Assembly (NCBI GenBank): GCA_001599935.1
Contig: BCIJ01000013.1
Coordinates: forward strand, 393,469 to 457,468
Reading direction: 5' to 3'
DNA: 64,000 nucleotides
From: Holtermannia corniformis
Lineage: Eukaryota > Basidiomycota > Tremellomycetes > Holtermanniales
Part shown: positions 1 to 64,000 of the stretch, piece by piece
How positions within the stretch are numbered: the first letter of the stretch is position 1
Layout of the letters: each line of letters begins with the position of its first letter
Notes under the pieces: model-generated
What the model was told of the DNA's origin: nothing
The model's database searches: none
The model's input: only the letters and a program-made list of their open reading frames with translations
Position numbers and translations under genes: made by a program

Positions 1-666
1 ACGCGCAACCGTAGAGGGCTACGCCAACGTCGGTGAAGCATATGCCGAAGTCCTGTACGTTCCGATGCGGCGGACGCACGGTCGCTAACGTCGAGATCCC
101 AGGCAATCCCACGTCATCCGCGGCGATCAAGCGTATTTCCCAGTATACGAACCAACACCTGAAGATCTCAAAGCGCGCCTCAAAGCGGCCGAAGGGCCAT
201 CCCTGGCTGATCACTACGATTCGACGAAAGAGGGTATGTCCCCCTCCCCTCGTCCCACTTATGCAATGCTGATGCAGATCGTGATAGTCCGCGCCAAAGC
301 CGCAGGCCAATATCAGTTCTCGCTCGACGAAGCGGAACGCGCAGAACAGATGGCGGCCCTGAAAGCGGCTAGAAAGGAGACAGAGGCCGCCAGAGCCCAA
401 GCTGGCGAACGCAAGGGGATGACGGCCGCTCAGGCGACGGCAAAGCGCAAGGCCGAGGAACGGAGAGCTCTGATCGAGGCAAAGAGGGCAAAGGTGCGTG
501 TCTGCTTCGTGGGAGTGGGCGACTGATGTCTCGGATCTAGCTTTTCGGCGGTCCGGAAGAGCTCGAGAGGATGCGGGAGGAGAAGCGGATGCGAGAGGCC
601 GAACGGTTCCTCCAAGCCGTTGGGGACGAGCTCGCGCAACCCGAGCTGAAGCCATCGGCCGAGTGA
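1..666 (+). CDS. CCDC174-like (DUF4078) protein, 3' end
   Basis: Partial gene entering from the left edge. The spliced frame has about three introns: roughly 33-102, then 234-287, then 494-540, which puts the last exon at 541-666. The central part reads GQYQFSLDEAERAEQMAALK, the signature I associate with the DUF4078/CCDC174 family: a Tyr/Phe-Ser box followed by a long charged helix. It is preceded by a VYEPTPEDLKARL stretch. The C-terminal 40 residues, from LFGGPEELERMREEK, are Lys/Arg/Glu-rich and predicted helical. CCDC174 relatives are nuclear and linked to RNA processing, but nothing here shows a catalytic role. The stop is TGA at 664-666. The family call is from motif recall. The first intron is the least certain part. 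Confidence 0.72.
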
Positions 667-757
667 GACGGTAGTAGTGTACACAAGTGCATAGCATACA
701 CAAAGCTTGACAGCGTCTATACAGTCACTTGCACATGACATCGAGGAATGGGGAGGA

Positions 758-3378
758 TCACCGAGCCGGCGTGGCCGAGCGCGAGTTTGGTGACCACTCT
801 TTGCTGGCGATGAGCAGTGCGAGCCCAGTGATGGCGCCGACGGCAATGGTTGGGATGATAGATGTGACGGCCGTTGGGAGTACACGCCATTGCTCAACCA
901 AACGCGTCGTGTTATTGCCACCGTGACTGCTGCTCCTCTGTGCCAAGGTGGCATAAGGCCAGTACGCATACTGAACTGCGACGGCCGTCACGAGCACACC
1001 GAGCAGGAAAGGCAGGAGCGCCGACAGCCAGTCTTCCAGTACGTACAGTACGTTGCGTGAGTGGCGCTTGTCGAGGATCGAGTCTGATGGCACCGCTCTG
1101 GCCGTGTATGACGCAGGGAGCGGGATCTGGTGGTCTGCAAAGATGGCTTCGGAGCATAGCTTGGAGCCGGCGATTGCAATAGGAACCTGTGCAGACGTGT
1201 CAGGATGGCCCGGCTAAGAGACGATATGAGGCCTCACCCCGGTTCCTGGGTGCGCGCTTGCGCCCACAAAGTACGCGTCCTTGACGGTCGGGTGCCGGAC
1301 TTGCTGCCGGAAAGAGAGCACGTTGAAGAAATCGTGCGTGATGCCGAGGATCGAGCCGTGGCTGAGGTTGAACTTTTCTTTCCCTGAGCCCGGATCAGTC
1401 CACCTATTTATCAAGCGCGGAACCCACAAGTCACTGGCGTGTTGACCTCTTCCCACGTCACCATGTCGCGCAAGCCCGAGATCTGCAGACGCGCCTCCAT
1501 GATCTCAATCACTTGGCTCCGGGCACGCTCGACGAGGGCTGGCCAATCTTGCGAATCGATATCGGGAGTCTTACTACCGTTGCTGAACGTCTTGATCGTG
1601 CTTTCTTTGCCGTCTTTGGAGGGTAGGAGATGACCGACGGGGATGAGGATAACCACTGCGTCCTTACCTTCCGGGGCTGCCGTCGGGTCGCTGCGGCTGA
1701 ATTAGATTTATAGCAAGACAAAGCTGTAAACCTACACCCGCGACGGAACGTTGACGTAGAACGACGGCTCCCGCGGCATCCCCTTGCGCTTGAAGATGTC
1801 GTCGAACGAGCCCTTGTAGTCTTCCGCCTGATGCAGAGCGTCAGTGTACGCAAGCTTCCGAGTGCATGGACAGACCAGGAAGATGTTGTGCGCGTTGAGC
1901 TTTGGCAGCTTGCGATCCATTGCCCAGTAGAACGAGATGGAGGAGCACCTGTACGCTCAATGACTTTCACGATGATACCCGCGGTTACACACGAGTGGGG
2001 TTTGTCAAGTAGCTTCTTTGCGAGAGCAGGATTGAGCAGCTTCTCCGCCTGTGCAGCAGCTTTTTCCAGAGCTGAGGTCGCGGGGGCCTTGTCGTCCTCT
2101 ACCTTGAACAAGTTGTTGTGCGCGTAGACGAGATCGGCATTGACGACGACGAGATCGGCGCTCTTCCATTCGCCAGAAGCAAGCTTGATGCCGGTCGCAC
2201 GATTAGACGTGGGATCCAGAGTGACGTGCGAGACAGGTGAAGACAGCTTTAGCTTGGCGCCGTGCGACTTGCCAATCTCCACGAGCGTGTCGACGACCTA
2301 GCACAAAGTTAGTAGGATCGCTTGGGTGTTGCGCGGAGAGCTAGCCTTGTGGAACCCGCCCTTGGGATACCACTGGTGGGATTAACAACGCATATTCAAC
2401 GAGGAATGGTGTTGACATACGATGCCTTCTGCGGTCTCAGTCCATTGTAGCAGACTTGACTTGTCAGAACGCGACGCGAATCGGGACCGACAAGCTCACG
2501 TATAGGTCCCGGGAGCATCAAAGGGCGAGGAGCCGAGGTACCTGAACGGGATGAGATCGCCCTAGCAAGCAAAGCCAGATTTTTTACTGACATGCTGCCA
2601 AACGAAAATGCACGTCGGATTCTGCAATCCTGTCAACGACTGGTTCTCCTGTTTTCGTCAAGACTGACCTTTCCGTCTTGAAATAACGCTCACAGCGACC
2701 CCACAAGCTGCCAAAGGGGTGCAGAGCGATCGCGTTGAGCAGGAAGGACGGCCGTAACAGTGAGAACAGCGTAGGAAAGTTCTTTGACAACACCAGCGTG
2801 TAGGATAGCGCAGCGTGGCGCGCGGCCTCCCTGGTCAAACTCTTAGTCACCGGTCACTTTCACGATCGTACGACTTACGCCATGAAGCCTTCCAGCCCAG
2901 CAGCTCCATCTGCGCCCTCGAACCTCATGACTTCGTTGGCGAGCTTTGCGCGATCGCTCGAGAGCGTCACCGTCTCGCCATCGTGATAGTGAATCACATA
3001 GTTTGGATCGCACTGGATCAGCTCTAGCTCTTCGTGCAGCGAGCGACCGAGATCATTATATAGTTGATGAAAGAGCGGCGGGAGCAGTAGCAGCGATGGT
3101 CCCTGCGCATTTCAGCGAGGATCGCTACTTGGAGCGCAGCAGACCATTCACCTGATCGAAGCGGTACCCGTCGTGATGGATCAGAGAGCATCGTCCGCCG
3201 GTGAAGTCGTTCTTCTCATAGATCTCGACCTCGAAGCCTGCGTGTGCCAGCCGCGCTGCCGTTGATACACCACCCACGCCTGCACCTGCAAAAGTCCGTG
3301 ATGATCAGCACAGACATTCAATTGGCAGTCAAGCCTACCAACGACGATGGCCTTTTTCTTGCTACCGTTCGCCGTCAT
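758..3378 (-). CDS. crtI: phytoene desaturase (carotenoid biosynthesis)
   Basis: Multi-exon gene for a fungal CrtI/AL-1-type phytoene desaturase, the FAD enzyme that adds double bases of conjugation to phytoene at a membrane. Translation starts at ATG 3378 (MTANGSKKKAIVVG). Splicing (exon 1 3339-3378, exon 2 3152-3285) completes the Rossmann motif VVGAGVGG. It continues into ARLAHAGFEVEIYEKN and FTGGRCSL. Later exons carry MYLGSSPFDAPGTY, GIWYPKGGFHKVVDTL, NADLVYA, SFYVNVPSR and ILIPVGHLLPS. The C-terminal signature NLSHGSILGITHDFFNVLSF is followed by YFVGASAHPGTGV. After the enzyme domain come two hydrophobic segments, likely C-terminal membrane anchors (about 790-1060). Reading-frame changes along the locus are all explained by short introns. 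No other carotenoid gene lies in the window. MDL1 lies 5' of it on the same strand. Confidence 0.93.
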
Positions 3379-3599
3379 CCTCTCCGCTTCCCCTGCCTCT
3401 TCCGTCTGCTTGTTGAATGCGTACAGCGAGCGATGCAAGCGTTGTCGACCGATCGTCATTCTGACGCTCACGTGGTGTTACGGCATGCAAGTGAGGCACT
3501 CGGAGCTGGCGATCAGTCTAGCAGTCGGCAGTTGGAGAGATGCGATGCATACTTGTACAACAATAAAGCATGTAGGCCCAGATGCAAGCACGATACAGC

Positions 3600-6531
3600 T
3601 CAAGCACTCGATCCGCGTGCGGCCACCTTCTCCGCCTCCTCCTCGACTGTCTCTTCCTCGCCCTCGTCCTCCTCCGGCGCCTCGGGCCGTTCTTCGGGTC
3701 CACCGATGCTGGCTTTGGCCAGCTGGCCTTCGACCATCTTCCTAAAACGTCCGCCAGGTTTTGTGATCTACACAGAGGATGAGCTAGTATTCTAACTGGC
3801 GGCTGAAACGCACCAAAGCGTCATAGCTGCCGTCTTCAACCACCTTGCCGCCATCAAGCAGGACTACTCGTCCGGCCTGCGCGATGGACGACAGACGGTG
3901 CGCAATCAGGATAACAGTGATGTCTGACTCGGCAAACAGGGCGTCGAGTGCTGCATTTACCTGGTAGACTGTCAGCCGCGATCAAGCACGATGATCAATG
4001 ACCTACAGCCGTTTCAGACTCCGAGTCGAGCGCGCCTGACCGGACGTCAGCACAAATCAGTGTGTCATTGAGGACACTCACTCGTCGCCTCGTCCATGAG
4101 CAGGACGGAGGGTCGCCCGACTAGAGCACGGGCAATCGCGATCCGCTGTCGTTGACCACCAGACAAAGCCGCTTTGCCCACTATGCGCGTCAGCAATCAC
4201 TCAAGGGAGCAGTCCACATGACAGCACTTACCAACAGTATCGTAGCCCTCTGGCATATTATCGATAAAGTCACAATGGGCAAGCTTGGCAGCGCGGATCA
4301 CATCCTCACGAGTGGTCGTGGCCGGAGCGCCATATGCGATGTTGTAATGAATAGTGCCTCCGAACAGTATCGGGTCCTGCATAGCGTGAGCAATCCTCGT
4401 CCATATGTCTCGATCACATACCTGTGGGACGACACCGATCCGCGCACGCCAAGATTCCGGAACAAAGTCCTTGATATCTTGACCATCGAAAAGCACCTTG
4501 CCCTCTGCGGGGTCATAGAAGCGCAGCAACAAAGCATGGATCGAGCTCTTGCCACTTCCGCTACCACCACTACGTGAAGCGTGTCAGCGATCTTGTGCTC
4601 CGTATATTACACAATGCTTACACCAAAGCAACCCGTTCACCGCGCTCGACCTTGAGATCCAACCCTTGCAAGACTTGTACATCCGGTCGACTGGGGTAGA
4701 AAAAGCGAACGTTTCGAAGCTCAATTATGCCGTTGCGATCCTTTGGCAGGGGTTCACCGATTGCGAGAGGGATAGGCGACGGCATGGCAAGCACTCCTAG
4801 AACGCGCTGCGAGGCTCCGACGCCCTTCATCAGACCCGTAAAGAAACCAGAGAGCGCTGTCATTCGTCAATACGGGGCCTGACAGTTACCCAGTCACATA
4901 CCGTTCAAGCTCCACTCGATCCAGTTCACGTAGATCAGCAAAGACTGCCAGCACATCAGCTTTGACGTGCTACTCCCCGCTACTACGGACCGTCATATCG
5001 CCGACCGAGATCTGGCCTCGAGTCACTAGAACGCCGCCGTACATCAACAGCCCAATCATGCCCAAATCACCCAAAACCTCGTTACCGCCCGTATAGATGC
5101 CGTTTGCGAATGTCTCCTTCTTCTGCAGCTTGAAGACACCGTTGACCTTTTCAGCAAAGTAGCCGCGCTCGAGCGGTTGCGTGTTTGATGCCGAAACTGT
5201 TCGGTGTGCGGAGAGTCGTTCTTCGGCAAGCTGAGCTGGTGTTAGCAATGCCGGTGGGTCTGTCGAGCCCAACCTTGGACATGTTCCCCAATGCCTCTTG
5301 CGTTTTGGCAGATAGCTTGCGGATGTACCTATATGGATTGGCGAAGGTCTTTGGGTGAAGAAAAACAGCTTACCGTCCGTAGAAAAACGAGCCGATGGAG
5401 ATCGGTGGTCTTTCGAAGGATCAGTCTCGTAATCACCGAGCTAGACCGACTTACACGACGAAGAGCATGACCAGGGTCAAAGCCGGGCTAATCAAGTACA
5501 TTGCGCCAACTTGATCAAGGTCAGAATGTCGTCTTTCCCAACCCACGCGACTTACTGCCGACGGCAGCTCCCAACACAGCTTTCAAGCCCTCCCCAAGGT
5601 TCTCGCTCAAGCTTTGGCCGATGATGCTAGTATCTTGACCCAATCGCGATAGGGCATCTCCAACGCCGGTCGATTCGATGTGCGATGGTGGGAGTTGCAG
5701 GAACTTGGAGTAAGTCATGTTCCGTATCCGCTGCACAGTACGTTGACCGGCCAGTCGCAGGCAGATCGAACGCCCAGCATTACAGGCAGCACCGATGAAC
5801 AGTACGACAGCTAGTGCAGCTGTTGCTTGCTCAAGTGGGAGGCCGAATAGTGTTGTCTGGTCTCGTCAGCTGTACACACAGGGAGTGCGCAGGCGACATA
5901 CCGCTACCGAGCCAGGTGAGAAGTAGTCGATGATGCGCCCAATGGTGTACGGTATAGAAAGGTTGACACCGGTGGATACCACAAGCTGAGATGTATCAGG
6001 CTGATTTACTTCATACGTATGGCTGGACTGACGAATGCCACACCGGCCGTGATGAGCTTCCATTGGGGTTTTGCCAGCTTCAGCAGCTCTCGGATGTTTG
6101 CGACATCGGGTGAGGTTACCGCCTCCTTGTGCTTGTGTTTGTGCGAAGAGGCTACAGCTGATGTCGAGTCTGGGCCGATCGCTTGACCTGGCTGGGAAAC
6201 AGCGGACGACGGGGACGGGGGCGGTTTCGGGAGGTCCTCCTTTGCGTCTGTCGACTTCCAGCGCAACTTACCGCTTGATTTTGCAGCAGGTTGCACCCAT
6301 CGTATTCTGCCAGCGTCTCGGAGAATAAGTGAGCCACGGATCGGTGAAGCAACTAATTCTGGTTGTCAGCCGGGTGACCTCATCATCGCCGTTGCACTGA
6401 CCAAAGTGACTATATTGCCTCGCGCGCACTTCCGTCAGGCAAGCAGAACAAGACTGTACGGGCCCTTTCTTCGCTACACCGAGCAAGCTCGGCGTGCCCC
6501 TGGCCAGGCCGGCGCCTCGCGAAACGAACAT
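3600..6531 (-). CDS. MDL1: mitochondrial ABC transporter, Mdl1/ABCB10 type
   Basis: Half-type ABC exporter of the mitochondrial inner membrane. In yeast, Mdl1 exports peptides made by matrix proteolysis. Exon 1 (6402-6531) encodes [20 protein letters not shown], an Arg/Ser/Ala-rich presequence. It joins in frame to exon 2 starting at 6358. The membrane domain includes [20 protein letters not shown] and [14 protein letters not shown] with [20 protein letters not shown]. The nucleotide-binding domain carries Walker [10 protein letters not shown], a Q-loop, signature [15 protein letters not shown], Walker [13 protein letters not shown] and H-loop IAHRLSS, so it should be active. A Glu-rich tail ends at the stop at 3600-3602. 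The start is chosen because it gives a presequence and an open spliced frame. Atm1 was considered, but the membrane-domain wording fits Mdl1/ABCB10 better. Confidence 0.9.
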
Positions 6532-6828
6532 CTTTGACTTTTCTCAGTTCGGATCCGGAGCTCCGCGTGCCCGCTTTGACGGGTACGGGATGCTTGCCGT
6601 CGGCTCGAACTGAACTTGATGGGTCCTTCTGTGCTCCCGTGCGATCTTTTACACTGATCGAAGCTCCCAAGCGGCGTCAACGTCGAGCACTGACAGGGAA
6701 GACGGTCGTCGTAGCACAGACACTGCGTGATCACGTGATCCAACATCGGTGCCGATGTCGGATTTCGTAGCTCAAGCAGCTGATGGATAACCAGCGAACA
6801 GGGATACAGTAGTTGCAAGTTGCCTAGA
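6532..6828. promoter_or_regulatory. divergent promoter between MDL1 and DUS4
   Basis: About 300 bp separate two divergent start codons, so both core promoters must lie here. No ORF is convincing and I see no clear TATA box. The boundaries are simply the two ATGs. Confidence 0.5.
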
Positions 6829-8409
6829 ATGTCTGACGATCCTCGAGATGTCGACCCGCTGGACTGGGAAGATTCGATGTGGTCCGAGCTCCCGGAACCC
6901 GAGGTCCTTTCGCCACAGGTCATGTTGGATGAATTCGAAGTAGTAAATGTCTTGGGTGAGTTGGTCGTCTGCGGCATCAGGCCTATGCTGACCTTCAGCA
7001 CCACTTGTACGATGCTCGAAGCGTGAGCTACTTGTCTGTATATGGCCAGTGGCCGCACTGACTTGTAAAAGTTCCGTTCAGGCACCTGTGCTCGCTGTAC
7101 GAAACGCATGTCAGTCTCAAGGGTATCTATGGAGCGAGTTGTTGATGGAACTTCTTCAAGATTACGCACACGCCTATGACTCTTGCCGAGGAGTTTTCGC
7201 GGTCGGATACGGCTCGCATCTCCGACTTTACAACCTCGAAAAATGAGCGTGGTGTGTTCTGGATGGCACCCAGGTCTCATAAACGGCCTCGATATGCCGA
7301 GCACAATTCGCAGGAAACTTCGGGTATGGTCGATCCTAACTCCGATCGGGCAAGTCCCTCCTCGTCTTTGGCGCCGCACAAGACATACCACCACCCGCCG
7401 CCTCACATCCGGTTGCCGCCCACACTAAAGCCACCAAGTCCCACACACCGTCTTGTTCGAGGCTCGCTCATTGCTCAATTCGCATCACCCAACGCTTCGG
7501 CACTGGCAGACTCTGCCGAGCTGATTGCGCCTTTCGTCGACGGCATGGATATCAATTGTGGTTGTCCGCAAAGCTGGGCGCACAGTTCAGGGATCGGATG
7601 CGCGCTGCTGAGAAAGCCCGAGTTGGTGCGGGATATGGTCAGAGGTGTCAAAGATCGTATGGGATGGGGGTGGCCCGTCAGCATCAAGATCCGAGTCGAT
7701 GACGATCCGAAGTGAGTAATGGTCGTCTTGAGACCTGTCGCTAATGATGCTCTAGATTGACCGATCTGCTGATCAAGACGGCATTACAAGCGCAAATCTC
7801 GCATCTAACTATTCACGGTCGCACAAGACATCAACCGTCGACATACCCTGTCAACTTGCCTTCCATCAAGTTTGCTGTCGAGTGCGCCAATGGCGAGGTA
7901 CCATGCGTGGCGAACGGCGACATGTGGGAATACGAGGATGCGAAGAGGATGCGTGACGCGACCGGTGTCCAGGGCGTGATGGGTGCTAGAGGCCTATTGG
8001 CAAAGTGAGTTATGGCACTTGACGTCGACAAGTGCTGACCGACTTCAGTCCTGCTGTCTTCGCCGGCTACAAGGCGACTCCAAAGCATTGCGTGGAGGTT
8101 CGCAAGACTGCACACACGCTAGACCTGCAGCTGACAGCAACTCAGCAATTCGTCGACTTATCGATGGACTATGGCTTTATCTTCCCCCTTTTGTCAGTGA
8201 CTGTTTTGGAATACCAGCCTCGCGCTGACATACACTGCAGCCACAAACACCTAGGTTACATGCTGGAATCGAGCTTTCAGCGGCCTGAGCGTGTCTTTTT
8301 CAACTCTCTTGCAGGGTATGGCAGTAGCATAGACTTCCTACAAGACCGCGACTACAAGTTTAGCAGTCGGCTAGCGCGGACTGGCCGGATAGGACGGACG
8401 CTGGTGTGA
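6829..8409 (+). CDS. DUS4: tRNA-dihydrouridine synthase, Dus4 type
   Basis: FMN-dependent enzyme that reduces uridine to dihydrouridine in the tRNA D-loop (U20a/U20b for Dus4). The start is ATG 6829 (MSDDPRDVDPLDWEDS), followed by several short introns. The spliced protein shows FRHLCSLYETHV, then PMTLAEEFSRSDTARISDFT, then SLIAQFASPNASALADSAEL. The family motif DINCGCPQSWA contains the catalytic Cys, followed by GIGCALLRKPELV. Next come VSIKIRVDDDPKLTDLL and the His-containing TIHGRTRHQPSTYPVNLP. FMN-phosphate binding residues follow (VPCVANGDMWEYEDA, GVQGVMGARGLLANPAVFAG). The C-terminal third is helical, as usual, and ends GRIGRTLV with TGA at 8407-8409. DINCGCPQ and the overall length separate it from Dus1-3. 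The gene stands alone, followed by UTP11 in the same direction. Confidence 0.9.
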
Positions 8410-8601
8410 TATCTCCCTAAAAATGGATGGCGCTCAAGCGTGTTACCCATACCTCGCCGTCAGCGTTCAAGTGACGCGCTGACGATACCCCCGAATGCCA
8501 CTTTGGCCACTTTGTAAAATAACGATCCGCGGATGCGCCCAACTCACAGAATTCGTGTCCACCTGCAACCCTCTTGTCTATCACGACAGCAAGCAAGCAA
8601 T

Positions 8602-9947
8602 ATGGCTCTCAGAAGTGCGCGGAGTACCTTGAGAGTACCAGATTCCGAGGCTGATCTGTAATGCAGACTCTTTGATCCGACGCAACCACAAGGAACGTTC
8701 GCAACCGGCGAACCGAGCTCGGCTCGGCCTCCTGGAGAAGCACAAGGACTATGTCCACCGTGCGCGTGATTACAAGTCCAAGAAGGACAGGATCAGGAAG
8801 CTGCGCGAGAAGGCAGCGTTCAAAAACAAGGATGAATTCTACTGGGGCATGATCAAAAGCCGAACCAAGGTCAGTCAGTCGGTGGCAAACTCTGCATGGA
8901 CTGATACAATTGATACTATAGGAAGGCGTGCATATCCAGTCTAGAGGGAACGAGGCTCTGCGAAACGACTTTGTGCGATTACTCAAGACGCAAGACGCCA
9001 ACTATGTGCGGACGCAAATCGCGCAAGACGAGGCGGTGAGCTTCGATGTGAGACTTTGCGAACCGTAAATTGCTCACACTGTACAGCGCATTCTCCGGTT
9101 GAAGGCGCAACTGCAGTCGCTTGCCGATCTGATACCATCTGCCTCGCTGCCGTCTGCGGCCAAGACGACCGAGGACGAGGACGAGGAGCTCGATGGAATG
9201 GACGATCTGGGCTTTGATGACCTCGATGGCTTTAGCGATGACGCTGGGGACGACGGCGAGGGTCAAGAGGAGTTGGAGAGGCTTCAGGCTGCGGGGGTTT
9301 TCATGGAGAGCGTTGAAAACACCAAGAGCAAGGCGAAGAAAAGCAAGCATGTGCCTTCGAGCGGGCATGTGGTCTTTGCCGAAACGAGGGATGATTGTGA
9401 GTTACACTAGGTATAACCGGTCGTTCCGCATCTGATACGCCGCTCAGTGGAGAATTACGATCCTCGAGCTGCATCCTCGATTGCATCGACTTCGAAACCT
9501 GCAATCCAAGACGAGGATGTCGTAGACCTCGGCTGGGTGACCCCGGGATCGTCAAAGGCCAAAGGCAAGGGGAAGAAGCAAGCTGCCTCCACTCCGGTGG
9601 TCGAGGCTTTGGATGATGCTGCGCGAGGGAAGGAAGCCAAGGTGTGTTCACTGGCAGTTTACACCGACCAGAGCTCATTGCCGCAGAAACACCGCTCGGC
9701 CCTTCTGGAGGCACTGATCTCACGACAAGAGCGTGTGCGCCAGCTCAAAGAAGCGCTTGCGCAGATGGAGCAGCAAAAGATCCTCATGGGTAAGGGTAGT
9801 GCAATCAAGAAGCGCGAGGCCGAGAAGATTGTGACCGGTGGGATCGCAGATGAAGATCGCGAGGGAGGGTTCGAAGTGGATCGGGGCGATGAGAAGGTCG
9901 AGTGGAAGCAAAAGGTATTCAAGTTTCGTGCAGAGCGCCGCAAGTAG
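8602..9947 (+). CDS. UTP11: U3 snoRNP / small-subunit processome protein Utp11
   Basis: Nucleolar protein required for 18S rRNA maturation. Exon 1 is only 13 nt (8602-8614, ATGGCTCTCAGAA). It splices to give MALRNSLIRRNHKERSQPAN, the conserved Utp11 N-terminus, which fixes the start. The rest carries RARLGLLEKHKDYVHRARDY, KNKDEFYWGMIKSRTKEGVH and NDFVRLLKTQDANYVRTQIA. An acidic insert (EDEDEELDGMDDLGFDDLDG) and Lys-rich linkers follow, then a helical tail RQERVRQLKEALAQMEQQK ending KWQ/FRAERRK-like with stop TAG at 9945-9947. The acidic and Ser-rich central part is longer than in yeast Utp11. At least five introns are present. Confidence 0.93.
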
Positions 9948-10222
9948 GGCGCTCTGCGATATCTGTACGCAATGTATGGTTCATCCAAAATCATCATATT
10001 TGCAAGCAATGAGATCAATGCGTTGTTGAACCACACCATGCCGGCTCAGAGAACTGATCTCGAGTCCGTCGCTGGACGTCCATAGCCTTTCACGGCACAC
10101 CAATGCAAATACAAAAGCGTGCAGAGACCAAGCGCTTGGCTCTCATTTTAGTTGGGGGCAATGGATCTTCGGTGCACCTTGCCAGTCTCCTTGCAAGCTC
10201 GCCAGCGAGGTGCATCGACACA

Positions 10223-10735
10223 TCAAGAACGACAAGGCACCGCCTCCTCTTTGAGCAGCAGTCCGCCCGGAGGCGCGGTAATCGTCTCGCTCGCCTTTCT
10301 CCCAAGCCGTTGCTCGACTTCACCCAGTCGTAGTCCCGAGATCCAAGGCGGTGCGCGTGCGGCCGAGACGGATGTTGTCGAGGTCGGTGTACCGTCCGAT
10401 ACCGTCGATGAGCGCGAGCGGGACTCTTGCGCCGAGGCGGTAGCAGTGGGAGCAGGAAAAGAGAGCGAGTTGGTGCGTGTCTTTATAGGAGGGAGCGCGA
10501 CGGATTGGGGTCGTGTAGGGAGATGGTGCTTTGGAGCACCGCGAGCTAGATAGGGGTGGTTAGCCGTGAAGCCGTACATGGGTGATGCACTCACGAGGGG
10601 TAGGGATGTCAGAGGGTAGTAATGACAGACGGGTTGGTGGCGACCTGCGCGGCATGATGAAGTCTGATGATCGTTGTGAATGCTCAACATGCTCCTAAGC
10701 ACACTAGTAGATGACACGGCAGCAGAGTTCAGCAA
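10223..10735 (-). CDS. possible Ser/Pro-rich protein, unknown function
   Basis: An open frame ends at 10223 and could start at one of several ATGs (MLSIHND, or MYGFTAN further in). It reads as low-complexity Ser/Thr/Pro sequence (PTRPQSVALPPIKTRTNSLS, SSTVSDGTPTSTTSVS), then a more ordered tail, GLRLGEVEQRLGRKASETIT. There is no recognised domain. A GTGAGT...CTATCTAG segment inside could be an intron that shifts the frame, so the gene model is unsettled. The surrounding 9948-10222 and 10736-10892 show nothing else. Confidence 0.35.
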   Translation of the reverse strand: MLNSAAVSSTSVLRSMLSIHNDHQTSSCRAGRHQPVCHYYPLTSLPLVSASPMYGFTANHPYLARGAPKHHLPTRPQSVALPPIKTRTNSLSFPAPTATASAQESRSRSSTVSDGTPTSTTSVSAARAPPWISGLRLGEVEQRLGRKASETITAPPGGLLLKEEAVPCRS

Positions 10736-10892
10736 GGCTCACAGACGGATCGGCGCTTGGTGTTTCAAGTCTGTGCGAGATAGTGTTTCGTCTCACGTCG
10801 CATGTCGCTGTGCTAGCCAGTCATCTAGAGCAAGGTTGACACTGTACAATTCGATACATACACAACATATGCTATACAAATCCGCTTTCACC

Positions 10893-13541
10893 TCACTGCG
10901 ATGAAAAGCTCGCATACGCATCGATCCGCCTCGCATCCAGCCCGTTCAGCCAGCTCTCCAGCGCCGGGTCCATCCGCTCCTGGCTCGAGCCACGATCACT
11001 GCTCGAGAGGCCGTCAAGACACGACAGCCGGTCCTCGTGGCTCGCCTGCGAGCTCGGGATCACAAAGTCCTCTGTAGCTCGCACTTTGGCGTGGAGTTCG
11101 GGCGTTTGTGGCGTTGCCTCTTTTTCGCGACGGAGGAGCTCACGCCGACCTGGTTCTCTCAGACCTGGGTGCAGCGGCGCTCGAGACGCCATGTTGGCAA
11201 TGAGCGGCGGTTGAGTCTGACTCGAGATGACTTGGTCGGGTTCGACCTCGTCATCCGATAGAGCCGGTTCATCCTCGAACGCATCTGCAAACTCGCGCAC
11301 GCGCCGCTGTCGATTGTCTTTGGCAAAGAAGCCGAAAGCCGCCAGTTTGGTCTGAGGCGGACTGGCAGGCTTTGACGGCTGTGACGGCCGATTCGAGGGT
11401 CCTGCGCGCGGGACTGACGTGGACGCCGCGACGAGCGCTTGATCGACCGCCCAGACGTGCCTTGCTTTTGATTTCAGCGTCGCACTCGTTCGCTCTGAGC
11501 TCGGCGGCACGAGCGGGTATTGCGACTGCGATGAAGGCACAATCAAGTCATCGTCTTGTAGCTCGGCCTCGTCCATCTCGTCATCTTCAGGCTCGGCCTC
11601 GGCTTGCACGAACAGTGTCTCGGGCACGAAATCGTCGCCGCCGTGGGCGTGATCGATGGAACCAGACGCATCCGCCTTGTCCTGACTTTGACTTTGGCTG
11701 GCCGGCACGAGAACCGAAGGGTCCATGACAGGAGTCGGCGCGAACGTGACGCGACGCTTGGGTGAGACGGACGGCTGTCGGGCTGGTGCGAGGCGATACG
11801 GGATGTCGATAGGCGCCGTCTACCGCACATCAATCAGTATCACCCCTTCCGATTAGAGACTGAGACGCACCTCGGGTAGCACATCATCACTACTACTCTG
11901 CCCCTCTTTCGGCTCACGCATCTCTACCAGCTCGGCCTCTCGATCGCGCTCGTGTTCCAGCGCCATGACCTGTCGCTGATCCCAACTCTCCTCATTCGCC
12001 TGATGAACCTCATATTCCATCTCGAGCACTCGATCGAGCGTCTCCTCATCTTGATCGTCTAGGTACACGCGATCGATCTCTACCGCGCCTGCGCCTGTGT
12101 CGGGATCCGAGGACAAAGACGCCGCACTCCATGTCACGAGCGTTTCGGGGTCTGCTTGGGCCGGTACGAATGCCTTTCGACGACGCCGAGGAGGCGCGGG
12201 CGATGGAGAAGGCGCTCGGTATTCTGAAAACAGGGTCTGAGCAAAACTTTCGAGCTGGCGGGGCGGGCTATCGGATGATGCGAGGGATGTAGATGATTTG
12301 CGCGGTGGCGAGGGGTAGTGCTGGAGTGGGATCTCGTGTGCGACAGACGTTTGTGCTAGCAGCTTGGGCTTTGTTGGGCGCTTGTTCGAGTCTAAACCGA
12401 GCTGTGCGCGTTCGACGGGTGGTGGTGCGATCTCGGACGACATAGGAGACAACGGTGTCAAAGGCGACGTTGTCTCATCCATCGGTCGCCTGAACCCCGG
12501 GACCGCTAGCGCCTGGCCGAGGCCCGTCAAATTCGCTGGTGAACTACTGTGCCGAGGGATCGGGGCCGGCTTGGATCTAGCTCTAGGCTTGTGAACGCGC
12601 GCCAAGACTTCGACATTGAAGTCCCAGCGGGTCAGGCTCTCGAGCTGGCGATCTGCATCGAGATCGACATCGTCCGAAGCCGAGCGCTCGAGCATCGAAG
12701 TCGTCTTGTGGATCTTGCGCGGGGCCTGTGCAGATACGGGCGAAATCGGGCGCTCTTTGCGTTTCACTGGAGCCAATGCGCGCGGTGGAGACGGTACGCG
12801 TCCTGCGTTCCATGGTGCAGTAGCTTTACGCTTCTGCACCTGCATTGAACCGGGATTGTTCAGCCTGCGACAGAGTTCCAGCGCTTGGGCGCGATTGGGC
12901 GAGATGTCGTGGTCTGCATCTGGGTCGGATTCAGAGAAGACGTATGACGGCGGCTGTTGCTGCGCCTGCGTTGGGTGGCGTTGGCGTTGCGATGGGTTGA
13001 TGCGTACGGTGGGTACGTTGGCGTCTTTGAGGGCGAGCTTGCGGCGTGGCGAGAGGATACTGGTGCTGGCGCTGAAATCTGACGCTCTAGCCTTGCCTTT
13101 GCCTTGACCGGCATCTATGATGATCGGCTGATGATTCTCCTCTTCGCTGTCTGAAACCATTTCGATCCGGAGTCCACTCTTGGCGCGCTGATGCGCTTCC
13201 TTCTGCCGCGCATTGACAGGACTCTCGACGGGCCTATTGCCCGTCCCACTGCCACCAGCGCGAGCTCTGGACCGGCTATCCGGCGGTGTCGGCCTTCCAC
13301 CGAAATACGTCCTGACGTCCGACTGGACTGCACGGACCAGATGCCCCTGCTTTTTGCTGCTGCTGCTCAGGATCGGCCGCTCGTCACGCTTGGCCTTGGC
13401 CTTGGACGTGGACGGCGGTGGTGTTGCTAGCGAGTCTGTGAATGTGAGAGGGAGTGGGCGCTGCGTTGACTTTGGTTTGGTGCTCGAGTTGTGAGGGCGG
13501 ATCCAGCCGTTTGCGGTCGGTCCGAGCGGGGTGCGCGACAT
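10893..13541 (-). CDS. nuclear protein rich in SQ and (V/I)PSSQ motifs, unknown
   Basis: Two exons (11871-13541 and 10893-11819) separated by a 51-nt intron give about 865 residues, starting MSRTPLGPTANGWIRPHNSS. No enzyme domain is recognised. The first two-thirds are basic and disordered (Ser, Pro, Arg, Lys), with short acidic clusters (SDSEEENHQP, SDDVLPE). The last 300 residues contain a run of SQ/TQ sites. They include VLVPASQSQSQD, IVPSSQSQYP, VISSQTQPP, FVIPSSQASH and a C-terminal FSSQ. FVPETLF and LAAFGFFAKDNRQRRVREFA look like short linear docking motifs. The SQ clustering suggests a checkpoint-kinase (ATM/ATR) substrate, possibly a scaffold for DNA repair or replication. That is inference from composition, not homology. 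Confidence 0.75.
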
Positions 13542-14005
13542 GCTGTGGCGTAGGCGTCAGTGAGCTGTAGGCTGTAGGCTGTGAGCTTGAGCGTGAGACA
13601 TACGCTGCTATGCGGTTGCTGCGGCGCGTTACGTCTGCCTCGGCGTTATGTGGCCATCGATCGACTCGTGCGGTCCCAATATCGACCGACGAGCAGGCGA
13701 TGTACGAGCTTTCCGCCACGGTCTCTACCGACCCAGTGTCTGCCCGTATGCGTGCTCGCACCAACACCCGCTGCGAGCGCTGCCGTCCTGCAACTGTTGC
13801 CGAGCGAATGACGCGCCAAAAGAAATCAATACGCGTCTGTGAAATGAAACGGACTGTAACCCCCGTCGCCACCCGCTCAGGCTATAATGCCGATCGTAAC
13901 GCCGATCCCCGCCTGCTGTCCCCTAACCCCCCTCTCCGCTTTGCTGCCTCGCTCGCCCGTTCCAACCCGCCGCATCGTCCTCTCACCACTCTGCACCACC
14001 CAGCC
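13542..14005. promoter_or_regulatory. divergent promoter, SQ-protein / COX4
   Basis: About 460 bp between divergent starts. The COX4 side is pyrimidine-rich (13905-14000, many CCC and CTC runs), as often seen in fungal 5' leaders. No convincing ORF or TATA box. Confidence 0.4.
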
Positions 14006-14693
14006 ATGATCAGAACAGCGCTCGCACGTACATTCCGCGCACCCGTCGCAGCCCGCAGGACGTTTGTCGCGTCGGCCATCAGGCGCGAGGCCGCCCCGCC
14101 TCAGCTGCTCGGTGAGGGCGGTAAGCCGGGTCAGGTCCCGACCGAGTGAGTGGACCCAGCAGCATGATCAGCCGTACTGCTGCCGCCTCTGTCTGTCTAT
14201 CCTTGCTCACGTTACATCAGCGAGGTCCAGGCGACCGGTCTCGAGCGTTTCGAGCTCCTCGGCAAGCTCGAGGGCGTCGACGTTTTCGACATGAAGCCGC
14301 TCCAAGTCAACCGCCTCGGCACGGTCAACGACCCGATCCCAGTCTACTCTCTTGTCCGTCTCGCTGGCCGCTCTTGCTCACTGCTGATACACGCCATCAA
14401 CAGTTCCCCGAGCGTCACGTCGGATGCACCGGTTTCCCCGCCGACTCGCACGACACCATCTGGCTCAAGTGAGTTACAACATACTCTGTCCTCTTTGTCG
14501 TCGAGGGCCAGTGGTCTGACAACGCACAGCGTCAACGACAAGCTCAAGAACCACCGCTGCCCAGAGTGCGGCTCCGGTACGTCCACCCACTCGCCATGTT
14601 TGGTCCCGGGATCGCCCGAACTCTCAGCTGACCCGACGACCAGTCTACACGCTCAACTTTCAGGGCGACCCCAACGCTGTCCACCACCACTAG
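14006..14693 (+). CDS. COX4: cytochrome c oxidase subunit IV (Vb type), mitochondrial
   Basis: Nuclear-encoded structural subunit of complex IV on the matrix side. The start is ATG 14006, and the first residues MIRTALARTFRAPVAARRTF form a mitochondrial presequence. Three introns are spliced (donors near 14146, 14352 and 14470). The mature part shows ATGLERFELLGKLEGVDVFD, GTVNDPIPVYSL, then FPERHVGCTGFPADSHDTIW and KNHRCPECGSVYTLNFQGDP. The Cys in GCTG and the CPxC pair are the zinc ligands expected for the family. The protein ends in His-rich NAVHHH with TAG at 14691-14693. One further intron interrupts the codons just after ECGS. Confidence 0.93.
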
Positions 14694-15051
14694 GCTGTTG
14701 ACCAAGCCAAGCTGGCGATGCATGTGTTGAGACTGGGACATGGCGGCGGTCGATGCGCGTACTGATCTTGATCGCAGTGGATCATGTGGATGGTTGATGG
14801 TTTTCGCACTTTGCGCATTGCGTGCTGATACTTTGCTGACTGCTGCTTGCCATGTCTTGCTGACTGCTGCCAATTCGACTCGGTGCGCTGCTTGCCGCGG
14901 AGAATCGCCCAATTCACAATGTCGCTGCACCTCCACACAGCTGAAGCGCTGCATTTCCCACTGGTCACTACCTGGCCCATAGTGCCAAACATGCCTGGCG
15001 TCAAGCACACTCTGCGACTACAGCAGTACATTGAATTCATCTACACCCACT
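14694..15051. other. convergent intergenic region, nothing recognised
   Basis: About 360 bp between the convergent 3' ends of COX4 and the HMG-box gene. It is rich in TGCTGACT-like repeats (14830-14875), but has no ORF with coding character. It presumably holds both 3' UTRs. Confidence 0.4.
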
Positions 15052-15821
15052 TCACTTTGTCAACGTCTTCTCCCAGTCCTCGTACGCCTTCTTGGCCGCC
15101 GCCGCCTTGTCCACATAGACCTGCAGTCGAAATCAGCCAAAGCGCGCACAGCACGGCCGTTGACGCACCTTCTTGGCCTCATCGGTCATCGCACGCCACT
15201 TTTCACCGGCCAACTTGGCCAAGCCCTGCTCCCTCGCCAAGCCCTCGCCAACGGCCTGCTCGCCCCGTTCCCTCAACTCCTTCATAAACACGAAAAAGCT
15301 CGTCAAAGGTTTCCCCGGGTTGCCCTCCCTCTCCGCCTGAGCCTTCTTGAACCCCTTCTTGCCCCCGGGCTTCCTCAACGCCTTGCCCGTCGCCTTTTCG
15401 ATCGCGCGGATCGTTTCGGGGCTCAGAGCGCTGTAAAACGCCTTGTACGCTTCGTTCGCCTTGGCACGCGATTCAGCCGATTGAGCGTGATAGCGCTCGA
15501 GTTCAGTCGACGAGATCGACTTCCACGCGGCGCCAGCGGCCGCCGCGAGTTCAACCACTTTGACTTTACCGTCTTGACCGACAAAGTTTGCCTTTTCACG
15601 AGGGAAAAAATCTTTGAAGAAGGCAACGTAGGGACTGTCACCGCCCTTTGGGATCTGTGGGAGTGTGGGGTCTATCCGGGTTCAGACTCTGAGGGTGAGA
15701 GTGATGGAGACTGACCGATCACTTTGCGCTTGCCTGCGAACGCGACGGCACTGGCTGTCAGGCCGCGGCTGAGGCTCGGCACCTGTGCGGACAGGGATAG
15801 GGTTCGGATCGTCGAGAGCAT
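15052..15821 (-). CDS. mitochondrial two-HMG-box DNA-binding protein (Abf2/TFAM-like)
   Basis: Three exons. The start ATG 15821 gives MLSTIRTLSLSAQVPSLSRG, a presequence-like N-terminus with Arg and Ser and no acid residues. After an intron the first HMG-like box reads SPYVAFFKDFFPREKANF...AAGAAWKSISSTELERYHAQ. A basic linker follows (GKALRKPGGKKGFKKAQ). The second box is GKPLTSFFVFMKELRERGEQ with LAGEKWRAMTDEAKK. The last exon gives VYVDKAAAAKKAYEDWEKTL and stops at 15052-15054. Two HMG boxes behind a presequence is the layout of Abf2/TFAM, which package mtDNA. Sequence similarity to Abf2 itself is not judged, so the name is by architecture. Confidence 0.82.
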
Positions 15822-15974
15822 GGTCGAGTGTTGCACACGACGTAGAGGCCGACGTGTTGACGTACGGTGAGAACGGAAGCAAATTGATTCGAAGAAGATC
15901 GGGGAGGGTACAGAGCGGAATCAAAAAGTTGGCCACCGGCTCAACTGATGCTGATGTAAATGTAGCAACAGATC
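15822..15974. promoter_or_regulatory. 153-bp divergent promoter, HMG-box gene / ZIM17
   Basis: Very short shared upstream region between two genes for mitochondrial matrix proteins, which suggests co-regulation. It contains GATC-rich sequence but no motif I can name. Confidence 0.5.
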
Positions 15975-16611
15975 ATGGCATTCAGGACAGTATTCTCAAC
16001 ACGGGTCGCAGCGCTCGGGTCCAGAGCTGAGTTTCACACTCTCCGTGTACCTCGCTATGCCCTGCCTACCGCGGCACGAGCTCCCCTCGCCGCCATTCGC
16101 TTCAATTCGTCCTCGACCAACCCAGCGCTCCTAGCGCCAACCGAATCCCAGCTCGGCAAGCCACAAAAGCTCGTTCAAGTCGAGCCAAGATTGTGAGCCT
16201 CGCTGATAGATTGACACGCTCCGCGCCTTCGACTGAGCATAGCAGGGCCATGACGTTTACGTGCACCGTCCCAGACTGCGGCGAGCGTTCGACGCATGAA
16301 TTCGCGAAACGCAGCTATGAAAAGGGGATTGTGCTCGTGCAATGTCCAGGCTGTAAGAACAGGTCCGTCTTCGAGCGACTTGGTATAGGGCCCGGGCTGA
16401 TTGCGGCGGCCAGGCATTTGATTGCGGATCACCTGGGCTGGTTCAAGGTGGGTTCCATGGTGGACTCCACCACAGAGCTGACATTCACTAGGAGAGTACA
16501 GAGGACGGTGCGCTGCGCACGGTCGAGGACCTGCTCAAGGCCAAAGGCGAAAAGATCCGTAAAGGCCGCGTTGGGTTTGACGGGGATATCGAGATTGATG
16601 GCGAGAACTAG
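15975..16611 (+). CDS. ZIM17: mitochondrial zinc-ribbon Hsp70 escort protein Zim17/Hep1
   Basis: Matrix zinc-finger chaperone that keeps mitochondrial Hsp70 soluble for protein import. ATG 15975 begins [20 protein letters not shown], a presequence. The spliced domain reads [20 protein letters not shown], then [13 protein letters not shown]. An intron follows (GTCCG...GCCAG), then [10 protein letters not shown], the family's most conserved block. The first zinc half-site is C-x4-C instead of the yeast C-x2-C, while the second is the normal CPGC. A further intron precedes the acidic C-terminus ([20 protein letters not shown]) and the stop TAG at 16609-16611. Confidence 0.92.
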
Positions 16612-16671
16612 CTTGAACACTGCACCGCATTGTACACTTGTAGCCCTAGATGCACCAACCCTCACTCGATG

Positions 16672-19142
16672 TCATCGCATCACGACACTGACATAGACCC
16701 TGCGCTCGCCCGTGCGCCCCTCGCCGCCAATCATGGCCAGCACACGCTCCAGCTCGGCCCAGCCCATCCCGAACCGAACTTGGATCTCGTCCGTGTGATG
16801 ATTCCCATCGAGGTACGATAGCAGCTCGGGATCATATCCGCTCGCGAGACCAAGCGGACCATTCGTCCGGATCGACGATCGTCCAGCTTGAGTCCCGACG
16901 GCAAACGCACTGCCAGAATCGCGCGTCCGATGCGAGAGCGGTTTCGAGTTTGCGAGCGAGATGGCAGAGTTCGAGTGACCTACGCGCTGGCCTGGACGGA
17001 CGTGGCTCGAGTCGGTGAACGAGTGCGAGCCGCCGCCCTCGTGGATCGTAGCGTTTGAGCTTGTCAGCGCGAGCTGGTTCGAGCTCGCACGATGCCGCGC
17101 CATCATCCCACGACCGGATTGCACAGACGAGCCCTGAGCCGTCGGCGAGACTCCGAGGCTGACATTCGAACCGACGCTACGGAGCGTAAAGTTGGACTCG
17201 TTCTGCCCAGTGTAGCCCGACGAGCCGGCTCCAGCGGGCACCGTCGCCGATGACCCGTGGCGCGAGAGGCCATCTTGCGTCGTCCGTCGTCGATTACTGC
17301 CCATCCCTCGCCCAACGTCTCGATCCCAAGATCCAAACTCGACCTTGGCACGCGGGAACGAGCGATTCCCTTGGCTTCCGCCGGCGCTCGTATGAGTGCC
17401 GATCTGCGGGCTGTCCATGCCGACGAGCACAGGCCAGCGATGCACTCGCCGGAGGAAGCCTTTGATGATCCCAAAGGAGATGAACCGCCGCGGATCGATC
17501 CCCAGCGCCGAGACGTCGTGCTTTTCGATCCATTGATGCACGGTCGTACCCGGCAGCAAGTTCGAGTAGAGCCGAAGCAAGGTAGGCCAGGGTGCAGGTG
17601 GGAACTCTGCATGCTTCAGTACGGGCTTATCGGCAGTATGGTACCGACCTTCTCGCGTCACATAAGGCCCACATTCCCGAATCACACTCGCGTCGTGCGC
17701 TAAATGCTGGATGGAAGGCTTGCAAGTGTACATGTTGGAGAATTGAAAGATGTCAATCTGCGCAAATCAGCGAGGTTCGACTCGTGCAACCAGGCATACC
17801 ATCATGACGACCTGATAGTACCTTGTACAGGTCAGTACGCACGCAGCGGGAGGGATCGTGCACTCACAGAAAATGTTCCAGCGTTTCCCTCGCTAGCGCC
17901 GGCTCCGCGTCTGCCAACTTGGCAATCTTGCCAACGTGGTTGACGCCATCGATGAACTGGGACACCTTTGACAGTATCAGTCGCCGCGTTGCAGATTGAC
18001 CATTTTGCCACGCACTCTGGCCCCAGTAATATCCCAGTTGTCGTCTCGCAGCTCGTGCAGTGCTGCGAGGCGAATTGGTACCTGCCAGTCTTCGCATTTA
18101 GGCGGGTTCGCTGTCGTGGGTCAGCCGAAAGTACAAGAGTGAAGTAAACCCGACGATGCGCGCGGTAGAATGGGAACAGCTTGAGCTCAAGCGAGTTGAA
18201 GCCATCCAAGGGGACACTCGTCTCGGAATAGCTGTTGAGATCCTCAAAGATCTGCTCGAGGACAGCAGGCATGGGCGCGTGCGAAGGTTGCGGTGCAGAC
18301 AGGTAGGCCGAGTCGAGCTGCACGAGGTCAGCACCACCTGCAACAGGTCGGTTCAACATGCCTCGGCACTTCGCAGGATCCGTCCGCACTTGCGCACAAT
18401 CGGCTCGAACGCTTCCACCTCTGCCGACGCCTCGAATACGAAGCACAGATTCCATCGGAACTCGTTGCGAGCATATTGCCCCTGTTGACCCTCAAGCACG
18501 AGTGGGAATCCCAAGATTTTGTAATTTGTGCGTAGACGCTCCGGACTAGATGACCGCGAGGATGACGATGACGAGTAGCTCGACGACGCCGTCGACTGAA
18601 GAGCGCGGTGTGACCATCCGGTCGCCGTGAGTGTCACTAATCTGCCGGTGAGCGGTGATTTGGGGATCACGTATTCAGAGATGGATTGGAACGAAAGCAG
18701 TGGGTCGTTAGCCCGCGGACCGTCGTCTGATGACGTCGAATCCGAATCGGATCCGTCGCCTTGTTGTGCAGCCTTGAGCGGGCTGGGTTGTCGACTTTGG
18801 CTCCCTGATGCCCGACGTGTCCTTGATCCCGAGCCAGAACCTGAACCCGAGCCCGACGCATGTACCGATGCCGTTGGCCTGGCGCTTCGGGATCGTCCTC
18901 TATATTCATTACTTGGCCGTCTTGATCGGTCATTCGACTTTGAGCGACTGCGTGAACGAGGGATTGAGCCACTCGGCAAGCCAGACGATGAGATCAGGTT
19001 CTCGGGCACCTGATACGCCACATGAGGACCTTTGATAGGGTCGAAAGTCGCGTAGAAGATCTGTAGTCTTATCAGCGTCTGAGTGATCAGGCACTTGTGT
19101 ACGTACACCGACGACTTGCGGGAGGAAAGATCTGGGGGTCAT
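16672..19142 (-). CDS. NPR2: nitrogen permease regulator 2 (SEACIT/GATOR1 subunit)
   Basis: Subunit of the Npr2-Npr3-Iml1 complex that restrains TORC1 when amino acids are short. The start ATG 19142 gives [11 protein letters not shown]; after the first intron, [20 protein letters not shown] is the Npr2 signature. A long Arg/Ser insert (18770-18980) interrupts the domain. It includes a [10 protein letters not shown] run and is unusual in length. Then come [39 protein letters not shown] and [20 protein letters not shown]. Further exons contain [38 protein letters not shown] text and [20 protein letters not shown] with [20 protein letters not shown]. The C-terminus is Ser/Gly-rich and ends near [20 protein letters not shown]. 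It overlaps nothing; the ZIM17 3' end is 60 bp away. Confidence 0.9.
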
Positions 19143-20395
19143 TGCGTGTTGGTGGTCGGCATCGTGTGGTTCATGTGTTCGTGGAGGTTGTGATGATCAG
19201 GGAGCAGCGAGGATCCGCGTCAGTGCTCTACCGCGCTTGCTGTCAATCTGAAACGCACTCGTCGGGCCCAGCGCCGGTCATCGTCCCCCGGGACACACAC
19301 ACGCACGGTCCACGACGATCGCCCTTGCCGCTTTCGGCTCAAAGGATGTCAAGGCGGCGACCGACGTTGCGCAGCACGGGTGGATCTTGAGCACAGCAGT
19401 GTCCAAGCAGAAGCGAACAGCAGCCGACTAAGAAGTGCGTCCTGAGCTCGATTGATGAGATGAGATGTATGGACGTGCACAGATGTCACGTGTCGAGATG
19501 TTCAACGGAGCGCAGGCACGCAGTGGACAGGCGAGAGACAGTCGCAAGCTATATACATTACTCAAGTCGCTGTGCAAAACGGTGTCTGGCTCCACTTGGG
19601 ACACATCTCGGCCGCAGCTCACGGATTCATAGTCCTCATGTCAGCTGCGGCCCCACACCGACTCCCACCGTCCGAAGGCTCCGCCGCTGCACGCCGACGC
19701 AGCCGACCTCGAGCTTGTGAGCGGCACGCTCTGGACGGATATCGACACGGAACACCTGCGTTACGAGACCAGCAAGGACGCCCTGTAGGTGCGAATAAGT
19801 GCACTCAACTGAGGTTTCCGTAAGGAGACTCACGGGCTCCACGCCGACTCGAGGACGGCCAAGACAATCGCAGGCTCCGACGTGCTGATCCGGATGGTCA
19901 TGTCAGCATTCGGAGAGTTTTGCGTGACGTCCCCGCGGATCCTGGGCGGATAACACGAGGCAACGAGTAGTCCCGGCGGTCTCGGTAGCTTGCAGGGGAC
20001 CAAACGTCACAATTTGGGGGATAACGCGAGAATCTGGTGTAGATTGGTCACTTGAAACCCGCCGCTGCACAGTGCGCAATGCTCCTCAAACAGCAGCGCT
20101 GATGCACGAGTGGTCTGCACGATGGTCCATTTCTACAAGCACTAATGCACTGCATATAAACGTCATCCTCGTGTCGATACAACTTGGCTTCAAGCCAGTC
20201 TAAGTGTGTGCAGCCGATGGATTGGGCGCCGCTTACGGCCGGCGCTTGGTAGGCGTTGATGTCAAAGCTCGCGAGAAGCCAAGAGTCTTTGTTGGTGTCA
20301 ATGGGCCATCCGACTTGTCGAAAACAGCTTTGGCGCGGTCGACCGATTTCGCCGCTGTATCACGGCGTTAGTCAGAACACACAGCCTAAGAAAAA
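19143..20395. other. 1.25-kb intergenic region with one weak gene candidate
   Basis: Upstream of NPR2 and downstream of the kinesin. On the minus strand an ATG near 19900 opens MTIRISTSEPAIVLAVLESA and runs into a perfect GTGAGT donor (19840s) with a CCTACAG acceptor. The frame after that acceptor closes within a few codons. On the plus strand 19643-19786 also reads open (ADAADLELVSGTLWTDIDTE). I cannot decide between a short real gene and chance, so no CDS is called. Nothing else is seen. Confidence 0.3.
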
Positions 20396-23300
20396 TCACG
20401 CACACGCCAATCGGTTGATATCGTGCTCGATCGTGATACGCCGACCCTTGCGCGCGCTCGCATTGGACTTCTGGGATGGATGAAGAGGTAGCGGGGTGGG
20501 TGATCCCGGAACGGAGAGATGGTCATAGCTGCCCGAGCCAACGAGCGTCTGAGAGGTGCTGAAGCTCGAGACGCTGTCAGATTTCGGCCTGCGGGAGGGT
20601 GATAGCGGAAGTGGCGATCGGGCTGGCTGCGGCGTAGACTGCGGCGAAGTCTCGTTGGTGAGCATGCGGACCACTTCCTCTTGAGCCGCCAGTTGCTGCG
20701 CCGGGTCAGTTAGAATCATACCAAGGACTGAACATACCCGCTGCCAAAGAAGAAGGTTTGCTTTGAGCTCCTCGATAACCGCTTTCTGGCCTTCGACAAT
20801 CTTCTCCAGTCGTTCAATCTCGCGGCGCTCACGACTTTGCAGCTTTGAAGTCGGCGAGTATGGACTGCTGCCGGTCGAATGGGATGCGAGCTGCTTGAAC
20901 GCTTCAGATCGCAGTGCGCCAAGCGAAGGTAGCGAAGCATTGCTTCCTGCGCCTGCAGGTGTGGAAGCATGACGAGTGCGCGATGCGCCTTCAGCGGCGT
21001 CACTAGCTTGTCGTGCCTGCTGCGCAGCCCTAGCGTCAAGCAAGTCTGATTGTAACTTGACAATCTGCGACTTGGTAGCAGTCTCCGCTTGCTGCGCAGC
21101 TGCCAGCTGTGATCGGAGTGACTCGCCCTCGTCGAGGGCTCTGCGTAATGACCCGTCGGCGTCAGTCTTCGCCTGCAGCTCGCGCCGGAGTTTGCCGAGC
21201 TCCTCAGCCGCGGCTTGCGCTGACGCTTCCTGCCTACGGACGGAAGCTTCAGCAGAGATTGCGCGATTCTGCCATTTGACCGTCTCGTCCTGTGCCTCGG
21301 CGACCAAAGCATCTCGTGCACGAAGCTCAAGGCGGAGACCCTCTTCAGAGGAACGAGTGAGAGCTTCCACTTCGGTAGCTCGAGCCTCGAGCGCACCCTT
21401 CTGCGCTTCCAACTGTTTCGAGAGACTCTCGGCTTCCGCCTTGCTCTGTTGGACGACTTTGACGGAGGTTTCAAGATCGATCTGAAGTTGAGCGGCGCGC
21501 GAAGTCTCGGCTGCGAACTTGTCCGCCAGGCGCGAAATGTCGTCCTTCGACTGGCTCAGTCTGGTACCGCGGGTATCGAGCTCCTTCTGAGCCGCTGCGA
21601 GCGCTGTTGCCAGTCGCGCAACCTCAACCTCGAGGCTACCATTCGCAGACGCCCGCGCCGAGGTCTCGGTCTCAGCAGCAGCAATCGACTCTTTGAGTGT
21701 TGCTGTAAGCTTGCGTTCATCTTGTAGATCCTCCGTCTTGGCTTGCAGTAGGCGATCGAGCTCGACGCGCTTCGCCGACTCATCCGCCACTTTCCTCGAA
21801 AGTTGAGCGTCTGCAGCCGCTGCGACCTGCTCCTTCTTGAGTGCGGCGTCACGCATGGCCGCCAACTCCTTGCGCAGCTCAGTGATGACAGTCGCTTCGT
21901 TGTTCGCCGCATCCTGCCGGATACGTTCGTTGTCAGCCCGACTGGTTGCTGCCGCCGCCAGAGCAGCGTCTCGTTCAGACCGGGCTTCGTTGAGTACCGC
22001 TTGCATGGCTGCGTTTGCTGCGCTGAGCTCGCGACCGCCTTCTTCCGTAGTTGCGAGGCGGCCGGTCAGGTCCTTGCAACGCTCTGCGACTTGATCTGCC
22101 CTCTCGGTCGCCTTGAGGAGACGCATGCCAAGATCTGCCTGCACGCTCTGCAGCTCGGCTGCATGTCGAGCTTGCATTTGTTTCGCTTGCTGACCGAGTG
22201 ATGCCTTTTCTTGAGTCAGATCATCGGCTTGACGTTGGTGATCCTCGGCGGCTGCAGACTTGGCCTTCCGCAGTGCCTTGAGCTCCTCGCGCGTGGAGGT
22301 AAGCTGCGCCTCGAGCTTCTCGTACCGCTGATGATCGTCAAGCAATACTTCCTCGCGAGACGCGCGCAGTTCGAGAACCGCTTGCTCCAGGGCCGCGAGC
22401 TTCTTGTCCTTCTCCTCTGTCGTCAGAGCCAGCTCGGTTCGGGTCCGTTCCAGCTCGGCCTCCACGTCCGCGAGGTGGGACTCGCGAGAAGCCTTGTCAA
22501 CGCGATTGTACTCTTCCGACTGCATCTGGATGCGACGGAGCTCCTGCAATTCGCGCTCAAGCACAACGACCTGCTGTTGACGCTGGTTGAGCTCTTGCAG
22601 CTGACCGTTTACGACATGCAGTTTTTGATCCTTTTGCGTCGTCTCGGCCTCTTTGGCGACGAGTGCGCGGCGCAATGATGCGAGCTCTCGCTCCCTTTCA
22701 AATGACTAAGCCAGGTCAGCAGCAACTCCAGCGAGAGTGACCAACGGGACTTACACGCCCATGATGAGCCAGGTCGGTGTAATTCTGCACCGCCGCCTCG
22801 GCCTCGCCTTCCCCGTCCTCGCTCACCCTCGTCATCCCACTAACAGTCCGTCGGCCTACCAATCCCTGCGGTCCAACAGGCTGCGGTGTAGCAAGTCCGA
22901 GCCCAAGACCACCCGCCGAATCGCTGATACGTCGTCTCGTAGGCCGCCCCGATTTCTTCACCCCGCCAACGCCATAGATCTGCGAGGTGAGAATCTCGCT
23001 GTTGAGTTTAGCCAGTTGGGCAGCGAGCCGCGCCTTGCGGTCCTCCATCGCGGCCAGGTCAGCTTGTAGCTGTACCACTGTAAGCCGTGACGTGTACGAA
23101 CGCGAGGTCGACATACCTGCCGAGCATCTGCCTTATCCTGGGCCGAGGTACTTGAAGTGCTGGGACCCTGGGCGGCGAGGTACTGCAGCTGTCGCTTGAG
23201 CTCGACAATCTCGTCTTCCTTGGCGCGGATGACGGCCCTCTCTGACGCTGGCAACTAGGGAGTGTAAGTTTGTCGCATGACCAGAGCATCTCACTGACGA

Positions 23301-25431
23301 TATTCTTCTGCGCTTTAGTCTCGACCTGCGAGCACCGCCCGGCAAACTTGAGCGTCTCGAGCGTCTCTGCACAATGTGCCTCCTCGACTGAAAGCCTGTA
23401 GCGCATCAGCACGTGTGGCGTCCCCGTTCATCTCGTAACGTACGTGCAAATGACCGCAATGTTCGACTGTCCGTCGAGAGCATTCTCAAGCAGGTGCGTC
23501 AACTTGCTGTTGCGGTACGGGATATGGTTGCTGACTGGTCAGCGCGTGCACGACGCATGCAAACGATCACAAACTTCTTCTTGTGCTTTTCAGTGAGCTT
23601 GTTGATGACTTCACGGAGCGCCAAGAGACTGTGTTCATCAGTAATCGCACACGAGACGAGACGAAGCCCCTCACCTCTGATTGATGTGCTTGCCCTCGCC
23701 TCGACGCTCGAGATCCGACACGGCTTTCTCACTACCAGCGAGATCAATCAGATTCTACCAGCACGCGTCAGCCCGCGCTACTGCACACGATTGTAGCGAA
23801 GCTCACCAAGCAAGATCTCCGGATGTCCACATCTCCATTCTCAGCCCGTGGACTCGACTCGACAGTGATGGTGAAGACCGAGTGAGAGCGAGACGAGCGC
23901 TCATTCTGCGCAGCCGTGTCAATTATCAATTCGCGGTTCACGGCATTGCACATACCCAGTCGGTGGCACCGACACGGCGCTGCATGTTACCACGCTCCAA
24001 TAAGTCTACGACCTCTTGTGGCGTCGAAACGATCTCTTCCTTGAGTGGATCGACATAGACCTTGCCCTGTTCAATGATCGCATCAGCGGCGTGCTCGTGA
24101 TGGGGATAGCTGTGCGCAGGACGGACCTTTTGCGTGTGGATGACCGGCTTCTCGTCGTCTGCCAAGGGACCCTTCTTGAAGTTGAGCAGATCCCGGATCG
24201 TCTCATTGTAGATCTCGAGCAATCAGCTTGTAGCTTGGGTCATAAATATTGACACATACCTCGACGTAAGAAACGCGAAGGAGAAAAGCGCGGTCTGGGT
24301 CCTGTTCATGTTTAGCTCACGAGCACACAGCACGCCTGCGAGCGTCGACGCACATTGTTGATTGCATCAAACACGCCATCGACGGCGCACGGAATGATGC
24401 CGAGCTCGTGCCGGGTTCCAGTCTGATCCGGGATATGTCAGTCAACACGTCTCATTCAAGATTGGCAAGAGCCAACGAACCATTGTGAACGACTTGCCAC
24501 TACCAGTCTGACCATAGCTGCGTCAAAATCATTAGCTATGTCCAGGAGAAACGACACGAGGACGGGGACGCACGCAAAGATTGTGCTATTGAACCCATTC
24601 ATCGCCTTGTCGACGAGTGGCGCGACCTTTTCGGCATAGAGATCGGGTGTCCGAGCTGGATACTCGAGTAGGGCGTCTGTGCAGTGTAAGCGCTTGTGAG
24701 GGTATCGCGAGGTGCGCCTTCCTGACCAAATGTGTAGGTGTACTCTGCCTCGCGCCCAGCTTTGCCTCCTCGTTTGACGACGTTTGGGTGCGCGTCGGCG
24801 AGCGTCAACGTCCCCGTCTCCCGCGAAATCTCATACGCCTTGGCCGCAAAGGTCGAGCTGGTCGGCTTGATACTGCGCAGTGATTGTCAGAACCCTCCAG
24901 CGGCACGGCCTCGCCTACGCACCGGACACAGACCACCACCTTGTCTGCCGACTTGCCGCCCAGATCGCTCATCGAGCTCACCGACTTTTTCACTTTGGCG
25001 GTGATCGTCGACGAAGAAGACGACTTCGTCATGGACATTGACGAGCTGCTGTCTGATTTCTTCATCTTGGCAGCCGCTGCTGCGGCCAGGCGCTCTTGCA
25101 AATTCATTCGTCGACCCGAGGAAACGCTGCTACCCGTCTTTCTCGACGACTCGACTGTCCCGTTTATTGATCCTGGCACATGGACGCGCTGCGGCGTCGG
25201 CGGCAGCACCCAACCTGGCTCGCGGCCCGTCTCGTCCTCTGAATCCGAAGTGGCGGTCGACGAGACGTCGCCTCGGTGCTGCCGTGGCGGTCGTTGGAAG
25301 GCTGTGCTAGTTGGAGGTGTGTAGTTTTGATATGCTGACGAGGGGATAGGAGGTGGCAAGCCGACGTTGAGTGACGTGCTTGAAGATGACTTGTGCACGA
25401 CCCGAGGCCGACTTGAGCTCGCGTGCGACAT
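20396..25431 (-). CDS. kinesin-7 family motor (Kip2/CENP-E-like)
   Basis: Plus-end-directed microtubule motor. The start is ATG 25431 (MSHASSSRPRVVHKSSSSTS), followed by about 150 Ser-rich residues before the motor, as in Kip2 proteins. The motor is split by about ten introns. It has VVVCVRC, TLTLADAHPNVVKRGGKAGR, P-loop YGQTGSGKSFTM, SYVEIYNETIRDLLN and switch I NERSSRSHSVFTI. Switch II is NLIDLAGSE, followed by INQSLLALREVINKLTEKHK, HIPYRNSKLTHLLENALDGQ and the neck CAETLETLKFAGRCSQVETK. From 22675 down to about 20750 lies a single long exon of roughly 600 residues of near-continuous coiled coil (Glu, Ala, Leu, Lys heptads). The Ser-rich tail ends GRRITIEHDINRLACA. Catalytic motifs are intact. 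Kip2 versus CENP-E type cannot be decided from motifs alone. Confidence 0.9.
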
Positions 25432-25879
25432 TGCGATCGCAGTCAACGCAGAGAGATCCGTTTGCGCTGGAGCCGCCAGGATCGACTAGTCTGTACCGTG
25501 TGGACGTTTGAGGAGGCAGCTGTTGGAAGCAGGATGAACAATGCTCGAGCTCGAGCTGTCCTCTGTCTGCTTGTTGACACATTGTCTAACAGTCACGTGA
25601 TAATACATCGCCGATCTTCTGCAGAGCTGATCCCTTTCTGCTGCAGGCTGTAAGATCCTGACCTCGCTCATCTACGCTTCATGTATATTCCTCGCGTATC
25701 CCATGACTCGGACGTGTACAGTCGTCCTACAACAACTGCCGACGGTTCAAGTCGAGAAGACCGTGCGCAGCCAGGAACGGGCTCTCGCGTGGTTTGCGTG
25801 CCAACGGACAGTGAGCAATCTCCGCTGGGCCATCACTAACGCTTGGTTTCCGTCGGCACCGTGCCAGACGTTACACAAG
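25432..25879. promoter_or_regulatory. divergent promoter, kinesin / mitochondrial AAA gene
   Basis: About 450 bp between divergent starts. An upstream-extended frame on the plus strand from 25703 is open but has no coding character before the ATG at 25880. No TATA box is obvious. Confidence 0.4.
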
Positions 25880-28624
25880 ATGAGGGCGCTGGTAGCAGTC
25901 GTGAGGCTATCGAGATGCTCACGCAGCAGTACCGCAGCTCGTACAAACTCGACTGTGATTCCAACACTCAGAACACTGTCATTGCCAAAAGCCGCATTCT
26001 CAACCACAGCTCGGCGTCTTGACGTCCCTTCATGGCCACCATCGCCTATCCCTCAGCCACCTGTTGGGCCAAGCGATGACCTAAACACAGGTAGTGGACC
26101 GCAGAGAGGCAAGAGAGGGTCAGCAAAGGCAGCGTGGTTGAATTGGATGTCGTCGCCGTCATTCCAGGCTGGATTGACCACGGTCGTGGGCCTGGGCATG
26201 GTTTTGTGGGTCACCAGAATATCGACGGATGAAGGCTGATCTGCTTAAGCCTTGGAGGTATCGGCTACCTCGTATGGTACAAAGCCCACGTCTTGAACAA
26301 GGTCCGCAGCTTCCTCTCGACCGGATTCACAAGCTGATCATCTCGTAGATGGAGGTCGCATTCGCGCCGGGCTATGTGTGTTCTACACATGGGCCATGTC
26401 CATGCTTACTCGGGCTCTCAGGATCCCGCCCTCGAGCTAGGAGCGCTCAAGACTAAATCAGCATCCCACGTTCGCCGCCGAGAACAACCCAAGATCGACG
26501 CCATCCTCCGCGGCGAGGAAGCAGGCAGCTACTTTCTCATGATAGGACCCAAGGGCACCGGGAAAGGTACCATGATCCTGGATGCGATGCGCGCGGTCGA
26601 TGCCGAGGGTGCAGGTTTCTGCGAAGGTATGTTGTGCTCGCGAAAGGACAAAGCAGTTTATCGGTGACTGATGGGGGTTTAGCGCATCCGGACTTGGAGG
26701 TGTTCAGGTTGAGACTGGGCAAGGCGTTGCATTACGAGTTCAACGAGGACTGGCAGGGTCGGTAGGAGCTGCATGCTGTCGCCTGACGCTGATGGCGGTG
26801 TTGCCAGGCTCGCTCTTCTCAAGAGCAGACCCGCGGAATGGGGGGCCAAGCTTGGATATCGAACGCGGTCCGTCGTGCCGTTGACGACCGGTCATGGTAT
26901 TGACAATGACTCAGCAATGAACAAGCTCGAAAAGGTTGCGCTGAGGTATACACGAAAGAAGGGTCGGCCGCTTGTGCTCGTGTTCAACAGTATGTTGCGA
27001 CGGCGCAACCATGGCGAGTAGTCACCGACTCGCAGATATCCACCTGTTCCCGAACACGGACGAAGGCCACGCGTTGGTACATCAACTTCAGCAGCGGGCC
27101 GAGGCGTGGGCCGAAGGCGTGCGTGGTGCATATGGCTCGGGCGTTGTCGCTGACAGCGAAGACAGGGCATCATGACCATGGTGTTCACGACAGACGATTT
27201 CTGTGAGCCATCCGAGCCACAAGCGATCAGTCAGGCTGATAGTCGAAGGGTGCTTTGACAAGATGAAGAAGAATGCCAGCCGAATGAAGGTGAATCCGAC
27301 AGCCCGTCCGTCTTGCTGTCTGACTGACGGACACTAGATCCTCTCGGTGTATGATCTACCAGCGGCCGAGGCGATTCGGACACTACGCCAGCTGAGATCG
27401 CACTACCTTTCCCAGCGCCGATTAAGGCACGCCAAGCGGGTCGGTTCACCGGCCACGGCCGTGGAGCCAGATACGCTAGACGAGCTTTCAGAAGAGGAAT
27501 CAGCAGTGCTGAGAGAGGTCTATGAGATGGTGGGCGGGAGGACGAGCTACCTTGCGCGTGTAGCCCGTGCGGACGATATGCTCGGTCCGTTCGGTGATGG
27601 GAGTTTTATTGATGTGCTGACGAGCACGGATAGAGGAGGCGAAGTATATGGTTCAGGCTGAAAAGGCTTGGTTGTTGTCCAAGTGCGTACTCCGGAGTGG
27701 TCCTAGAACCCTCGACTGATGCCGCTTCGTGCAGGATCGGACTGATCCCGGAGATGGACGATGATGTGATGTGAGTTGTGGCTGCTCTTAGTAAGGCACG
27801 GGCTGACGATGCAGGGACGAGCAAAAGTGAGTCGACTCTGGCATGGTCTAACGAGTTTTATGAGCTGAATCGACAGGTGGTCGAGGTTCGTGATCATTAC
27901 TTGTCGAGTCGCACTCGTCAAGGCTGACCTCATTCAGCTGTTCTTGGCTCCTCCTCCGCTCTTTGGCGCAACAACAAGCCAAAGCTGAAGAAGCAGCCAG
28001 CCTGGCCCTCTCACCCGCCGAAGACGAAAATGATGAGTCGGACGACTCGTCGACGACACAGCACGATACAATCGGTCATGTCGACGTGCACATGCCCACG
28101 GTCTCGTACTATGATGCGCGGCAGATCATGACGCGCACCGACTTTTTGGAGGGGCTGGACCACTTTAATGTGAGTGATCGTGAATTTTCGAGGGCGCTGA
28201 CTTGATACAGATCATCTCTATTGACGTGCGGTGTGGTTGATCCAGGTCAACGCCGAAGCACTGACGGTTGACATAGGTCAACCACGATATCCGACCCGAT
28301 TCGGTCATGCTCCTCCGTGCCGCCCGTGAAGTAGTCGAAGAAGAAGGGTTCGACGATATGCTCGATCAGACGCGAGACCGCGTCGACGAGATTGAAGGTC
28401 CGTCCGCTCCATACTCGCCCTGTTTCATCCCTGATGTCCCCGCAGGCCTCCACCGTCAGTCCGAGTTGACAGTCAAGGAGCCCTTCCGCGTCACGTTTGG
28501 CGAGGGGATCAAGCGCCAGGTGTTTGAGGTCGAGGGGCTCGGTGGCAGTTTTGTGCCGGCCGAGTCGGAGGATGACGGCGACAGCGACCAAGCAGAGGAT
28601 CGGCCGGCAGTACGACTTGTGTGA
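25880..28624 (+). CDS. mitochondrial AAA-like P-loop protein with fungal winged-helix C-terminus
   Basis: Fungal-specific mitochondrial ATPase-like protein of unproven function. ATG 25880 starts MRALVAVVRLSRCSRSSTAA, a presequence. A hydrophobic segment (FQAGLTTVVGLGMV joined to GGIGYLVWY) suggests an inner-membrane anchor. Then comes PGYDPALELG and a P-loop region GSYFLMIGPKGTGKGTMILD, where the canonical Ser/Thr after GK is Gly. Next is LEVFRLRLGKALHYEFNEDW and a Walker-B-like strand RPLVLVFNNIHLFPNTDEGH, with Asn where Asp is usual. AGIMTMVFTTDDF and ASRMKILSVYDLPAAEAIRT follow. The C-terminal winged-helix region includes IRPDSVMLLRAAREVVEEEG, DMLDQTRDRVDEIEGLHRQS and a Glu/Asp-rich end at TGA 28622-28624. 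At least eight introns are present. Confidence 0.82.
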
Positions 28625-28863
28625 TGATCGCTGCGTTCCCATCGGAGACTAGTGCAGGTCGGGCTCGGACAGTATACTGCACTGCTCAAGGCTAGATCCA
28701 AAGGCACGGACACACGGAACAGCGTGTGACCCGACCAAGGTGGACGATGATCCGAGCGCGCGCACGGAGACTTGTTGCTAGCGGTGGACAATGTCCGACC
28801 GATGGAACGCCCGAACCCCTATGTGTCACCTTCTGCCTTGCGTTCTCGGTCCACATCAGCTGC

Positions 28864-28870
28864 TTATAAG
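28864..28870 (+). promoter_or_regulatory. TATA-like box of the CFEM gene
   Basis: TTATAAG lies 36 nt upstream of the CFEM start codon. It is one of the few TATA-like elements seen close to a start in the window. With only about 40 bp to the ATG the transcript leader would be very short, so this is tentative. Confidence 0.3.
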
Positions 28871-28906
28871 CGTCAACTTTGCCCACCACCTCCTCATCGA
28901 CCCATC

Positions 28907-29615
28907 ATGCTGAAATATACCATTGCACTCATCTGTACCACGATCGCTTTGCTTGTCAGTCTGATAGTGCAGCGTGGAGCGAAGGGGTGCTGACGTGTCA
29001 GGTCGTCGCGGCCCAAGACTCGGTACCGCAGTGCGCGTACGTTTGCTATGCGACGGCCGGGAACGCGGTGGCCGGGGTACGATTTGGCGTTCGGCTGGAC
29101 TCGAGACTGACCGCTTGCAGAGATGCGATGCATCCGACACGGCGTGTATCTGTGCTCAAAGTGTTGCCGGGGAGGCATATGGGACTTGTATCATTGCTGC
29201 TTGTGCGGTCAGTACTCGTACCGGTTAGCGTGACTCGAATGCTGATCGGGCGGATAGGAGGCGGACATCAACCCCGCGCTCGCTTACCTCGACTCTGTGT
29301 GTGGAGTGACGACCTCGACGTCTTCGCAGAGGTATGTGATCAGGCTTGATGAGCGTGTCATTGCATCTCACTGACGGGTCGACTAGCGCCACGCGGACCA
29401 GCACCACGGTGACCACGCCGTCCCCCAGGTCCGTGCATGCCACCTTTTATCAGCTACTTTGCTCCCACGCCTTGACCCACGCTGATCCTGCACGTCACAG
29501 TGCACCCAGTACCAGCCCGCTCGCGGAGGTGCCTTCGAGCCGTTCGCGGACAGAGCGTCTTCAACGACGCCAACGAGGCTTCGCGGCGCTCCTGCTCGGC
29601 CTTCTCGTGCTGTGA
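28907..29615 (+). CDS. small GPI-anchored CFEM-domain protein
   Basis: Secreted or cell-surface fungal cysteine-rich protein. ATG 28907 gives MLKYTIALICTTIALL, a signal peptide, spliced (GTCAGT...GTGTCAG) to VVAAQDSVPQCAYVCYATAG. Further exons give RCDASDTACICAQSVAGEAY, GTCIIAACA and EADINPALAYLDSVCG. The spliced domain has exactly eight Cys with the CFEM spacing, and an Asp just before the CIC, where haem-binding CFEM proteins have theirs. A Ser/Thr-rich stalk (SATRTSTTVTTPSPSAPSTS) leads to a basic hinge and hydrophobic end GFAALLLGLLVL, a GPI-attachment signal. Five introns of about 45-70 nt lie in a coding region of only about 150 codons. Candidate roles are haem/iron capture or host-surface interaction; neither is shown here. 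Confidence 0.85.
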
Positions 29616-30754
29616 AAATGCCTCGAGCTTCTCTTGTGAATAGCAGTCTCCCTTGTGCTGGGCCGGGTAGTGTAGACGATGTCGATGTGGTGTGTTCCTT
29701 TGTGCAGAGCTGCGTTGACGACGACTGGCACTACGGGGGGTTGCGTGCTGTCGGCGGCTTTGAATGAACCTTGCGGTGTGTATGAAAGCGACGGTGTGGC
29801 CTTTGAAGGAACGCAGCGGCGATTCAAGGCGCATGGTATCGCGTCCATACCTGGTCCACAGTCTGCTACCCGTCGAGACGTCCCAGTCCCGGCTACGGTC
29901 GCCATGACAGCGATTGAGCCAGAATGCCACTCGAGTGGCACCCTGGCCGGTTGAAAGGATGGTCGTTGATCGGGCTCTAACGGGGTGTTCGCACCCGCAC
30001 GGACCCTCCTTTGTCGCTGACCGGGTGGGCGGGATGAGACGGCTAAGCACAGCAGCTGGCCTGGCCGTCTCGATGGCCGCTTACGGAGCGCACGCAACGC
30101 TTGGATTCCAACCGCCCGAGCTGATCAGGGCTCGTTGACCTAATCCCCGCGCCACCAAAGCTACAGACGCGTTCATTCCGACGCGGCACGCGTCAGCAGC
30201 TAAACTAGTAAACACACTGCTGCTCGGTCTTGCGAAACTAGGTTGCCAACACCGCTCAGTCGGCACACTGCTTCTCGATCGTCAGGACCACCTTTGGCGC
30301 CGATCCGTCTATCGATCCTACTCTGCCGCAGCTGTCGTACGCTAGCTACGGTACCCCAGCAGCAGCAGCAGCGAATCAGGGCACCGGCCGTAGCAACAGG
30401 AGGGATCCGCTCGCCGTCTCTCACTCACCCCTTGGCTCGCCCGCCTGACGTTTCAAGGCCGCAGAGACCGTGCGCACCGGCGGCTGCAAATTTCCAAAAC
30501 GCGCAACAAGGGGCCGTGCTCCATCTCCAAGGCGCCGAGGCAACGCGCTCCCTCGTCTCGGCCCCCCTTTCACTCGAGCGTGCGTTCAGCGTACGCACGG
30601 TTGGAAACAAAGCAGCTCGGGGCGATTGCAATCCCAGCTTGACGACCACGCCACTGTTCAACCACACCAGCCGCGGATCCTCCAACCGGCCAACAGACAA
30701 AAAGCCGTTGCCTCACGACAAGCCATCACGCCGCCAAGCAAACAGCACACAGCC
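29616..30754. other. 1.1-kb intergenic / upstream region of the homeobox gene
   Basis: No gene is supported. Minus-strand frames at 29561-30097 and 29454-30050 are open but mutually incompatible, and resemble no family I know. Plus-strand frames from 30243 run open into the homeobox start and are read as a long leader. A CAGCAGCAGCAGCAG run sits at about 30357-30372. The size fits a large regulatory region, as is common for transcription-factor genes. Confidence 0.35.
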
Positions 30755-32121
30755 ATGTCTGCCTCGCCCTCGCCCTCGTACGCGATTGCCATTCCAACTC
30801 TACCTGCCATGCCAGCCGGACCAACACCGCCAACCAGCGTGCCGATGCCACGACCGGCCGCTGCCTCACGACCACTCCCACGCACCCTGCTGTCTCAAAT
30901 CCACCCAGACACACCCGTCATGATCGCCCACCACCGGCGAACTGGGACGACGACTCTGCCACCGCTGTCAACTCTTCTGGGCAGTCGGGCTCAAAACATT
31001 GATACCGCCAGCAGCAGTGGGCGTCATGTGGAACCGCCGGTGCCAAAGATTGCAAAGGAGCACAGGGTCGATCTCGGCAGGCTGTATGAAGTCAGGAGTA
31101 AGCCAAGGCGAAAGACGAGTCCGGAGGAACTGGCGGCGCTGGAGAGGAGCTACAAGAGGAACCCGCTGCCGAGCATGGGCGAGCGCATGACGTTGAGCCA
31201 TGAACTGGGAATGTGAGTGTGTGCGCAGCTATAGATGGCATTGCCGGGTCGCGCCTAGTGCGCACAAAGTGCAGCCTAACCGTCGCTGCGTCGTGTGGAT
31301 AGAGCAACACGCTGACATGACCCCAGGCCGGCACGCAGCATTCAGATCTGGGTGCGTCTGCTTGCGTCCTCCCAACACCTCGCTTACCTCGCCCTCAGTT
31401 CCAAAACCGGCGACAAACAGACAAGAAAAAGACGCTCTCCCACTCGCACTCGCTCCCTCTGCTCGACGCTCCGACACGACAACACCCACCTCCGTCCCGT
31501 CGACCAGCACTGCACCGCTCCCACTCTGGCTCGCTCGAACAGCTCCTTCTCGCCCGCGAGCAGAGTTTCGGCAGTTCAAGCAGTAGCTATACTGCCCGGC
31601 GCGTTCCCCGCTCACGGGCCGAAGGGCTCGATCGGGACGAGATGCTCGATCTGATGGCGAGTGACCCGCCGTCAATGAGCCTTGATGAGCTCCGCAATTC
31701 TTCCGATGTCGAGATGGAGATTGACAGCGACACGGACACTTCGCCTGTCAAGCGTCGGCTTGCGCTTGGGCGCGCTCGACCGAGACCACACCCTCAACCT
31801 CGGGCGCTGCCACAACGAGAGAGGGAGAAAGCAAGGAGCGTATCACACCCGTATAGACGCAAACGCGCGCCCGCGCCCGTCGCCATCCACCCTCCGCCGA
31901 CAGTCTTGCCAGGTGGCAGATCCCCAACGACGCCAACGATGCCAGCACTTTCGGGCTCTTGTTCGGGCTCGACGCGGTCAGACAGCGTGGGAGTCGCCAC
32001 GCCAGAGGGGGATCTGATCGAGTTGGATCATGTAGGGATGGACATGGGGGGCATGGGCAAGTGTGAAGACGATGAGGCGATTAGAGCTGCGGGGGCTCTA
32101 TTGGCCCTTTGGGCGGCTTGA
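30755..32121 (+). CDS. homeodomain transcription factor
   Basis: Nuclear DNA-binding regulator. The start is ATG 30755 (MSASPSPSYAIAIPTLPAMP), with a Pro-rich N-terminus. The homeodomain runs from KPRRKTSPEELAALERSYKR, through NPLPSMGERMTLSHELGM, across an intron (GTGAGT...CCCCAG), to PARSIQIW. A second intron (GTGCGT...CCTCAG) splits it from FQNRRQTDKKK. The recognition-helix residues W, F, N and R are intact. An intron between the codons for W and F of WFQNRR is a recurrent position in homeobox genes. The rest is disordered: a basic stretch SPVKRRLALGRARPRP (likely nuclear localisation), a Ser/Pro-rich region and an acidic tail (EGDLIELDHVG, KCEDDEA). The Gln after WFQNRR is less common than Ala or Val. 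Target genes cannot be inferred. Confidence 0.9.
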
Positions 32122-32295
32122 AGACAAGGAGGAGAATTGAAGAAAGCGAGAAACAGGGCTGGAATGTTTATAGCATGGACGGGGACGGTCAGGTTTAGGC
32201 GGGATGCATGGCGTGCATTACTCTGCACAGATTATTACCCGAGCTTGAACTGGAGGATAATACAGTCTGCATGGCTCTATCTTCACTTTGTATGT

Positions 32296-32753
32296 TCAAC
32301 CCCAGACCAGCTCGTACAGGATCCTGCGTTGCATCAGCTTCACCCTCGCAGCCCAGTCGTACTCACACGACGATATTCAGCCCAATCAGCGGTACTGCGA
32401 GCCATCAGCTCTTCCTCTCCTCACACCACCTAACCACTCACTCCGCATCAACGTCCGCACGGCCGTGATCAAATGGATCAACTTCTCCTTGATCCCAGGC
32501 CCATCTTGCAGACTGTTGGCATCGAACCCTCCGCCGCTTACACCGTATCCGTGCGGTGCGGTCCCGAAGCCGGAATTGGTGTTACGTGGTGCGTTGGCTG
32601 ACCATCCGACTGGGAGAGTCAGTGTGTGGGTGATGGGGAGGGTGGGGACGAACCACGGGCGAGGAAACGCTCTTCGCTGAGGATGGCGATGGCGTTGATG
32701 ATGAGCAGAGAGACGTAGATGATGCGACCGAAGCCGAAGAAGAGGTTGAACAT
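32296..32753 (-). CDS. YOS1: Yos1/IER3IP1 ER-Golgi transport protein
   Basis: Tiny two-helix membrane protein of the Yip1-Yif1-Yos1 complex on COPII vesicles. ATG 32753 gives MFNLFFGFGRIIYVSLLIIN then AIAILSEERFLAR, the family N-terminus. The next exon carries GWSANAPRNTNSGFGTAPHG and KEKLIHLITAVRTLMR. The conserved second helix then comes from two 28-nt micro-exons. After a GTGAGT...GCTCGCAG intron the codons read IPLIGLNIVV. After a second GTGAGT...ACGCAG intron they read ILYELVWG and stop (TGA, 32296-32298). This recovers the family's RVPLIIVN-type ending. If the introns were retained, the protein would lose its second membrane helix. The start lies 180 bp from the divergent LCB3-like gene. 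Confidence 0.9.
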
Positions 32754-32933
32754 GCTGTGGGCGTGGTTGGGAGCAAGGAGCACAGGTGAAGGAAGGTGAC
32801 GCGAAGCACGGACAGTGTCGATCACGTGAAGGTGCTTCAGACGGGGATGCAGCTTGCGTCTGTGAGCCTGTGTGGCTCGGTTGCCTATACATGCGGTGCT
32901 GCAGGAGCTGAGCAGGAGTTAGCAAGCAGTACA
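32754..32933. promoter_or_regulatory. divergent promoter, YOS1 / LCB3-like
   Basis: 180 bp between two divergent start codons, both for ER membrane proteins. No TATA box is seen. A CACGTGAAGG (E-box-like CACGTG) sits at about 32824. Confidence 0.4.
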
Positions 32934-34989
32934 ATGACCAGCAAACCACCAAAGCTCGGTCGAAAAGAGTCGGCAGTGTTCCAGCACTCGCCAGAAGAGG
33001 GCACAAAGCTCCAACGAGAATGGGAGCCAGGATGCCAGCCCGACGCAGTCAGTACCGAGCGCAACGGCTTGCCCTGCGCTGAAATGCATACAGGTATACG
33101 ATGCAGCGCTACCAAAATGGAGAGCGGCTCTGCGATGGTGGCTCGTCAGACGGCTCAAGCGTGAGAGCCCACGTATGGCAGAACTGCAGGTCCGTGCGCG
33201 CGGTGCGATTATGTGCTACGAACACAGACTAAGGCGTGGCTGCAGAAACGATATAGGAGCGAATGCGCGGATCGCTTCTTCTTCTGGACGGCCGTGTTTG
33301 GGAGTGAGTCGGGAAATAGGCTGGGCGCAGTGCGAGCTGACGTTCGTTCAGCACATACATTCTTCATGACGTTCCTTCCGCTCTTCTTCTTCTTTGGTGA
33401 CCCTGTCACGGCTCGAGGGTGGGTATGCCAACGTTACAAGTGGTCGACTGACAACCGCAAAGGCTGCTGTATGTAACAGGCTTGGGTATCTACTGGTCTT
33501 CGTACATCAAGGACCTAGCGTGCACACCACGGCCGTACTCGCCACCAGTGACCCGATTGAGTGCGTCCTCGACTGCTGCTTGGCTTGACTGATATGAACC
33601 GCAGCAATGAGCACCCATCACCACGAATATGGTGATTGCTATTGAAAGCTCTCGCGAACAGCGCTAAGATCGTAGGGTTTCTCTCCTCTCACTCGACAAA
33701 CTCGACCTCGAACGCGCTCGTGCTCGGCGCCATGATGCTGAGTCCCGCTGCGGGCTTCAGCACGGGCATCACAATCCTCGGCGTACTTGGTACGGTGGCC
33801 GCTCGCAATCTCGACTTTACTGAGCCATCTCAGTGCTGGCGCTTTACGCTGGCAGTATCATCTTTGGACGATTGTATACTGGCATGCACTCTACGGGTAT
33901 GTCCAGGTGGACATGACGATTCGTTGACGCTCGTAGCCGATGTGATTGCAGGCACGCTGCTTGGCGTTGCGTGCTGGGCTACGTGGGCGATTGTTGGCGA
34001 CAAGGTCGAGGCATGGGTCGAAACGGGCTCAGCACTGGGTTCGTCACGGCATACCCCTACGCCATCAGCTCACACAACCAGTCCCCGCAATCAGTATCCC
34101 AGTGACCCTCCTTTTGGTCCACTACCACCCCGAGCCCGTTGATGATTGTCCCTGCTTTGAAGACGCCATCGCAGCGCTCGCGACTATCCTCGGCTCGTTT
34201 CTCGGGCACTGGGATGGTGTGCGACGGCAAGCGGGTGCAGGTCTGAAAGGCTACGGGTGCGCATTCAGTATTGGAGACTCGACCTCGACATTGGCAGCGC
34301 GGGTATTCTTCGAGTTTAGCAAGCTTGTGATCGGTAAGCAACGTCGTACAAGGGTGACCCACAGCGAACTGATGACTCGAGCAGGGATCAGCATCATGTT
34401 CGCATGGCGTCTACTAGCCAAGGCGGTTCTCCATGCGACCTTGCCAAAACTGTTTCGTGCATCCGCCAGGTTGCTGAGTTTCACCCTGCCGACGCGCAAG
34501 CACTACACCGCGGCCACGTCAGTCTTCTGCACCCGGACACTTCACCCTGTGCTAATCCGATCTCAGCGAATACGTCAATTACCCACCGACGCCCGGTGGG
34601 CTCCACGCTATCCCATCCGCACTCGATCTCCCAACCGAAGGGCAACTAGCCGCCGCTCTACCCGGTCGATTCGCCAAACAACAAGTGGCATCACCGATCT
34701 CCCCACGTTCACCGCTGCCAAGCCAGCACCTTCGCTCGCGGAAAAAGACTAAAGGTCTTGAGACGGCTGCGAAAAGAGATGCGTCGCCCGTCGATGCGCC
34801 GAACGCGCCGCGATACGATGCAACAGGTCAGTCTGACCTCTGTCGCTGCGAGCCGGCAGCTGGCTGACGCGAACAGTCATGACAAAGGTCATTGTGTACT
34901 GTGGGATCGGGTTCTTGGCTACGCATGTGATCCCGCTCACTTTCAAGCTTGTGGAGACGCGAGTCGGGTTGTCTTGTAGTGCGCGGTGA
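32934..34989 (+). CDS. LCB3: sphingoid long-chain base phosphate phosphatase (PAP2 family)
   Basis: ER enzyme that dephosphorylates dihydrosphingosine-1-phosphate and phytosphingosine-1-phosphate. The start ATG 32934 gives MTSKPPKLGRKESAVFQHSP. After a GTCAGT intron the frame continues VYDAALPKWRAALRWWLVRR. Then come FFFWTAVFGTHTFFMTFLPL and LGIYWSSYIKDLACTPRPYS, whose K-x6-RP is PAP2 motif 1. Motif 2 is in EYGFLSSHSTNSTSN, where Leu replaces the usual Pro. Motif 3 is GRLYTGMHSTAD, with the His and Asp kept and Gly in place of the first Ser. Several more hydrophobic segments follow (DVIAGTLLGVACWATWAIVG, ISIMFAWRLLAKAVLHATLP). After a Ser/Pro-rich loop, the last membrane helix MTKVIVYCGIGFLATHVIPL precedes TGA 34987-34989. 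About ten introns. Confidence 0.9.
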
Positions 34990-35272
34990 TGCGAGTCGTT
35001 ACCGGTTTGCTCAGTTATGCATTGCGATCTGCCCAATGAATGGCAATGAACTTGGTGGACAGAACTCGTCAACTTTGGCACAAGTACATATCATATTGTT
35101 ACAACTGCACACACCACACTCTACAACCTCCGCCCGTACAAGTATTCTCTGATCTGACCACGTGGTCATACAACAGCTGTCGAGGCGTCTCAGCTTCGTA
35201 AGAACGGCATCGGCACAAGCCTACGTACTCCCAATTTACCAAAGCTGGACCTGAACTGTCTCGGGAAAGGAC

Positions 35273-37183
35273 ATGCCACTGTACTTGCCCGCCCTGCCGA
35301 GTCGTCTGCTTCTCACGGTGGACGCAGACAAGGAGGTAACGTCATCCGTTTGGTTCACGTCTCCCACCTTCAACAACCATCATCGACTTGGCACAGGTGC
35401 GCGTCTTGACAGCAGACAGAGCACAATGTATCCCGAGCAGTCTACTGCAAGTGCAGCAGGAGCAAGCAGAGTTCAGAAGGGACCGTCTTCGCGGAATGTC
35501 ATTTTCGCCTTGAGTGACATGCCGTTCTGGTCCTTCTGTTCAGTGTCCACGTCTGAGGAGGCGGTAGATGTCACTGCAAATCAGGTTAGCACATGCTATA
35601 GCGGAAGTGAATCCGACTACGCTGGTCACCATAAAGCTTTGCTGATTTCGCTCACTCACAGCGGCGAAGATGCATCGGTGGGTGGATTCAGCCGTTCTTG
35701 GACGGAACAAACCGTCAGTGTCTGATAGCCAACGCAGTGCTTCCGACCTGGAGGAGCACGTGTGCTGGGCGTATCGCTGGCTGCGTGATGTCTATGAGTG
35801 CGTTTATCACCGCATCTCGGAATGACTAGCTAAGATAACAGGGATGGCGATCAAATCTACCTCCTGGGTTCTGGCAAAGGAGCACTAGCTGCATGTGTGC
35901 TGGCCTCGATGCTGTTCCACGTGCGCCGGCTACCAGTTGTTTTGCTTTGGCTTATTGCTTTAGGTTGGCCTTGTTAACCCTCGCTCGCCAACCTCTTCGC
36001 TGGATGAGAATTGGTTGCCCGGTGGACCCGACGGATCGTATGACAGTCGTCTGCTTACCAGGTGACTATTCAATGTGTGCCGGGTCTTCACGCTGCTGAC
36101 CACCGAAAGGGCTTACGAGCTGTACTGCGCCCAGGGCAATCATGCGTCCGGCACTACGGCACACAATGACAGCGCTGCGCTGCACTACTTCCGACAAGCG
36201 TACACCCGCAAGGATTTCTCAACAATTCACTTCCTCGGTGTGTGGGAGACGCCTGATTGGCGTTGTCCAATGCCGTTGGACATAGACCCGCGAGTGCACG
36301 TCAGGCACGCCATGGGTCTCGATGAGCATGCGCCTAGTGCCAATATCTTGTGAGTGCGCGTAGCAGATCTATGTGAGTGATGTTGACTGCGACAGGCATC
36401 TCGGAAAGTATTGCAACGCTGAGAAATACTACGCATGCTGGTTTATGGGATCGAAAGCGGACCTGTATGTTCCTCGTCTCCTTGTCGACGTGCTAGTAAT
36501 ATATGCTAAACAAAGCAGAATCGGACGGCTCAATCGCAATGAAACTCCTGCTATCGGCGATATCGCTTGGCGCTGGATGATGCGCGAAGCTGCTTCGCTA
36601 GGCTTCCGAGTGATCCCTGCATATGCCGAAAATTGGTCGTTGTTCGCTACCACCCCCGCCGAGAGAGCTAGAAAGCCACTGGAACTCGAGATACCCGACG
36701 ACTCGAGCACACCTGGGCTACTTCGTCCCTGGCGATTCCCCTTGTTCGATGACAAGGGTGACACGACGCCAGAACAAGGACGTTCTGCCCATCTCAAGGT
36801 CGTACAGGCTGCCGATGTCGATACTGATCAGGATCTACTGCTGCACCTGCTTCAACGTATACACGAAAAGCATCCTACCTCGGTCCCGATGGCAGATCCC
36901 GCATCGAGTTCAAAGTCAAAGTCGAACCTCGTCAAACGTAGTCTTGGACGGCTGCGCAGGTATGTCCGCCGAGTACATTCAAAGCAGGTATTCACACTAC
37001 AGATCACGTCCCGCGGTCCGCCACATCCTCAAAGGCGAATTCGTCCACGAATCCGTGAGAGTCACCCTCCGGACCAAACAGAGCCGAGTGTTGGACGGTT
37101 GCGTGTACGAACCTCGCGCTACTTTCGATCTGCCTATCTCCTGGGAAGAAAGCCTCGGGATGGACCAGCTGTGGGGTCATTGA
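35273..37183 (+). CDS. DUF2235 alpha/beta-hydrolase-like protein with altered active site
   Basis: Member of the DUF2235 family, related to the catalytic domain of Tle1-type lipases. Recognised parts in order: EEHVCWAYRWLRDVYE and GDQIYLLGSGKGALAACVLA at the nucleophile elbow. After an intron come GLVNPRSPTSS, AYELYCAQGNHASGTTAH, FSTIHFLGVWETPDWRCP, HVRHAMGLDEH and KYYACWFMGSKADL. The tail has AVRHILKGEFVHESVRVTLR and WEESLGMDQLWGH before TGA. The family elbow is G-F-S-R-G; here it is G-S-G-K-G, so the catalytic Ser is absent. The DxGG-type acid loop is also altered. The N-terminal exons (MPLYLPALPSRLLLTVDADK onward) are uncertain, and the start at 35273 is a best guess. It may be a decaying or repurposed enzyme. 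Confidence 0.68.
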
Positions 37184-37433
37184 ATCCGTCGAGTAGTGGT
37201 AACGATCATCTTTGTAGATAATGAGCAGATGTACAGATTGTGGCGGGTCGGGTCCGAGCGGTCTTAAGAAGGATGATGGAGCGCAAAGCCAGAAGGACAG
37301 GAAGTCGACCGTTTTGACTCTGATAAAAATTGGTCCTCCGGTCCGCTGGAAGACGCGAGTAGGCAGGTATAAAGTGTGTGGACAGACATGACGGGCATTG
37401 GCGGGTAATCAGTACGCAAAAAAGGCAAAAAGA

Positions 37434-37542
37434 TGGAGAAGCAGTGAATCGAACACTGGGCCTGGTCAAGGGCTCTTACGTAATAGCTAATTATTACGTG
37501 ATGTAATGCTAATGACCCGTTATACCACTAAACCACATCCCC
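37434..37542 (-). tRNA. tRNA-Ala(AGC) with 37-nt intron
   Basis: Full cloverleaf on the minus strand. The acceptor GGGGATG pairs with CTTCTCC (one T-T mismatch) and has discriminator A. The third pair is G-U, the alanine identity element. D-arm GTT/AAC; anticodon stem GGTCA/TGACC; loop TTAGCA with anticodon AGC (37508-37510). T-arm CAGTG-TTCGATT-CACTG. An intron sits between positions 37 and 38 (37470-37506), the standard site. It can fold ACGTAATA/TATTACGT into an 8-bp stem. Two T-runs just downstream (plus-strand A-runs 37418-37431) are Pol III terminators. Confidence 0.85.
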
Positions 37543-38043
37543 AATCGATAATGATTGCGACCCACAAATGTTCAGACCTAGCAAATCAAGTGGTTCCGGG
37601 ACGGGGGGCTCAGCGATCGATCCTGGCTTCCATAGACAAACTGACTCTGCTCCCCATTCTCTGCATAACACTGGGTATTTCTCCGTAGTGAACTACAGCT
37701 GCTGTGAGCAAGGTACCCCACAGATTGGCGTGCAGCAAGGAAACTAATAATTCGCCACGGAAGCTTGGCTCCGGATAAAGAGGGTGTACACATGCATCTA
37801 CGTTCGGGCACCTCTGGAGCAGCGCCAGACGCATGTCCCTCCCTCCGCCACGCCTCCTCGCGCTACATGGTCGTTTTCCATAGAAGGGTTGAACCTTCCA
37901 TCGCCATGCGCGCCCTCTCGCCGCCACCGTCCTCTCGCGTGCTCCTCCCCCCTCCCCTCCCCTCCTCCCCTCCTCCGCCTTCCCCTCCCCTCTCCCCCTA
38001 CTCTCCCAACGCATCCCCTTCACCACCCCTCCACACGCTGCGC
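37543..38043. other. DHH1 downstream region with long pyrimidine/purine tract
   Basis: No gene is seen. From about 37920 to 38035 the plus strand is almost pure C/T. On the DHH1 sense strand this is a run of GGGG and GGG blocks immediately after its stop codon, so it falls in the DHH1 3' UTR. It could form G-quadruplexes in RNA. Open frames across it are composition artefacts. Confidence 0.5.
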
Positions 38044-41000
38044 TCATGACTGCGCCTGAGCCTGGGCCGGCTGCTGTGGCCGCCGTTGCCCCTGCGCTTG
38101 ACCCTGCCGTCCGCCTCTCTGCCCGTTGCCGTTCTGCTGCCGTGGTGGCTGTTGCTGATCCGACTGCTGCTGCTGTGGCCGCGGTTGTCGTTGCTGCTGC
38201 TGCTGCTGGGGTGGTCGTTGTTGCGCTTGCTGCTGAGGCGCTCGTTGCTGTGACGGCGCTTGCTGCTGCTGGGGAGGAGGCGAAGGTTGCTTGACGCCAG
38301 CCGCTGGTGGCTCGACGGCGATGGATGATGGCGCGACGTACAGTACTGGATCGACGTTGGCGGGGATTGGCGCGATCTCGGTTCCGAGTTCTTGTTCGAT
38401 CCGGTAGAGGTTGTGTCGATCTTCGATCTAGCGAGGTGTCAGCTCGGTGCGGCTGTTGGCAAAGTATGTAACGTGGTCGAGGGAAATCGCGTTACGACGG
38501 GTAGTGCAGCACAAGACGGCGTCGAGCGTTACAGCTGTACGCGTCGAACACCTAGAGCCAGCCCGCGGCCGCGACGAGCTCGCCAATCACACACTCGCAC
38601 ACGACCCAGATACACTCACCGTCAACAGACTGATCGCAATACCCAAGTGGCCGAACCGGCCGGAACGACCAATGCGGTGAAGGTACGACTCGGCCGTCTT
38701 TGGGAAATCAAAATTGATGACGACGTTGACGGCTTGAATGTCGATACCTCTTGTCAGCAGATCTGCACTCGGCGTCAGCGCTTCGACAGTGCTTCTGACG
38801 GGACGCAGACCCACCCGAGCAAACAAGATTCCGCGTCATGCCGCCCCTAAAGTCGTGAAACACGCGATTCCGGTGAGCCTGCAGCATCTTTGCATGCGAA
38901 TAGAAACACGAGTAGCCGAGGTCGGTAATCTTCTTGGCGAGCAGTTCGACGCGGTTGGTCGAGTTGCAAAAGATGATCGACTGGTTGATTTGGAGTTTGG
39001 AAAAGAGGGTGTTGAGGCAGTGCACTTTTTGGCGTTCTTCGACATAGGCGTAGTATTGGGTGACGCCGCGCAGGGTGAGTTCGTCCATGAGGTTGATTTC
39101 GTAAGGGTTGGCCATGTGGCGGTCCTGCGCGGTGTGAGCGGTGTCGACGGGAGGACGGGATGAATGTGATGGTTGGCACCCCGATAAGCGCACGACCCGT
39201 GGCGGATACGCGACCAAACACGCACTGTGCAGTGCTGACACTTTGACCACCAGACATCAGCCGTTCAAGCTGAGCCCAGGCAAGGCCGGCAGCACCGCGG
39301 CGAAGCTTTCGTACGTGCTATCGACTCGGCAGCTTTGTAGCTCCTGTGCTCGATTGTCTGTACCACCGTACGATCTCTGGCGTGTTGCTATGCAGACAGA
39401 CGAGACCACACTGGGTTGTGGAAGCTCAGGCTACGACAACTGTCGCTCTCAACTTGCACGGCAGCAGCCCACCGTACAGTCGACTTGTGGATCTAAGCCC
39501 GCAGCGGATCGCACGACGATAGCGCACGCGCACTCGTAACGACCATAGCGAGAGTTGACGCTCTCGGACGAAGAGCCGTACGGAGGATCAGCTCAGGGAA
39601 TTTACGCCTTGCTCATCGCACTCGACCTCGCCCAATCATGATCTCCCGTCCCGAGTGCCGATGTATCCATGCCGCGAATGAGGACACCACCTCACTGCGT
39701 GATTGTATCGCACGCGCATAGACGAGACGTCAGTGAAATAGACGCAGCTCAGACGAGCTACGTTCAAGCCCGCGCACCGCCGACGCGCGACTGCCGGCGC
39801 TACAACGTTACATGCTTGATGGCTCAAGCGCATGCACCCAACGAAATGCTTATCTTAGTGTCGGTCCAGCTCACGGGGGAGCTAACCGGCAACAAGACGC
39901 TCGCGTTCGCCACGCTTTTGCCACATTTGTTCAGCACATCCCGATCGACAACGGGTGAGGAAGGACGGCTACTTTGTCCGTCTCTGCGCCTAGTTGAGCG
40001 TCGTGTGGCGCGCATACATGATCGAGACGACGATAGGTCCCAAGGCGATAGCTCCGGCGAACTATCCTGCGCCCAGTTGCACTTGATCACACCGCCCGAC
40101 CGCGTGCAATGTCTCTATCCATGATAGCACTCGCGCACAGACGAGACGGGACGAGCTGCGCTCTCGTCTTTGTGCATCTTTACAAGCCGAATAAAGATTC
40201 AACAGAGGCGACTTGTGCGGATTGCTAGCACGCATGACCGAGGAAGAGAACAGCTCGGACGAGCTGCGCTCCTTGGCCTATCGAATTGCGAATCAAGTCG
40301 GTCGGAACACTGCGCAACAGCACGCGCACGATCGAGGCGACGTTGCGGTCAACGGGATAGCGCAAGTCGAGCTATCCGCCGCTTGATCGCGCTCGATTGT
40401 GACGGCTGATCGCTACTATCTACCATGCCCAGATGCGCGATCCGTGAGTGCGACATGCATGCCAGCGCACTGCACGAGCGAGATAGCAAGAGAGCCCATG
40501 CAGCTCAGACGAGCTGCGCTTTTGTCAACGGGATAGCGCAAGTCGAGCTATCCGCCGCTTGATCGCGCTCGATTGTGACGGCTGATCGCTACTAGCTACC
40601 GGGCCCAGATGCGCGATCCGTGAGTGCGACATGCATGCCAGCGCACTGCACGAGCGAGATAGCCGGTACAGCTCGGACGAGCTGCGCTATACCCTGCCGT
40701 ACTCGACCGCGCCGACTAGCGCATTGTCAAAGGAGCGCACCGACTCATCGGTAGAGCATGACCTGTTGGTGTGGAATCAAACGCACCATCGAGATATCAA
40801 CGATGCGCCAGCTCGGACGAGCTGGCGCGCACTGCGACGTCGTCGACGGCGCATCCGCACTACAAGACCCAGCATAGTTTAACGTTGCGACGCCCCATGT
40901 TCAAAGAAAGAGACAACCCACAAGACGGAGCGAAACAGAGAGAGACTCACGCGAAAGTCCTTGACCATCATCGGAAACGTTGCGGAAAACAGCATGACCT

Positions 41001-41728
41001 GGCGATCTCTCGGACACAGAGCGAGGAGCTGTTCCATGACCGGGGTGAATTCGGGGCTGAGCAGTTTATCGGCTTCGTCCATGACAAAGATGCCGCATTT
41101 CCTCAGATCGGCAATGCCCTTGCCTGCGAGATCGAGGATGCGGCCCGGGGTGCCGACGAGGACGTGGACGGGTTCTTGCAACCTCAGGATATCGTCTCGG
41201 AGTGTCGTCCCGCCCGTCGTGACCATGACTTGCAAGTTTGGGATATGCGCGCCCAAAGTCTTTGCGACCTGGGCTGTTTGTAGCGCGAGTTCGCGCGTGG
41301 GGACGAGGAGGAGCGCTTGGATGTGAGATTGCGCCGTGTTGATCAGGTTGAGTGTGGGGATTGTGAACGCTGCCGTCTTGCCGGTACCGTTCTTGGCGCG
41401 CGCGAGGATATCGCGGCGTGAGAGCGCGGCGGGGATTGCTTGTTCTTGGATCGGAGACGGGCGCTCGAACCCGGCTTGCCAGATGCCCATGAGGAGCTCG
41501 CGTTTGAGGTAGAGGTCGTCGAAGGAAGAGCCTTGAGTCGCTGTCACGTCCTGGGATGGGTCAGTCTGTTGCTGTTGCAGAGGTCAGTGACGGACCAGGG
41601 TTTGAGGTCGGAGGTCTTTGGGAGGTGCAGGCAGAGTGGAGCGCCAGTCGTCACTTGCGGCAGGGCTGTCTTGACGTCAGCAGAGCGATTGCACCGTCGA
41701 CTGCAGCGCACGTGGAGGAGGATGCCAT
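38044..41728 (-). CDS. DHH1: DEAD-box RNA helicase Dhh1/DDX6
   Basis: Cytoplasmic P-body helicase acting in mRNA decapping and translational repression. ATG 41728 splices to [20 protein letters not shown] and PPKDLRPQT, then [21 protein letters not shown]-motif [13 protein letters not shown]; motif [45 protein letters not shown]. Exon 3 ends MMVKDFR at 40951. The frame resumes at 39124 with [20 protein letters not shown], matching Dhh1 residue for residue across the gap. So 39125-40950 is a phase-0 intron of 1,826 nt with GTGAGT and CGCAG ends. Then come [40 protein letters not shown] and [20 protein letters not shown]. The tail is about 80 residues rich in Gln ([17 protein letters not shown]) and ends QAQAQS, TGA at 38044-38046. 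Confidence 0.93.
40348..40487 (+). repeat. 140-bp direct repeat, copy A
   Basis: Begins GTCAACGGGATAGCGC and ends GCACGAGCGAGATAGC. It matches copy B with three mismatches around 40420 (ATCTACCAT versus AGCTACCGG). It contains a hairpin GGATAGC/GCTATCC (40355-40377). A core hairpin follows 14 bp after its end. Confidence 0.9.
40524..40663 (+). repeat. 140-bp direct repeat, copy B
   Basis: Second copy, offset by exactly 176 bp from copy A and about 98% identical over 140 bp. It contains the same GGATAGC/GCTATCC hairpin (40531-40553) and is followed 6 bp later by a core hairpin. Such identity inside an intron implies recent duplication. Confidence 0.9.
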
Positions 41729-42149
41729 GGTGGCTAGTGGAGTGCTACCGTGACCTGGCTTTAGAGGCCAGCGTTGAGCGCTGAAAGGAGTCTTGTCTTG
41801 TCAAGCGGAGCGTTCGGCGAGTGGGTAGCAGTAGTTGTCTCGCCGTGTGGATGGAGTGCTCTGTGCTGCGGCTGTGGCTGTGCTGTGCTTTGTGCCAGTC
41901 TGGGTTGTTGCTGTCTCGGCGTCTGTGCTGAGCTCGTGAGCTCGTCACTATCGGCGTTATGCGGCGTTATAGCGAATAGGGGGTTTACGGTGACAGGGGG
42001 GTTTGATCGCCAACTTTAACAACCGGTTCAGTGCGGTTCCCCGGGTGGATCCAGTTCACCGTCTCGTGGCAGCACCAGCGCAGGAAGCAGGCAGGCAGCG
42101 CTGTTGTTCAACCCAGCGTGCAGGCTATCCACTCGCACACCACCACACC
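41729..42149. promoter_or_regulatory. divergent promoter, DHH1 / SUT1-like
   Basis: 420 bp between divergent start codons. The DHH1 side is rich in CTGTG/GCTGTG repeats (41860-41930). No TATA box and no coding frame. Confidence 0.4.
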
Positions 42150-45100
42150 ATGACCAGTCCGGATGACCTCACGACGCCAACCACGCCAAAGCAACAATAC
42201 ACTTCACTCGCGTCACTGATCCCGACCAGCCACACCAGTCCGAGCACCAGAGGCTCACCAAAGTCGACTTCACCAGCAGCTGCCAAGGCGAAACGAACGA
42301 CCAGCGTCGGGTTCAGCCTCGGGACCGTGTCCGAGGCGTCACCTGCACCGGATGCGACGCTAGGCAGCGCGCCGAGCCGTCCGAGTCGCAGTCGCAGTAG
42401 GAGCCCAGCCGTCGCGACAGGCAAGGCCGATGGCAAGGATGGGACAAAGGGACCGCTTAGTACGTGGAAGATGATGGCGTTGACCGTCTCGATGGGTGGC
42501 AGTCAGGTCCGTCCTGCTTGCCTGCGCTTGCCCACTTGACTCTGGCTCACAGTCCTTGCAGATCGCATGGACAGTGTCAGTCCCTCAACTCGACCTCGCT
42601 TCGCACGCTTATACTTCCCAGAGAGCTAGGCTACGGTACCCCGTACCTGCTCTCTCTCGGGCTCTCGGAACAACTCACCTCGCTAGTCTGGCTTGCAGGC
42701 CCCATATCCGGCCTCGTCGCCCAACCTCTGATCGGCGCAATCTCCGACTCGTCCCAATCGCGCTTCAGGCGCCGCTACTGGATCGTCGCCGCCACGGTCC
42801 TGCTCGTGCTCAGTGGCTTGGGTCTGGCGTTCACCGAAACGATCGCCCGGGTCTTGGTCGACCTAGGTGGCGGCGGAGAGGGCGATTGGGATCCTAGGAG
42901 GGGAAAGCTGGTCAGCCCCATCTGTGCCGAGTGCAGATCATGGCTGAACCGATCGATAGATCAAATCGACCGCGATCGCGATTGCCGTCTTGGCGTTCTA
43001 CTGTCTTGATTTCGCCCTCAACGCGTGAGTTGTGCAACCAGACGCTATCTTGGGTCGGCTTTCACCCGGATGTCGAGCTTGTTGCTCTGCGCTTTTCACT
43101 CTTGAAAAGCAACAGGCATCAGTCCCATCCATATCGCTCGACCGCTCCCGTATCATCATCTAACCCATCCACAGGCTCCAAGCGTCCCTCCGCAACCTCG
43201 TGCTCGACATTACGCCCGGCGAACAGCTCGCGTCGGCAAATGCGTGGCATGGCCGCTTTAACCATTTCGGGAATATCGTCGGGTTCACGCTCGGTCAGTC
43301 TTGGCGTCTGCTTGAAGCCGCTGCTTCACACTTGGCTCTGATGCGGGTTCGTGAGGATGGATCGCTGGAACTGTACTGGGCCGCGCGCTGCGTAAGCGCG
43401 ACCAGTGTCCGGGCTCAGCAATCCACTCCTCTTCGTCCCACCAGCCTGCCTGTTCTACTCCGCTGTCCCTCACGCTTCTACTGAATCCACACACCCAGGC
43501 TTTCTCAACCTCGCAAACGTCCCAATTATCCGTCTCGTCGGCGGCGGTCAATTCCGCAAAGGTGCGTTCTCTGACTCGACACGCACAGATCCTGACGCAG
43601 CCAGTTTGCATTGTCGCGCTCCTCTTCCTGGTACTGACCGTCTGGATCACGTGCTGGACTCAAGAGGAGGATGCGAGGGAGAGTATCTTTGGCGAGAGGC
43701 GATCGTGAGTCTCCCTGGCTCTACTCACAGTCGTGTCTTGGCTCGGAGTTGTTGGCGCTCGCAGCTCTTGAGATTGAGCTGCGATCCCAACATCTCCCGA
43801 GCCGAGCTCGATCCCGCTCCCAGAGCGGCAAGCTAACACCCCCAGCAAAATCCGCGACGTGATTGCTACAATCTACGAAGCCGTGTTGCACTTGCCAAAA
43901 CCTGTGCGCAGAGTGTGCTACGTCCAGATCGCAGCGTTCATGGGCTGGTTCCCCTATCTGTTCTACTCCACGACCTGGGTCGGCGAAGTGATGGCGCAAG
44001 AGCTGGGCTACGAGCCCGATGTCGATAGCGCGACGCGCGCGGGCAGTTTGGCATTGCTGATCTACAGCTTTGGTAAGCCGTCGTCTTTCTTCGAAGATTC
44101 CGCGCTGAGGAACACAGTGGCCATCTTTGCCGGCACGTTGCTACCCTACCTCGCGGCGCGCGATCACCGCCTGTTGAAACCCAAGAGCGAGCGTTCGGCA
44201 CGCACCACGAGCTCGACAGCGTCCGATGCAGAATCATCAGATGACGAAGATGAAGATGAAGAGATGGAGCGTATCCGCGACATGGTCCGGCAGTGGAAAG
44301 CCGAGGCTGCGCGTGAAGGGCGGCCATTGAAGCTTCCGACGAGTGCGTGAGAGCCGAAAGGTTCGAGGTGATGCTGACGGCGCAGTGCCGTTCATGTTGC
44401 GGAATATCTGGACGGCGGCGTTGGTTCTGTTTGGACTGATCATGGGCTCGACGTTTTTCATCCGTACGGTCTGGCAGGTGCGTGCTGTCGAGGCTGTGCT
44501 GGATGGGCGCTGAGATCGTCAGGCGACGGTTGCGATTGCGTTGGTGGGCATCTGCTGGGCCGTCGCTTGCTGGGTGTGAGTGCTCTACTGATTGTGAGCC
44601 GCGCTGACGTTGTAGACCGTTTGCGTAAGTCAGGAGGGGTCTGGCTGCATGTGTCACTAATAGCTGCGATCAGCATCATCATGGAGGTGTGTAAGGTTTG
44701 GTGACCCAACCTCGCTGACACTGCTAGTTCTTGAAAGAGATGGACGATCAGCACGCTGCGGCGCAAAAGAAGGCCAGTGGCCCCGCCTCACGCCGGCGTG
44801 CGCAAATGCCATCAAACGAGTCTGGATCAGGCCCAAGCGCAGCCTCGTATCGACCAATGCACTCTCGTGCAATGTCGACCCCGAACGGTCCTTGGCGGTC
44901 CACTCCGGCGTCACCGACCGTGACGGAACGCACACCGCTCGCACGCAGCATGTCGACGGCCGACGTCGAGGGCGCGTACGGCGACCGAGTCGATTATACT
45001 GGCTCTGGGCCCGTGGCGGGCGGGACCATCATGGGCATCCACAACCTCGCCATTGTCTTTCCGCAGTTCATTGTCCGTTACGCCCGCTGCTGTGATAGGG

Positions 45101-45440
45101 TGTTGACGCTGCCCAGATTGCCGTCGTGGCCTCCATCATCTTCAAGCTTGCCGATGGCGATGCGCCACCGTCGACTGGGTTTGACGAGGGCGCACCGCAC
45201 CGGGCAAAGACGGGTGTGGCTTGGGTCTTGCGCTTTGGCGGGCTCATGGCTTTGGTGCGTTGCTCGAGGGCTCGACTGGTAGGACTGACGGTGTACAGGT
45301 CGGCGCAGCCATCTCTCGCAGAGTGCCGCCGACCAAGACGGAGAAGGTGCGCTGCAGATTGACTCGCGAGACGCGTAGCACTGACACTCTAGGCGATGCG
45401 TCGACGTCTCGCCGAGATGCGCGAAGAGAGCTTTGAATGA
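42150..45440 (+). CDS. SUT1: sugar/proton symporter, Sut1-like (GPH/SLC45 type)
   Basis: Twelve-helix plasma-membrane permease. Relatives include the fission yeast alpha-glucoside carrier Sut1 and plant sucrose symporters. The start ATG 42150 gives MTSPDDLTTPTTPKQQYTSL, with a Ser/Pro-rich cytosolic N-terminus. After splicing: MMALTVSMGGSQIAWTV, ELGYGTPYLLSLGLSEQLTS and VWLAGPISGLVAQPLIGAIS, then SRFRRRYWIVAATVLLVLSG. These are the first helices and the conserved loop of the family. Later exons include NAWHGRFNHFGNIVGFTLG, KPVRRVCYVQIAAFMGWFPY and LFYSTTWVGEVMAQELGY. The long central cytosolic loop is acidic (SSDDEDEDEEMERIRDMVRQ). The last helices include GTIMGIHNLAIVFPQFI. The tail ends EMREESFE, TGA 45438-45440. 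About ten introns. Substrate (sucrose, maltose or other) is not readable. Confidence 0.85.
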
Positions 45441-45533
45441 CCAAACTGTAGTTACTTGTCCGTGGGTTCCGATCAAAGTCTTGTCACGACGCAACGCCAC
45501 GCATTATAGGTGCATCTCGCGTCTAGCGACCGG

Positions 45534-45941
45534 TCATAACTCTGTTCTCGCACCCTGGATCGCCTGTTTGCTTGACCACAGGATCGTCTTGAGACCAGAT
45601 AGGACGTCGACCGTCTCGTCACCGTAGACGTAGTATGCGAACCGTCGGCGGAGGAACGCAACGTGCGTCGGAAGGTACGTGAAGACCGAGTAGTAGAACA
45701 AGCCCGTGATCAGGAACAGCGTCGTCCCTCGTCTGATCAGTCATCACCCGGGATGATAAGATCAACGCACAGACTAATGCCTTTTCCCAAGTCTCGAGCA
45801 TGGCCAGGGCAAACGTCGACTCGATTCGGATCCTGCCATCCAACCTAGTTAGCACGGACGTGTCAGTGTTGTGCGGCAGACTGACCGAGCGCGCCAGAAT
45901 ACACGCTTGATACCTGGTGGAGGCTGGTGGTGGTCTATCAT
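45534..45941 (-). CDS. small subunit of serine palmitoyltransferase (ssSPT-like)
   Basis: Short ER membrane activator of the first enzyme of sphingolipid synthesis. ATG 45941 gives MIDHHQPPPGIKRVFWRAR. A GTCAGT...CTAACTAG intron joins LDGRIRIESTFALAMLETWE, containing the family's LETWEKAL box. A second intron (GTGCGT...AGACGAG) joins TTLFLITGLFYYSVFTYLPT, the membrane segment. Next come HVAFLRRRFAYYVYGDE and a short tail ending GARTEL at TAA/TGA 45534-45536. The W-E-K box followed by one hydrophobic span is the ssSPT pattern. The protein is about 100 residues. It is convergent with the sugar symporter (94 bp). Confidence 0.75.
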
Positions 45942-46226
45942 GCTTGTCTGCTGTCCTCCGTCTAGAGGGGTACAGCTATGGATACAGCTACACAGCAGCC
46001 AGGCTTCGCGGGGAGAGTACTCCAGTCGATCGTCGCGGGGAACAGAGCGGCGCGAGAGATCCGCCTCCACCTGCTTTTCGGACGAGCACTTTGAGTCGAC
46101 GCTGCACTGCATCCATCATGGTCAGTAGTCTATCGGGGCGTGAGTATCAATGCTGATCATTGAACACACAGGCGTTCCAAGCGCCCCCTCTCGAAATCTC
46201 GTGCGCCGCTTCAGCTCGACTTGAGA
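45942..46226. promoter_or_regulatory. divergent promoter, ssSPT / HEM2
   Basis: 285 bp between divergent starts. A plus-strand ATG at about 46119 with a GTCAGT directly after it could be a non-coding first exon of HEM2 or an alternative start. The protein frame downstream does not join it. Confidence 0.35.
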
Positions 46227-47436
<1,210 letters not shown>

Positions 47437-47574
47437 AGACTGGCACGGCATATGCAGCGGGACGAGGGTTGACAGGGAAACGTGGCACCACTCTAGCAAT
47501 TGTATGCAGCATTGATTGACAGCGCCGACGTTGCACCATTATCATCAAATCATCATCGTCACAGCTTGCGCACA

Positions 47575-48253
47575 TCACAGCCCCCTCCGCGCAGCCACAA
47601 GACACTGCTCTTCCATCCCCTGTACGCGCCAGACCTCGACACCACCCTGTTCAAGGATCCGCACACCCTCACACTGAACATAGTCTGGCGGTTCTTGAAC
47701 CCCCTGAGCGAGTCAGCCTGTACCCAATCAAAGCCACGATGCAGCTCACGAGATATACGCGCGCGACTCGCGCTTCGACCAGACTCTTTGCGCAACTCGG
47801 ACCTCCACTAGTCCGGATTGAACAGGGTTCCATCGATGCGACACACCACACGTCTCGCAGTACCGCTTCCACCGCAGGTAGCGTAGACCCTCGCTCTGTT
47901 ATCTTTTCCATCGCCTCGTGAAATAAAGCCAACGCATTGGCCTCGGCATGCGTATTGCCAGGTAGGTGCCGAGACCACGAGCCAGAGAGGTATAGCCCGT
48001 CCTCGAGCGGTTCAAAGTGCGGCGACAGGGCTGGGAAGTGGATGGATGAAGAGGGTAGGTACAGGAGAGAGCCGACGCTGAAGCCTGTGAGGGATATCTC
48101 GCAGTTATGAGAGAGCGCGATGCATTCGGCTACGAGGCGTTGGATCTGAGGGGAGGAGGTGGCTGTCGAGATTGGTGTCAGGATGATAGACTCTGTGACC
48201 GCCATGCACATACTTTTGAGCTCGGCCGCCTCGCTTGTAGCTTGAGAAGGCAT
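47575..48253 (-). CDS. cytidine/DRAP-type deaminase (riboflavin pathway-like)
   Basis: Zinc deaminase of the CMP/dCMP fold. ATG 48253 gives MPSQATSEAAELKSMCMAVT. The catalytic motif HAEANALALFHEAME supplies zinc His and proton-shuttle Glu, and MEPCSIRTSGGPSC supplies the two Cys. After a GTGAGT-type intron near 47720 the last exon reads GVQEPPDYVQCEGVRILEQG and GVEVWRVQGMEEQCLVAARR, ending at TGA 47575-47577. The GVxEPxDFVxCEG ending is typical of fungal Rib2-like pyrimidine deaminases. Substrate assignment is by resemblance only. Its 3' end lies about 140 bp from that of HEM2. Confidence 0.82.
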
Positions 48254-48458
48254 GATGTGAAGCGACGTATCACCCGGTACACACCAACTGCTGAGCTCTG
48301 TGATCGGACTTTACATTTCCGATCGCTTTTTTCGGATGTCCGAAACCTGCTGTTATGGTGACGATCTGTAGTCCTCCGATGCCCACAAGGCTTTGTCATT
48401 GCGTCAACTCGGCCAGGAGGGCCCATGTAGCTCTCGAGGAAGTCTCAGAGGTTGTATA
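48254..48458. promoter_or_regulatory. divergent promoter, deaminase / SLD3-like
   Basis: 205 bp between divergent starts. A TTGTATAATGG sequence overlaps the SLD3-like ATG. No other element is recognised. Confidence 0.35.
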
Positions 48459-50559
48459 ATGGAAGCCCAACAATGCCAGCCGCCGTCTGCGGCGTTCTGG
48501 GAGCCGTGGCCGATCGAGCTTGAACTTGGGTTCCCTATCCCTCTCAACGTACCCCAGGGCACGCCGTCAAAGCTCGGACCCAAGACGCCAGACGTGGGTC
48601 GGATCCTCATTGGCAACCCGTTCGATTCACCTAGTTTGGCTGGAACAAGTGAGACGTGGCCATTTCAGACTAGGTATGCGCGCTGGTCCGCCCGATGACA
48701 CTGCTGACTAGCGCAGTGGAGGCACGAGCCATCCTTCCGAAACGCTGGACGCTCTAGTCAAGAGACGCTATCTAGAGACGTTATTCTTGCCAGATGTGTG
48801 TTGTACCTGAGCCCGTCGCAGACGACGCTGAGCCCCATAGGCCATCTACACACTCCCAAACCTCATCAGCGACCTGCTCCGCATCAAGCCTAGTTCTGGT
48901 TCTAGTCCGACTCCTCATCCACTCGTCGCTCTCTTGACCCCGCACCTGCTCCCACTGACCGCGATAGAAGCAAAGTATCGCGGACGGTACCCTGCCTTGT
49001 GCGCGCGGTGCCTCGGCGGCAAACCTGCAGCCGACCCTGTCGCCGAGGCGGACATCGAGGCGGACACCATCTCAGTGCTCGAGGCGGGTGCTGCGTTCCG
49101 CCGAGGAAGTAAAGCTGCAGAGACGGATGTCGGGATGACGATTGGGAAGAAATGGGCCGAGGAGCTGGAGCGGCGAGAGTGCGTTGGGTAGGGACCAAGC
49201 CAAACGTGGGCTGACAGCTGGCTACAGGGTGTTCATACAGATCATGTTCATCTTGCTGTACCTTGCACATGTACCCAAGCGTGATGCGAACGCCGACGCG
49301 GAAGAGGTCAAGGGCAAGAAGGGCAAGAAACGAAAGCGCGACAGCAAGCTCGAAGACCGAGCGCCTCACGAACTCGTTGCGGCAGACCCAAAGGGTACGC
49401 TGGAGCTCCTCACTGACCGTCTATCCATCTGGCAAGCGGTGACAGATCTTGGTATCGGTGAGGTCGCGCCTTCACCTGCCACATCGAAGAGCAAGGGCAA
49501 AGGCAAGGCCAAGGAGGGCTATGGAGACAAGGTTCGGCGATTCTGGGACGAGGTGCTGGCGCGGTTGTGAGTGGTGTTGAATTATGGCTTGGCTACTGCT
49601 GACGTCGTCAAGCTTTCTCAAGTCACACTACTCGTTTTGTAAAAACTTTCACCTCAAGCTGTTTGGGACCACGCTGCCCTCCCGTCGAGCCAAGTCGAGT
49701 CAGCAAGAGGTCCCACCATTGCAGGGTGACAAGATGCCTCGCAAGGTCTCGGCGACTCAATCTCTCGGCGAACCCGACCGCTCTTTCGCTCGATCCTCAT
49801 CTTCACGTGCAGCTCTACCGGCCTCTCGGGAGACTTCGCGAGCGCTATCGCCGCCTCCTGCAAAGTCCCTACGCCGCTCGGCGTCAGTCGTGTCGACTGT
49901 ACCCACCGACATGCGCCGTTCGCGAAGCCAGTCGATCGACCCGAACCCAACGGAGCCTGTCAAGCGCGGTACGGGGCTTGCGCGACAGCCGAGCGGCAAG
50001 AATCTGTTTCAGGGTCGTGAAGTCGGTCTCATGCGCCGTACTGGCTCTGCGGTGCTGGCGAAGCGAGATGCGGCCAAGGAGACCAAGGAGAGTCAGGGTG
50101 GTGCCAAGATGGGCGGGTTGAGTATGTTGACACGGCGGCCAAGCGAGGCGTGGCGAAACCCGGCGAGTACGATGCGTAAGTCGTCCAGTCGAGGAGAACA
50201 TGTAGCTGACACTCTTTTCAGCCGCCGTGGCACCGACGACTCTTGTGCAGGCGACGCCTTCCAAGCCCAAACCCGGTGGCTCCATGCGCCCTCCCAGCCG
50301 CAACCCGTTTTTCAAGTCTCACCCAACTCCGATCAAAGAGGAGCCGGAGCGTGTCTCGTACATTGCCGAGACGCCCGTCGCGCCCACACGGATCATCAAG
50401 GACAAGCTTGCGCACCCGGGCCGGCTCCTTGCGTTTGCGGAAGCGGAGGAAGGGGAAGATCCGAACGATGACGAGAATGGCCTTGGGGATCTCATGTACA
50501 TGACCGACGAGGAGGACGAGGAGCCCGGTGGGGTGCCAGAGACGCCTATGAAGCGCTAG
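48459..50559 (+). CDS. SLD3: Sld3-like DNA replication initiation factor
   Basis: Likely the Cdc45-loading factor Sld3, which acts at licensed origins and is a CDK target. The start is ATG 48459 (MEAQQCQPPSAAFWEPWPIE). The central part reads ALVKRRYLETLFLP, then LLTPHLLPLTAIEAKYRGRY. After an intron come EVFIQIMFILLYLAHVPKRD, ELLTDRLSIWQAVTDLGIGE, DKVRRFWDEVLARLFLKSHY and FCKNFHLKLFG. The order helical block, RLSIWQ, FWDEV, LKxHY is what I recall of the Sld3 Cdc45-binding domain. The basic Ser-rich C-terminus carries three full CDK sites (TPSK about 50254, TPIK about 50325, TPMK about 50545) and one minimal TP. It ends in an acidic patch (YMTDEEDEEPGG) and TAG 50557-50559. The family call is moderately sure; the gene is real. 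Confidence 0.68.
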
Positions 50560-50730
50560 CTATGCATGCCGCTGCCTGTGGCGCCACGGCCGGAAGATGG
50601 CCGCCGGGCGGAAGTGAAGCAGAGGCCACGTGAAGGAGGACGACCTCCACCGGAGCGCCGGCAACTTGAACGGCAACGACAGTACTGGCTACTTTAACAA
50701 CCACTCTGGATAGACTGTACACTGCACAAG

Positions 50731-52501
50731 ATGGGATTCACTCAGGTGGGATCAGACTATGTCGGCGAGAGCATGACTGACGCGTTGGGCTGTAGAAAGA
50801 ACACAAGTGGGTCGAGCTAACCGAGCTCGGCTGATGGCTAACATTGGCTTGTCTCAGGCTGCTGGTGTGCGTACTGACCGCTAGCTTGTACTGAACCTGT
50901 CTGATCTCTGACAGTATCCCCGGCCCAATCGAGATGTCGGACGCCGTGCTCGAGGCCAACGCGCACCGTGCGTAGCTTGCTGCGCGGTGACAGCAGCTGA
51001 TCCAATGTAGCGTCAATGTCGCACGTCTCGCCGGCTTTCATCCCAGTGTTTGGAGACTGCCTACGGATGCTCCGGTCGGTATTTGATCGTTTCAGACGTA
51101 TTAAACCGCTGATGGGTGACTGACAGGAAAGTACTGTATGCGCCCAATGGTCAACCATTCTTGATCGCTGGGTCTGGGACACTGGGCTGGGACGCCGTTG
51201 GTGCCAACTTGATTGAGAAGGGTGATAACGCGGTATGTCTCGCTTGGGCTGTGCCAAGCCGCAGCTGATTGGACCCAGCTCGTCCTACACACGGGCTATT
51301 TTGGCGACTCGTTTGCCGAATGGTGAGTTTATGAGATCAAGATTGTTCAGAGGATCAGCGGCTGATGAGTCTAGCTTGGAGGTGTACGGTGCAAATGTCG
51401 ACCAGCTCAAGGCGCCGATCGGGGGGGTGCCGACGTGGGTTACTGGCTGGTTGGGTTTCAGCTGAGAGCAACTGACGCTCGGTCAGTGTTGAGCAGATCA
51501 AGGAGGCTCTGAGCAAAAAGTCGTACAAGGTCGTCACATTCACCCATGGTACTCTTCATACTCAGATACAAGCGCAGCAGTACTAACTCTCGCGCCAGTC
51601 GACACCTCGACCGGCGTGCTCTCGCCCGCCAAGCTGATCGCCGAGACGGTCAAGTCGGTCTCGCCGTCAACCCTAGTCGTGCTCGACGGCGTGTGCTCTG
51701 TAGCGTCCGAGGAGATCCGGTTCGATGACTGGGGAATCGACGTGGTTGTTGGTGCGACGCAAAAGGGGTTGGGTGTGCCGCCAGGCTTGAGTGTGGTTAT
51801 GGCCAGCCAGGCTGCTATCAAGGTTTGTCACAGTCTTCAGCTAAGCGCTGACACTTGTCAGACGTTTGAGCAGCGCCAGACGCCGCCTTCGAGCTACTAC
51901 ATTTCATGGAAGAAATGGTTGCCGGTCATGCAGGCGTACGAGGCGGGCAAGCCTCTGTACTTTGCGACGCGTGCGTCGAGTGAGAAGCCCATGGGTGATT
52001 CTGACACCGAATACAGCGCCCGTCCAGCTCATCTACTCGCTCCACGAGGCGCTCAAGACGATCACGACCGGTACGCCGTCGCTTGAAGAGCGATTCGCGA
52101 TCCACAAAAAGGCCAGCCAAGACTTTAAGAAGGCGCTGGCCGACTTTGGCCTTGGTCAAGTGGGTGTGATCACGGTGATGAAGTCAGGCTGATGTTACCA
52201 GATCGCACTGACGCCCGAGACGGCTGCGAATGGCATGTCGGCGATCAAGTACCCCAAAGGTTTTGGCGCGGCTGATGTCCTGCCGCGACTGCTGGAGTGG
52301 GTACAGTGCCCATCATCGTTGGCGTACTGACACCTCAGACGCGGCGTCGTTGCCGCCGGCGGGCTGCACAAGGCCATGGCGACGGAATACTTTAGGATCG
52401 GCCACATGGGCATCACGGTCGTCAACACGGAGCGCGGCGACATGACAAAGGTGCTCGACGCGATCAAGGGGGCGCTGACCGAGGCCGGGTACAAGCCTTG
52501 A
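50731..52501 (+). CDS. AGX1: alanine-glyoxylate / serine-pyruvate aminotransferase
   Basis: PLP enzyme making glycine from glyoxylate with alanine as donor. The start ATG 50731 gives MGFTQ before the first intron; then LLVIPGPIEMSDAVLEANAH is the family N-terminus. Further parts: FLIAGSGTLGWDAVGANLIE, VLHTGYFGDSFAE and FTHVDTSTGVLSP. The PLP ring Asp lies in VVLDGVCSVASEEIRFDDWG. The Schiff-base Lys lies in VVVGATQKGLGVPPGLSVVM. SSYYISWKKWLPVMQAYEAG, FATPPVQLIYSLHEALKTI and YFRIGHMGITVVNTERGDM complete the fold. It ends TEAGYKP at TGA 52499-52501, so there is no canonical PTS1 tripeptide. About eight introns. Confidence 0.93.
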
Positions 52502-52881
52502 CTGCGTGTGCGTGCGCGTTTGTAGCCAGAGTGCGTCGTAGGAGGATATCGATGCGAGACGGTGGATGACGAGAGGTGCTGGTGCTGCGGACGGCGGCGA
52601 GCCGCGGCGAGACCATGACGAGTGCCAGATGCGGACGGGGATTGCTCGAGACGGCAGATAGCTACGGTAGTCGTTGAACAAACTGCACAGACTCTAGTGA
52701 ACACACAGCCACCGAGGCCGCACACAATCGACTGCGGTGCCGAGCACAGCCAGCCAAGACGGCCGTTTCGACTTGAGCCCCGTGCAAGCCGTCTTGGCCA
52801 ACGATCACTCTGGACAGATCGTCTGCTAGCACCTGGGACGGCGTGTGCAGTCCCACTGTCGGCAACGACAACCACGACGCA
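52502..52881. other. intergenic region, nothing recognised
   Basis: 380 bp between AGX1 and the PLD-family gene on the same strand. It should contain the AGX1 terminator and the PLD promoter. No ORF with coding character. Confidence 0.4.
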
Positions 52882-55800
52882 ATGGCAGACACAGCGAAAC
52901 CACCGACCCCGACCGATTCATCCTCGTCGACCCTATCCCCTCCCAAGACGGTCGCGGGCTACCTGGCCACTCATCCCGAATCATCACCCGGCAAAGCCAT
53001 CTCCCACCTGTTTCCCAAGAAGAACCCCATCTCCAGGTTGATCCACCGGTTCCAGGTCAAACACAGTGTCATCAATGGCCTGACTGAAGCCGAGATCGCC
53101 AAATGGGAGAGCAAAGTCGGCCCTCAGGCTCGGCAAAGGGCTGGATGGAAACGTCAGGGTGAAGAGGGAGAGGGTGTAGACGTCTCAGAGCTGTTCTGGA
53201 AGGTCGGTCGACGGATGGCTGGTCGTGTGCTGTTCTGAACCCGGTGTAGATGTACACTTCGCTGCTGCCTACTCTACAGCGGGATCCGTTGTCCGGCTTG
53301 GTCCCACCTGACCTCTTGGGGTCTACCACGACCATGCCCCTATCCATCATCTCGCTCATCCCCGACATCATGACCCACTACCGCGATGTCATTGTCCGTG
53401 CAGAAAACGAGGTCTTCCTTGCGACCAACTATTGGCAGTGCGTCGCCTCTCGGTAGCCAGCTCCCAGCTGACATGTCGCAGACCCTCCAACAGCGTCAAC
53501 ACCATCTCGGGCGCCCTGCGCGAGCTCTCGCAGCGCACCCTTGCAAAAGGTCCGGGCACACCCAAAGTCGTCGTCAAGATCATGTACGACCGCGGTAGCT
53601 GGGAACAGCTGTGGAACGCTCATGCGCCAGTTCAGCCGCAAGGCTGGGGACCGCTCGACCTACCCGAGCTGGACGACATCCCTGGGTTGGACATGGAGGT
53701 CATCGTGCGTTGCTTGGGCGACATGTGCGGCACTGACACCAACAGAACTTTCACCGGGTGTTGCTTGGCACGTTCCATGCAAAGTTTTTGATTGTCGATC
53801 GCAGAGTCGCGTTGATCAACAGCAACAATATCCAAGGTGAGTCAGGCTTCGGTTGCTAAACTCGTGCTGACGGACAGATCGTCCAAACCTCGAGCTCATG
53901 ACGCATCTCGAGGGTCCCGTCGTCGATGCTTTCTACGAGACGGCACTGCACTCGTGGCACAATCGTCTCTCGCCACCGCTGCCATGCATCGGGCGACCAT
54001 ACCAGCCACCGGTCGATCCTCGCACCAATGAGGCCGGCTACCTGTTCTCTGACAAGAACCCGTACTTTGACGACATCGAGATCCTCAAAGCCGCTCGAGC
54101 CGCTCGGATCCTCATGCGTAAAGAGGCCAAGGAGCTCGAGGAGGAAGACGAACACCCGGTCCCCGGTGATCGCTTTGTCGACGTCGTCAAGCGCGCAATG
54201 GCCGAACGTCAGCAGGCTTTCAGCCAGTGGGCGCCAGGAGAGGAACTGGAGCATGTCGCGGAGAATGCGAAAAAGGAGTTTCGAGAGTTCAGGGAGCGCT
54301 GGGGGCTTGGGAGTCGCGCCGGCAGTCGGCGTCAGAGCTTGCAAGAGCTCCGCGATGCGCGCGATCATCGTACGTGTTCTCAGCTGAGCTACGTTGTGTG
54401 CTGATCTTCTAGCCAATGGTAACGCACACCATATGTCTGATATCCGTGAACCATCAGAAGCCTACACTTCAAGTCCCACGCTCAACGGCGACGCCTCGGC
54501 GTCGATTGATTTACCGTCACCGCACAAGTCAAAGACCTACCCGTTCACAGACTCTCAAGCGAACCAAGACTGGGAAAAGATCAGAGAAGCCGTCCTGAGC
54601 GGTGACAACGACCCCAAGCTGGCGGCAAAGATGAACCAACCTCACGATGTGCACCCGGAACCCCTGATCCCAGAAGACAAGCCGTTGGACACTCGGTTCT
54701 TGGGACCGGTGCTGGGAGAAAAGGACGGGCCGGTGGTGGCGGCTTCACCGGCATCGACGCAGATGGAGTTGCCGGCGCGTAGTTCAATCGATTCAAGAGC
54801 TGAAGGCGGACTGGCCGTTGTGCTGCCGATGGGATCTACCCAGGTGGATGGTCAGGACAGTCATGTACCTCAATCACCCGCGATCCTCGTAGCCGAGTCT
54901 ATCGACGGCGGGGAACCGATCGGCGTCGACGTCGGTTCGAAACGAATGTTCAAGCTGTCTAAACGATTCAGTGAGTCGTCCGTAGCAGGCACTTTGCATT
55001 GAGCTCATTCGACGTCAGACGCCGGCGCTCTGTCGGATGCTTGGGCAACTGTCGAAGACTCGGATGACCTCGACACGTTCCGCCCCCACGTCGTACACGC
55101 GCCGCATGAGCCGTTTCCGATCGCCATGTGCTCACGCAAACCGCACGGATGTGAGTGCGGTCGGTCCATTGCAAAGCGCTGACATGGCCTACTAGTCCCT
55201 GGCCACCACGGTACGCTTTGCATGCAAGACATGAAGGTGTTCACTGACGCATGGCAGACATCCGCAATCCGCAGAATGCGGCGTGGCTCGCTGGCTTTCG
55301 CTATGCGCAGAAAAAGGTCTTCATGTAGGTTGGATACCGGCGGTCATGGTCATCGCTGACCACAGCAGCCAAACGCCTACCCTCAATGCGCGGCCAATCG
55401 TGCGAGCTATCAAGCAGACGTGTCGGCGCAACGTCGAGGTCGTCCTTTTGCTCGATCTGGGTATGTCAACAACCGCGCGTAGCTCGCCGCTGACGCGCGT
55501 AGGCTTCAATGACAAAGGCGAGTCGATTCCGTTCCAGGGCGGGACAAACGAGCAAGTCGTCGACCGGCTGTACAAAAAGTTGGGCGCCGAGGGCAAGCAG
55601 GATTACCTCAAGGTCTACTGGTGCGTATGTTACTTTGTGGCATGCGGTCACTGACGGCAAGCAGGTACACTGGTAAAGACCAAGTTCGGCCGCTGAACGC
55701 CATCAAGAAGCAACGCAACTGTCACATCAAGTTTGCTGCTTTTGACGACCAGGTCCTGATCATTGGCAACGGCAACCAAGATAGTCAGAGCTGGTAGGTA

Positions 55801-56146
55801 CCAATTCGCTGCTTTCGACGCCTCTGACTCTTCACAGGTTTCACTCGCAGGAGATCAACGTCATGCTCGATTCCAAGGTAAGTGCACTGTAAGGCGCCAG
55901 CTCAAAGCTCATCGTCACTAGCAAATCGTCGCTGAAATGATGGACAGTGAGTGCACCGAGTACTCTCCAACCTTGCTGACGCTTCTAGCTCTGCTTTCGA
56001 ACCAAAACACGATGAAGTATGGCCTCGTCTCGACCGACGGTCTGTGGCGCGATGCCGAGGGCAAGACGCTGCAGCACTATGACAACACCAAAAAGGGCCG
56101 CTATCAGGGCCTCGCGGGCTTCATCATGTTCATGAAGACCATCTAA
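52882..56146 (+). CDS. phospholipase D-superfamily protein (two HKD-type motifs)
   Basis: Fungal PLD-fold protein. ATG 52882 starts MADTAKPPTPTDSSSSTLSP. An N-terminal domain includes VAGYLATHPESSPGKAISHL and PISRLIHRFQVKHSVINGLT. Later, HYRDVIVRAENEVFLATNYW and VVVKIMYDRGSWEQLWNAH lead to the first active-site motif, GTFHAKFLIVDRRVALINSN (H-x-K-x4-D). A linker of about 400 residues follows, largely disordered and charged, with repeated SP/DI-rich text. The second half has RNVEVVLLLDLGFNDKGES-like sequence and NCHIKFAAFDDQVLIIGNGN (H-x-K-x4-D). It ends with FHSQEINVMLDSK and LAGFIMFMKTI, TAA at 56144-56146. Both HKD motifs keep His, Lys and Asp. The substrate could be a phospholipid or nucleic acid; it is not known. 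Confidence 0.85.
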
Positions 56147-56212
56147 GGACTGCCTGCTATTCGTTGTATACTCTGTTGATCTTGTTTTGTTGTTTGATGC
56201 ATGCATAGAGTA

Positions 56213-59200
56213 CTACGTCGCATCGCCCGCCCAGCGCACATCGGCTTCGGCTTCGAGCCACGCCATCCACTTTTTTAGGTATGCAGAGCCCTTGCTCACA
56301 GTGCCCGAGTCGCCCACGACACACTGCAATGTCAGTGAGTCCCTAGTGCAGCCACTACTGACCAATTGCCGCTTTGCGCGTGTCATGGCGACGTTGAGTC
56401 GACGGTGCTCGCCTAGGAATCCGACCTCGCCGGTCGGGTTGGATCGCACCAGACTGACGATGATTGCCTGCTGGGTCAGCTCGGCTCTCATTACATGCAC
56501 TCACCTCTCTCTCCTGGCCTTGGAGCCCATCGACACTACCAATCGTCATCTCTGGAAACTCTTCGTGCAGCGAACTGGACAGTAGCGAGACCTGTGCCTG
56601 ATACGGCGTGACGATCGCGATGTCACTTGGCGGAACGCCGTGTTTGATCTGGCGAGTCAGCAGTACACGGACGAGCCCAGACACGAACCAGTTCACGGGC
56701 CCACTTGATGACAACCTCGGCCTCGTTTGCGTTCGATCGACTGCCGTCGCCCATAGCGGCTGACCGTCCGGTCGCGTCATCGGCTTCGGATCGCTCATAG
56801 AACTCGCATCCGGCAGTGTCAAAGAAGACGACCGGGTGCATGAGCACGTCCTTGGCGTCTTCAGACTCGGGCTCAACGATGCCCGGAAGTGTGAGCAGCG
56901 TTCGCGCTGCAACCGCCTCCGCCGAGATGAGTGCGTCGTCGTATAGCGCGGATGACGGAAACGCGGCGATTTTTGTGTTCATCCTGTTTGGTGAGCATTG
57001 TCGCGCGTACAGAAGCACACCTACCGATATTGCGTCGTCAAGACACGTTTGATTCCCGCACCGTACATCCGCTCCAATCGCTCAAACAATGTGCGCTCGA
57101 GTGTGCGGGGCGGTCGAAGCCTCGTGGCAGCTTGGCTGTTCATCTCGAGATCGGCGACGGCGTCTTCGACATCGTTCGAGGCGCAGTCCGTCGTGGTAGG
57201 TTTTGTTCCACCTGTCGGCAGCGGGGGTGACGTAGCCAGAGTAGCTTCTGCGCCGGTGGCTGAGCCACTTGAAATGACTTGAGCGCTTGCTGCGTCCTCT
57301 GTGCTGGCGATAGTGGTAGTGTTGTCTTTCTTCGCGGCTGCCGGAGAGTTCATTGGCTTTTCCCTCTTGGATCTGTCGGCTTTCGGCTTGCCCAGAATGG
57401 TGGGGGGTAGCTACCAAAGATTGAGAATTGTGCTGCGCAAGACGGTAGCTGCCAAGACTGACCTGCTGAGGATCGCCAGCCAGCACAAGCCGCTTAGAAC
57501 GCAATATAGGGATCCAGCAGGCCTGGTCAATGTGAGTACTGATGCGGTTCATCAACGACACGTACCGCTTCGACTGCTTGGGTGGCCTGCTAGGTCAGCG
57601 TCGCTAGTGTGCACGGAGCCACCTACCTCGTCGATGATGCACATGTCGAATGCGATATTGTTGATCTGCTTTGAGCCCGCCCCATGGCACGTCGCAAGTA
57701 CCACTTGAGCGGCGCCGACGACATTCTTGACGACTTTGGCTTCCCGCTGGCGATATCTATCGCCGTTAGCCTGCTTCAAAGTCACAATCCCGATCTCACT
57801 CTTTGCGCAGCTCCCGAACCTCTTGCCACTTGACTGCCCGATCCTTACCCTTGATTGCGCCCTTTTCCCCTCGCTTCTTGCCGAGTGCGCCCATGTGTCC
57901 TTCAAGCTCGACTTTGACCCCTCGAGCGACTTCGCTGTCATCGCCGTTGGACGCACGCCAGTCAAGCGTCTGCGTCAATAGATCGCGGTGAACGCGTGTT
58001 GGGTGGCCAAGACGAAGAATGGCTCCGGGTGGTAACAATGGTGCCACAGCTGGAAGCGTCGAGATCTGATGCAAGCGAAGCAGGATGTTATCCAGTGCCA
58101 AATTTGACGGTGTTGCAATCAAGATTCGTGGCGGCAACGAGGTCGTAGCATTGGCTGGGCGAGCCAGCAGTTGCAATATGAGTTCGACGAGCGTGTGGGT
58201 TTTGCCGGTCTGTCATTGTCAGCTGAGTCATCCTGTTGCAGACTCACCCCTGGCGGGCCGTGTATACAAGCGACGTGATCGGCAGTGAGGCAGAATTTGA
58301 CAGCGTCCTTCTGACTATCATTGAGCGTCGGATCGAACCATGAGATCTCAGAGACCGGGTCCGCATCCTTGGTTGGTGGAACGTCGGCCTGCCACTGCGG
58401 TGGCGCCGCGCCAAGTAACGCGCCGGGGAGACCCTGGACTGGCTGCGGGTCGGTGGATGCAGCAGCAGCGTCCTTTGGTACGACCAGCCGTTTCAGATGC
58501 TCCAGCGTCCTCTCCATCCTTGCTGTGTCAGTTGATACGCTCCCATTCAGAGAAACGTACCGATCAAATGTCACGCTGTTCGCCAGCTTGAGTCTGCATG
58601 GTGTTAGAGTCCCACCGCACTCGCGAGGATCACGCACAGACGCAGCCGTTCGGGCAAGTTGATCTCTTTACCCTCGTCGATGGCGACAATGACCTTGTCT
58701 TGGAATACCTGCAACAGTAAGCAGCGTTCAGCTGTATGACGGCGGTCTCACCCGGGACACAACGCCATCCAAACCGCTTTCATCATCCTCTGCCTTCTTC
58801 GCCTTTGCTTTGCCCTTTGTCGAAAAGTTGGACGCTACGTGGCCATCGATGCGGACAGGATCACCAGAGCTGACGAATTAGTCTGCCATTGATAAGACAC
58901 AGATAACTCACCGAAAGGTGTGCGGCGGAAGCAAGGTGGACGTATGATATGCAGGTGGTCGGTGCAACTCAATCAAGCTGGGAACTTAGTCGTGACTACA
59001 TAGCGAAAGCAAGCACATACGTCTTTCCTCCCAGTCCAACACTGATTGAGGCTACACCAAGTGACCCAATCGACAGGCCCCGCTGCTCCAGCAGCCGTGG
59101 TGAACATTTCGAGTTGAGCAGGTGTGTCTGTTCCTCCTCAGCCGCGCGCTCCAGCTCCAAAAGTTCCAGATGACGATCGATAAACTGTCCAAGCTCGTCT

Positions 59201-59265
59201 GTCGATGGTGCTTTGGGCCGCAGCAGCTGTGACTGTAGCGACATGGCCGCAGACGGACTTGGCAT
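56213..59265 (-). CDS. HCS1: SF1B DNA helicase, Hcs1/IGHMBP2 type
   Basis: Upf1-like 5'-3' helicase; yeast Hcs1 associates with DNA polymerase alpha. ATG 59265 (MPSPSAAMSLQSQLLRPKAP), or ATG 59244 at MSLQ, is the start; the upstream one is used. N-terminal parts: LEQRGLSIGSLGVASISVGL, GDPVRIDGHVASNF, GVVSRVFQDKVIVAIDEGKE. Walker A is ACIHGPPGTGKTHTLVELIL, split by an intron after GPPG. Then ILIATPSNLALDNILLRLHQ, QVVLATCHGAGS and CIIDEVGQATQ. Next RLVLAGDPQQLPPTILG, a Ser/Thr-rich insert of about 80 residues, then LERTLFERLERMYGAGIKRV and LTTQYRMNTKIAAFPSS. Motifs V and VI: TIGSVDGLQGQEREAIIVSL and GFLGEHRRLNVAMTRAKRQL. All helicase motifs are intact. Confidence 0.9.
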
Positions 59266-59545
59266 GGATCGCGCTCGCTCGAGTTCAAGGCCGTGAGGGG
59301 GCCCGCACCGTCGTCTGTCTGTGCAGTGCGCCTGGAGGTGGACGTGAATGCTCCAACAGAGCTTTGTGTCTCTGTGAGAGCGTTCTGGTTATGGAAGCTA
59401 GCCCTTGAGACTAGCATTTCAAAGGCCCTGAAGGAAGTCGATGGTGGATTCATTTGGTGATAAATTAACGCGGAAAGCAGTCCCAGATTGATTGAGCCCA
59501 ACGCGGCTTGTGGTATGTTTTTGTTTAGCACCAAAGTTTTCAACA

Positions 59546-59643
59546 GCGCCTTTGGTCTAGTGGTATGATTCATCCTTAGGGTATTATGTATTACGTAATC
59601 TGGGCTATGGATGAGGTCCCTGTTTCGATTACAGGAAGGCGCC
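59546..59643 (+). tRNA. tRNA-Pro(AGG) with 26-nt intron
   Basis: Acceptor GCGCCTT pairs perfectly with AAGGCGC (59636-59642). D-arm GGTCTAGTGGTATGAT is the usual proline D-arm. Anticodon stem CATCC/GGATG; loop TTAGGG with anticodon AGG (59578-59580). T-arm CCTGT-TTCGATT-ACAGG. The intron (59582-59607) lies between positions 37 and 38 and contains TATTACGTAA. T-runs at about 59647-59670 are Pol III terminators. Confidence 0.9.
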
Positions 59644-60049
59644 ACCTTTTTGCTTTTCTTTTTTTGCCACGTTATCAGGCCTTGCATACGAGCTGGCGAA
59701 ACGGAAGCTTTTCCGTTTTTCTCGGCGGCTTCTGCCCATATGGCGCCCGTTTTTTCTACCAGAGGATAGCCGAGACTGCTCCCTACAAGATCAGCTATGC
59801 CAAGGTATATGTCGAAACGCGCGGTGGCCGGTAAACCGGCCATCTCGAGGTCAGCCGGCCAAAAAGTCAATGTGCCACACTGGGCCCGCGCGATGCGCGA
59901 TTTGTGGTTTTGTTCCTTGCACGGATTCTTCATTCTGTCTACCTCTGCATTACCTCTCTACCGTCAACGAGCCGGCCTCACACTCTTTCACTCTCTACCG
60001 CGCCGGCCGCTCGTTGCTCTCCTTCCGTACCCGCAAAAGCGCAACCACC
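59644..60049. promoter_or_regulatory. upstream region of the PL14 gene
   Basis: About 400 bp between tRNA-Pro and the PL14 start. The last 130 bp are pyrimidine-rich (CTCTCTACC, CTTTCACTCTCTACCG), typical of a fungal leader. No ORF is supported. Confidence 0.35.
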
Positions 60050-61758
60050 ATGTGCCACATTCGCCACGTGCTCCTCCTCGCCTATGCGCACCTCGCCTGC
60101 GCCGTCCCTCTGGCATCACAGACGTGGTCTATCGTACTGAGCAACCCGTCTGCGGCCGTCACCTCGGGTCTGCCTGCGCCAACAAAGGCGATTGCATTTG
60201 ATTGGATTGCAGGCTCAGTCCGGCCGACGCCGAGCGGTGCTAGCGAGGAAGCGCCGTTGCTAGTAGCGCCCCCGTCAAGTACAGTCTCGATCACCGGCAC
60301 GCCGACACCAGCCCCTTCCTCCGCCTTCTCGTACCCATCTCCCTCAACATGGACCGTGCCATCGGACTTTTCCAATATGGACTCCTTTACGGTCAGCGCG
60401 TATGCTGCTGGCGAACAGAACCTTGCCGTCGTCCTAGGTCATCCAGCGGGTAGTCCCGCGATCGAGTCTGCCGACCCTCCGGCCGACTGGGATAGCTCTG
60501 CCAACTCGATGCAAATTCTCTATCCCAATACCTCGGTCAACCCAGGCAACACGCCACAAGGAGGCACCGAGTTTTACGCTACCCCGCTCGATCTCGCGCT
60601 TGCCACGAATGTCACACTCGAGTACTCTGTCTTCTTCCCGGCCGACTTCAACTTTGTCAAAGGCGGCAAGCTCCCTGGCCTGTATGGCGGCCACCGCGGG
60701 TGTTCGGGTGGCAACGCTGCTACCGAGTAGGTCGCGGTAGATCGCATCAACGCTGACTCTGCAGCTGCTTTAGCACTCGTATGATGTGGCGAGCTGAAGG
60801 CGATGGAGAGCTGTACCTTGTAAGTGGGGACCTTAGGTCTTGCCTTGCTCACCCCCAGTACGCTCCCAAAGACAAGCAACCCGCCTCAGTCTGCTCAACT
60901 CCACCGCAGTCGTACTGCGAGGCTGCATACGGACTCTCGATCGGTCGGGGGGCTTGGCGTTTCCCTCGCGGTGGCTGGACACACATCCGCCAAGACATCT
61001 GGCTCAACACGCCTGGCAAAGCCGATGGCGGCTTCAACGTGTGGATCGACGGCGTTTTGATAATCACCAGCAGCGAGGTCTATTACCGTGACGCGTCTAC
61101 GCAAGCCGAGCCGGATACTGGCGCTGTCGAGGATGCCTTTGAGGTGCAGTCGTCACTGACAGACGCCTCTGATCACGACGACGGCGCAGTCGCAGCTGGC
61201 GTGCAGGACGAACCGAACGGCATGCTCAATGCGGCCGTCGTGCCGAGCGCGCAGTGGGACGACCAGATCCACGCGCCTGTCATGCTACCGCCTCGGCCAG
61301 CAGCCGGTGCAGCATGGACCGGCGGGCTGCTAGAAGCGTGGCATCAATCCTCGACGGTGACACCTGTAGCCACGTCGAGCACGGCCGCGGCTAGCCCGAC
61401 AGGAACCCCACTCTGGCTCGAGGGCGGTACAAGTGACGCATGGGCAGAGCAGGGACCGCAGCTGGTAGCCGCTGCGTTCCCGACCTCCCCTCCGTCCGCC
61501 ACCGTGACCGTCACCCAGCTAGACACCGTCACCATCAGCAGCACTCTGGGCACCAGTTCTACAGCCGTACCATTCCCCCCAAACCTCGTTCTGACACAAG
61601 ACTTTCCTCCCGTCCAAGCGGCAAGCACACCCCAGTCCGACGTACACTTTATCGGCCTCTTCTTCTCCACCTTTTTCGGCGGCCACACACAAGACTGGGC
61701 GTCGCCAAAAGACCAGTACACCTACTTTAAAGACTTTAGCATGCGCGTGAATGCCTAG
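60050..61758 (+). CDS. secreted polysaccharide lyase family 14 protein
   Basis: Likely extracellular lyase cutting uronic-acid polymers (alginate or glucuronan type). ATG 60050 gives MCHIRHVLLLAYAHLACAVP, a signal peptide. A Ser/Thr/Pro-rich N-terminal stretch precedes the catalytic domain. The domain has ATNVTLEYSVFFPADFNFVK, GGKLPGLYGGHRGCSGG, then an intron, MMWRAEGDGELYL, another intron, and YAPKDKQPASVC. SIGRGAWRFPRGGWTHIRQD, IWLNTPGKADGGFNVWIDGV and FSTFFGGHTQDWASPKDQYT follow, all typical PL14 blocks. Between VYYRDAS and GLFFSTFFGG sits an extra Ser/Thr/Ala-rich segment of about 190 residues (61095-61655). It contains TVTVTQLDTVTISS and breaks the beta-sandwich. It is at a loop position, so activity may remain. 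Stop TAG 61756-61758. Confidence 0.82.
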
Positions 61759-61813
61759 TGCCAATAATGTTGTAACGATGCAATATGAACTTGATCATGC
61801 AGTACAAGCAGTG

Positions 61814-64000
61814 CTACAACAGACTGCGGTCGGCGAGCCCCTCTTCACGCGTGCGATCATCCTCCTCTTCGTCCTCCTCGATACCTTCGAGAGCGGCCCG
61901 GATCGCACTCTCGAGCTTGGGATCGAGCTCTCGCGCAATGACAAACGCGCGTGTGGCGTCCTCGCGGTGTCCGAGCTTGCGGTGGACTTTGCCGAGCAGT
62001 AAGAACACATTGGCCTCGTTGGCCGTCTTGCGCGCCAGAGCTTGGAGCTGGTCGAGCGCGACCTAATAACGTCAGCCCAGTTGCGGCCATGTAGACCCAC
62101 CTCGAGCTGGCCCAGGCATACGAGCACGCGGATCGACTTGAACCGGACCATTGCGCTTTCCGGCGCATGCTCGCACGCGGTATCGTACACTCGCAGCGCA
62201 CGCTCATAATCGCCCTGGCGTTCATACACCGCGCCAACGCAGCACAGCAACACGGCATTCGTCGGGTTGATCTCGACCGCGCGCGAGAAATGATGCAGTG
62301 CATGGCGAAACTTGCCCGTCTTCATGTAGACCAGGCCGAGTCCGTACCTGCACGCTCAGCACGGTCCGTTCAGACACAACGTACCAAGCGTTGTAATGTC
62401 GGCCGTCTGCTCTGATGGCCGTCCGGTAGAATGTTGTCGCGCGCTCGTACTCTTCCATCTCGACCGCCTCGTACCCGCACAGGGTCCATGCATACGCGCA
62501 ATCGGGATCAATCTGGGCCGCACGCCGAAAGCAGCGCATCGCCTCGTCGTGGTCCGCATTGAGCGAAAAGCAGTTGCCAGCGGCGATCCAAGCTTGCGGT
62601 GCCTCGCGGTTGATGGGCATGACGCGCTGTGCGAGGTACGAGAGCGCGGGCGAGTCGTTGACATGCCAGAGCAGTGTCGAGTAGTGCTCCATCTCGTCAA
62701 GGCGATACGGCTCGACTCGGATCAGATCCTCGTATGCTCGTTGCGCCTGAGATATGAGCTTGGCTACGACACGCGGACGCACCTTTGGATAGTCTGCCAG
62801 CTCATACCACGCACGCGCGACCACGGCCAGCGCCCAGCCCGACGACCGAACCTCCCTTGGCAAGCTCTCGACCTCTGCCAATGCCTCTCGACACAGATAC
62901 AGCTTGAGTGCCCGCCAGATCCTCGCGCATGTCCGCACGAGCTCGAGTAACCACTCGTCAGTGGCTTGCTGTGATAACCGGTCGAGCACTTCAGGCGAGA
63001 GTGCATTCTGCGCATCACCAGGCAGTGTCCTTGTTGCTGTCGAGCCGGTAGACGATGTTGCAGACCTAGAACGCGTCGTCCGTGCCGTCCGCTTCTCTCG
63101 CGAAGTGTTGAGCTATAAAGTCAACCGAGTTCTAGGAGGCGGGATCGACTTACTCTCGGCGCAGTCGGTAGCCTGGTGTTTCCGCTGACCTGGCTCAGAC
63201 GACTACTCCGCCGTACGACGCCCGCATCTGCACCCTTGCCCTGCACCTGAGCCTGCGTTTGACCGGTCACCCACTCGCCCTCTTTCCAATTCATGATGCC
63301 GCCTGATTTCGGCCCCAAGACCTTTTCCGCCCGTGGTCGCTTACGGCCGCCTTGCGACTGGGAATCATCAAGAGCATTAGCCCGGGGTGGGTTGAAGAGC
63401 GGCTGCCGGCGCGTTGGCAGGATGCTCGGTTGTGCCGGCCCTGGCGTATCGGCCAGACTCGGAAACGTTGTATCTGCTTGGTACGACGGTGTGTTTCTCC
63501 CCGGGTCAGCTGCGATGTGGATCTAGAGACTTGACTCACTCCCAACCGAGCATCCCTACGCGCGAGTAGGCCGGAACACCCTCGTGCGCAGGGGTGAAGA
63601 AGCTGCCTGCATCTGCAAGAGGACTGAGCTGTTTGCGTGACTGAAACAGCGACAAGCCTGTGATATCAGACGCCGAGCTCCGCGGCAGAGGCAAAGCTGG
63701 TGACGGCCGTGAAGGTGAAGCGGTCGGTGCGGCCAGAGGCTGTGCCAGCGACTGTGCGAATGGCTTGACTGGCGGCGCTGGGAATAGGTTCGAGCTCGCA
63801 GGCGGTAGACCTGTAGAGATGAGCCAGAGCACCTCGACGGCGTATACACTGACCGATCTCGCAAAGCCCGAGGAAAGCCTCCCAGCACCATGGATCATCG
63901 AGCAGCGCTTGCGTATAGTGTTCGCCAGCCGATTGTTGTGATTTGCCTTTGTTTGCCAGTGATGCGAGCAAGAGCTGTGTGTTGGCGGACGAGGCCGCCG
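61814..64000 (-). CDS. CDC27: APC/C subunit Cdc27/Apc3, 3' part
   Basis: Tetratricopeptide scaffold of the anaphase-promoting complex that docks activators. The 5' end lies beyond the window. From the right edge: LLASLANKGKSQQSAGEHYT and QALLDDPWCWEAFLGLCEIG. A disordered linker follows. Then a tandem TPR array: ELVRTCARIWRALKLYLCRE, ALSYLAQRVMPINREAPQAW and AAGNCFSLNADHDEAMRCFR. Next RAAQIDPDCAYAWTLCGYEA and ERATTFYRTAIRADGRHYNA, then an intron to YGLGLVYMKTGKFRHALHHF. SRAVEINPTNAVLLCCVGAV and YERQGDYERALRVYDTACEH follow. After another intron NVFLLLGKVHRKLGHREDAT leads to an acidic tail (EEDEEEDDRTREEG), stop 61814-61816. The RHYNAWYGLG-type block is diagnostic for Cdc27 rather than other TPR subunits. 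Confidence 0.92.

Follow-up and report, generated by a model that had tools for sequence, protein, structure and literature searches.

A candidate family of intronic pre-mRNA hairpins, clustered in a long DHH1 intron of Holtermannia corniformis and matched by a single hairpin in a tropomyosin intron

The window analyzed here, a stretch of 64,000 nucleotides that is part of one contig of the Holtermannia corniformis genome (20.2 Mb, 55 contigs), contains a gene for a DHH1/DDX6-type helicase (Table 1). The joined exons of this gene align with DHH1 of Kwoniella mangroviensis (540 aa) at 89% identity over 384 aa ungapped, and the named protein matches P0003–P0021 come from Kwoniella, Vanrija, Cryptococcus, Tremella and other genera, which we take to be Tremellomycetes. 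The two top matches (P0001 and P0002) are labelled Artemisia annua and Acipenser sinensis; these plant and fish DHH1-like proteins seem to stem from contamination of those assemblies or from chimeric gene models. The gene is interrupted by a long intron, and the initial annotation of this DNA had placed an array of hairpins inside it, a location that is borne out by the ungapped exon alignment together with the GTGAGT and CAG ends of the intron. Introns of 1.8 kb and 0.8 kb, such as the DHH1 intron and the tropomyosin intron described below, are probably unusual for such a fungus.

Table 1. Features of the DHH1 locus and of the tropomyosin intron (positions are those of the window unless a locus or contig is named).
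Feature	Position	Strand	Remarks
DHH1/DDX6-type helicase gene	~38.0–41.6 kb	minus	
DHH1 intron	39125..40950	minus	1826 nt; donor GTGAGT starting 40950, acceptor CAG ending 39125; from exon alignment
Hairpin c1	39742..39763	minus	sense ACGUAGCUC GUCU GAGCUGCGU, 9 pairs including one U.G
Degenerate copy c2	40139..40169	minus	AGACGAGA/TCTCGTCT around a core without AGCTC arm
Hairpin c3	40248..40269	minus	sense loop GUCC, 8/9 pairs formed
Hairpin c4	40498..40519	minus	sense loop GUCU, contiguous 7-bp stem, 8/9 pairs formed
Hairpin c5	40666..40687	minus	sense loop GUCC, 8/9 pairs; 26/30 bases same as tropomyosin copy
Hairpin c6	40805..40828	minus	GCGCCAGCUC GUCC GAGCUGGCGC, 10 perfect pairs
Divergent hairpin h40055	40047..40066	minus	sense GAUAGUUC GCCG GAGCUAUC, 8 pairs (one U.G), different outer stem
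Related hairpin B1	40355..40377	minus	GGATAGC, 9-nt loop, GCTATCC
Related hairpin B2	40531..40553	minus	duplicate of B1
Related hairpin with 6-nt loop	39868..39883	minus	AGCTC, 6-nt loop, GAGCT; by reading
Weak member, possible	39549..39566	minus	CGAGAGT TGAC GCTCTCG (plus letters); shares only loop type, post hoc
Weak member, possible	39814..39829	minus	GCTTGA TGGC TCAAGC (plus letters); post hoc; poorly formed in sense context
140-bp direct repeat, first copy	40348..40487	plus	98% identical to 40524–40663
140-bp direct repeat, second copy	40524..40663	plus	
Tropomyosin intron	L011:1046–1856 (C5 ~625866–626676)		811 nt, before last exon; GTACGT...CAG

Within the DHH1 intron the sequence AGCTC-RGAC-GAGCT (AGCTCRGACGAGCT) occurs five times in exact form, starting at positions 39746, 40252, 40502, 40670 and 40810 and spanning 39746–40823 (c1 and c3 to c6). 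Six copies of this core within 1.1 kb had been reported; five are exact, and the copy near 40139 (c2) is degenerate and lacks AGCTC. The plus-strand loop was said to be RGAC in the five clear copies, and the pattern search agrees (5/5). The general palindrome AGCTCNNNNGAGCT was found five times, against a mean of 0.16 in 100 shuffles, none of which reached five. Genome-wide, AGCTCRGACGAGCT has eight occurrences in 20.2 Mb, five of them within the DHH1 intron, and AGCTCNNNNGAGCT is present at 62 places. In the sense of the gene the hairpins have the approximate consensus AGCGCAGCUC-GYYN-GAGCUGYRC, in which the inner stem of 5 bp is near-invariant, the outer part comprises up to five pairs that are variable but mostly formed, and the tetraloop starts with G.

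Outer stems that differ from copy to copy had been proposed for individual hairpins, and these proposals were upheld to different degrees. A contiguous outer stem of at least four pairs is present in only two of the five exact copies, those at 39746 and 40810. The stem proposed at 40805 was thereby confirmed for the copy at 40810, and the one at 39742 has its four or more contiguous pairs only if U.G is allowed in the sense strand. The pair GAG/CTC at 40246 exists, but an internal loop separates it from the core; at 40139 there is a separate 8-bp pair around the core AGACGGGACGAGCT, which lacks AGCTC; and GGTA/TACC at 40666 is out of register, with 1 nt to the core on one side and 6 nt on the other. 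Over the outer four positions, the five copies have Watson-Crick pairs in 13 of 20 cells, versus 14 of 60 in a control set of 15 unrelated hairpins that share the core (Fisher 0.001, for cells that are not independent). The control was drawn from the 56 other places of AGCTCNNNNGAGCT and leaves out the tropomyosin copy; a smaller control of 13 places that includes it gave 13/52.

To find divergent members, covariance models were built from six or five gap-free hairpins, since MAFFT placed two hairpins wrongly in an alignment of eight; it puts the B-type hairpin GGATAGC/GCTATCC in the columns of the main hairpin. The model from the five exact copies (R2) was searched over the intron alone and over the whole window. 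It matched h40055, a hairpin absent from the model, at 40043–40070 with 12.5 bits (E 0.013 in the intron, 0.44 in the window). Within the intron, below the members and their own reverse strands, it also matched c2 (40132–40164; 8.7 bits, E 0.15), B1 and B2 (40352–40380 and 40528–40556; 8.6 bits, E 0.16) and the AGCTC hairpin with a 6-nt loop (39861–39890; 8.6 bits, E 0.16). Counting B1 and B2 as one, four further distinct intron hairpins have an E of at most 0.16, all of them on the sense strand; further down the list, the intron matches lie on mixed strands. As unrelated places in the whole window reach 19.5 bits and the window-wide E of h40055 is 0.44, single divergent members are weak, and it is the excess within the intron that matters. 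The top non-member is an unrelated stem outside the intron (GCAGCTC/GAGCTGC with an 8-nt loop, 43756–43787; 19.5 bits). Beside c6, at 40782–40807, lies an 11-bp stem-loop with three G.U pairs in the sense strand (CGCAUCGUUGA UAUC UCGAUGGUGCG).

The pairing of the aligned hairpins was compared with that of shuffled controls. In the DHH1 sense, 93.3% of the 45 pair cells of the five copies are paired and three pairs have changed on both sides. Per-pair shuffles had a mean of 83.6% paired; the observed fraction was reached by 3/500, the covariation score by 3/500 and the two-sided pair count by 23/500. With h40055, which was added because it is paired, 92.6% of 54 cells are paired (a fraction reached by 2/500 shuffles), with four two-sided pairs. 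With the tropomyosin copy as well, the values are 93.7% of 63 cells and again four two-sided pairs (reached by 16/500), in a set of seven of which two hairpins were chosen because they look like members and in which pair 5-24 is unpaired in three. The plus-strand reading of the six hairpins is 87.0% paired, which 0/500 shuffles reach, compared with 92.6% and 2/500 in the sense; since the antisense reading also beats its own shuffles, the pairing test does not settle the strand.

When whole arms were permuted among the five copies (sense), the observed value was reached in 24/120, 12/120 and 3/120 cases at 2, 4 and 7 outer pairs, and among six copies in 36/720, 18/720, 10/720 and 3/720 cases at 2, 4, 6 and 7 outer pairs. 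The support from whole-arm permutation is modest and comes largely from c1 and c6; an energy version of the arm test without the 40810 copy gave no clear signal. The view that the sequence changes while pairing is kept therefore holds in part: it agrees with the paired fraction, the three two-sided pairs and the outer pairing relative to the control, but the permutation reaches 3/120 at best, the antisense reading beats its shuffles and some of the proposed outer stems are misregistered.

The clustering of a palindromic 14-mer would also be expected of an element that acts at the DNA level, for instance palindromic transcription-factor sites that together form, in effect, an intronic enhancer. 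We regard this as unlikely: in the sense strand G.U takes up several of the outer pairs, which keeps RNA pairing but loses DNA palindromy, and h40055 keeps its pairing with other stem bases. The asymmetric loop also lies in one orientation in all five exact copies, although shared descent could explain this.

Shared descent is indeed part of the history of the array. The 140-bp direct repeat carries the GGATAGC/GCTATCC hairpin, and the plus-strand upstream flanks of the copies are related to each other at a rate above chance, in 8/28 copy pairs at p ≤ 0.05 for bases 12–62 and in 5/28 for bases 16–66. The downstream flanks are hardly related (1/28 and 3/28 copy pairs at p ≤ 0.05). From the duplication at 98% identity and the related flanks it follows that the copies partly share descent; as the flank relatedness is one-sided and weak, duplication accounts for part of the similarity between copies. 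By reading and in the alignment, a loose box GCAC...CGAGA recurs on the plus strand upstream of the hairpin copies (39705–40800); it is found near 40010 and 40320 too, without a clear hairpin, as if part of a degenerate repeat array.

These features raise the possibility that the intron grew neutrally, with duplications copying a palindrome and template switching repairing or extending its stems, so that covariation is mimicked without selection. Template switching is reported to be capable, in a single event and without selection, of making a stem perfect or of introducing compensatory changes at several bases (PMC8794818), and the paired changes seen here could have arisen in this way. In yeast, loss of RNase H2 is reported to be linked to mutations that extend the arm identity of quasi-palindromes (PMC3820800). 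Together with the 140-bp duplication and the related upstream flanks, these processes make neutral growth a serious contender, which we nevertheless consider somewhat less probable than a family of pre-mRNA hairpins that acts as a signal; it fits poorly with downstream flanks that are hardly related while the cores are intact.

The plus-strand loop NGRC, a motif defined after the data had been seen, is present in 8/11 tetraloop hairpins of the intron versus 9/324 elsewhere (the rest of the window and sampled loci), and in 3/6 intron hairpins when the five same-core copies are left out (Fisher 7e-4). Wobbles in tetraloop stems are of the minus type in 12 cases and of the plus type in 4 within the intron, compared with 90 and 73 outside; as base composition alone gives about 57% minus type, this bias is weak as evidence for the strand. 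Folding of the full intron favors the sense strand. Folding of the eight hairpins in their local context showed neither better insulation than in shuffled context nor a strand preference (mean pair probability 0.67 in sense vs 0.74 shuffled, and 0.65 in antisense vs 0.71 shuffled). The mean folding z-scores are only slightly lower in the intron (-0.54 on the plus and -0.63 on the minus strand) than outside (-0.01 and -0.07), and z < -2 was obtained for 4/21 (plus) and 1/21 (minus) windows in the intron and for 8/194 and 10/194 outside.

A copy at a second locus was located by sequence pattern and then scored with the covariance model. The pattern CAGCTCNNNNGAGCTGCGC at no more than one mismatch matches C5:626321, within an intron of a gene identified as tropomyosin from its joined exons (Pfam Tropomyosin, E 2.4e-17). 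As in DHH1, the hairpin lies in the sense orientation of its gene; its loop is GUUC. With R2 it scores 34 bits; the members lie at 34.7–37.4, and the highest-scoring unrelated places reach only 19.5 and 19.6. It matches c5 in 26 of 30 bases. Of the four mismatches, two together make up a pair change from GGUA/UACC to GGCA/UGCC (by reading, in the out-of-register outer stem). Hairpins with this pairing pattern lie within introns, in a common sense orientation, at two loci. The initial annotation had suggested building a covariance model and searching the genome for copies; pattern search and model together yield a full-scoring copy at an independent site (34 bits). Such a same-sense match in an unrelated intron is left unexplained by neutral growth of the DHH1 intron. 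A 137-codon open stretch runs antisense across the tropomyosin hairpin.

Palindromic motifs invite chance matches, and loose matches do occur: a 21-mer pattern, with both known bases allowed at one position, gave four other matches in the genome, all with three mismatches, and six in the reversed control. Scaled to one mismatch, these 4–6 background matches correspond to about 0.007–0.01 expected genome-wide, before a position in the sense of an intron is even demanded. That the tropomyosin match is a coincidence, and the DHH1 array an isolated minisatellite-like repeat, is accordingly very improbable. When the hairpin copies are set aside, the DHH1 intron and that of tropomyosin have no match to each other better than E 0.6, so that some 30 nt are common to two otherwise unrelated introns. 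Insertion of a minimal hairpin element, mobile or dispersed, into both introns would leave this picture; we think it quite unlikely, as the patterns tried reveal two loci only in 20.2 Mb and no other copy of either intron was found at the sensitivity of the DNA search.

The wider searches were as follows. A 22-nt pattern at up to three mismatches had 71 matches versus 95 in reversed controls. Of the 27 loci from the 21-mer and 22-nt searches that were scored with a covariance model (R1), the tropomyosin copy ranked first with 31.9 bits; the next best (L054, 21.7 bits) lies within an 807-codon open frame and was taken as chance. Patterns for two other hairpin types, applied genome-wide, found only the DHH1 copies. 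A DNA search of the genome gave no second copy of the DHH1 array and, at its sensitivity, no other genomic copy of either the DHH1 or the tropomyosin intron. Across 20.2 Mb, sequence patterns thus returned no convincing copy beyond these two loci; very divergent members may lie elsewhere in the genome, beyond the reach of such patterns.

Several candidates were set aside. Of the other genomic sites of the 14-mer (L001, L002 and L008), the one at L001 falls within an open frame of 637 codons and is antisense to it by reading. Three similar sites at C1:1025011–1025614 looked coding by eye and showed no hairpin array; open-frame length discriminated poorly among the loci overall. A putative 53-nt intron at L002:1479–1531 (C4 ~176488) holds an exact AGCTCGTCTGAGCT core in the sense orientation, which may be chance; its gene resembles the LYR family, for which both Pfam scores are below the cut-off. 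This site was not counted as a member because R2 matched only the 14-nt core (16.9 bits). A reading of the motif as a conserved peptide was rejected, as different copies use different plus-strand frames.

The initial annotation had proposed a selected RNA (or cruciform) family. In favor of this are the two-sided changes, the outer pairing, the divergent sense-strand hairpins, the tropomyosin copy and the lack of an Rfam match; shared descent, the modest permutation results, the antisense signal, insulation no better than in shuffled context and z-scores near background count against it. Our tentative preference is for pre-mRNA hairpins that form a small intronic family, locally amplified in DHH1, and that would act in long introns as a signal for recognition or processing. 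On this reading, the DHH1 intron would have multiplied the hairpin by local duplication, with a single copy in the tropomyosin intron. The hairpins would fold in cells, and a putative trans-acting protein, RNA-binding or RNA-cleaving, would recognize stem and loop; this recognition might help the splicing of long introns or their turnover after splicing, and so affect splicing or decay. The family comprises only two loci, and the DHH1 copies may represent one event. In a bolder version, which we consider improbable, the long introns of this lineage carry a dedicated code of GYYN-loop hairpins that is read by a trans-acting factor and aids the short-intron spliceosome in their definition or disposal; the level of DHH1, a central mRNA-decay helicase, would then be tied to that factor.

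If the family is real, it represents an undescribed class of cis-acting intronic RNA in a basidiomycete, and it brings its own comparison, since one gene has an array and another a single copy. The fungal spliceosome mostly handles short introns, and the two loci would open to testing how it copes with introns of 0.8–1.8 kb. If the array is neutral, it shows how covariation can be imitated by local duplication together with arm repair, and it cautions against RNA discovery that relies on a single genome.

Comparison with known RNA families agrees with the earlier statement that this family was not recognised. Rfam covariance models gave no match in the window at the gathering cut-off, two matches at chance level only in 38900–41200 (E 2.4 and 3.1) and none up to E 2 in the tropomyosin intron (L011:1000–1900). 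ARAGORN predicted no tRNA genes in the window. A telomerase RNA, a snoRNA and a Helitron end were considered against Rfam only and dropped. Searches confined to openly licensed PMC papers turned up no description of such an intronic hairpin element.

By analogy, the nearest known system would be the intronic RNase III hairpins of yeast. In RPS22B and RPL18A, cleavage of intronic hairpins by Rnt1p (RNase III) degrades the unspliced RNA or the spliced lariat, as far as the source excerpt describes it (PMC13183374). The hairpins described here resemble these in being stem-loops within introns, and in the yeast system the tetraloop is a recognition feature, according to the same excerpt (PMC13183374). 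Unlike the AGNN loop of Rnt1p substrates, the sense loops are GUCU (c1, c4), GUCC (c3, c5, c6), GCCG (h40055) and GUUC (tropomyosin); only the antisense loops AGAC and GGAC resemble AGNN, with AGAC on the antisense of c1 and c4 alone. Contiguous stems measure 6–10 bp in the clear copies, whereas Rnt1p cleaves 14 and 16 nt from the loop in the excerpted account (PMC13183374). The RNase III domain (PF00636) is present above cut-off at two places in the genome. Since the AGNN loop is absent from the sense strand, we do not class the hairpins as Rnt1p-type substrates.

An RNA structure in the GLC7 intron of Saccharomyces cerevisiae is reported to be associated in cis with the expression of its own gene (PMC4937481), and is intronic like that of DHH1. 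The DHH1 family differs from it in its repeated hairpins, its shared loop and its basidiomycete host, the sequence relation having been judged by Rfam only. Template switching is reported to make hairpins and would explain how their arms become perfect, or change together, through a single mutation (PMC8794818); by itself, however, template switching does not predict that a loop and stem are shared with a second, unrelated intron.
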